40,312 nt of DNA from Pseudomonadota bacterium (GTDB lineage: Bacteria; Pseudomonadota; Alphaproteobacteria; SP197): assembly GCA_039028155.1 (NCBI GenBank), contig JBCCIS010000047.1, forward strand, positions 1 through 40,312. The letters run 5' to 3'. The notes under the pieces were generated by a model. The model was not told the origin of the DNA. It saw only the letters and a program-made list of their open reading frames with translations, and made no database searches. The position numbers and the translations under genes were made by a program. Below, piece by piece: positions 1-40,312 of this stretch. Position 1 is the stretch's first letter. Each line of letters opens with the position of its first letter.

Positions 1-126
1 ATCGAGGCGGGCGACCATGCTTCCGGTCGTTTCGCGATCGAGCCCGGTGACGATCACGCGGCTGGCCGCTTCGCCATCGAGGCGGGCGACCATGCTTCCG
101 GTCGTTTCGCGATCGAGCCTGGTCAT
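1..126 (+). repeat. 75-bp tandem repeat inside the precursor frame
   Basis: Bases 1-44 are identical to 76-119, followed by one C/T change (45 versus 120). The period is 75 bp, which is 25 codons: one 12-residue plus one 13-residue unit. Within the 75 bp a degenerate half-repeat is visible (22-36 against 61-75). The period is an exact multiple of three, so copies can be gained or lost without shifting the frame. Confidence 0.9.
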
Positions 127-132
127 ACCTGA
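1..132 (+). CDS. Repetitive multi-core peptide precursor, 3' end only (putative RiPP precursor)
   Basis: Reading from base 1 gives 43 codons ending in TGA at 130-132; the start lies outside the window. The peptide alternates two units, GRFAIEAGDHAS (12 residues) and GRFAIEPGDDHAA (13), and ends GRFAIEPGHT. Differences between the unit copies fall mostly at third positions of this frame (GGT/GGC, CGT/CGC, GCG/GCC, GCT/GCG, CCC/CCT), which supports this frame over the overlapping open frame 2. No cysteine is visible. Ser occurs only in the 12-residue unit and Thr only at the C terminus. It lies 165 bases upstream of a ycaO-tfuA pair, so I infer it is the modified substrate. Known YcaO/TfuA products include the thiovarsolins, whose precursor also carries repeated cores. 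Function as a precursor is inference. A structural or surface repeat protein remains possible, because leader and total length are not visible. Confidence 0.65.
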   Translation: MEAGDHASGRFAIEPGDDHAAGRFAIEAGDHASGRFAIEPGHT

Positions 133-192
133 GGTAGGATGACTTGAACGCTGCCGGTGACGCGGGCGGTAACAACGAGTGGGCAACCGTTG

Positions 193-207
193 CGGCCAAA
201 ACGGCCG
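193..207 (+). other. Small hairpin between precursor and ycaO
   Basis: CGGCC, loop AAAAC, GGCCG forms a 5-bp GC-only stem. No T-tract follows, so it is not a clear intrinsic terminator. Its place between a precursor gene and its enzyme gene would suit partial termination or mRNA stabilisation, but this is speculative. The rest of 133-297 shows no gene I can support. Confidence 0.25.
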
Positions 208-297
208 GTGCGGCGCAAGCCCGCCACTTTGTCCGCGCGCCGGCAGCGTTCTTCCTGTCATGCATAACTGTCAAGCCGTCAGCACGAGAAGAACATC

Positions 298-1575
298 ATG
301 CGCGCAACAAACACATTGCTAGCGGCAGCGCCGGGCAACCCGCTGGCAGGCGTGGCGTCTGTGCAAAAGGCATACGATGCCGGAACGCACCGCCTGATTT
401 CGCCAAGACAGACCGTCGAGCGCATCAAACCCTTGATGCCGGTGATGGGGATAACACGTATAGCCAATGTCACAGGACTGGATACTATTGGCATTCCGGT
501 AGTAATGGTGAGCCGGCCGAATTCGCGGTCGATCTCGGTAGCACAGGGCAAGGGCGCATCACTTGACGCGGCAAAGGCATCTGGTCTGATGGAATCAGTT
601 GAGAGCTTCCACGCCGAGCGCATCTCTCTGCCCCTGATGTTGGGTAGTTACGAGGATATTCGCTACAACCACAACGTGGTCGACGTTGATCGGCTACCGC
701 ACCTGACGGACAGTCTCTATACGCCCCATACCCAACTCTTGTGGATAGAAGGGCGGGACCTGATATCCGATCAGGGGGTCTGGGTACCCTATGAGATGGT
801 GCACCTGGACTATACGTTGCCGCTGCCAACAGGCCACGGTTGTTTCGTGCCCAGTTCGAATGGACTGGCGTCGGGCAATCATCTGTTCGAGGCCATCTCG
901 CATGGCATCTCCGAGGTTGTCGAACGCGACGCTGTGACACTGTGGCACCTGCTTGACTCAGAAGAGCAGGAGCGCACGCGCGTCAACCTGGACACGGTCG
1001 ATGATGCCGGTTGCCGCGAACTCTTGGACAAGTACGCTGATGCCGGCGTTTTGGTCGCGGTCTGGGAGGTCACGTCGGATATCGGCATGCCCGCCTTTCT
1101 GTGCCGGATCCTTCAGGAGGCGCCGCCGCCCTATAACGACTACAGACCGGCCAGCGGCATGGGCTGTCACCCGGCGCGCCAGATTGCCTTGTCGCGTGCC
1201 CTGACTGAGGCGGCGCAGAGCCGCCTGACGTTCATTTCCGGCGCGCGCGACGATCTCTGGCGCTCCGACTATGACAGCTTCCTTGATCCCGAAACCCACA
1301 AGATCTGGCTGTCCTACATGGAATCGACCTGGGACGGCCGCGACTTTCAGGAGATGGCGACCTTTGTCGGCGGTTCGTTCGAAGAGGACATCGCCTGGGA
1401 GGTCGAGCGGCTCCAGGAGGTCGGTGTGAACCAGATCGTCGCCGTCGACCTGACGAAGTCGGAATTTGGCATCCCCGTCGTCCGGGTCATTATCCCCGGC
1501 CTTGAGGGCATGGACCATTCGCCGAAGTACGTTCCAGGTGAACGAGCCCGCAAGCTTCTGAAGAGGCGGACATGA
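298..1575 (+). CDS. YcaO-domain peptide-modifying enzyme (TfuA-associated)
   Basis: YcaO proteins use ATP to activate peptide backbone amides. They form azolines with a partner, or thioamides or amidines in other systems. The 425-residue protein spans the YcaO fold: GTHR and SP motifs near residues 29-36, MGITRIANVTGLDTIGIPVV at 50-69, then the ATP/Mg-binding Glu-rich helix around 92-107 (E99, E102, E107) and a second one around 198-211 ending EVVERD. The C terminus ends KRRT and lacks the PxPxP tail typical of azoline-forming YcaO proteins. There is no fused E1-like or ocin-ThiF domain. The ATG at 298 follows a weak GAGAAGA. The stop overlaps the tfuA start (ATGA), which indicates translational coupling. 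The TfuA partner favours thioamidation, as in archaeal McrA and thiovarsolin. The product chemistry is inferred; family assignment is firm. Confidence 0.93.
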   Translation: MRATNTLLAAAPGNPLAGVASVQKAYDAGTHRLISPRQTVERIKPLMPVMGITRIANVTGLDTIGIPVVMVSRPNSRSISVAQGKGASLDAAKASGLMESVESFHAERISLPLMLGSYEDIRYNHNVVDVDRLPHLTDSLYTPHTQLLWIEGRDLISDQGVWVPYEMVHLDYTLPLPTGHGCFVPSSNGLASGNHLFEAISHGISEVVERDAVTLWHLLDSEEQERTRVNLDTVDDAGCRELLDKYADAGVLVAVWEVTSDIGMPAFLCRILQEAPPPYNDYRPASGMGCHPARQIALSRALTEAAQSRLTFISGARDDLWRSDYDSFLDPETHKIWLSYMESTWDGRDFQEMATFVGGSFEEDIAWEVERLQEVGVNQIVAVDLTKSEFGIPVVRVIIPGLEGMDHSPKYVPGERARKLLKRRT

Positions 1576-2315
1576 GCATTCACGTTTTCATCGGGCCTTC
1601 GATCACACTGGAAGATGCCCGCAAGGAACTCGACGCAACGTTCATGCCGCCGGTCTCGGAGGGCGACATCACGCGGCTTGTCGCGAACGACAAGCCGCGC
1701 GCGATCGGCATCATCGACGGTTACTTCGAGAACGTGCCGAGTGTCTGGCATAAAGAGATTCTGTTCGCCATGACCCATGGCGTGCATGTCTATGGCGCGT
1801 CCAGCATGGGCGCGCTTCGCGCGGCCGAGCTTCACCCCTTCGGCATGGTCGGCATCGGCGCGGTGTTCGAGGCCTATCGTGACGGCCTGATCGAAGACGA
1901 TGACGAAGTCGCTGTGATCCATGGTCCCGCGGAGCTGGGTTACCCCGCGCTTTCGGAAGCCATGGTCAACATCCGGCGCACGCTGTCGGATGCCCTGCAC
2001 CACCATGTGATCGGTCAGGCGACCCACAAGCGCCTGGAAGAGTTGGCCAAGACGCTGTCCTACAAGGATCGCAGTTACGCCAACCTGTTCGAACTGGCGC
2101 GCGAGTACGCGATCGACCGGCGCGAGGTTGATGCGTTCTCGTTCTGGCTGCAGACGGGACGGGCCGATCAAAAGCGAGACGACGCGATCCTGTTGCTGCG
2201 CACCATGCGTCAGCAGCTTAAGGCCGACACGCCACCGAAGGACGTGCGCTACCACTTCGAATACACGACGCTGTGGGACCGGGCCATCCGCACCGTCGCG
2301 CAGGACGCGTCTTAA
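1572..2315 (+). CDS. TfuA-like protein, YcaO partner
   Basis: The 247-residue protein begins with a short beta-strand segment (IHVFIGPS, residues 3-10) and carries the TfuA core at about 43-135, including the signature YGASSMGALRAAEL (74-87) and HGPAELGY (117-124). TfuA was first seen in trifolitoxin biosynthesis, and with YcaO it supports peptide thioamidation in other systems, possibly by delivering sulfur. The start codon overlaps the ycaO stop by four bases, so the two are made together. No transporter or peptidase gene follows; the next gene is a regulator 190 bases downstream. The C-terminal half (about 140-247) is helical and charged, without a domain I can name. Confidence 0.9.
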   Translation: MSIHVFIGPSITLEDARKELDATFMPPVSEGDITRLVANDKPRAIGIIDGYFENVPSVWHKEILFAMTHGVHVYGASSMGALRAAELHPFGMVGIGAVFEAYRDGLIEDDDEVAVIHGPAELGYPALSEAMVNIRRTLSDALHHHVIGQATHKRLEELAKTLSYKDRSYANLFELAREYAIDRREVDAFSFWLQTGRADQKRDDAILLLRTMRQQLKADTPPKDVRYHFEYTTLWDRAIRTVAQDAS

Positions 2316-2505
2316 GAACGCGCGTCATTAGCAGGCGAACGATCTGACCTTGCTGACATAGGCCGCTGCAATGGATGCCCAATCGAAGGGGCCGGCCCGC
2401 CGATTGTCACCCGGTTGTGCTTGTTCGAAGACAGGCGGCGTGACACTCTGACATTGCTGTTCATTTGGGGGGCGAGCGGCGGGCCACGGGGCGGCCCTGC
2501 ATGTC

Positions 2506-3255
2506 ATGCACACCCCCAGCGCAAGTGTGGATGACGGCGTGACCGATCGCGTGAAGACACGTGTTGATCTCGAGGCGCTCCGGCGCAACGAGCTCTTGGG
2601 CCAGCTTGAGCCCGACGAAATGGATGAGTTTCTTGGGCTCGCCAGCATCCTGACCTATCCCGCCGACCGCGTGATCTTTCAAAAGGCCGACCCCGGCGAC
2701 CGCCTCTTCGCGATCATCAGTGGTCGGGTCGGCATCACCACGGAATCGGAGTCCGGCAAATCCATCCTGCTGAACATGCTGAAGGCGGGCGATGTTCTGG
2801 GCGAGATCGCCCTGTTGGACGGCAAGCCTCGCACCGCCAACGCGGTCGCCATGGACGAAAGCGAGCTGCTCTGTGTCGAACGTTCGGATTTCCTGAACTT
2901 CCTGGAGTGCCACCCCCGTCTCGCCATTCGTTTGATGGGCGTATTGTGTGACCGGCTACGCTGGACCAGCGATATCATCGAAGACACGATGTTTCTGGAC
3001 ATCCCCCATCGCCTGGCCAAGCGGTTGATGGTGCTAAGCGATCAATACGGACGCGAGACCGACGACGGCCTGCTGATCGATCTCAAGCTGTCGCAGGAGA
3101 GCCTTGGCCAGATGCTGGGCGCAACCCGGGAGAGCATCAACAAGGGCCTTAAGCTTCTGGAGCACAAAGGCATGATCGGATCCGCCGGGGGTTACATTCA
3201 TGTCACGAACATGATTGCACTGCGCGATTTCGGCGGCCGCGACCAGGTCGACTGA
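2506..3255 (+). CDS. Crp/Fnr-family transcription regulator
   Basis: The 249-residue protein has an N-terminal cyclic-nucleotide-binding domain (about 30-145) and a C-terminal winged helix (about 165-235). The phosphate-binding cassette is visible as GEIALLDGKPRTA, with the Glu, Arg and Thr expected of a cAMP-type pocket. The recognition region reads SQESLGQMLGATRESINKGL, a good Crp-type helix-turn-helix. The N-terminal Fe-S cysteines of FNR are absent, so an oxygen-sensing FNR role is unlikely. It lies between tfuA and the sirtuin gene (22 bases to the latter's start), on the same strand. It may regulate the upstream peptide genes, but I did not find a clear operator. The 190 bases before it (2316-2505) hold no gene I can support. 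Confidence 0.9.
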   Translation: MHTPSASVDDGVTDRVKTRVDLEALRRNELLGQLEPDEMDEFLGLASILTYPADRVIFQKADPGDRLFAIISGRVGITTESESGKSILLNMLKAGDVLGEIALLDGKPRTANAVAMDESELLCVERSDFLNFLECHPRLAIRLMGVLCDRLRWTSDIIEDTMFLDIPHRLAKRLMVLSDQYGRETDDGLLIDLKLSQESLGQMLGATRESINKGLKLLEHKGMIGSAGGYIHVTNMIALRDFGGRDQVD

Positions 3256-3277
3256 ACGTGGTGACTGGACGCCCACA

Positions 3278-4039
3278 ATGACCGACGGCCTGGATCACGA
3301 CATCAAGACGCTGCGCTGCCTGCTGGATGAGAGTGCTGACGCTGTCGTCTTCACCGGCGCTGGCATCAGCACGGAGTCCGGTATTCCGGATTTCCGCAGC
3401 CCTGGTGGCATCTGGACGAAGTTCAAACCAATTCAGTTCGATGACTTCATGGCATCGGAGGAAGCGCGCCGCGAGTACTGGCGCCGGCATTTTTCCTTGC
3501 GCGGGGAGCTGGGTAAAGCCGAGCCCAACCGCGGTCACCGCGCCGTCGCCCATCTCGTCCGCCAGGACAAGGTCAGCCGTGTCATTACTCAGAATATCGA
3601 CGGCCTCCATCAAAACTCTGGCGTGCCGGCGGAGAAGGTGATTGAGCTGCATGGCAACGCGACCTATGCCGAATGCCTGGATTGTGGCGCGCACTACGGT
3701 CTCGATCACGTTCGCGCGGTGTTCGAGGCTGACGAAACGCTGCCGATCTGCGACTCCTGCGGCGGTATCGTCAAGCTCGCGACGATTTCGTTCGGCCAAG
3801 CGATGCCGGAAGATCAGATGGCGAGGGCCGAGATTGCCACGTTGTCGGCCGACCTTTTCATTGTCCTCGGCTCATCGCTTGTCGTGTTCCCGGCCGCCGG
3901 TTTCCCGATGCTGGCCAAACGGAACGGCGCAACTCTGGTCATTGTCAACCGCGAGGCGACCGACCTTGATGAAATCGCAGACTTTGTGATTCATGGCGAA
4001 ATCGGGCCCACGCTGGGCGCGGCGACCGGCGTCAACTAA
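3278..4039 (+). CDS. Sir2-family NAD-dependent protein deacylase (sirtuin)
   Basis: Sirtuins remove acyl groups from lysine using NAD+. The 253-residue protein has the canonical motifs: GAGIS (27-31), PDFR (37-40), TQNID (104-108), catalytic His in LHG (H125), a zinc ribbon C133-x2-C136 and C158-x2-C161, and GSSLVV (198-203). The start at 3278 is preferred to 3215 because the upstream residues look non-coding and the domain begins normally from it. Size fits bacterial CobB-like enzymes. It is 22 bases behind the Crp-type gene and probably co-transcribed with it. Substrates are unknown. A role in reversing lysine acylation from the acyl-CoA metabolism encoded downstream is plausible but unproven. 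Confidence 0.93.
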   Translation: MTDGLDHDIKTLRCLLDESADAVVFTGAGISTESGIPDFRSPGGIWTKFKPIQFDDFMASEEARREYWRRHFSLRGELGKAEPNRGHRAVAHLVRQDKVSRVITQNIDGLHQNSGVPAEKVIELHGNATYAECLDCGAHYGLDHVRAVFEADETLPICDSCGGIVKLATISFGQAMPEDQMARAEIATLSADLFIVLGSSLVVFPAAGFPMLAKRNGATLVIVNREATDLDEIADFVIHGEIGPTLGAATGVN

Positions 4040-4057
4040 TCGGCGGCACGATCTGCT

Positions 4058-4861
4058 CTAAAGCCGATCTGGATCGCCGCTGTATTCCATCTCCGGAAAG
4101 ATACCGCCTTGCAGGACGTGGGCGACACGCCCGCCGGGCTCGGGCGGGTCGACCGCCAACAAACGATCGGCAAAGTCCTCGGCGTTATCCTGGGGGTCAT
4201 ACCCCAGTTCGAACGCGCGCCGGTTGTCCCACCATGACCGCGTGTTGCGCGAAATGCCGTAGACGATCGTCATGCCCAGCTTTGGCGCCTCAAGGCCGGT
4301 CGTGACCAGCCGCGCCATGTCGCCGTAGCTTAGCCAAGTCGCGAGTTGCCGGGCGTCCAGCGGTTCCGCCTGGAACGAGCCGATGCGCATCGCCATGACA
4401 TCGAACCCGTGTTTGTCGACATAGAGGCTGCCGACGTCTTCGCCAAACGCCTTGGAGAGACCGTAACGGGTGTCCGGCCGTTGGGGTACCCGATCGTCGA
4501 TCGGGTGATCGCGGCGATAAAAGCCAATCGCGTGATTGGAACTGGCGAAGATGATTCGGCGCGCACCGGCTTCACGCGCGGCCTCAAAGATGTTGTAGGT
4601 GCCGATGATGTTCGCGGGCAGGATTCTCTCCCACGAATCCTCACTAGGTATCGCGCCCAGATGGATCACGGCATCCATGCCATCGATGGCCGCCCGCACG
4701 TCCGCCATATCGGCCAGCTCCGCCTTGACGAATTCTTCGCCCGGTCCGGTGGACGGTATGTCAGCCACGTCACTTAGCCGCAGCAGGTCGTAGCGCCCGG
4801 CCAGTTTCTCGCGCAGAACACGGCCTATGTGGCCAGCAGCGCCCGTCATCAGTACCCGCAT
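4058..4861 (-). CDS. NAD-dependent epimerase/dehydratase, uronate dehydrogenase-like
   Basis: Extended short-chain dehydrogenase of 267 residues with the nucleotide motif TGAAGHIG (6-13) and catalytic YGLSK (Y133, K137) preceded by SSNH (about 107-110). The run ASSNHAIGFYRR and the later WWDNRRAFELGY closely match uronate dehydrogenases, which oxidise D-galacturonate or D-glucuronate to the aldarolactone. The length also matches that family (about 265). It ends 18 bases from the convergent sirtuin gene. No other uronate catabolism gene is in the window, so the substrate remains uncertain. A general sugar-nucleotide epimerase is less likely because of the short length. Confidence 0.8.
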   Translation of the reverse strand: MRVLMTGAAGHIGRVLREKLAGRYDLLRLSDVADIPSTGPGEEFVKAELADMADVRAAIDGMDAVIHLGAIPSEDSWERILPANIIGTYNIFEAAREAGARRIIFASSNHAIGFYRRDHPIDDRVPQRPDTRYGLSKAFGEDVGSLYVDKHGFDVMAMRIGSFQAEPLDARQLATWLSYGDMARLVTTGLEAPKLGMTIVYGISRNTRSWWDNRRAFELGYDPQDNAEDFADRLLAVDPPEPGGRVAHVLQGGIFPEMEYSGDPDRL

Positions 4862-5013
4862 GGTCGGTTTGTCCGGATCGGTTCCTCAATGTGGCGGCAT
4901 CATGATGGCTGATCGGTCAGAAAGATAGTCTGTACAACGCGTTAGGCTGATGATCCCGGCCGAAAACTGTATGCTTGGCGCGCTCTCTTGCCGGCACCCG
5001 AGGAGACCGCCCC

Positions 5014-5748
5014 GTGGCCAAAGACAAAAAGTCTGAGACAAGACCCAAACTAACCGCCCGGATCCGGCGCCACCTGCTGACCGGCCTGTTGACGGCCATC
5101 CCTCTCATGGTGACCTGGTTCGTCCTGGCGTTCTTGTTCCGCCTCTTGTCCCAGATCGGCCAGCCGCTCGCCCAGGGCCTGGCGCGCTCCTTCCGCCGGG
5201 TCAACCCGGACATCGCGGACTTCCTTCTGGAGCCGTGGCTGGTGCCGGCGCTCTCGGTCTTCATGGTGATCGTGCTGCTCTACCTGCTCGGCGTTCTCGC
5301 CAGCATGGTGATTGGGCGCCGGCTGATCGGCGCGTTCGACATGCTGATGCAGCGCATCCCCCTGGTTCAGACGATCTATGGCGCCGTCAGCCAGTTGCTC
5401 GGCGCGCTCAAACAAAAACCCGACGGCGTGCAGCGCGTCGTTCTGATCGATTTTCCGTCACCGGAGATGAAGGCGGTGGGCTTCGTCACGAAGACACTGA
5501 AAGACGCGGACACGGGCGACGAGCTCGCCGCCGTCTACGTGCCGACCACGCCCAACCCGACCAGCGGCTATCTGGAGATCGTGCCGGTCGACCGTGTCAT
5601 CTCGACGACATGGACCTTTGACGAGGCGATGACCTTCATCGTCTCCGGCGGCGCTGTCTCGCAGGAGACCATGAACTACTCGAAGAGCGCCGAACCGCCG
5701 GAGGAGACGGACAAGACGAGCACATCAGACGACAAGGACGCTCGATAA
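5014..5748 (+). CDS. DUF502 family membrane protein
   Basis: Starting at GTG 5014 gives 244 residues. GAGGAG lies nine bases upstream, while the alternative TTG at 4975 has no comparable site. Two hydrophobic segments are visible at about 20-45 and 70-100, followed by IPLVQTIYGAVSQL and a soluble domain with VVLIDFPSPEMKAVGFVT and VPTTPNPTSGYLEIVPVD, the conserved core of DUF502. The C terminus is acidic, Ser/Thr-rich and probably disordered. The family's role is unknown. It stands alone, between a divergent dehydrogenase and a convergent flavoprotein. The 5749-5798 gap shows nothing notable. Confidence 0.85.
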   Translation: MAKDKKSETRPKLTARIRRHLLTGLLTAIPLMVTWFVLAFLFRLLSQIGQPLAQGLARSFRRVNPDIADFLLEPWLVPALSVFMVIVLLYLLGVLASMVIGRRLIGAFDMLMQRIPLVQTIYGAVSQLLGALKQKPDGVQRVVLIDFPSPEMKAVGFVTKTLKDADTGDELAAVYVPTTPNPTSGYLEIVPVDRVISTTWTFDEAMTFIVSGGAVSQETMNYSKSAEPPEETDKTSTSDDKDAR

Positions 5749-5798
5749 GGCAGACTCCCGACATTGATTTGTCATCCCGGATGGCCGGTCACGCGCAA

Positions 5799-7751
5799 TC
5801 AGACCGCCACGCCCGCCTTTAACCCTTCCAGCACCGCTTCCTCGCAGGTGCGCGGACTCAGGCAGTCGCCGGCCATGAAGAGGTCTCCGGACCAGTTCTC
5901 CAGCGCCTCGGCGAGCGCGTCGACGGAGGTGTGGCCCAATGACGTGACCAGTGTGTCGACCTCGTCGACGATGATCGGCTCGCCTGACGTCGCATGCTGT
6001 AGATAGACGCTGTCGGCATCGGCGCCGAACAGGCGGGCATAGGGAACGATGTCGACTCCCAGCTTGTGCAGCTCGCCGACCCAGCGGTCGCGCACGTACA
6101 TCTGGATGCGCTGGCCGGGCATGTAGCCGTCGACGGCGAGTGTCACCGAGCAGCCGTCGCGCGCCAGCTTCTCGGCCATGCCGAGCCCGATCCAATCGCA
6201 CCGCCAGTCGGCGACGACAACGCGGCTGCCTACATTGGCCTCACCCTTAAGCGCCGCCCAGGCATCGACAATATGGGCTTCATCCGCGCCTTCGATTTCT
6301 GGCCGGCGGGGCAGGGCGCCGGTGGCCAGGATGACCGCGTCCGGCGCCTCCCGCTCGACCTGCGCCATATCGATGGCTGTGTTCTTCTGCACCTTGACAC
6401 CGGCGATCTCCATCTCGCGTGTCAGGTTGGTGACGATGCCGCCAAACTCCGCGCGGCCCGGCAGCATCTGCGCCAGCTGCGCCTGGCCGCCCAGCTGGCC
6501 AGTCGCTTCGTAGAGTGTGACGTCATGGCCGCGTTCGGCGGCGACCGCGGCTGCTTTCATGCCGGCGGGACCGCCGCCGATGACCATGACCTTGCGCGGC
6601 TCGGCGGTGGGTTGGCGCTCGCCGTAGTCGACCTCGCGCCCGGTTTCGGGATGCTGGATGCAGGATATACCGAGGCCGACCTGCATGTGGCCGATGCAGG
6701 CCTGGTTGCAGGCAATGCAGGCGCGGATGTCATCGGTCCGGCCTTCCTTTGCCTTGTTCGCCATCTCGGGATCGCAGATCTGCGCGCGCGTCATGCCGCA
6801 CATGTCGGCCTGACCGCCGGCGATGATGTTCTCGGCTTCCTGCGGCTGGTTGATTCGCCCGGCGACGAAGACGGGGATATCGACCAGTTTTTTGACGGCG
6901 TGTGCCATCGGCGCCAGATAGCCGTGTTCGATGTTCATCGGCGGCACGACGTGGATCGAGCCCTTCAGGGCGATCATCGAACCGGCGATAACGTTTAGAT
7001 AGTCGAGGCCGCCGTCGTTGCCGATCATGCGGCAGACCTCCATCAACTCGTCGGGATCACCGCCATCCCCGTGCATTTCGTCACCGGAAATGCGCATGCC
7101 GACGATCCGTTCGCCGCCGGCCGCGTCGCGCACGCTGGCGATGACCTCGCGCAGGAACCGCATGCGGTTCTCAAGGCTACCGCCATAGGCATCGGTGCGC
7201 CGGTTGATGTGCGGGTTCAGAAACTGCGCGGGCAGCAGGCTGTGGCTCGACAGAATTTCGACACCGTCCAAACCCGCCCGTTTCATGCGCGCCGCCGCCG
7301 CGCCATAGGCCTTGACCAGGTCGGCGATCTCTACCGCCGACAACGCCCGCGACACCATGTGCGAGCGCTCGGAGGTGTATTCGGAGGGGCCGTAGGGAAC
7401 ACCAAGCGACCCATCGGTGGTGCCGACACCGTAGACACCACCATGGCCGAGTTGCCCGAAGATCGCGCAGCCATGGGCGTGAACGGCTTCGGCCGTGCGC
7501 TGGTAGCCCGGGATGCACGCGTCGTCGCCGGCGTTCAGATTGCGCCGACCGGAGGTCCAGTGCAGCGCGGCCGCCTCGGTGATGATGAGGCCGGCGCCGC
7601 CCCGCGCGCGCGCCTCGTGATAGGCGACGAAACGATCATCCGGCAGAAAGCCGTCGAGCAGACATGTCATGTGACCGGTCGAGAAGATGCGGTTCTTGAA
7701 GGTCGCCGGGCCGACCTTGATGGGCGAGAAGAGATGGGGGAACGCCGTCAT
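5799..7751 (-). CDS. Fe-S flavoprotein, old-yellow-enzyme/2,4-dienoyl-CoA reductase family
   Basis: 650 residues with an N-terminal FMN-binding TIM barrel (about 1-340), a 4Fe-4S site (C345, C348, C352, C364) and a C-terminal FAD/NAD(P) module starting at VMVIGGGPAGMKA (388-400). This is the architecture of 2,4-dienoyl-CoA reductase, trimethylamine dehydrogenase and N-methylproline or stachydrine demethylases. SSHSLLPAQFLNP (168-180) holds the active-site His position. The Tyr seen in trimethylamine dehydrogenase is replaced by Ser in SSH, so a methylamine role is not supported. Candidates are reduction of an unsaturated acyl-CoA or an N-demethylation. It is followed at 8177 by a MAPEG gene on the same strand. 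Exact substrate unknown. Confidence 0.85.
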   Translation of the reverse strand: MTAFPHLFSPIKVGPATFKNRIFSTGHMTCLLDGFLPDDRFVAYHEARARGGAGLIITEAAALHWTSGRRNLNAGDDACIPGYQRTAEAVHAHGCAIFGQLGHGGVYGVGTTDGSLGVPYGPSEYTSERSHMVSRALSAVEIADLVKAYGAAAARMKRAGLDGVEILSSHSLLPAQFLNPHINRRTDAYGGSLENRMRFLREVIASVRDAAGGERIVGMRISGDEMHGDGGDPDELMEVCRMIGNDGGLDYLNVIAGSMIALKGSIHVVPPMNIEHGYLAPMAHAVKKLVDIPVFVAGRINQPQEAENIIAGGQADMCGMTRAQICDPEMANKAKEGRTDDIRACIACNQACIGHMQVGLGISCIQHPETGREVDYGERQPTAEPRKVMVIGGGPAGMKAAAVAAERGHDVTLYEATGQLGGQAQLAQMLPGRAEFGGIVTNLTREMEIAGVKVQKNTAIDMAQVEREAPDAVILATGALPRRPEIEGADEAHIVDAWAALKGEANVGSRVVVADWRCDWIGLGMAEKLARDGCSVTLAVDGYMPGQRIQMYVRDRWVGELHKLGVDIVPYARLFGADADSVYLQHATSGEPIIVDEVDTLVTSLGHTSVDALAEALENWSGDLFMAGDCLSPRTCEEAVLEGLKAGVAV

Positions 7752-7796
7752 GGTGCTCTAGGTCCTGGATCCTGCCGGCCCCGAGCATACCTTCCT

Positions 7797-8177
7797 CTAC
7801 AGCGTAGAAAAAGCGCCGATAAGGCCGACGAGCCACAAAATCGAGGCGGCGGCGAAAGCGATCAAGAAACCCGGCCCACGGCTGGGTGGGTCGTTTTTGT
7901 AGCTGACGGCATAAAGGACACGTCCGGCGATCCAAATCAGGCCGCCGATTCCGGCCCAGGTCCACGTCACAAAGTAGCCGCAGATCCACATGCTGGGCAG
8001 AAAGAAGATCATCTGCTCGGCGGTATTCTGATGAATGCGGAAGGCGCGCTCGAACTTTTCGTCACCAACGGTCGCCGGCGCCTTGATGCCCGCTTTGCCA
8101 CGGTGTTGCGCCGTGCGCGCCGCGAGAAACATATAGAAACCGAGAGCGAGTAGTGTGACCAACGCGACAAAGGCCAT
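7797..8177 (-). CDS. MAPEG family membrane protein
   Basis: 126 residues with four hydrophobic segments and the family motif ERAFRIHQNTAEQMIFFLP, in which the conserved Glu, Arg, Asn and Glu are all present. MAPEG proteins are small inner-membrane proteins, often glutathione-dependent, that act on lipophilic electrophiles or hydroperoxides. Bacterial members are mostly uncharacterised. It sits between the DUF4396 gene and the flavoprotein gene on the same strand, with 23 and 45 bases of spacing, so co-transcription is likely. GGAGG-like sequence precedes the ATG at 8177. Confidence 0.88.
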   Translation of the reverse strand: MAFVALVTLLALGFYMFLAARTAQHRGKAGIKAPATVGDEKFERAFRIHQNTAEQMIFFLPSMWICGYFVTWTWAGIGGLIWIAGRVLYAVSYKNDPPSRGPGFLIAFAAASILWLVGLIGAFSTL

Positions 8178-8200
8178 GGTTCGGCGCCTCCTTTGGCGGG

Positions 8201-9073
8201 TTAGAACGAGATCGGTGCGAAGCGTGACGCAACCGCCGCGGCAGCCAACATAAGCACGAATGTACCCAACGACACGGTAACGACGGTGGTACCGCTCGGT
8301 TCGGGCATGCCACTGGCGTGGTGGTGCCCGCCGCCACCTTCGTGGCCGCCATGATGGGCGTGGCCGCTCATGGCATGGCCGGCGTGCTCGCCATGACTGC
8401 CCATCGCGGCCGCAGGCTTATCGGCTGACGACGCCGTCATCATGCCGTGCTTGTAGCCTTTGCCGACCAGCCAGGAGTTTATCGGATAGGCGGTGATCCC
8501 GCCGATCATCGTCGCCACGGACATGACACCCCAGAAGGCGGGGTTCCAGGGATTGTCGCCGTCGGGCACCACGTGCATCAGGATGACCATGGTCGGGATC
8601 ATGCCGAACATCACCATGTTCATGGAGACGGTCTCGGCGAAGAAGGTCTTCCTGACCGCGACCCAGTAGCTGCCGAACATGGACTTCATGAACAGCGCCT
8701 GGAAGACCAGGAGCCCGACCACGAAGGCCGACAGGTACTCGATGATCAGATCGATGCCGTTCGGCAGCATGAAGTGATAGACGATGGCGGCAGAGATGAT
8801 GATGCCGGTGGCGTCGCCCGCCAGACAGTGCGCCATCGACCCGATGGTCTGTTTCCAGTGCGGCGCGATAAAGGCGTCATGCGTGCCAGGCAGCGGCTGG
8901 CGGCAACTCAGCAGGTAGACGAACAGACCAATCGGGCCGGTGTAGAGCATGACCAGCACCCAGGCCAGTTTCATGACACCAACGGAAGGCGTATTCGTTG
9001 TCTGATCCCAGATGACGAAGACCACCGCGCCGAACGTCAACACGTACCAGACAAGCAAAGCTCCCATCAGCAT
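8201..9073 (-). CDS. DUF4396 multi-pass membrane protein with His-rich segment
   Basis: From ATG 9073 the protein has 290 residues; an in-frame GTG at 9154 would add 27 residues of arginine-rich sequence that look non-coding. GGAAG stands eight bases before the 9073 ATG. Hydrophobic segments run through most of the length, with HCLAGDATGIIISAAIVYHF and LNSWLVGKG-like conserved parts typical of DUF4396. Before the last membrane helix is a loop with about a dozen histidines and many glycines (region around plus-strand 8310-8410), which would bind metal ions. DUF4396 proteins often occur with copper-handling genes, but none is adjacent here. Transport or metal chaperoning is inference. Confidence 0.8.
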   Translation of the reverse strand: MLMGALLVWYVLTFGAVVFVIWDQTTNTPSVGVMKLAWVLVMLYTGPIGLFVYLLSCRQPLPGTHDAFIAPHWKQTIGSMAHCLAGDATGIIISAAIVYHFMLPNGIDLIIEYLSAFVVGLLVFQALFMKSMFGSYWVAVRKTFFAETVSMNMVMFGMIPTMVILMHVVPDGDNPWNPAFWGVMSVATMIGGITAYPINSWLVGKGYKHGMMTASSADKPAAAMGSHGEHAGHAMSGHAHHGGHEGGGGHHHASGMPEPSGTTVVTVSLGTFVLMLAAAAVASRFAPISF

Positions 9074-9194
9074 GACGGATGCTTCCCATGGATCGCCTCT
9101 ATGGACGGCCGGCCGTTTGGCGCTGCGTCGACCATCTTGCCCCCCTTCCGACACTCATGGTGGACGCATAGGCTCGATCTGTGAAGTGGTCGTG

Positions 9195-10262
9195 TCAAAC
9201 AGCCGCAGGCCGCATCAATCGAAGGTAGGTGAACCGGGCGAGACGGCGTGTTATGCGCCACGCGATCCAGCCGGGGATCGAGGCCAGAACGCCATAGAGC
9301 GCGGCAACAAGAATGCGCATCAGGGGCCAGCCACGCTTGAACAGGCGCAGGCTTGTCTTGCCGGTGAGTTCGATGACCGCACGCGTTTTCTTGCCAAGCA
9401 CCTTGGCCATGGCGGCGACCCCGCCGATCTCCGCGGCGCTTTCGATATGAGGTAGGATGCGCAGCGTTTCCGCCGGGCCGAGACGCGAGGCGATATCGCC
9501 GACCTCGTCCAGTGTCGCGACGAGGCGACTATGGCGGGCCGTTTCCAGATGTTTACCGGCGACGCGTCTCAATCCGGCGATGTCGGTGGCGTCGATGCCG
9601 GCCAGGTCCGTCTTCAACCGGGGCATGTCGATGGCCTGGCGGGCCATACCGACCATGTCGTCGAGCAGGGGAGCGGCCAAGCGTCCCGTGCGCTTCGCGG
9701 CTTTCGTTACCGATGCACCGACCCTGACCGGCAGCGCCGCGCCGCCTGTTGCCCAGGTCGCCGTGGTGATGCCTAAGCCGACGCCAGACAGGATCAGAAT
9801 GAACTCATCATAGGGTTCGCCCGCGACCATCGCACTGCCCTCAAGGGCGATGTCCCGGACATCGCCGACGACGGTCAGGTCGGATGCCACGGCGCCGCCG
9901 AACGAGGCGAGGTCGTCGGTCTCGCCGGTCACGAAACCCGTCGCGAAGCTGGTGCTTTCGCGCCAGGTGCTCTGCCAGATGCCGTGGGCTTCGTTCAGCT
10001 CGGCGTGCACCTCGGGAGGCAGGCTGTAACCCGCAAACGTCGCAGTTTCGGCGTAGACGTCGGCGGTCTCGATGTCGTCGGCGGCCAGGGCCGACTCGAT
10101 GCGCGCGGCAAAGTCGTCAGCGGTCATCGTGGCGCGCAGGGCGTCATGAACCACCATCGCATCCGTACGATCGTCGGCCAAAACGATCACGACCGCCGCG
10201 ATGGCCGCCACCCAGAACAAGACGATTGCCGCGTATGTCCACCACCTGCCCATGACCGCCAT
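9195..10262 (-). CDS. Uncharacterised membrane protein
   Basis: 355 residues from ATG 10262 (TTG 10274 and ATG 10253 are alternatives; none has a strong ribosome site). An N-terminal hydrophobic helix (WTYAAIVLFWVAAIAAVVIV) is followed by an Ala/Asp/Glu-rich helical region, a central Gly-rich hydrophobic stretch (FILILSGVGLGITTATWATG) and a basic C-terminal membrane segment. I do not recognise a named domain. The central stretch and flanking amphipathic helices suggest a membrane-inserted or membrane-remodelling protein, but that is only an impression. Composition matches the neighbours. It is not clearly in an operon: 122 bases separate it from the cysteine hydrolase stop. Confidence 0.75.
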   Translation of the reverse strand: MAVMGRWWTYAAIVLFWVAAIAAVVIVLADDRTDAMVVHDALRATMTADDFAARIESALAADDIETADVYAETATFAGYSLPPEVHAELNEAHGIWQSTWRESTSFATGFVTGETDDLASFGGAVASDLTVVGDVRDIALEGSAMVAGEPYDEFILILSGVGLGITTATWATGGAALPVRVGASVTKAAKRTGRLAAPLLDDMVGMARQAIDMPRLKTDLAGIDATDIAGLRRVAGKHLETARHSRLVATLDEVGDIASRLGPAETLRILPHIESAAEIGGVAAMAKVLGKKTRAVIELTGKTSLRLFKRGWPLMRILVAALYGVLASIPGWIAWRITRRLARFTYLRLMRPAAV

Positions 10263-10396
10263 GGTGACGCGCAAATGCAGGCAAAATCATGACATTTCAA
10301 TAAGTTGAGGGTTGAGCTGCACCTAGCAGTTCAACGCTCTCTACAAGTCATCTCGCTGACAGATACAAGCGGATTTTCCCCAGCTAAGTCCGGGGC

Positions 10397-11002
10397 TTAG
10401 GCGGCTTTCTTCAGGCGATCGAACGCCGCGATCACATCGGCCGTCGAGCACCGCGCGCCGGTCTGCAGATACTCCATGGCATCCAGCGACGCCTCGTGAC
10501 GGGCATAAGTGGAACCGCCAACGCAATCCTCGACCACGCGCATGTAGTAGTCGTGTTGATGGCCGTCGACAAAGGTGTAGTGGACGCAGACATCGGTCAG
10601 TTCGCCGCACAGGATCAGGGTATCGGCCTTCAGACCTTTCAGCAGGATTTCCAGATCGGTGCCGAAAAACGCCGAATAGCGCCGTTTTACGATGTGATAC
10701 TCGCCCTCTTGCGGCCGCACGCGGTGATGAATGGCCGTGCTGGGCACGCCGTCGACACAGTGGACGTCCTCGCTGCCGTCGAGTTCCCGGCCAAAATCGA
10801 CGTGGTCCGGGCGATGCACCTCCTGGATGAACACAAGCGGGATGCCGTTCTGCCGCGCGGCGCCGACCAGTTTTTCGGCGTTGTCGAGCAGTCGGTCACG
10901 GTCCCCCATATAGGGAATGCCTGAATCACCGGAGTCGTCGTTATTGCCGCCTTGAATGTCGATTACGATCAGGACCGGCTGTCCTTCGATAAAAGCTGGC
11001 AT
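10397..11002 (-). CDS. Isochorismatase-family cysteine hydrolase
   Basis: 201 residues starting at ATG 11002, which follows an excellent AAGGAGG. The longer frame to 11101 has no such site. The catalytic triad of the family is visible: D15 in VIDIQ, K106 in VKRRYSAFFGT and C139 in ELTDVCVHYT, with the usual cis-peptide context before the Cys. The fold is the cysteine-hydrolase alpha/beta type used by nicotinamidases, N-carbamoylsarcosine amidases, biuret and ureidoacrylate hydrolases. The insertion IQGGNNDDSGDSGIPYMGDR near the first active residue is longer than in nicotinamidases and argues for an amidase with another substrate. Neighbours do not reveal the substrate. Confidence 0.88.
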   Translation of the reverse strand: MPAFIEGQPVLIVIDIQGGNNDDSGDSGIPYMGDRDRLLDNAEKLVGAARQNGIPLVFIQEVHRPDHVDFGRELDGSEDVHCVDGVPSTAIHHRVRPQEGEYHIVKRRYSAFFGTDLEILLKGLKADTLILCGELTDVCVHYTFVDGHQHDYYMRVVEDCVGGSTYARHEASLDAMEYLQTGARCSTADVIAAFDRLKKAA

Positions 11003-11054
11003 CGGAACCTCCTTCGTCGGATCGGACCATTCTAGGCCTTTTGCCGGCGTGCGC

Positions 11055-11576
11055 CTACAGCGTGCGGCCCATGAACACCCGCCGGGTCGTATCCAGCCCA
11101 AACGCGGCTTCCTCGGCTTCGATCGCCCGCAAGGCTGGTGTCAATTCGGCATGCTCTAGACGCCGGAAGCCTAACCGCTCGTAGTAGGGCGCGTTCCATG
11201 GAACATCGGCGAAGGTCGAGAGCATGACGGTGCTGTCGCCGCGATCCCGGGCGGCATCACAGACCGCGGCGATCAACCGTCCACCAATGCCACGGCGCTG
11301 ATAGGCACGCATCACATCGAGCTCCTGGATATAGAGCGCGCCGTCGACGAGCCGGGCAAGAACAAACCCGATCGGCACATCGTTGCCGTCGCAGGCGACC
11401 CAAAGCTGCGACTCTGCTTGCGCCTCGCGAAGGGTTTCAATGTCGGTCGGCGGGTCATTGCTGATCTCGGCCATGCCGATCTCGACAAAAACACCGGCAG
11501 CGTCGTTCTCGATCAGGCGGCAGGCCTGCAGGTCTTCGCGTTGCGCCAGGCGTATCTGGATGGTGTTGTCAGGCGT
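11055..11576 (-). CDS. GNAT-family N-acetyltransferase with no orthodox start codon
   Basis: The acetyl-CoA site is clear: ELDVMRAYQRRGIGGRLIAAV followed by WNAPYYERLGFR. The first ATG (11474) would give 139 residues and would omit the first strand and helix. The same frame continues upstream as IQIRLAQREDLQACRLIEND, which is a typical GNAT N terminus. No ATG, GTG or TTG occurs before the stop of the preceding MOSC gene, which lies in the same frame. GAGGAG immediately after that TGA sits eight bases before an ACG at 11576-11574, so I place the start there (173 residues). Alternatives are an ATC or CTG start, read-through from the MOSC gene, a sequencing error, or use of the truncated ATG form. 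Confidence 0.75.
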   Translation of the reverse strand, partial: TPDNTIQIRLAQREDLQACRLIENDAAGVFVEIGMAEISNDPPTDIETLREAQAESQLWVACDGNDVPIGFVLARLVDGALYIQELDVMRAYQRRGIGGRLIAAVCDAARDRGDSTVMLSTFADVPWNAPYYERLGFRRLEHAELTPALRAIEAEEAAFGLDTTRRVFMGRTL

Positions 11577-11588
11577 TGGAAGGGCTCC

Positions 11589-12029
11589 TCAGTCTTCCAA
11601 CGCGACGGCGTCGCCGACCGCGACATGGCCCGGCGACGTGACACGGCAGGTGACGCCGCCGCGCCAATCCGGCGTCAGGGCCTGGCGCAGACCGGCGACC
11701 TGTTCTTCCATGCGGTTGCACGGGTCGGTCTCGCCGGTGATCTGAAGCGCCAGATCGCCAATTCGGATGGTCTTGCCGACCTTGCCCTCGACGCGCAGTC
11801 CTTCGATCAAGATGTTGGAGCGCCGGGTCGTCCAGGGGATTTCCTTGCCCAGCTCGTCGCAGGCCGCCTGCCAGCTTTCTTTGGTCAGGACGGTGACTTG
11901 CCGGTCGTCGGGGTCGCCGCGGTAGTCGCCGTCAACGCCGGCCTCCAGCGAGACGCCGGTTTCCTTGATTTCTTCCATGGGCGCCCGCGACTTCTCTCTG
12001 CGTGCGATCGAAAGAACACGTCCCGTCAT
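11589..12029 (-). CDS. MOSC domain protein
   Basis: 146 residues forming a compact single MOSC domain, with the conserved stretch RSNILIEGLR, IRIGDLALQITGETDPCNRME and GGVTCRVTSPGHVAVGD. The Cys in DPCNR is the family's likely sulfur-carrying residue. MOSC domains are found in molybdenum-cofactor sulfurases and YiiM/YcbX-type proteins. Standalone short members probably act in Moco-linked sulfur transfer or reduction of N-hydroxylated compounds. No molybdenum enzyme gene is in the window. A GNAT gene follows in the same reading frame directly after the TGA. Confidence 0.85.
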   Translation of the reverse strand: MTGRVLSIARREKSRAPMEEIKETGVSLEAGVDGDYRGDPDDRQVTVLTKESWQAACDELGKEIPWTTRRSNILIEGLRVEGKVGKTIRIGDLALQITGETDPCNRMEEQVAGLRQALTPDWRGGVTCRVTSPGHVAVGDAVALED

Positions 12030-12196
12030 GGCCGGTATCTCCGCTTCCTGATTGATCGGGGCGCATCCTGTCGTCTATGGCGGTGTCGCGCAAGGTTTCA
12101 GCCCCAGCGATGCAGGTTATGCTTGGTCCCAGCAGGCAGGCGTGTCGCAAAGGCGCCTCTTTCGCTTGCCAGGATCCCAAGAAAAGGGCGGATAGC

Positions 12197-13219
12197 ATGA
12201 CGACAACGACCAATCGCCAGATCACCCTCGCCAAACGCCCGGTCGGATTGCCGACCGACGATGACCTGAAGCTTGTTGAGGGTCCTTTGCCTGAACCGGG
12301 CGAGGGCGAGGCTCTGGTCCGCACGATCTATCTCAGCCTCGACCCCTACATGCGCGGCATGATGGACGATGCGGAGTCCTATGAGGCGCCGATCGGCCTT
12401 GGCGAGGTTATCGTCGGTGGTACGGTCGGCGAGGTCGTTGAGTCCAAGTCTTCCGCCGTGGCGGTCGGCGAAGTGGTCGAAGCCTATTCCGGGTGGCAGG
12501 ACTACGCTGTCTTCCCCGGGAATCATCTTCGCAAGCTCGATCCGACGTTGGCGCCGCTGACAACCGCGCTCGGCGTGCTCGGCATGCCAGGGTTGACCGC
12601 CTATCACGGTCTGCTGGAGGTCGGTCAGCCCAAGGCGGGAGAAACCGTCTTCGTTTCCGCCGCGTCTGGCGCCGTCGGGGCGACGGTCGGGCAGATCGCC
12701 AAGATCAAGGGCTGTCGTGTCGCCGGCTGCGCCGGATCGGACGCCAAGGTGGCCTACTGCCTGGACGACTGCGGCTACGACGCCTGCTTCAACTACAAGG
12801 CATGCGGCGACATTGCCGATGCCATGCGCGCGGCCTGCCCGGACGGCATCGATGTCTACTTCGAGAACGTCGGCGGTGTGATCGGCCGCACCGCGTTCGA
12901 TCAACTCAATCTTCACGGCCGCGTCGCCGTATGCGGCACGATTTCCGGCTACAACGCCACCGCTCCGGAGATGGTGCCCGACGAGCTCTGGAAGTTCATC
13001 GTCAAGCGCGCGCGCATGGAAGGACTGCTGGTAACCGACTTCGCCGATAAGCACGCCGCGGCGCTCGCCGAGATGGCGGGCTGGATCAAGGATGGCCGCC
13101 TGACCTATCGCGAGACCATTGTCGACGGGCTGGAGAACGCGCCAAGCGCGTTCAATGGCCTGTTCAGCGGCGACAACTTCGGTAAGCTGATCATCCGGGT
13201 TTCCGACGAGCCGGCCTAG
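12197..13219 (+). CDS. NADP-dependent MDR oxidoreductase (curcumin/prostaglandin reductase type)
   Basis: 340 residues from ATG 12197; the longer frame to 12077 has no domain sequence. It is a zinc-independent medium-chain dehydrogenase: N-terminal YLSLDPYMRGMM, the dinucleotide motif ASGAVGATVGQIAKIKGC and YFENVGG in the second domain. These match the leukotriene B4 12-hydroxydehydrogenase/curcumin reductase (CurA) group, which reduces alpha,beta-unsaturated ketones and aldehydes with NADPH. Zinc-ligand cysteines of alcohol dehydrogenases are absent at the usual places. The stop overlaps the region just before a small secreted protein gene. Confidence 0.9.
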   Translation: MTTTTNRQITLAKRPVGLPTDDDLKLVEGPLPEPGEGEALVRTIYLSLDPYMRGMMDDAESYEAPIGLGEVIVGGTVGEVVESKSSAVAVGEVVEAYSGWQDYAVFPGNHLRKLDPTLAPLTTALGVLGMPGLTAYHGLLEVGQPKAGETVFVSAASGAVGATVGQIAKIKGCRVAGCAGSDAKVAYCLDDCGYDACFNYKACGDIADAMRAACPDGIDVYFENVGGVIGRTAFDQLNLHGRVAVCGTISGYNATAPEMVPDELWKFIVKRARMEGLLVTDFADKHAAALAEMAGWIKDGRLTYRETIVDGLENAPSAFNGLFSGDNFGKLIIRVSDEPA

Positions 13220-13266
13220 TGAATCACCGGATGCATGTATTCAACGGTTTAGGGTGGAGTCTTACG

Positions 13267-13533
13267 ATGCGTATTGTCTTGTCGCTTATGGTCGTTCTTA
13301 TGCTGACGCCGGCCACTGTCCATGCCCAATACGATGACCCCGACGCCGATTTGCTGAACATCGAACCTGGCACTGTCGATCCCGACAGCGATCAGATCGA
13401 CATCCCGTTGGGCGATGACAGCAGCGCCAAGGATGCGGAGACCGATCGGGTCACCGAAGAGACGCTGTGCTGTCAGATGCCCGATGACGTGCGTGCGGCC
13501 GACGAGCTCTGCGCGAACGTCGAATGCCCGTGA
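13267..13533 (+). CDS. Small secreted acidic protein
   Basis: 88 residues from ATG 13267, which follows GGTGGAG. A signal peptide is clear: MRIVLSLMVVLMLTPATVHA with cleavage after AHA-like VHA, giving a mature protein that starts QYDD. The mature part is strongly acidic (many Asp/Glu) and ends with a four-cysteine segment (CC near residue 71, then two more Cys within the last eight residues), compatible with two disulfides. I do not recognise the family. It begins 47 bases after the MDR gene and ends three bases before the convergent acyl-CoA dehydrogenase stop. A periplasmic or surface role is inferred from the signal peptide only. Confidence 0.65.
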   Translation: MRIVLSLMVVLMLTPATVHAQYDDPDADLLNIEPGTVDPDSDQIDIPLGDDSSAKDAETDRVTEETLCCQMPDDVRAADELCANVECP

Positions 13534-13536
13534 CGT

Positions 13537-14670
13537 CTAGCTAAGCGCCGCGAACCGTTCGAGGTGCCAGTCGATGTCGCCGAACAGCCGGGCGACGATG
13601 GTCAGGCGCTTGAAGTAATGGCCCGCCGCGTATTCTTCGGTCATACCGATACCGCCGTGGAGCTGAATCGCCTCCTGACCGACGAGGCGGCCTGACTTGC
13701 CGATCTGCGCCTTCATGGCCGAGACCGCCAGGCGGCGTTCGTCCCGGTCATCGCTGTCGACATCGTTCATGTAGACCGTGGTGAGGGAGCGCGCTTCTTC
13801 AAGCGCAACGAACATGTCGACCATGCGGTGCTGCAGCGCCTGGAACTTGCCGATCGGTTGACCGAACTGCTCGCGGGTCTTGGAGTAGTCGATGGTGAGG
13901 TCGTTCAAGGCCGCCATCAGGCCGAGTGCCTCGCCGCATAGCGCCGCGGCGCCGCGGTCGACGGTTTCCTCGATGATCGGATAGGCCGCACCTTCCTCAC
14001 CGATCAGCGCGTCTGAGGGGACCTCCACGCCTTCGAACACGATCTCGGCGGCGCGGCTGCCGTCGTTCGTGGCGTATCCCCTGCGGCTCACGCCCTTTGC
14101 ATCGGTGTCGACCAAAAACAGCGAGAGACCGTCCTCGTCACGGTCGCCGCCGGCCGTGCGGGCGCTCACCACCAGGCGGTCGGCCGTATCACCGTTCAGC
14201 ACGACCGACTTCGCGCCGTCCAGGCGGTAGCCGCCGCCTTGGCTTTTGGCGGTGGTCGTCACCGCGGCGATGTCGTTGCGTGATTGTCGCTCGCCGTGGG
14301 CAAACGCAAGCAGCGTCTCGCCGGCCACGAGGGAAGGCAAGACGTCCTGCTGCTGCGCCGGCGTACCAGCCCGCGCCAGCGTGCCGCCGCCCAGAACGAC
14401 GCTTGCCAGGAACGGCTCGTTGACCAGGCCCTTGCCGAGAGACTCAGAGAGGATGGCGACATCCTTGGCGCCGCCGAACCCGCCGACGTCTTCAGGCAGG
14501 CCTATCCCGAGCCAGCCCAACTCGGCGAAGGTCTTCCAGATTTCCGGCCGGAAACCCTGTTCGCTCTTCGCCGCCGCGCGGCGGTCGTTAAACGGATAGT
14601 CGCGCTCGACGAAACGGTCGGCGCTCTCCTTTATCAACTGTTGCTCGCTGGAGAGCTCCAGGTCGATCAT
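13537..14670 (-). CDS. Acyl-CoA dehydrogenase family protein
   Basis: 377 residues from ATG 14670, which has GGGAG seven bases upstream; an in-frame GTG sits one codon earlier. FAD-dependent desaturation of acyl-CoA is the family role. N-terminal helical domain, central beta domain and C-terminal helices are all present, with KTREQFGQPIGKFQALQHRMVDM and AIQLHGGIGMTEEYAAGHYFKRL as the characteristic C-terminal motifs. The usual Glu base position in the C-terminal part lies near EEYAAGHYF, typical of the PimC/PimD or steroid-side-chain subfamily rather than short-chain enzymes. It follows a second dehydrogenase gene by 53 bases, and the pair may form a heteromeric enzyme of the kind known for steroid and pimeloyl-CoA degradation. 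Confidence 0.9.
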   Translation of the reverse strand: MIDLELSSEQQLIKESADRFVERDYPFNDRRAAAKSEQGFRPEIWKTFAELGWLGIGLPEDVGGFGGAKDVAILSESLGKGLVNEPFLASVVLGGGTLARAGTPAQQQDVLPSLVAGETLLAFAHGERQSRNDIAAVTTTAKSQGGGYRLDGAKSVVLNGDTADRLVVSARTAGGDRDEDGLSLFLVDTDAKGVSRRGYATNDGSRAAEIVFEGVEVPSDALIGEEGAAYPIIEETVDRGAAALCGEALGLMAALNDLTIDYSKTREQFGQPIGKFQALQHRMVDMFVALEEARSLTTVYMNDVDSDDRDERRLAVSAMKAQIGKSGRLVGQEAIQLHGGIGMTEEYAAGHYFKRLTIVARLFGDIDWHLERFAALS

Positions 14671-14723
14671 CACGTCACTCCCACGGGGTCACATTAGTTT
14701 GTTATTCGCTACTTTCGCGGATG

Positions 14724-15920
14724 CTAGAGACCCAGCACCGCCTTGGCGATGATGTTTTTCTGGATCTCGTTCGAGCCGCCATAGATCGTCACCTTGCGGG
14801 TGTTGAAGTAGGTCGGCGCCGCCGGCATGGCGTAGTCAGGGCCGACCGGCTCCTCGTTCCAGCCGTCTTCCATGGCCTCGGGAATGAAGGGCAGGGCGTA
14901 GTTGCCGACCGCGTCCATGGTGAGTTCGGTAAGCGCCTGATCGATCTCGGTGCCGCGGATCTTGATGAATGAGGCTTCCGGGCCCGGCGTTTTGCCGGCG
15001 ACCTGATCGGCCAGAAGACGCAAGGTGGTCGCCTCCAGCGCCAGGATCTGAATTTCCGTATCCGCCACCTTGTGACGGAAGCGCGGGTTGTCGATCAGCG
15101 GCTTGTCGCCGTCCATTTCGTTGGCCGCGATTTCCTTCACGCGCCGCAACGCGCGCTTGGCCTGGGGTATGCCGGCCATGTTGGTACGCTCATACCCCAG
15201 CAGGAACTTCGCATAGGTCCAACCCTTGTCCTGCTCGCCGATCAGATTGGCGACCGGCACACGCACGTCGTCAAACATGACGGTATTGACCTCGTGGCCG
15301 CCCTCCATGGTGATGATCGGGTTGATGGTGATGCCCGGGCTCTTCATGTCGATCAGCAGGAATGAGATACCTTCCTGCTTCTTGCCGCTGCTGTCGGTGC
15401 GGACCAGGCAGAACATCCAGTCGGCCCAATGGGCCATCGTCGTCCACGTCTTGCCGCCGTTGACCACGTAGTGGTCGCCGTCCAGGACTGCTTTGCACTT
15501 TAGGCTGGCAAGGTCGGAGCCGGAATTGGGTTCCGAATAACCCTGACACCAGAAGACGTCTGCGTTGAGAATGCTGGGCAAATGCTGTTTCTTCTGTTCC
15601 TCGGTGCCGAAGTGCATGATGACAGGCGCCACCATGTCAGGGCCAAACGGCATCTCGCCAGGTGCGCCGGCCTCACCCAGCTCGGTCTCGAAGATGTAGT
15701 GCTGGATCGGGCTCCAATCGCAGCCGCCGTACTCGGTCGGCCAGTGCGAGCACGCCCAGCCCTTGGCGTGGAGCTTCTTGTGCCATGAGACGTAGTCGTC
15801 CCGGCTCAAACCGTGACCGCCCAAGACCTTCTCGCTGATCGCCGGCGGCAGTTCGGCGGCAAGAAACGCCCTGACCTCGTCGCGGAAGGCGCGATCGGCA
15901 TCACTCAGGTTCATCTGCAT
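14724..15920 (-). CDS. Acyl-CoA dehydrogenase family protein (PimC-like large partner)
   Basis: 398 residues from ATG 15920 behind GGAGA. Motifs: WCQGYSEPNSGSDLASLKC (FAD/substrate binding), NGGKTWTTMAHWADWMFCLVRT, and the C-terminal YGGSNEIQKNIIAKAVLGL. The sequence organisation matches the larger member of acyl-CoA dehydrogenase pairs such as pimeloyl-CoA dehydrogenase large subunit. The adjacent downstream gene (13537-14670) is a smaller, divergent paralogue, which supports a two-subunit complex. The substrate is not determined; dicarboxyl-CoA or branched acyl-CoA are reasonable candidates. Confidence 0.9.
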   Translation of the reverse strand: MQMNLSDADRAFRDEVRAFLAAELPPAISEKVLGGHGLSRDDYVSWHKKLHAKGWACSHWPTEYGGCDWSPIQHYIFETELGEAGAPGEMPFGPDMVAPVIMHFGTEEQKKQHLPSILNADVFWCQGYSEPNSGSDLASLKCKAVLDGDHYVVNGGKTWTTMAHWADWMFCLVRTDSSGKKQEGISFLLIDMKSPGITINPIITMEGGHEVNTVMFDDVRVPVANLIGEQDKGWTYAKFLLGYERTNMAGIPQAKRALRRVKEIAANEMDGDKPLIDNPRFRHKVADTEIQILALEATTLRLLADQVAGKTPGPEASFIKIRGTEIDQALTELTMDAVGNYALPFIPEAMEDGWNEEPVGPDYAMPAAPTYFNTRKVTIYGGSNEIQKNIIAKAVLGL

Positions 15921-16156
15921 GGCGGTCTCCGAGAGTCCAGAATGGCGGTAAGGGATTGGATGCTAGTTGATCTGGCGCCAAAGAGAACGGTTTTTTGCGC
16001 GCTTGCGTAGCGATCTGGGCTCGCCCGTGCGACGGATGCAATTGAAACACTTCTCCTCTGGGACATGACATTTAACTGAAACATGACGCTCCCCAAATCG
16101 CCGATTGCACGGTGGTGTCCTTGTGCCCGCCGCCGCAGACGCGAACGGAGGGGCTC

Positions 16157-17119
16157 ATGCCTATTAGATCGACCAAACAGCACTCAACACCCCGGATGGC
16201 CACCGCGCTCAGGGCAGGGGCCACGGGATGGGCGAAGGTTTCGGGCGAGATGGCCCCGGAAGTTTATGCCGGTGGCAAGACGACGCCGATGTTGCAGGCG
16301 GTCAATGGTGGCACCGGCACGGCCCCCCATGCGGTGTTGGCGACCGAGCGTTTTGACCTCAAGCCGTTGTCGCCGGAAGACGCGCCGTTGCTTGCCGAAC
16401 TGGGCGCGGATCCGGATGTCGTCAAGACGTTGATCTGCGACTGGTCGACGCTCGACCGGCGCCTCGCGATCACCCACGGTTGGATTGAACGGAACCAGGA
16501 AAACGGCATTTGGGGTGTCTTCGATCGCGATGGGCGATTCGGTGATATCGGTCAGTTCATCGGCTTTTGCGCCGTCGACGAGCCGCTCGAGCACGTCGGC
16601 CACGGCCCGGAGGTCTATTACGCCTTCGGCCGTCAGACCTGGGGCAAGGGCGTCGCGACCGAGGTCGTGGGTGCGGTCGTGCGCCACCTCTTCCGGCGTG
16701 GCGACATCGCGGCAGTCGAGGCGCTCGTGCTCGCCGGATTGAACCAGGCGTCGTGCCGGTTGCTCGAAAACCTCGGCATGCGCTTGATCGGTCGATACCC
16801 GCTCGTGGCCTATGCCGACAACCAGTGTGGCCCGACCATCCGCTATGAGCTCTGGCGAGTAACCACGGCAGCGTCATCGGTCGCCCTCAGGAACCTGGAA
16901 GAGGCGGCGTACAAGATTGGCCAGTTCGTCGCCGAGGGTGTGGGATCGAAGGAAGCCGTCACCGCTTCGCTCAGTGCCGCGGCCCAGTCCAACGGCTTGA
17001 TCGCCCAACTGGGCGAGGGCACGGTCATGGACATCATCGAGGAGAGCCTGGACGCCGGCCTCAAGGAAACCGGTTGGCTGCACTACCGCCTGGTCCGATG
17101 CGAGTGCCCTTGGCTGTGA
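16157..17119 (+). CDS. GNAT-family acetyltransferase with extra N- and C-terminal segments
   Basis: 320 residues from ATG 16157, five bases after GGAGGGG. Residues 62-232 are a RimJ/RimL-type GNAT domain: LATERFDLKPLSPEDAPLL, then YYAFGRQTWGKGVATEVV (acetyl-CoA pyrophosphate loop) and NQASCRLLENLGMRLIGR. Residues 1-60 are Gly/Ala/Thr-rich and unlike any GNAT part. Residues 248-306 form a helical module (EEAAYKIGQFVAEGV, then a Gln-Ser-Asn-Gly-Leu turn and IIEESLDAGL) that resembles the C-terminal helical region of phage and plasmid primases. The combination is unusual. The target is unknown. The 236 bases upstream (15921-16156) hold no other gene I can support. Confidence 0.85.
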   Translation: MPIRSTKQHSTPRMATALRAGATGWAKVSGEMAPEVYAGGKTTPMLQAVNGGTGTAPHAVLATERFDLKPLSPEDAPLLAELGADPDVVKTLICDWSTLDRRLAITHGWIERNQENGIWGVFDRDGRFGDIGQFIGFCAVDEPLEHVGHGPEVYYAFGRQTWGKGVATEVVGAVVRHLFRRGDIAAVEALVLAGLNQASCRLLENLGMRLIGRYPLVAYADNQCGPTIRYELWRVTTAASSVALRNLEEAAYKIGQFVAEGVGSKEAVTASLSAAAQSNGLIAQLGEGTVMDIIEESLDAGLKETGWLHYRLVRCECPWL

Positions 17120-17193
17120 TGTGACGCCCTGCCCACTGGCATCCATCGCGCTGATGCGTATGCTCGGGCCCGACAGGGCGCGGGGAGGTGCAC

Positions 17194-17964
17194 ATGGAAA
17201 TGTTCGGGTTGGCCGGCAAGGTCGCCATCGTGACGGGCGGCTCAAAGGGGATCGGACGAGCGATCGCCGAGCGCATGGCCGAGGCCGGCGCCAAGGTTGT
17301 GGTCTCAAGCCGCAAACTGGACAAGTGCCAGGAGGTCGCCGACGGCATCACGGCGGCCGGTGGCGAAGCAATCGCCGTCGCCTGCAATGTCTCCCACATC
17401 GATCAACTGGAGAACCTCGTCGACCAGACGATGAAGGCGTTCGGCAAGGTCGACATCCTGGTCGGCAACGCCGCGGTCAACCCGCACTACGGTCCGATGA
17501 CCGACATCGAGGAATCAGCCTTCGACAAGATTATGGACAGCAACATCAAGGCGAACCTGTGGCTCGCCCGCATGCTGCTGCCCCAGATGGCCGAACGCCG
17601 CGACGGCGTTGTGATCCTCTTGTCCAGCATCGCCGGCATCAAGGGCACCGACGATATCGGCGTCTACGGCATCTCCAAGGCCGCCGACAGCGCCATGGTC
17701 CGGAACCTCGCCGTCAGATGGGGCGAGCACAACATTCGCTGCAACGCCATCGCGCCCGGCCTGATCAAGACCGATTTCGCGCGGGCGCTCTGGGAAAACC
17801 CCGAACGGCGCGCCCAGGTCGAGGCAAGCTACCCGTTGCGCCGCCTGGGCGAGCCCGACGATATCGCCGGCGTGGCGGTTTTCCTGGCCTCGGCGGCCGG
17901 CAGCTACATCACCGGCCAAACAATTGTCGTTGATGGCGGCTCGACCATTGTTGCGAGCGTTTGA
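17194..17964 (+). CDS. Short-chain dehydrogenase/reductase (DHRS4/FabG-like)
   Basis: 256 residues from ATG 17194, chosen over GTG 17188 because GGAGG stands five bases before it. Classical SDR: TGGSKGIG (cofactor), NAAVNP (structural NNAG-type), catalytic Ser in LLSSIAG and YGISK, then PGLIKTDF. The sequence resembles DHRS4-like carbonyl reductases and 3-oxoacyl-ACP reductases. In this neighbourhood of acyl-CoA enzymes, a hydroxyacyl-CoA or carbonyl substrate is plausible, but the substrate cannot be read from the sequence. It starts 74 bases after the GNAT gene and 56 bases before the MsrA start. Confidence 0.88.
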   Translation: MEMFGLAGKVAIVTGGSKGIGRAIAERMAEAGAKVVVSSRKLDKCQEVADGITAAGGEAIAVACNVSHIDQLENLVDQTMKAFGKVDILVGNAAVNPHYGPMTDIEESAFDKIMDSNIKANLWLARMLLPQMAERRDGVVILLSSIAGIKGTDDIGVYGISKAADSAMVRNLAVRWGEHNIRCNAIAPGLIKTDFARALWENPERRAQVEASYPLRRLGEPDDIAGVAVFLASAAGSYITGQTIVVDGGSTIVASV

Positions 17965-18020
17965 CCCGGGTACCCTCCGTCACCATCTCTGGGGTGATGA
18001 GCAGTGTGAGGAACGAATCC

Positions 18021-18497
18021 ATGGTCAAGGCGACATTCGCAGCGGGTTGTTTCTGGAGCCCGGAGGAGACCTTCAGCCAGATCACCGGCGTGACGGCGAC
18101 CCAGGTCGGCTATATTGGCGGCACGCTGGATAATCCGACCTATGAAGCCGTGTGCAGCGGCACGACCGGCCACGCAGAGGCGGTCGAGATCGAGTTCGAT
18201 CCCCAGCGCATTACCTATGACGAGCTGCTCGATGTCTTCTGGTCGATCCATGATCCCACAACCAAGGACCGCCAGGGACCAGATGTCGGAAGCCAGTACC
18301 GCTCGGCGATCTTTGTCCATGACACCGACCAACGCGCCGCGGCCGAAGCGTCGATGAGGGCGCGGCAAGACGCACGTACCGATGACCGTTCCATCGTCAC
18401 GCAGATCGTCGACGCACCGACCTTCTGGCCGGCCGAAGACTATCACCAGAGGTTCCTGGAAAAGCGCCGCAGCAAGTTCGGCGGCCTGTTCGGCTAA
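18021..18497 (+). CDS. msrA: Peptide methionine-(S)-sulfoxide reductase
   Basis: 158 residues from ATG 18021, with GAGGAA upstream. The catalytic GCFW motif (C10) is followed by SPEE, keeping the Glu that stabilises the sulfoxide, and the family blocks GYIGG, GHAEAVEIEFDP, VGSQYRSAIF and FWPAEDYHQRFLEK are all intact. MsrA reduces methionine-S-sulfoxide in proteins using thioredoxin. Only C10 and C45 (EAVCSG) are visible, so a resolving Cys near the C terminus is missing. The enzyme may resolve through another Cys or directly with a reductant. It ends one base before the convergent kinase gene. Confidence 0.92.
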   Translation: MVKATFAAGCFWSPEETFSQITGVTATQVGYIGGTLDNPTYEAVCSGTTGHAEAVEIEFDPQRITYDELLDVFWSIHDPTTKDRQGPDVGSQYRSAIFVHDTDQRAAAEASMRARQDARTDDRSIVTQIVDAPTFWPAEDYHQRFLEKRRSKFGGLFG

Positions 18498-18498
18498 C

Positions 18499-19578
18499 CT
18501 ACGCGGCGGCTGACGCCTTCGCCTTGTCGATCAGGGCGCGCACGCGTTCGTCCATGACGGCGAACCGCTCGTCCTGGGTCTGGCCGCGCAGGTAGCGGAT
18601 ATAGATCTGCTGCACGATCACGGCGATCTTGAACGCACCAAACACCTCGTACCAAGTAAGGCGCGAGAGGTCGAAGCCCGTCCGCTCGCCGTAGGCCTCT
18701 CTAATCTCCTGTCGGGTCGGAAAGCCCGGACGGTCGGTGGGCATCCACGCGGCCTTGCGTTGTAGCTCGCTGTCGGTGGTTTCGGCCCAGTAATTCAGCA
18801 GGTTGGCGAGATCGAGCAGCGGATCGCCACGTGTGCACATGTCCCAGTCGAGCACGGCGACCGCGCGCGCCGGATCGTCATGGGCGACCATGATGTTGTC
18901 GAGCTTGAAGTCGTTATGGACCAGCGTGACCTGATCGGAGGCCGGGATGTCCGCCTCAATCCAGCCGATCAAGTCGCTGGCGTCCGGCGCGTGTTCGTCG
19001 ACGGCGGCATGCCAGCGTTTCACCCAACCGCCGACTTGCCGCTCGACAAATCCCTCCGGGCGGCCAAGGTCGTTAAGACCGACGCCTTGCGGATCGACCC
19101 GGTGAAAGTCCGCCAGACTGTCCACGATCATGCGGCCGATCCGCTGGCAGAGTGAGGGGTCACTGTCGATGACCGTCGTGTTGTTGGCGCGGATGACGAA
19201 GCCATCGCGCCGTTCCATCACGTGAAAGTCGACGCCCAGAATATCGGGGTCGGTGCATAGCACGAAGCTACGTGGCGCCAATGGATAGGCGCGCCACAGG
19301 TCCTTCAGGACACGATGCTCGCGCGTCATGTCGTGCGCGCTGGGTGCCACCGGACCCAGTGGCGGTCGACGCAGGACAAACTCGTTGTCGGCAAATGACA
19401 GGAGGTAGGTCAGGTTGGCGTGGCCACCACCGAACTGACGGACGCTAAGCGGACCGTCGGCGCCCTCCAGGTTGTCGCGCAGCCACGGTTCCAACCGGGT
19501 GAGATCAAGCGTTTCGTCCGCCCGGACGTCGATCGTTTCGGGATCGGTCACGCCGTCCGTTTCATGCGGCGGTGCCAT
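18499..19578 (-). CDS. APH-fold phosphotransferase, ACAD10/11-type
   Basis: 359 residues with the aminoglycoside-phosphotransferase fold: QFGGGHANLTYLL near the N terminus, FVLRRPPLGP (ATP-binding Arg/Lys region), the catalytic LVHNDFKLDNIMV (His-Asn-Asp and downstream Asn) and VLDWDMCTRGDPLLDLANLL (metal-binding Asp). This subgroup is usually found beside acyl-CoA dehydrogenases; in animals ACAD10/11 use such a kinase domain to phosphorylate 4-hydroxyacyl-CoAs. It is last in the minus-strand beta-oxidation cluster, 32 bases behind thiolase, so a similar role in hydroxy-acid degradation is a reasonable inference. Not an antibiotic resistance gene by context. Confidence 0.88.
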   Translation of the reverse strand: MAPPHETDGVTDPETIDVRADETLDLTRLEPWLRDNLEGADGPLSVRQFGGGHANLTYLLSFADNEFVLRRPPLGPVAPSAHDMTREHRVLKDLWRAYPLAPRSFVLCTDPDILGVDFHVMERRDGFVIRANNTTVIDSDPSLCQRIGRMIVDSLADFHRVDPQGVGLNDLGRPEGFVERQVGGWVKRWHAAVDEHAPDASDLIGWIEADIPASDQVTLVHNDFKLDNIMVAHDDPARAVAVLDWDMCTRGDPLLDLANLLNYWAETTDSELQRKAAWMPTDRPGFPTRQEIREAYGERTGFDLSRLTWYEVFGAFKIAVIVQQIYIRYLRGQTQDERFAVMDERVRALIDKAKASAAA

Positions 19579-19610
19579 GGGTGGCGTCTCAGGCTTCGAT
19601 CAGCAAACTG

Positions 19611-20795
<1,185 letters not shown>

Positions 20796-20798
20796 GGT

Positions 20799-22904
<2,106 letters not shown>

Positions 22905-22948
22905 GAGCTTCTCCCGCAACTGCGAAGTAAGTGTCTTAGTTGCCGCTG

Positions 22949-23017
22949 CCGGCCCATTCCCCCGCCCGGCCACGCCGAGGATGCTGCCATGGGTGGCCGG
23001 GCGGGGGAGTGGGCTGG
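22949..23017. repeat. Long inverted repeat, copy 1 of a dispersed element
   Basis: Arms 22949-22973 and 22993-23017 pair over 25 bp with only two G-U positions; the 19-base loop holds GAGGATGCTGCCATGG. It lies in the 183-base gap between the acyl-CoA dehydrogenase and the hydratase/dehydrogenase gene of one operon. The same 16-base core occurs in reverse complement at 36374-36389 within a similar palindrome. This suggests a REP- or MITE-like intergenic repeat. Confidence 0.8.
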
Positions 23018-23087
23018 TGCCGTTCCACGAACGTGGAAAGAACAACTGTTGTGCGGTGCAGCACGCTAGAGCACGCGCCGCCCGCAA

Positions 23088-24302
23088 TCAACGCCGCTGG
23101 GATGCCTGGCGACGGTATTCCTCCTTCGAGATGACTCCGCGATGGACCTCGTCTGGCCCGTCGGCGAAGCGGATCGTGCGCGCGTACATCCAGGCATGCG
23201 CCAGGAAAAAGTCCTGGCTGATGCCGGCGGCGCCGTGGGCCTGAATGGCGCGGTCAATCACCGTTTGCGCGACATTGGGCGCGACCACTTTGATCATCGA
23301 AATCTCCGAGCGCGCCTCCTTGTTGCCGACCTTGTCCATCATGTCGGCGGCCTTCAACGTGAGCAGCCGGGCCTGGTCAATTTCCATGCGCGAGTTGGCG
23401 ATGTCGGCGCGGATGGTGTCGCGGGTGGCCAGCGGCCGGCCAAAGGCGACACGGTCCTCGACGCGATGGCACATGGCTTCAAGCGCGCGTTCGGCCAGAC
23501 CGACCAGGCGCATGCAGTGGTGAATGCGGCCCGGCCCAAGCCGGCCCTGCGCAATCTCGAAACCGCGGCCTTCGCCCAGCAGCAGATTGCTGGCCGGCAC
23601 CCGCACGTCTTCAAAGGTCAGTTCCATGTGACCATGGGGTGCGTGATCGTTGCCGAAGACGGTCATCGGACGGACCACCGAGACGCCGGGTGTATCCATG
23701 GGCACCAGGATCATCGACTGTTGTTTGTGGCGCTCGGCACTTGGGTCGGTCTTGCCCATGAAGATCAGGATCTTGCAGCGCGGGTCGCCGGATCCGGAAA
23801 TCCACCACTTGCGCCCGTTGATGACGTAGTCGTCACCGTCACGCTCGATCCGCGACTCGATGTTGGTGGCGTCGGACGAGGCGACTTGCGGTTCGGTCAT
23901 GGCGAAGGCCGAGCGGATCTCGCCGGCGAGCAGGGGCTCCAGCCACTGCTCCTTCTGTTCCTCGGTCCCGTAGCGCTCCAGCACCTCCATGTTGCCGGTA
24001 TCCGGTGCCGAGCAGTTGAAGGCCTCCGGTGCGATGAAGCTGCGGCCCATGGTTTCGCACAAGGGCGCGTATTCGAGATTGCTGAGACCAAACCCGCGTT
24101 CGCTGTCTGGCAGGAACATGTTCCACAGCCCCTCGGCGCGCGCCTTTTTTTTCAGCTCGTCAATAACAGGCGGGACATGGTTCCAACCGCCGTCGCGGGC
24201 CTGATCCTCATAGACATGCTCGTTGGGATAGATGTGCTCGGCCATGAAGTCGCCGATGCGCTTCGTCAGGTCCTTGACCTTGTCCGAATAGTCGAAGTCC
24301 AT
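23088..24302 (-). CDS. Acyl-CoA dehydrogenase (ACAD10/11-like)
   Basis: 404 residues with [18 protein letters not shown] (FAD/substrate binding), [16 protein letters not shown], and [19 protein letters not shown]. The C terminus has [18 protein letters not shown] and a characteristic [20 protein letters not shown] motif. This matches the ACAD10/11 type, bacterial homologues of which act on medium to long or hydroxylated acyl-CoAs. The kinase gene at 18499-19578 is the other half of the animal ACAD10/11 fusion, so the two are probably functionally linked. It precedes the hydratase gene by 183 bases and follows the ligase by 66. Confidence 0.93.
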
Positions 24303-24368
24303 GCTGATACCTCTGGGCGGGGGTGCCCGTCTGACGGGGAGGGGGTCGCGCCCTGGAAAAGGCGAGAC

Positions 24369-26003
24369 CTAGATGGTCGGTAGTTTATGATCTTTGAAAC
24401 GCTCGCGCAGTTGCAGTTTGGAGACTTTGCCGGTCGCGGTATGCGGCAGCTCGTCGACGAATGCGATGTCGTCGGGCATCCACCACTTGGCGACCTGTCC
24501 ATCCAGATGCGCGCGTACACCGTCGGCGGTCAAGTTACTGCCATCGCGTGACACGATGACCAGCATGGGTCGCTCGGTCCATTTCGGATGGGGCATGGCG
24601 ATCGCGGCGGCCTCTTCCACGTCCGGATGCCCCATGACCGCGCTTTCAAGGTCGATCGAACTGATCCACTCGCCGCCCGATTTGATAAGGTCCTTGGTGC
24701 GGTCGGTGATCTGCAATAGCGACTCATCGTCAATTGTCGCGACATCGCCGGTGCGGAACCAACCGTCCTCGGTGATCGCAGCCTTAGACGCCTCATCGTC
24801 GTTGTAGTAACCACTGGCGATCCATGGGCCGCGGCATACCAGCTCGCCGGACGACTCGCCGTCATGGGCGACGTCCTTGTGGTCGTCGTCCAGGATACGA
24901 AGCTCGACGCCAAAAAGGCGACGCTGTTTCATTTTGCGGGCGTAGCGGGTGTCTTCGCCAAGCTCGGCGAACCCTGGTCCCTCGCCGCCGGCGGCACAGA
25001 CCGGGCTGGTTTCGGTCATGCCCCAGCCTTGGACATAGGTGATGCCGTGGTCTTCTTCATAGGCTTTGATCATGGAAAGCGGCGCCGCTGCACCGCCGCT
25101 GACCAACACGAAGCCCGGCGGCAGTTTCGTGCCTGTTTCGTTCAGGTGGTTCAACAAGCCCAGCCATATGGTGGGCACACCGAGCGTCAGATTGACGTTT
25201 TCGCTATCGAACAGCTCAACAAGACTGGCGGGATCCAAACGAAATCCCGGCATGACCATCTTGGCGCCGCAGATCGGCGCGGCATAGGCCTGACCCCAGG
25301 CCTGGACGTGGAACATGGGAACGACTGGCAGCACGCATGTCGCTGAGTCCATGGTCAACGTGCCGGCGGCCAGAAGCCCCATCGCATGAAGCACGGTCGA
25401 GCGGTGGCTATAGAGCGCGCCCTTGGGGTTGCCTGTGGTGCCCGAGGTGTAACACATGGCGGCCGCCGTGTTCTCGTCGAACAGCGGCCAGTCATAGCTC
25501 TCCGGCTGACCTTCCAGGAGATCCTCGTAGCACATGGCGTTCTTCAGGCTGGTCTCCGGCATATGCTCCCGATCGGTCATGACGACATAGCCTTCGACCT
25601 TGGGGAACTTATCCGCCAATCCCTCCAGCAGTTCGACGAGGTTCAGGTCGACAAAGATGAAGCGGTCTTCGGCGTGGTTGACGATGTACTCCAACTGGTC
25701 GTGAAACAGACGCGGGTTGACCGTATGGCAGACCGCGCCGATGCCAGAGATGCCGTAATAGAGTTCGACATGGCGGTAGGTGTTCCAGGCGAAGGTGGCA
25801 ATCCGGTCGCCCGGTTCGACACCAAGCGCGATGAGCGCGTGCGCCAACTGTTGCGTCCGCGCATAACAATCGCGGTAGGTGTAGCGATGGATCGGCCCCT
25901 CAACCGTGCGGGTCACGATCTCCTGCTCGCCGTGCGCCTGGGCCGCATGCGCCAAGATCCCGGAGATCATCAGCGGCGTATCCATCATCTGTCCGCGCAA
26001 CAT
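24369..26003 (-). CDS. Acyl-CoA ligase, medium-chain/DmdB-AlkK type
   Basis: 544 residues from ATG 26003 with GGGGAGG upstream; the longer frame runs into the ABC-F gene and is not credible. AMP-binding motifs: CYTSGTTGNPKGALYSHRST, GWGMTETSP, and the C-terminal GWFRTGDVATIDDES and TATGKVSKLQLRERF with the acyl-adenylate Lys. The N-terminal VTRTVEGPIHRYTYRDCYAR and YHVQAWG-like MFHVQAWGQAYAAPICGAK resemble medium-chain fatty-acid ligases and methylmercaptopropionate-CoA ligase (DmdB). It activates the acid entering the downstream beta-oxidation enzymes. DmdB function is possible but no DmdA, C or D gene is identifiable. Confidence 0.92.
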   Translation of the reverse strand: MLRGQMMDTPLMISGILAHAAQAHGEQEIVTRTVEGPIHRYTYRDCYARTQQLAHALIALGVEPGDRIATFAWNTYRHVELYYGISGIGAVCHTVNPRLFHDQLEYIVNHAEDRFIFVDLNLVELLEGLADKFPKVEGYVVMTDREHMPETSLKNAMCYEDLLEGQPESYDWPLFDENTAAAMCYTSGTTGNPKGALYSHRSTVLHAMGLLAAGTLTMDSATCVLPVVPMFHVQAWGQAYAAPICGAKMVMPGFRLDPASLVELFDSENVNLTLGVPTIWLGLLNHLNETGTKLPPGFVLVSGGAAAPLSMIKAYEEDHGITYVQGWGMTETSPVCAAGGEGPGFAELGEDTRYARKMKQRRLFGVELRILDDDHKDVAHDGESSGELVCRGPWIASGYYNDDEASKAAITEDGWFRTGDVATIDDESLLQITDRTKDLIKSGGEWISSIDLESAVMGHPDVEEAAAIAMPHPKWTERPMLVIVSRDGSNLTADGVRAHLDGQVAKWWMPDDIAFVDELPHTATGKVSKLQLRERFKDHKLPTI

Positions 26004-26121
26004 GGTCTTCTTGCCTCCCCGGGCCCGTTTCATTTTGGCGAATGATAGCGCCATGGCACCCAACTTCCAGGACCAACAAACGGAAATTTGCCGATTTGCT
26101 CGCTCAGTTCGGCCGAGAGCC

Positions 26122-27714
26122 TCAGCGTTGCTCGCCCAGATCGATACGCCGCTCGATCCGGATGGCAGACAGGAAGTCCTCGTCGTGGCTGGCGACCAGC
26201 AGCGCGCCGTCGAAGTCGGCAAGCGCGGCCTCGATGACGGCGATGGAGTCGAGATCGAGATGGTTGGTCGGCTCATCGAGCACGATCAGTTGCGGTGCTT
26301 CGTGTCCGCCCAGCACGACGGCCAGGGCGGCACGTAGACGTTCACCGCCACTGAGCACTTCGACCCTTTTCAGAGCCGCATCGTTGCGGAAGAGGAAACG
26401 CGCAAGCATGGCGCGGGCGGTGTTCTCCGGCTGGTCAGGGTTGAGGTGCCGAAAGTTCTCCAGGATCGACAGGCCCGGGTCCAGCAGGGCGACGTTCTGG
26501 TCCAGCATGACGATCCGGCATCCCCGGCGCACGGTGCCGCCGCCGCATTCCAGGTCGCCGGTGACCAGACGAAGCAGGGTCGACTTGCCGGCGCCGTTCG
26601 GCCCCGTAACTGCAAGCCGCTCCGGCCCAACAAGTGTGAGCGACACGTCCGACAACACGGTCTTGCCATCGGGTGTTCTCCAGCAAACCTCCTCTAGGGT
26701 GAGCAGGCGCTTGTTGGACGGCGTGTTCGATGATGGCAGTGTGATGTTGAGAGATCTGAGGACCTCGACGTCTTCCCGTGCGGCAGTGACTGCGGCGGTC
26801 GCTTCCTCACGCTTGCGTGCTGTCAAGCTGGTGCCGCGATCCATCGACTGTTCGCTCTTCTCTTTCTTGAAGTCGTATGCGGATTTGGAGTGGCTTCTGC
26901 TGGTCCGCTCGTGACGTCCCCGGCTGTCGCTGCGTGCCTTGCGCTCGGTAGCCTGCTGGATCTCTCGGTTTACCTGAACAAGGTGCCGTTCGGCGACGGC
27001 CAGGCGGTGCTCGGCAGCGTCGCGTTCCTCGGCCTTGCGTTCGGCATAGAGATCCCAGTTGCCGCCGTAGACGCGGGCGCCGAGACCGGAGAGCTCGACA
27101 ATCCGATCCATGCGGCGCAACAGTTCGCGGTCGTGACTGACGACGACAGCACCGCCTTTCCAGGCGCTTAGCATGTCGGCGACGATGGCGCGCCCATCCT
27201 TGTCCAGGTTGTTCGTCGGTTCGTCCAGCAGCAGCAGGTCGGGCTCGGTGAACATCAGGGCGGCGAGGGCGACTCGGGTGGCCTGACCGCCGCTCAGCGT
27301 GTCGAGCTGGCGGTCCAGCGCGATGTCGGATAGTCCCGCATCGGCCAATGCCGTCATGGCACGGGGCTCGACTGTCCAGTCTGCGTTGTCCAAGTCACCG
27401 TCGAGCGTTGCGCCCGACTCGATTCGCACCAGGCGTTCCAGCGCGGCGGTTATGGCGAAGGTGTCGGCAATCGTCTGCGTCGCCGGCGGGCCGCTTTGCT
27501 GATGCAGCATGCTGATGGTGCCGGAGGCATGGAACGTCCCTGACGTCGGCGCGATCTCGCCCGCCATGATCCGCAACAAGGTGGTCTTGCCGATGCCGTT
27601 GCGGCCGATCAGGCCGGTTCGCTCGGCACCAAAAGAAAGGTTGATGTTGTCGAGGAGGGTTGACCCGTCAGGCGTCGACCAGGAAACGTCTCTGAGTTCG
27701 ATGTGGGAGGACAT
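26122..27714 (-). CDS. ABC-F family ATPase
   Basis: 530 residues with two ABC domains and no membrane segment. First half: GRNGIGKTTLL (Walker A), TLSGGQATRVALAAL (signature), LLLLDEPTNNLDKDGR. Second half: GPNGAGKSTLLRLV, VLSGGERLRAALAVVL and LIVLDEPTNHLDLDS. The linker (about 230-330) is charged, Arg/Lys/Ser-rich and helical, as in translation-acting ABC-F proteins. These proteins bind the ribosome rather than transport. Whether this one confers drug protection or acts in general translation cannot be read from the sequence. It lies 118 bases upstream of the acyl-CoA ligase on the same strand. Confidence 0.92.
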   Translation of the reverse strand: MSSHIELRDVSWSTPDGSTLLDNINLSFGAERTGLIGRNGIGKTTLLRIMAGEIAPTSGTFHASGTISMLHQQSGPPATQTIADTFAITAALERLVRIESGATLDGDLDNADWTVEPRAMTALADAGLSDIALDRQLDTLSGGQATRVALAALMFTEPDLLLLDEPTNNLDKDGRAIVADMLSAWKGGAVVVSHDRELLRRMDRIVELSGLGARVYGGNWDLYAERKAEERDAAEHRLAVAERHLVQVNREIQQATERKARSDSRGRHERTSRSHSKSAYDFKKEKSEQSMDRGTSLTARKREEATAAVTAAREDVEVLRSLNITLPSSNTPSNKRLLTLEEVCWRTPDGKTVLSDVSLTLVGPERLAVTGPNGAGKSTLLRLVTGDLECGGGTVRRGCRIVMLDQNVALLDPGLSILENFRHLNPDQPENTARAMLARFLFRNDAALKRVEVLSGGERLRAALAVVLGGHEAPQLIVLDEPTNHLDLDSIAVIEAALADFDGALLVASHDEDFLSAIRIERRIDLGEQR

Positions 27715-27856
27715 GGCAATACGATGCGTGATGAACGATGTGGGGTTCGAAGGTCTGCATCGTGTTGCACAACATCGGCCGCTCCCTTGTCTCTGAGCAC
27801 GTGAGTCAGAATCCGTGACTACATGGTTAGGGGGGCGTGGTCAAATGGGCGGCCGC

Positions 27857-28792
27857 TCAGCGACTGACGTCACGTAGCGCGCGTATCTGGACCGCCAAGA
27901 CGCCGATCATGATCACGACACCGCCGAACAGATGAAAGAGTGTCGGCCTGGCGCCGAAGGCCATGGCGATGAGGACGGCGATGACCGGCACGAAGTTGAC
28001 GTAGATCGCCATCATCGTGACGCCAAGCCGGCTGACTCCAGTATGCCATGTCAGGTTGCCGATACCGATTGGCACGATCCCGATGAAGAGCGCCAGCGCG
28101 ATGGTCGTCAGGTTGATCGGCAGGCGCACGTCGTAAAGGCCCGTCGTTGCCAGCACGATCACGATGCCGGTCAGAATGAGCCCGCCGGGTAGCATGGAGA
28201 ACGCCGCAATCTCGAGCTGACTGAACCCTTTAAGAAGACGCTGGCAGGCGACGGAGTACCACGTCCACGAAATCAGGCTCAGCACCATAAAACCCTCGCC
28301 GCCGGTGAAGTTGGCGTCGTCGAGGCGGCCGAGCGTCAGGATGACGCCGCCGACGCAGGCGAACACGATGCCGATGACGATGCCCGGCTGAAGCGGCACG
28401 CGAAACGCGACCCACGACGTCACCGCCGCAATGATCGGGCCGGTGGCGTAAATGATAGCAACGGCCACGGAGCCGGCCAGCGAGACCGCGAGCGTCGTCA
28501 ACGTCGACGAGCAGACCGGCCCGAAGAACCCCAGCACGATCATGTGACGCCACGGCAGCGTGCGACGCAGCGGAAACTGCCGTTGCCGAAGCGCCAGCAG
28601 CGTCAAGAGCGCCATGGAACCGATCAGCTGGCGTGCGGCGGTCGTCGAAAAGATATCCCAGTGGCGCAGCAACTGCTCGACAAGCGGAAAAATCGTGCCC
28701 CAAACGAAGATGGTGACCAGCGCCGCGCTGTTGCCGAGCAACAGGTCGCGGCGTTCCGGTCGATGGGCATCGTCTGGTTCACCACTTGTCAC
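27857..28792 (-). CDS. DMT-superfamily (EamA) transporter
   Basis: 311 residues with two EamA repeats, about ten hydrophobic helices, and a short cytoplasmic N terminus rich in Asp/Arg. Conserved parts include ALVTIFVWGTIFPLVEQLL at the start, and VNFVPVIAVLIAMAFGARPT in the second repeat. EamA proteins usually export metabolites or amino acids. It begins 18 bases after the stop of the trimethylamine-dehydrogenase-like gene on the same strand, so it is likely to move that enzyme's substrate or product. Between it and the ABC-F gene (27715-27856) I see nothing but a short untranslated gap. Confidence 0.9.
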   Translation of the reverse strand: MTSGEPDDAHRPERRDLLLGNSAALVTIFVWGTIFPLVEQLLRHWDIFSTTAARQLIGSMALLTLLALRQRQFPLRRTLPWRHMIVLGFFGPVCSSTLTTLAVSLAGSVAVAIIYATGPIIAAVTSWVAFRVPLQPGIVIGIVFACVGGVILTLGRLDDANFTGGEGFMVLSLISWTWYSVACQRLLKGFSQLEIAAFSMLPGGLILTGIVIVLATTGLYDVRLPINLTTIALALFIGIVPIGIGNLTWHTGVSRLGVTMMAIYVNFVPVIAVLIAMAFGARPTLFHLFGGVVIMIGVLAVQIRALRDVSR

Positions 28793-28810
28793 AGGAGATG
28801 TCCGGACCGG

Positions 28811-30853
28811 TTAGAGCGCGACGCGATCCCGCTTTACGATATCGTCGCCGTCGAGAGTCCGTGCATAGAGATGACCGGCATGAACGGCCGCGGCGATCAG
28901 GCCCGGTGCGTTGCAGTCACCGATGGGGCTGACCGAGCGAATGCCAGCGTCGTCGAAGGCGCTCTCTTGCTCCATCAGGTCCTTGTAGAGGCCGTCATGC
29001 GGCCGCCGCGCCGTCACGTTGACAAGCGTCGCGCACGGTATGCTCTGTTCCCGCCCGCTATACGCGCAGGCGAGCACCGCCACGCCGTTCGCGACCGACT
29101 GCACCGTGTGTGATGTCACGACATTGATGCCGAGCTCCAGGATGCGCGCCTGAATGCGATCCTGATCAAGAGTGCCGTGGGCCTGACTTGATACGATGCC
29201 ATCGGTGGTGACAAGCGTTGTGTCGTGGCCGGCTGCCTTGACCGCTTCGGCGATCACGCCGCCCATATAGAAGTTGTCGTCGTCATAGACGACCACCGGT
29301 CCATTCGGCGCCGTACCGGCCATGATGTCGTCAGGTGTCAGGACAGTCGCGTTATCCCACCCCTCCATCGCGCGATAGCTCGACCGGCCGACGCCATCTT
29401 GGCGCCACGTCGAACCTGTTGCGATACATACGTGATCGAAGCCGAACTCAAGGATCTGATCAGCGTCCAGTTCGCTGTCACGATAGATTTCGACGTGGCC
29501 CAATTGCTCTATCTGGTAGGTCCGGTAATCGCGCACGCGGCTCCATGCGGAGAGACCGGGCAGGGACGATTCCTTCGTGACCCGGCCGCCCAACTCGCTG
29601 GTCGCCTCCGCCAGTGCGACGTCATAGCCGCGATTGGCCAGCGCCCGCGTTGCCTCAAGGCCGGCCGGGCCGGCGCCGACGACCAGAACCTTCGCGTCGC
29701 TCGCCTTCTTGGTCATGATCTCAGGATGCCAGTCGCGGCGCCATTCCTCACCCATGGTCGGGTTCTGGGTGCAGCGGATCGGCGCGCCGTGACCATCGCC
29801 CATGATGCAGACATTGCAGCCGATGCATTCGCGGACGTCTTCAATGCGGCCCTCTTCGATCTTCTTCGGCAGATAGGGATCGGCGATCGACGGGCGTGCC
29901 GCGCCGATCATGTCCATGATGCCCTTGTTGACCACACTCACCATGCGGTCGGCGCTGGTATACCGGCCGACGCCGACGACCGGCTTGGTCGTGACCTGCT
30001 TGACGAAGTCTATATAGCTTTCCTGGTGGCCTTCCTCGGCAAACCGCGAGGTCCTGGCGTCTGCCGGAAAGTTGGCGATGTTGACGTCCCAGAGGTCGGG
30101 CATCTCGGCGAGATACTCGACAAGCGCGCGGCCATCGCCGTCCTTGGTCACACCGGCATCGACATCCAGGTTGTCGACGGCGAAACGGATCACGACGCCA
30201 CAGGTGTCGCCAACCGCGTCCTTGGTGTCTTCCAACAGTTCCTTGATCAGGCGTGCGCGGTTCTCGAAGCTACCGCCGTATTCGTCCGTGCGCTGGTTTT
30301 GCAACGGCGACAGAAACTGTGCAGGCAGATAGCCATGGGCGGCATAGACGTAAACGATGTCGAAACCGGCTTCCTTTGAGCGTAGTGCCGCTTCGCGGTG
30401 CCAGCGACGGAAGTTCTTGATGTCGGTCTTGTCCATGGCGCGGGTCTGGTTGGTGCCATGCCATGACGGCACGCTGTCGGGACCAAGCGACGGCGCACGG
30501 CTCAGATGATTGGCCGATGAGTAACCGCCATACCAAAGCTCGACACCGGCAAGCGCGCCATGGCGGTGCACCGCCTCAGTCATTGCCGCATGGGTCTTCA
30601 CGTCGGCATCGTCCCACATGGTGCAATAGGGATAGGGTTGGTCATCGGAACTGGGGTGGATCGAACAGTATTCGGTGCACACCACACCCCAGCCGCCTTC
30701 GGCCTTGATCTCGCGCATGCGGTTCAGGGTTTCCGGCATGGCAAATCCCATGCCAGAGCAATGGGGCACCTGATAGAAGCGGTTCTTGGAGGTGACCGGG
30801 CCGATTTCTACCGGTTCGAAAAGCACGTCATAGCGGGAATCGCGCGCCATCAT
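28811..30853 (-). CDS. Trimethylamine dehydrogenase-like Fe-S flavoprotein with altered aromatic pocket
   Basis: 680 residues closely follow trimethylamine dehydrogenase: RFYQVPHC (C32 equals the covalent FMN-attaching Cys), TEYCSIHP, and YVYAAHGYLPAQFL (Y170 and H173). The 4Fe-4S ligands are C343, C346, C349 and C361, followed by an FAD/ADP-binding module starting VLVVGAGPAGLEA. By my alignment from memory, the substrate-bowl Tyr is kept (Y62). The first Trp is Phe (F262) and the second is replaced by a small or acidic residue (about D353). The catalytic Asp is kept (D265). The enzyme probably demethylates or oxidises an N-methyl compound other than trimethylamine. The EamA exporter gene follows it. 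Confidence 0.88.
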   Translation of the reverse strand: MMARDSRYDVLFEPVEIGPVTSKNRFYQVPHCSGMGFAMPETLNRMREIKAEGGWGVVCTEYCSIHPSSDDQPYPYCTMWDDADVKTHAAMTEAVHRHGALAGVELWYGGYSSANHLSRAPSLGPDSVPSWHGTNQTRAMDKTDIKNFRRWHREAALRSKEAGFDIVYVYAAHGYLPAQFLSPLQNQRTDEYGGSFENRARLIKELLEDTKDAVGDTCGVVIRFAVDNLDVDAGVTKDGDGRALVEYLAEMPDLWDVNIANFPADARTSRFAEEGHQESYIDFVKQVTTKPVVGVGRYTSADRMVSVVNKGIMDMIGAARPSIADPYLPKKIEEGRIEDVRECIGCNVCIMGDGHGAPIRCTQNPTMGEEWRRDWHPEIMTKKASDAKVLVVGAGPAGLEATRALANRGYDVALAEATSELGGRVTKESSLPGLSAWSRVRDYRTYQIEQLGHVEIYRDSELDADQILEFGFDHVCIATGSTWRQDGVGRSSYRAMEGWDNATVLTPDDIMAGTAPNGPVVVYDDDNFYMGGVIAEAVKAAGHDTTLVTTDGIVSSQAHGTLDQDRIQARILELGINVVTSHTVQSVANGVAVLACAYSGREQSIPCATLVNVTARRPHDGLYKDLMEQESAFDDAGIRSVSPIGDCNAPGLIAAAVHAGHLYARTLDGDDIVKRDRVAL

Positions 30854-30956
30854 TGCCCCTTATCATCTTGCGTCGAACGTGAGGGCACAGCATCGGGCGG
30901 CGGGGCGCACCGCGCAAGAGCTTCTCTGCGCCATCAGACGAGAAAGGCGAGGCGAG

Positions 30957-32711
30957 TTACTTGCCCCAACACTCCACCAGGTGGGTGAACTCCTCGGCGC
31001 TGTCGGCAATATCCGTCGTTTCCAGTTCTTCCGTCGAGGTCGCCGTCTGATAGGCGACATCCTGGGAATCGAGGAAAATCAGGGCGATCTGCGTCTTGAT
31101 GGCGAAGTTTACATTTTGAGGTGAGACGTCGTCGTAACCTCTCACCAGCTCCGAGGAGACGACGCCGATGACATTGCCGCTGCTGTCCAGCAGCGGTCCG
31201 CCGCTGTTGCCGGGCTGGATCGGCGCGGTGAACTGGTACTCGCGGATGTCTTCGTTGAAGCCGACCAACGCGCTGATCGTGCCGACAGTAATGTTGCCGG
31301 ATGACGAAAGGGTGCCTTGAAGCGGGAAGCCAATGGCGACCACGGTCTCGCCACGCTGCACACGAGGGCTGTCGCGAAACGCCGCCGTCTTGATCGTGTC
31401 GGGATCGGCCTCCGGCAAGCGCAGCAAGGCCAAGTCGTTGCCCGGATCTGCCGCGACCACGTCGGCGACGCCATAGTCCTCGACCGTCACCTGCAGGCAG
31501 CCGTCGATGACGTGTTGATTGGTCAGCATCTCGCCGCGCGAGGTTATGAAAAAGCCTGTGCCCGTGCCCCACAACGTCAGCTTCGGCAAAGACGATTGCT
31601 CGTTTTCGGCAATGCGCAGGCGGTTGTTGAGGCTCTCGCGCAACGATGTCAGCAGCTCTTCGTCGATGGCGCCGCTGGTCGGCAGTCCCTGAGCGCTCTG
31701 GTAGGCGCTAACCGCTTCCCGGGTGTTAGGGCCGGCGATGCCATCGATTGCGCCGACATCGTAGCCAAGCGCGGCCAGCAACTCCTGGGCGGCGCGGACC
31801 AGGGCCGTGGTCTCGGCGGCGCCGGTTTCCTCGGCATCTTCGATCTGCTCGGGCGTCAGGACGGCGCCGATCTTGTCGCGTAACTCGGCGGCGCCCGGCT
31901 CGTCCTGGGCAGCGGCCAAGTCGAGCCACTCATAAGCCTCGACGAGGTCCTTCTGCACGCCAAGCCCGTCATAGAGCATGCGTCCCAGCGCAGCTTGCGC
32001 ATAGGAGTCGCCGAGCTCGGCAGCGCGCCGGTACCAGCCGACGGCCGTGCGGTAGTCTTGCGGCACGCCATAACCGTTCTCGTAGAGATAACCGAGACTC
32101 GACAGAGCGAACGTGTCGTCGTCGTCGGCGGCGCGCTCGTACCATGTTGCCGCGATGGCATAGTCCTGCGCGACGCCGTAGCCATTCTCGTAGAGGAAAC
32201 CGACATTGCGCTCAGAAAACGATTCCCCCTGCTTGGCCGAGCGAAGGAACCACGTCATCGCTTCTTCGTAATCCAGCTTTACGCCAAGACCGTAAGCGTA
32301 GAGGTAACCCAGGTTGCCCTGGGCATAGCTATCGCCCTGCTCGGCGGCCTGGCGATACCAGTTGGCAGCCATGCGGTAGTCCTGGGGAACGCCTAGGCCG
32401 GTATCATAGAGGTAACCAAGGTTGCCCTGGGCATAGGCGTCACCCTGTTCGGCGGCGCGGCGATACCAGTCCGCGGCCTGGGTGTAGTCCTGCTGCACGC
32501 CAAGACCGAACTCATAGAGATAACCGATATAGGACTGCGCGGCGGCATCGCCCTTGCTGGCGTAGCCGATCCACTCTTGATAGGCGGTTTCGTAGTCGCC
32601 GCGATCGAAGGCGTCCCAGCCGGAATCGATATCTGCGGAGGCCGGTGCCGCCAGTATCGCCATCACAGCAAGGGCCAGCATGGAGTGCAGAAGACGGTGC
32701 ATCACGCTCAT
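30957..32711 (-). CDS. Secreted Sel1-repeat/peptidoglycan-binding/trypsin-like protein
   Basis: 584 residues from ATG 32711 (AGGGGA ten bases upstream; ATG 32702 also possible). Signal peptide 1-26 ends ASA. Six Sel1-like repeats of 36 residues follow (about 58-270), then a peptidoglycan-binding-type helical domain (about 303-357). The final part is a chymotrypsin-fold serine protease (380-560) with triad H400 (NQHVIDG), D426 (PGNDLALLRL) and S503 (PIQPGNSGGPLLD). The protein probably acts in the periplasm near the cell wall and may be processed or activated by binding. This domain order is rare to my knowledge. No PDZ domain is visible. Confidence 0.9.
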   Translation of the reverse strand: MSVMHRLLHSMLALAVMAILAAPASADIDSGWDAFDRGDYETAYQEWIGYASKGDAAAQSYIGYLYEFGLGVQQDYTQAADWYRRAAEQGDAYAQGNLGYLYDTGLGVPQDYRMAANWYRQAAEQGDSYAQGNLGYLYAYGLGVKLDYEEAMTWFLRSAKQGESFSERNVGFLYENGYGVAQDYAIAATWYERAADDDDTFALSSLGYLYENGYGVPQDYRTAVGWYRRAAELGDSYAQAALGRMLYDGLGVQKDLVEAYEWLDLAAAQDEPGAAELRDKIGAVLTPEQIEDAEETGAAETTALVRAAQELLAALGYDVGAIDGIAGPNTREAVSAYQSAQGLPTSGAIDEELLTSLRESLNNRLRIAENEQSSLPKLTLWGTGTGFFITSRGEMLTNQHVIDGCLQVTVEDYGVADVVAADPGNDLALLRLPEADPDTIKTAAFRDSPRVQRGETVVAIGFPLQGTLSSSGNITVGTISALVGFNEDIREYQFTAPIQPGNSGGPLLDSSGNVIGVVSSELVRGYDDVSPQNVNFAIKTQIALIFLDSQDVAYQTATSTEELETTDIADSAEEFTHLVECWGK

Positions 32712-32935
32712 TAGCCATCGATCCCCTGATTTCACATCGGTACTTATAGCGTCCAATGCGTGCTGGACCAAGAAACAGGCCCGATTCGGGTGGATTCCCC
32801 CAACTTTACTTGGTCGATTATAGTCAAACGGGTGTTTCGGTGCTGTAACGACGACCACACTCTGTCCTGTCTTGCCGACGAGGCCTCAGGCGATATGCTC
32901 GCGCGGCCGCGCCAGAACAGAGGAACTGCCCGTCC

Positions 32936-34066
32936 ATGTCCGAAACCCTGGATCTCCTGACCCGACTGATTGCCATCGACACCTGCGACCCGCCCGGTGG
33001 CGAGATGGAGATTGCGAACCTGGTGCACGGCTACCTTCGCGAACACGGTCTGATGTCCGAACTCGACGTGTTCCTGCCCGGTAGAGCGAATGTGGTTTCT
33101 CGCGTTAAGGGTGATGGCAGCCGGCCCGGGCTTATTTTTTCCGCACACTTTGACACCGTGCCACCGGGTGCCCAACCCTGGAAACACGGACCGTTCTCGG
33201 CGCACAAGGAGAACGGGCGCCTCTATGGTCGCGGTGCCACCGACATGAAGAGCGGCATGGCGGCGATGATCAGTGCGGCGGTCAACCTGTCACGCCAGGA
33301 TGTCAATTTAGGCGGTGATTTGATCCTGGCATTCAGTGCGGGCGAAAGCTCGAACTGCCTTGGTGCGAAACGCATGATCGAGAATGGTGATCTTGAGGGC
33401 GCTGGATACTTCCTGGTCAGCGAACCGACATCGCTCGGCATGTTGATCGCGGAGAAGGGTGCGTTGTGGCTGCGCCTCGTCGCCCACGGCAAAGGCGGCC
33501 ACGCGTCGGCGTCTGAGGGGACATCAACGGGAAGTCAAAGCGCCGTTACGCGTATGATCCATGCTTTGTCAGCCTTGGAGGCATTTGATTTCGCCGTCGC
33601 CGATCATAGCTTGCTGGGGTCGCCGAGTGTTGCCGTGGGCACGATCCATGGCGGCACGGTCGTCAACCTGACGCCGGACCGGTGTGAGGCGGAGATCGAT
33701 CTTCGTCTGTTGCCGGGGCAGGAGCCGCAATCGGTGGTCGCGGCACTCTCGGCGCATCTGGGCGACGACATCGAGATCGAACAGATTGATTTCAAACCGC
33801 CCGTTGAGACCGCTGTCGATCACCCGTTCGTCACGGCCTGTATTGACGCGTGCGCGCGCGTCTCGGGGGAAACGCCGGTTCCAGGCGGTGTTTCCTATTA
33901 CAGCGATGCCACGGTGATCTGTCCGGCGCTCAACTTGCCGATGGTTATCCTGGGACCGGGAGAACTCGGCATGAGTGGTCAGACCGACGAGTATGTCGAG
34001 GTCGAGAAACTCGAACGTGCCGTGCCGATCTTCGAACAGGTCGCGCGGACCATGCTGGCGTCCTGA
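32936..34066 (+). CDS. M20-family metallopeptidase/deacylase lacking one metal site
   Basis: 376 residues with the M20 fold: HFDTVP (H71, D73), the bridging-Asp motif GRGATDMKSG (D103), catalytic Glu E137 and E163 in SEPTS. A lid/dimerisation domain contains GKGGHASASEG (H189). By comparison with DapE, the second-metal ligands are lost: the Glu after the catalytic Glu is Ser138, and the His of the C-terminal xHxxDE motif is Gly348 (MSGQTDEYV). The enzyme may work with one metal ion, as some M20 proteins do. ArgE/DapE-like and carboxypeptidase activities are both possible. The substrate is not known. Confidence 0.9.
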   Translation: MSETLDLLTRLIAIDTCDPPGGEMEIANLVHGYLREHGLMSELDVFLPGRANVVSRVKGDGSRPGLIFSAHFDTVPPGAQPWKHGPFSAHKENGRLYGRGATDMKSGMAAMISAAVNLSRQDVNLGGDLILAFSAGESSNCLGAKRMIENGDLEGAGYFLVSEPTSLGMLIAEKGALWLRLVAHGKGGHASASEGTSTGSQSAVTRMIHALSALEAFDFAVADHSLLGSPSVAVGTIHGGTVVNLTPDRCEAEIDLRLLPGQEPQSVVAALSAHLGDDIEIEQIDFKPPVETAVDHPFVTACIDACARVSGETPVPGGVSYYSDATVICPALNLPMVILGPGELGMSGQTDEYVEVEKLERAVPIFEQVARTMLAS

Positions 34067-34069
34067 AGA

Positions 34070-34430
34070 AAGCGGCCGCCCCGGCGCGGAATCCGGGACG
34101 GCCAGAGGGGGACAAGTGCCGCGTTCTCAGGAAAGAACGCGTTGGGATCCGGTCCTTCGGCCAGGACCATGGGCAAGATCGCAACGTGCCTGGCTTCATC
34201 GCCCGGAATGGATGCCCCGACTTTGGGGGGTCGCGATCCTCAAGCGCTGGCACCACGCCGAGGTCGGCGTTAAGGCTCCTGCCTCCAGATCGGCAGCAAT
34301 CGATAGAGCGTCGCCTTCTGCCTTGATCGACTCGAGCGGGACGTCGTACTGCGCCGCCTGCTTTCCGGAACAGGCTACGCCGGCTGATCAAGCCACGAAA
34401 CGAAAATGGTGTTGCTGTCGGCTCGCTCAT
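34070..34430 (-). pseudogene. Broken Tat-type ferritin-like gene
   Basis: An ATG at 34430 with AGGAAG eight bases upstream opens MSEPTATPFSFRGLISRRSL, a twin-arginine start. The frame then becomes meaningless. A second minus frame carries CSGKQAAQYDVPLESIKAEG and ADLEAGALT. A third frame carries ASIPGDEARHVAILPMVLAE and DPNAFFPEN, which resemble the conserved C-terminal end of secreted ferritin-like proteins. At least two frame changes and missing middle parts separate these segments. It is read as a decayed gene behind the sigma/anti-sigma gene. Apart from this, 34067-34489 holds nothing I can support. Sequencing error is possible but would need several. Confidence 0.5.
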
Positions 34431-34489
34431 ATCGGGTGCTTCCTGTCGGCCATGGAGTTACCCGTCAGGCGCTGGCCTGGATGCAGCGC

Positions 34490-35449
34490 CTAGAGAAGAA
34501 CCTGCAAAACGACCAGGCCGATGACGGCCGCGCCGAGTGCCAGGGCGATGGGCCGCCAGAATGTCGGCTCGGTGGCGACGCGCTGCGTCCCATGCGGCAA
34601 GGCGCCGGCAATTCGGCGCCAAACCGCGCCATCGACATCCCCATCGGGCAGTGTGTCGACCAGGACGGCCAGTGCGTACTCCCACCGGTCAGCCATTTGA
34701 CACAGTCGCGCATCTTGATCGCGAAGCCTTGCGAAACGACTGCGTGCGGGGCCACGCAAAAGGCCCAGGACGTACTCGCCCGCCAGCGCATCCTTAACGC
34801 CGATCTCCTGCTCGCTGCCTTCAAGGCAGTTGCGAAGCCGCATCATGCCGCGCCTGATAGCGCTCTTGGCGGTGCCCAAGGGCAGTTGCAGACGTTCGGC
34901 AAGCTCCCTGTGGCTCAGACCCTCGAAATAGGCGAGCGTTATGGCGCGGCGCTGGGTATCCGGCAGACGTTGAAGACAACCGGCGAGCACCTGTGTTTCC
35001 TGCCGGCGCATGGCCTGCTCAAGGGCATCCGGTTCGTTACTGACTGTTTCGCGCGCGTCAAGTTCCGGGCTCGACGGAACCTCGCGGCCGCCGCGTATGG
35101 CAAGTGTCAATGCGACGTTACGGGTAACTGTGACAATCCAGGCATAGCCCGATCCCTTGCCGGGGTCATATCGATGGGCCCAGCGCCAAATTCGAAGATA
35201 GGCGCTTTGCAGGGCATCTTCAGCACGATCGGGTTTGCGTAGGATCTTCATGCAGAGCGCGAAGAGTTTGCCATGGGTTAGATCGTAGAGGCGAGCAAAG
35301 GCGTCTTGATCGCCGCGTGCGGCCGCCTCGATTAACGCCGCGAGTGGGTCGCTTGCGGTTGCGCCGCACGGCGTCGGCGCGTCGCCGATTGGCACAGGAC
35401 CATCGCGCGCGGATGCCTTGGTCTTGGACAGAGGAACAACATTTTCCAT
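34490..35449 (-). CDS. ECF sigma factor fused to a membrane anti-sigma domain
   Basis: 319 residues. Residues 36-105 are sigma region 2 (DAFARLYDLTHGKLFALCMK, RAEDALQSAYLRIWRW), and 148-206 are region 4 (LPDTQRRAITLAYFEGLSHR, GTAKSAIRRGMMRLR). Without a stop the frame continues into 218-285, DALAGEYVLGLLRG through WEYALAVLVDTLP, which is the helical anti-sigma domain of RskA-type proteins, and ends with one membrane helix (300-318). No in-frame ATG, GTG or TTG occurs between Met203 and this domain. The usual extracytoplasmic part after the helix is absent. A sigma factor tethered to its own membrane inhibitor is inferred. A recent deletion of the stop is the alternative. Confidence 0.85.
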   Translation of the reverse strand: MENVVPLSKTKASARDGPVPIGDAPTPCGATASDPLAALIEAAARGDQDAFARLYDLTHGKLFALCMKILRKPDRAEDALQSAYLRIWRWAHRYDPGKGSGYAWIVTVTRNVALTLAIRGGREVPSSPELDARETVSNEPDALEQAMRRQETQVLAGCLQRLPDTQRRAITLAYFEGLSHRELAERLQLPLGTAKSAIRRGMMRLRNCLEGSEQEIGVKDALAGEYVLGLLRGPARSRFARLRDQDARLCQMADRWEYALAVLVDTLPDGDVDGAVWRRIAGALPHGTQRVATEPTFWRPIALALGAAVIGLVVLQVLL

Positions 35450-35549
35450 CGCAACCGCCTTTCGCCACTATACTCGCGGCGTCATCGCGGGGATGCACCG
35501 GTCACGAAAAAATGTGCTGGCGTCCGCGCTTGGTAAAGGAGAGGACCTC

Positions 35550-36293
35550 ATGATCTCGTTTGAAGGCCGGACCGCGGTTATCACGGGCGCGGGTGGTGGC
35601 ATCGGCGGCGCCACTGCGCGGCGTTTCTTCAGCGCCGGGGCTAATCTGGTGCTGACCGACGTTTCTGAGACAAGCCTGGAGATGCTGGCGCGTGAACTCG
35701 ACGCGTCCGGCACGCGGGTGGCCACGATGGTTCATGATGCTCGCCAGCCCGACGACGCCGCCGCTGTTGCCGCCCTGGCCAAGCAGCGCTTCGGTACCGT
35801 CGACACACTCGTGACCGCTGCCGGGTACTTCCCGCAGGTCAGCGTGCCCGAGATGACGGACGACCAGTGGCACGAGGTGATTGGCATCAACCTGGACGGC
35901 GTTCTCTATACGTCGCGCTCCATGATCCCGTTGATGCCCGCCGGCGCGTCGATGGTTCACATCGCCTCGCTCGCCGGCCATCGCGGTACGGCCGAGCACG
36001 CCCACTACGGCGCGGCCAAGGCCGGCGTCCTGGGACTAAGCCGCTCGCTCGCCCATGAACTGGCACCCAAGAACATTCGCGTCAACGCGGTGTCGCCCGG
36101 CATTATCGACACGCCGATGGTGAACGATCTGATGCGCCAGCGCGGCGACTTCATCCTTGCCGCGACGCCATTGGCGCGCCTCGGCACGGCGGATGAGGTG
36201 GCGTGCGCGATCGTGTTCCTGGCCAGCGACCTCGCCAGCTTCATCACCGCCGAGACGCTGCACGTGAACGGCGGCTACTACGTCGGGTCTTAG
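35550..36293 (+). CDS. Short-chain dehydrogenase/reductase
   Basis: 247 residues from ATG 35550, behind AGGAGAGG; the longer frame to 35418 overlaps the divergent sigma gene and is not used. Classical SDR: TGAGGGIGG (cofactor loop), NLDGVLY region, ASLAGH with catalytic Ser, YGAAK (Tyr, Lys) and PGIIDTPM. Asp after the second strand (LVLTDVS) favours NAD(H). Resembles 3-oxoacyl-ACP reductase-like and sugar-alcohol dehydrogenases; substrate unknown. Convergent with the next SDR. Confidence 0.88.
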   Translation: MISFEGRTAVITGAGGGIGGATARRFFSAGANLVLTDVSETSLEMLARELDASGTRVATMVHDARQPDDAAAVAALAKQRFGTVDTLVTAAGYFPQVSVPEMTDDQWHEVIGINLDGVLYTSRSMIPLMPAGASMVHIASLAGHRGTAEHAHYGAAKAGVLGLSRSLAHELAPKNIRVNAVSPGIIDTPMVNDLMRQRGDFILAATPLARLGTADEVACAIVFLASDLASFITAETLHVNGGYYVGS

Positions 36294-36315
36294 GATCTTC
36301 GACTCATTGGCATCA

Positions 36316-36416
36316 CCGGCCCACTCCCCCTCCTCCGGGGCAAAACGCCTTGAGGCGTTTTCGCCGAGGCCACCCATGGCAGCATCCTCGGGGTGGCCGG
36401 GAGGGGAGTGGGCCGG
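36316..36416. repeat. Nested inverted repeat, copy 2 of the dispersed element
   Basis: Outer arms 36316-36332 and 36401-36416 pair over about 16 bp with one extra base. Inside are a perfect 8-bp stem AAAACGCC/GGCGTTTT (36342-36361) and GGCCACCC/GGGTGGCC (36368-36375 with 36391-36398). The core CCATGGCAGCATCCTC (36374-36389) is the exact reverse complement of the loop of the repeat at 22949-23017. Located between two convergent SDR genes. Confidence 0.8.
36342..36361 (+). terminator. Candidate intrinsic terminator within the inverted repeat
   Basis: AAAACGCC, loop TTGA, GGCGTTTT: perfect stem ending in TTTT, preceded by AAAA, so it could work in both directions. It sits between the convergent SDR genes ending at 36293 and 36439. 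Confidence 0.55.
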
Positions 36417-36438
36417 CACGGTGTCGTATCAACCGACC

Positions 36439-37275
36439 TCACCACAAACTGCCGCCAGCGACGTTGATGTTCTCCATGGTGAGACCGCGCGCGTCGTCAC
36501 GGCAGAAGAAGACCGCGAGCGCGGCAATCTCCTCCGGTTCGATCAGGCGGCCCTGGGGGTAGCTCGCTTCGACGTCGGCGATCTGCTGTTCGACGCTGCG
36601 ATTGTCGCCGCGCTCGCGCGTGCGCCGCTCGAACTCGCTGATCATCATGCCCGTGCGCACATAGCCGGGATTGATCGCGTTGCAGGTGACACCGTGGGGC
36701 GCGCCTTCCAGGGCGACGCAACGAGTCAGCCCCAACACGCCGGACTTTGATGAACAATAGGCGGCGTACTCGGCATCACCGATGTTGGCGGCGGTCGAGG
36801 CCACGTTGACGATACGCCCCCAGCCGCGCTCGATCATGCCCGGCAGGCAGCGCTTGATCATCCGGTAGGGGCCGTTGAGGTTGGTGTCGATGACACGATG
36901 CCAGATGGCGTCATCGTGGCCGACGATGGACTGCAGCATGCTGATGCCCGCCACGTTCATCAGGATATCGACCTTGCCGAAACGCTCGATGGCGAGGTCG
37001 ACCAGACCCTGGCACAGTTCGTCGGACCTGAGGTCGTGGTGGCAGCCGGCGGACCTGACGCCGTGGCCCTCGATGGCGGCGACGGCACGGTCCAGGTCGG
37101 CCTGTGTCAGGCGCGACGTGTCGGCCCGTTCCTCTGCTGCCGGGTCATCGAACAGGTAGGAGCCGATGGCAACGTCGGCGCCAGCTTTGGCCAGCGCCAG
37201 GGCGACAGCGTGGCCCTGGCCCGAGGCGCCGCCGGTGACGACGGCGGCGCGGCATTCAAGAAAACGATCGGTCAT
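36439..37275 (-). CDS. Short-chain dehydrogenase/reductase
   Basis: 278 residues from ATG 37275, with GGGAG six bases upstream; the frame to 37323 has an upstream extension without domain sequence. Motifs: TGGASGQGHAVALALAKAG, NVAGIS, ASTAANIGDAEYAAYCSSK (catalytic Ser, Tyr, Lys) and NPGYVRTGM. The insertion YLFDDPAAEERADTSR after strand 2 is longer than in FabG. Resembles 3-alpha-hydroxysteroid or glucose-type dehydrogenases of the SDR family. Divergent from the uncharacterised gene at 37344, with only 68 bases between them. Confidence 0.88.
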   Translation of the reverse strand: MTDRFLECRAAVVTGGASGQGHAVALALAKAGADVAIGSYLFDDPAAEERADTSRLTQADLDRAVAAIEGHGVRSAGCHHDLRSDELCQGLVDLAIERFGKVDILMNVAGISMLQSIVGHDDAIWHRVIDTNLNGPYRMIKRCLPGMIERGWGRIVNVASTAANIGDAEYAAYCSSKSGVLGLTRCVALEGAPHGVTCNAINPGYVRTGMMISEFERRTRERGDNRSVEQQIADVEASYPQGRLIEPEEIAALAVFFCRDDARGLTMENINVAGGSLW

Positions 37276-37343
37276 GATGGACTCCCGATGATCACGCCGA
37301 GACGATACCCTCTGCGGGAACACGGGTCATTAGGGGGGCGACC

Positions 37344-37943
37344 ATGATTTATGCCGAGTACATCGAACGCGACCGTTTTATGCCGATGGAGATTTTCCGG
37401 CGTTTCGCCGACCAGTCGTCATGGACCGATCCGGACGACGGCATGGTCGGCAACTTCGGCCGCACCATGCGCATGGGCCCGACGCCAGCCTACATGTGCT
37501 TCTGGCAGTGCAAGGGTATGGAACGCATGGACGAGTGGGAGGCCCACTTCCGCTCGCCCGAAGCAGCGATGGATGCCGCGGAGCAAGCGACCTTTCGCGC
37601 CATCCATCTGGCGCGCGGCGGTTGTTATGACGAACTCGTCGAGGGTCCGCCCGTCGATCGCGACGGTCTGATCTGTATCGAGTATTTCGCCGCGCCCGAG
37701 AGCGCACCCGCCGATACGATTGCCGACCACTTCAAGGCGCGCGCTGCCCATCATCCCGAAGCCGCCCTCAACTTCGTCCTGCGGCGGATTGGCCGCCTGG
37801 GTCCCAACCCAGGCTGCCTGGCGGTTTGGACGTTTGCCGACTATGCGGCGATGGAGCCGTTTCAGCGCGTCAGTCTGGACGACGACCCCTTCCGGCCCGA
37901 GGAGACAGGGATCTATCGTTGGATGGGCAAGGACATTCTCTAG
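37344..37943 (+). CDS. Uncharacterised protein, possible dimeric alpha/beta barrel repeat
   Basis: 199 residues; AGGGGGG precedes the ATG. I do not recognise a named family. Two similar halves (about 1-95 and 105-199) each run strand-helix-strand with aromatic residues (MIYAEYIERDRFMPMEIFRRF; LICIEYFAAPESAPADTIAD) and end WQCKG- and VWTF-like strands. This resembles dimeric ferredoxin-like barrels such as NIPSNAP or EthD proteins, but that is an impression only. It shares a 68-base divergent gap with an SDR gene, so a joint role in a small catabolic step is possible. Confidence 0.7.
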   Translation: MIYAEYIERDRFMPMEIFRRFADQSSWTDPDDGMVGNFGRTMRMGPTPAYMCFWQCKGMERMDEWEAHFRSPEAAMDAAEQATFRAIHLARGGCYDELVEGPPVDRDGLICIEYFAAPESAPADTIADHFKARAAHHPEAALNFVLRRIGRLGPNPGCLAVWTFADYAAMEPFQRVSLDDDPFRPEETGIYRWMGKDIL

Positions 37944-37955
37944 TCGCAAAGACGC

Positions 37956-37981
37956 GGCGGCCGGTCCTTTGACCAGCCGCC
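37956..37981. terminator. Hairpin between convergent genes
   Basis: GGCGGCCGGTC (37956-37966), loop CTTT, GACCAGCCGCC (37971-37981) pair over 11 bp with one mismatch. It sits in the short gap between the genes ending at 37943 and 38003. No T-run follows, so strength as an intrinsic terminator is uncertain. Confidence 0.5.
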
Positions 37982-38002
37982 ACGCCCGAGGTGATAGGAC
38001 GG

Positions 38003-38524
38003 TTAGCGTGCGCTCTTCAGGGCATCACCCAGGAGCCACACCGCAACCGCGAGCAGCACCGTGTCCTTGATGATGAACTGACCGGGCACGACGGAAAGCG
38101 CCGGGAACCCGCCCAGGCTCGCTTCCCAGCCGGGCGCGGTGAAGAGGAAGCTGAGTGTCACGACGAAGGTTGCGATAGCGCCCAAGGCACCGAGCACGGC
38201 GGCGCTGCGCAGCCACAGTCCGGCGACGATCAAAAGCGCCGTTGCGATTTCGACGGTGCCGATCAGGTTCGACACGCCTTGCAGGCTCAGCACGTCGTAG
38301 AGCCAGCTTGTGAACGGGCTCGATGCGACCAGGCCCTCGATGGCGCCGGCTTCATAGGCCGTGAACTTCATGGCGCCGATCCAGCCGAGGACGCCGGCGA
38401 CGGTGAATCGTGCCGCGTGTTTGCCATAGAGTGACAGGCGGTCGCCGAGATCGGCGATATCGTCACTGATGGCGGAATGCCGTGTGATGCGGGAATGGGA
38501 TGTGGTCTCTGCCGTATTGGTCAT
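38003..38524 (-). CDS. DUF417 (YkgB/RclC-like) membrane protein
   Basis: 173 residues from ATG 38524 with AAGGAGA eight bases before it. Four membrane segments; the family block reads MKFTAYEAGAIEGLVASSPF followed by WLYDVLS and IGTVEIATALLIVAGLW. E. coli RclC, of the same family, belongs to the reactive-chlorine response. The promoter region carries two matching palindromes and faces a TetR-type gene, which fits a repressor-controlled stress-inducible gene. Function inferred from family and context. Confidence 0.88.
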   Translation of the reverse strand: MTNTAETTSHSRITRHSAISDDIADLGDRLSLYGKHAARFTVAGVLGWIGAMKFTAYEAGAIEGLVASSPFTSWLYDVLSLQGVSNLIGTVEIATALLIVAGLWLRSAAVLGALGAIATFVVTLSFLFTAPGWEASLGGFPALSVVPGQFIIKDTVLLAVAVWLLGDALKSAR

Positions 38525-38578
38525 AGCTCTGGTCTCCTTGTGGTCTCGGATCGTCAAGGCGGGAAAAACCCTTGTTCT

Positions 38579-38592
38579 TGACCGATCGGTCA
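38579..38592. promoter_or_regulatory. Palindromic operator 1 for the TetR-type regulator
   Basis: TGACCGATCGGTCA is a perfect 14-bp palindrome in the 159-base divergent region, flanked as TTCTTGACCGATCGGTCATT. Its relative lies 72 bases away. TetR repressors bind such sites. It would overlap the promoter of the DUF417 gene. Confidence 0.7.
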
Positions 38593-38650
38593 TTATCTTG
38601 TCCTGTGAAACGGCGGTTATGGCCGTCGATAGTTCGCAGATGGATATTCA

Positions 38651-38664
38651 TGACCGATTGGTCA
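38651..38664. promoter_or_regulatory. Palindromic operator 2 for the TetR-type regulator
   Basis: TGACCGATTGGTCA matches operator 1 at 13 of 14 positions, and its flanks (TTCTTGACCAATCGGTCATG on the minus strand) extend the match in inverted orientation. It ends 19 bases before the TetR start, suited to autorepression. Confidence 0.7.
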
Positions 38665-38683
38665 AGAAATAGGGTGATCACAA

Positions 38684-39286
38684 ATGGGTGAGACCAAACC
38701 GCTGGGTCGGCCGCGAGAGTTCGACGAAGACGATGCCCTCGCGACCATCCTCGACGCCTTCTGGAAACAAGGCTTTGCCGGTACCTCCATGAGCGATCTG
38801 GTCGCCGCGACCGACCTCAGGAAAGGCAGCCTTTATGCGGCCTTTGGCGACAAACACGCGATGTATCTGAAAGCGCTGGCGCTCTATGAGGCGACTGCTG
38901 TCGAGGGCGCGTTCGCGCTGCTGACGGGGCCGGGGGCGCCCTTGGAACGTCTTGACCAATTCCTCAGTCTGCCGATCACGGTGATTGCCGAGGCAAAGGA
39001 CCGGCGGGGCTGTTTCCTGTGCAACGCCTCGGTCGACCAGGCTCTTCTGGACCCAGAAACGGAACGCGCTGTCAAAGCGGGCTTCCGACGGCTCGCCCGG
39101 GGTTTGGAGGCAGCCTTGTCAGAGCTCGCGGTGGGGAAGCAGCGCGCCGGCCAGGTGAAGGCGCAGGCTCAGCACCTTTTGTCGGTCTACTTTGGGCTTC
39201 GTGTGATGGCCAAGGGCGGCCAATCCGTCAAAGCATTGACGGAGGCAAAGCGCGCCGCGCTGGATGGTCTGCTGGCCGGCGCGTGA
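38684..39286 (+). CDS. TetR/AcrR-family regulator with a CxxC pair
   Basis: 200 residues: N-terminal helix-turn-helix (about 10-60) with SMSDLVAATDLRKGSLYAAFGDK and a helical ligand domain. RRGCFLCNASVDQ has C110 and C113; the first aligns with the conserved Cys region of TetR proteins such as NemR, which sense electrophiles or bleach. It faces the DUF417 gene, with two palindromes between them, so it likely represses both itself and that gene and responds to a reactive species. The SDR at 39337 follows by 50 bases and may be co-transcribed. Redox sensing is inferred. Confidence 0.9.
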   Translation: MGETKPLGRPREFDEDDALATILDAFWKQGFAGTSMSDLVAATDLRKGSLYAAFGDKHAMYLKALALYEATAVEGAFALLTGPGAPLERLDQFLSLPITVIAEAKDRRGCFLCNASVDQALLDPETERAVKAGFRRLARGLEAALSELAVGKQRAGQVKAQAQHLLSVYFGLRVMAKGGQSVKALTEAKRAALDGLLAGA

Positions 39287-39336
39287 TAGGCTGACCTGAC
39301 GAGACGTATCAAGGCGAAGCAACAGGGGAAGCGGCC

Positions 39337-40107
39337 ATGCAATTTGAGTTCACGGATAAGCGCGTCTTGGTAACCGGCGGTACGCGCGGCATTGGACGCG
39401 CCACCGTTGAAGCTTTTTTGGCTGCGGGGGCGCGGGTTGCCGTGAACGGACGGACTGCGGAGTCGACCGCCGCAGGTGTTGCGGCACTGGGCGGTGGCGA
39501 CAACTTGGTCGCCGCACCCGGCGACATCGGCACCGTGGCAGGATGTGAGGCGGCAGTCGGTGCGGCTCTTGATGCACTGGGTAGCCTTGATGTCCTCGTG
39601 AATAGCGCCGGTGTCGGGAGGAGCGGGAAAATCGAGGACTTCGACGAGGCGGCCTGGGACGAGACCCTCGACATCAATCTGAAGGGTACGTTCTTCTGCA
39701 TCCGGACGGCCTTGCCGGCGCTTAGACAGAGCAAGGGCAACGTTGTCAACCTGGCGTCCGATGCTGGTCTGATGGGCGATGGCACCTTGACGGTCTACAG
39801 CGCATCGAAGGGTGGTGTCGTCAACATGACGCGCGCCATGGCACTGGAACTGGCGCCGGACATCCGCGTCAACTGCGTCTGTCCGGGTTATGTCGATACC
39901 GACATGGTGCGTCGCGACGGCATCGAGCAAGCCGACGATCCGACTGCCGCGGAGCAGGCCGTGATCGACTACGCGCCCTTGAAAACCCTTGGCAGACCAT
40001 TGGAGATCGCCTCGGCGATCCTCTATCTGGCGTCGAGTGACGCCCGGTTCATCACCGGGGCGGCCCTGCAGATCGACGGCGGCTCCACCGCCGGGCACAA
40101 CACCTAG
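39337..40107 (+). CDS. Short-chain dehydrogenase/reductase
   Basis: 256 residues; AGGGGAAG precedes the ATG. Classical SDR: TGGTRGIGRATVEAFLAAG, NSAGVG, LASDAGL with catalytic Ser-type position, YSASKGG (Tyr, Lys) and CPGYVDTDM. VNGRTAES after strand 2 suggests NADP(H) because of the Arg. Placed behind the TetR gene in the same direction, so it may be a detoxifying carbonyl reductase under its control, as with NemR-type systems. Substrate unknown. Confidence 0.88.
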   Translation: MQFEFTDKRVLVTGGTRGIGRATVEAFLAAGARVAVNGRTAESTAAGVAALGGGDNLVAAPGDIGTVAGCEAAVGAALDALGSLDVLVNSAGVGRSGKIEDFDEAAWDETLDINLKGTFFCIRTALPALRQSKGNVVNLASDAGLMGDGTLTVYSASKGGVVNMTRAMALELAPDIRVNCVCPGYVDTDMVRRDGIEQADDPTAAEQAVIDYAPLKTLGRPLEIASAILYLASSDARFITGAALQIDGGSTAGHNT

Positions 40108-40119
40108 AGCAGATCTTAT

Positions 40120-40150
40120 CTTGGTGGAATCGTTTCGCGATTCCGCCAAG
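40120..40150. repeat. Stem-loop downstream of the last gene
   Basis: CTTGGTGGAATCG (40120-40132), loop TTTCG, CGATTCCGCCAAG (40138-40150) pair over 13 bp with one G-U. It has no T-run. It may terminate transcription of the SDR gene or be a small intergenic repeat of the kind common in alphaproteobacteria. Confidence 0.55.
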
Positions 40151-40219
40151 GTAGGTGAATCCGCACTACTCTTAGATAGAGAGCGGATGCCGGTGTGGTG
40201 GGTACTGCAACAGGCTAAT

Positions 40220-40312
40220 ACACAAAAAAAAACCACCCCCGCCACCCACAAGAGAAAAAGAGAGAGTGGCAAAAACAGGGAACACGCCGAGGAGACCGCG
40301 GGAGGGCGGGGG
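40220..40312. other. Low-complexity contig end
   Basis: From the A9 run onward the sequence is made of A-runs, C-runs, GA repeats and G-runs, unlike anything else in the window. No gene is visible. It looks like a poor-quality read or assembly end rather than genomic content. Confidence 0.6.

Follow-up and report, generated by a model that had tools for sequence, protein, structure and literature searches.

A SigK-type ECF sigma factor fused to an RskA-type anti-sigma domain and a membrane helix looks like a self-contained variant of a two-protein stress switch

Sigma/anti-sigma pairs are usually held to require an outside sensor together with either proteolysis or the dissociation of two proteins. 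The locus described here lies on an alphaproteobacterial contig (JBCCIS010000047.1), whose positions 1 to 40,312 are called the window below. It raises the question of what becomes of such a switch when both partners occupy one reading frame: is the fusion real and conserved, and how could a sigma factor that carries its own inhibitor be turned on?

The gene in question is a single uninterrupted frame (Table 1). Pfam places Sigma70_r2 (PF04542) and Sigma70_r4_2 (PF08281) in its product, with no region 3, and TIGR02937 scores above its cut-off, which is the makeup of an ECF sigma factor. The best NCBIfam model is that of SigK (PRK09646, 158 bits, below the cut-off of 226), and the SigK-type placement rests on SigK being the nearest match in both sequence and fold. 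The C-terminal ~105 residues, searched alone, matched nothing in Pfam or NCBIfam, and the anti-sigma domain alone found nothing significant among PDB sequences (best RslA, 3hug, E 0.22). Residues ~215–314 resemble, at 38–43% identity, separate frames lying directly behind sigma genes in other genomes; since those separate anti-sigma proteins continue into an RskA_C domain (PF10099; present in loci L010, L117 and L011), the C-terminal part is nonetheless an RskA-type sigma-binding domain. Pfam detects no RskA_C in the fused protein itself. The chain stops at the membrane helix, with residues 301–319 strongly hydrophobic (Kyte-Doolittle mean 2.71 over these last 19 residues) and zero residues beyond. 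Domain matches, homology and hydrophobicity thus agree with an earlier note on this DNA, which had described sigma regions 2 and 4, an RskA-type domain and one helix in a single frame.

Table 1. Coordinates of the fused gene, its parts and its surroundings in the window
Feature	Position	Strand	Remarks
Fused ECF sigma / anti-sigma / membrane-anchor gene	34490..35449	-	319 aa (319 codons); ATG at 35449, stop at 34490
Sigma part	34814..35344	-	Residues 36-212; region 2 (54-115), region 4 (155-205), C158 and C208
RskA-type anti-sigma domain	34580..34813	-	Residues 213-290; four AlphaFold2 helices; fusion-specific C250
C-terminal membrane helix	34493..34567	-	Residues 295-319; without extracytoplasmic domain
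Putative autoregulatory promoter, TGCATCC-N15-GAGTA	35471..35497	-	21 nt before the start codon
Putative second promoter, exact TGCATCC-N15-GGGTA	34459..34485	-	Between the fused gene and the ferritin-like gene
Broken Ferritin_2 remnant, TAT-type exported	34127..34430	-	Compared with the sister genome's intact gene: one deletion of 217 nt, two of 1 nt

The same fusion occurs in a sister genome of the same genus, at 87% identity. A search for it in relatives, which the earlier note had proposed, was extended to wider genome sets and recovered 22 distinct fused homologues in at least 22 genomes and in three alphaproteobacterial orders: 2 in the genus of the window, 15 in the order that includes Reyranella (that of genome G080) and 5 in the order of genome G024. 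Such recurrence excludes chance or a sequencing slip, and the idea of a recently lost stop codon, which the earlier note had named as a possible refutation, falls with it. That the two products are actually separate, through an assembly slip or an internal start for the anti-sigma protein, is accordingly a highly improbable reading. All 22 assemblies, several of them one-contig genomes, carry the fusion in one frame, which refutes a frame error, and the linkers of the window protein and of its 87% relative hold no in-frame ATG, GTG or TTG from which a separate anti-sigma protein could be initiated. The one point in its favour is the fused gene L009 (1465-2412, (-) strand), whose linker has an in-frame ATG behind GGAGGAG; the site is missing from L165, a relative of 80% identity, and may be an internal start in that species only.

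The ending of the protein recurs as well. Among the separate relatives in the tree, the anti-sigma domain begins 6–65 nt from the end of the sigma gene in 65/65 cases by profile match, and mostly 100 or more residues follow that domain, as against about 22–33 in the fused proteins. A C-terminal hydrophobic stretch with 0–5 residues behind it is found in 19 of the 22 fused homologues, so that the truncation which the earlier note had suggested does not read as decay. The exceptions are L149 and L168, without a membrane helix, and L150, with a short one; L168 also has masked bases. L149 (1471-2430, (+) strand), L150 (1489-2421, (+) strand) and L168 may be natural soluble versions, products of frame changes or, in the case of L168, poor sequence. 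Between the window and its sister, dN/dS is 0.050 for the sigma part, 0.061 for the anti-sigma domain and 0.30 for the helix, values that show purifying selection on both halves and a helix kept mainly for its hydrophobicity.

Whether the fusion arose once is less straightforward. An 87-row tree built from the sigma part places two separate pairs, L010 and L117, beside the window lineage among the fused proteins and needs two changes; this might mean two independent fusions. A 30-row tree nevertheless does not reject a single clade of fused proteins (AU p=0.495), and a cysteine in the third anti-sigma helix, C250, occurs in 22/22 fused and in 0/65 separate proteins, which favours one origin. 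The sequences are compatible with one origin. Among viral contigs there was no relative of the fused protein. Plasmids, among the matches listed, held only separate sigma/anti-sigma pairs or a sigma gene alone, and a Reyranella-type query found nothing in them at E 1e-40.

Two further cysteines bear on how the protein might work. C158 and C208, with a spacing of 50, correspond in the alignment to 4nqw_A to SigK C133 and C183, a pair that is required for the full activity of SigK (PMC7509140). The same study found that the RskA anti-sigma domain by itself (residues 1–85) suffices for inhibition, and that a truncated RskA is rare at SigK loci with the cysteine pair, only 0.3% of which have one shorter than 150 aa (PMC7509140). 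C158 is present in 22/22 fused and 65/65 separate proteins and C208 in 21/22 and 65/65. This equal conservation means that the SigK pair alone does not explain the fusion.

Structure prediction supports a cis-inhibited fold. An AlphaFold2 model of the full-length protein, made from an alignment of 19 fused sequences (pLDDT 79.5, pTM 0.73), shows both sigma regions, an anti-sigma domain of four helices (218–283) and a terminal helix (295–318). The closest PDB match by sequence is SigK, 4nqw_A (E 9.4e-41), and regions 2 and 4 of the model are placed relative to each other as in this RskA-bound SigK (Foldseek target TM 0.81, rmsd 4.2). A VIA comparison with 4nqw_A gave Z 15.3 and rmsd 2.7 over 148/148 residues; it spanned residues 32–214 only and is therefore uninformative on the anti-sigma domain. 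When the same alignment was cut at residue 212, the sigma part alone gave pTM 0.45 and matched 4nqw_A at TM 0.54 and rmsd 13.9, a drop which indicates that the closed form seen in the model is imposed by the C-terminal half. Only with that half present is the sigma factor predicted in the closed conformation that SigK takes when bound by RskA, with the caveat that AlphaFold2 may recall 4NQW from training.

A candidate regulon is suggested by the DNA around the gene. A motif of the form TGCATCC-N15-GGGTA, with 0–2 mismatches, lies upstream of 21/21 fused genes examined, always with a spacing of 15 between its boxes and 7–30 nt before the start; in 300 dinucleotide shuffles of each upstream region the same score was reached 0–2 times. 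It was not found upstream of L010 or L117, the nearest separate pairs. In the sister genome, an exact copy of the second promoter sits at the equivalent place, ahead of the ferritin-like gene, and most loci of the Reyranella order have a site resembling it (GCATCC ... GGGTT or nearly so) on the opposite strand, facing the divergent neighbour. A genome-wide regulon defined by the exact motif was considered and rejected: just 1–3 exact sites occur per genome, which is chance level, and the site common to G000 C2 and G001 C190 falls within a reading frame. Of the sites, just those ahead of the sigma gene and of the ferritin-like gene are meaningful.

That neighbour encodes a TAT-type exported ferritin-like protein (Ferritin_2, PF13668), present at 21/22 fused loci, if the broken window copy is included, versus 9/65 separate loci; a cytochrome c gene lies at 19/22 fused loci. 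The window copy is broken behind an intact promoter, and a search of the window genome yielded no second Ferritin_2 match. At the fused locus of Reyranella D1-2020 (L039, 3699-4517, (+) strand), a globin (PF01152) with a signal-like N-terminus replaces the ferritin-like neighbour. Some related separate anti-sigmas (L135, L122, L158, L160, L136 and L012), most of them ferritin-linked, have, by eye, a cupin-like end resembling ChrR and no RskA_C; with others ending in RskA_C, the same clamp domain seems to have been combined with different ends. Elsewhere in the window, the frame at 30957-32858 ((-) strand) encodes, judging from its translation alone, a single polypeptide that holds numerous Sel1-like repeats together with a peptidoglycan-binding-like segment and a trypsin-like protease region.

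Comparison with known systems places the protein closest to SigK-RskA of Mycobacterium tuberculosis and Yersinia enterocolitica (ECF18/ECF19; PDB 4NQW), which it resembles in sequence, fold, cysteine pair and RskA-type sigma-binding domain, the nearest separate relatives having RskA_C as well. SigK and RskA, however, are made as separate chains, RskA with a periplasmic RskA_C, whereas the fused protein is one chain without that domain. Fusions of ECF sigma factors with anti-sigma factors are already known from IutY, ECF48/52/53 and some ECF36 (PMC8999054). IutY of Pseudomonas putida (ECF243) likewise joins a sigma factor and a membrane-bound anti-sigma on one polypeptide, but its anti-sigma domain is periplasmic and works with an outer-membrane receptor, while the protein described here would have a cytoplasmic inhibitor and nothing outside (PMC5411451, PMC8999054). 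No residue extends past its helix, and its neighbours are ferritin-like and cytochrome c genes in place of the TonB-dependent receptor of the IutY type. The actinobacterial groups ECF48, ECF52 and ECF53 (e.g., SCO4117) also carry a C-terminal anti-sigma-like domain and membrane helix on an ECF sigma factor; theirs, however, is a zinc-finger anti-sigma, the extensions reach up to 400 residues, and ECF52 has an extracytoplasmic carbohydrate-binding domain (PMC8999054). Neither the zinc-binding motif Hx3Cx2C of those groups in the aligned anti-sigma domain nor an extracytoplasmic domain was found here. SigE-ChrR of Rhodobacter sphaeroides shares a class I anti-sigma domain sandwiched by regions 2 and 4 (PMC7406223), and several of the related separate anti-sigmas have the ChrR-like ends mentioned above; ChrR differs in being separate, soluble and zinc-binding, without a membrane helix. 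A description of an RskA-type fusion to SigK lacking an extracytoplasmic domain was not found in the literature searched, a search outside which lies the main ECF reclassification (NAR 2021), which may list one.

How, then, might such a protein be switched? We lean, by a modest degree, towards a cis-inhibited, C-tail-anchored SigK-type sigma factor whose clamp responds to a cytoplasmic trigger, most likely thiol oxidation. A SigK-type ECF sigma would have acquired, in the same chain, the sigma-binding domain of its RskA-type partner and the membrane helix behind it, with loss of the periplasmic RskA_C sensor; the anti-sigma domain would fold back between regions 2 and 4 and close the sigma factor in cis, and the C-terminal helix would anchor the protein to the cytoplasmic membrane from inside the cell. 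The clamp may then loosen when C158/C208, perhaps along with C250, are oxidised or undergo some other thiol event. The conserved SigK redox cysteines and the fusion-specific third cysteine suggest a cytoplasmic signal, and by analogy with SigK the trigger is probably redox. Once active, the sigma factor would use promoters of the TGCATCC-N15-GGGTA type to transcribe, besides its own gene, the neighbouring genes for exported ferritin-like protein and cytochrome c. Counting against this reading, 3/22 members have no helix or a shortened one, and the gene presumed to be the target is disrupted in the window genome itself.

The main competitor, which we regard as possible though on the unlikely side, is an IutY-like proteolytic release, in which a site-2 protease would cut the helix and a cytoplasmic protease would trim the anti-sigma domain to free the sigma factor. 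Site-2 proteases accept substrates with short extracytoplasmic tails, and M50 site-2 proteases are encoded by the window genome and its fused relatives; they are, however, also present in 14/14 control genomes, and their presence says little. The precedent is real, in that the IutY hybrid is activated by Prc and RseP and a periplasmic-side truncation of it gives constitutive, RseP-dependent activity (PMC5411451). Yet the lack of an extracytoplasmic domain leaves the fused protein with nothing outside that could receive a signal or offer a target to a site-1 protease, so that cleavage would tend to be constitutive and obligatory proteolysis becomes less likely. Moreover, cutting the helix alone would not free the sigma factor, because the inhibitor lies inside and stays attached in cis, and a protease degrading the chain processively from its C-terminal end would need to halt at the sigma part. 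These considerations favour a cytoplasmic trigger and speak against the earlier view that the protein would need proteolysis to act. It is improbable that the fusion is constitutively locked or vestigial, having lost its sensor and heading for decay. The broken ferritin-like gene, for which the window genome offers no second Ferritin_2 match, the relaxed dN/dS of the helix and the three relatives with a lost or shortened helix would fit such a course, but the dN/dS of 0.05–0.06 in both halves and the retention of the fusion across three orders with conserved promoters do not. A bolder form of the cytoplasmic-trigger reading, which we hold as doubtful, is that the tethered sigma factor works without any proteolysis: a reversible thiol switch of C158/C208 and C250 would open the cis clamp, and the protein would recruit RNA polymerase to genes for exported redox and iron proteins. 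If true, this would be a one-component, membrane-bound, redox-gated sigma factor.

Taken as it stands, the fusion looks like a genuine variant, complete in itself, of a stress switch that normally takes two proteins; in it, a conserved lineage dropped the outside sensor, joined the partners permanently and kept only clamp and anchor. With sigma, clamp and anchor in one gene, plus a clear promoter motif, the system should be tractable in E. coli with a reporter. It would thereby offer a natural test object for two questions about SigK/RskA, namely what role the conserved cysteines play and whether the periplasmic part of RskA is needed for signalling.
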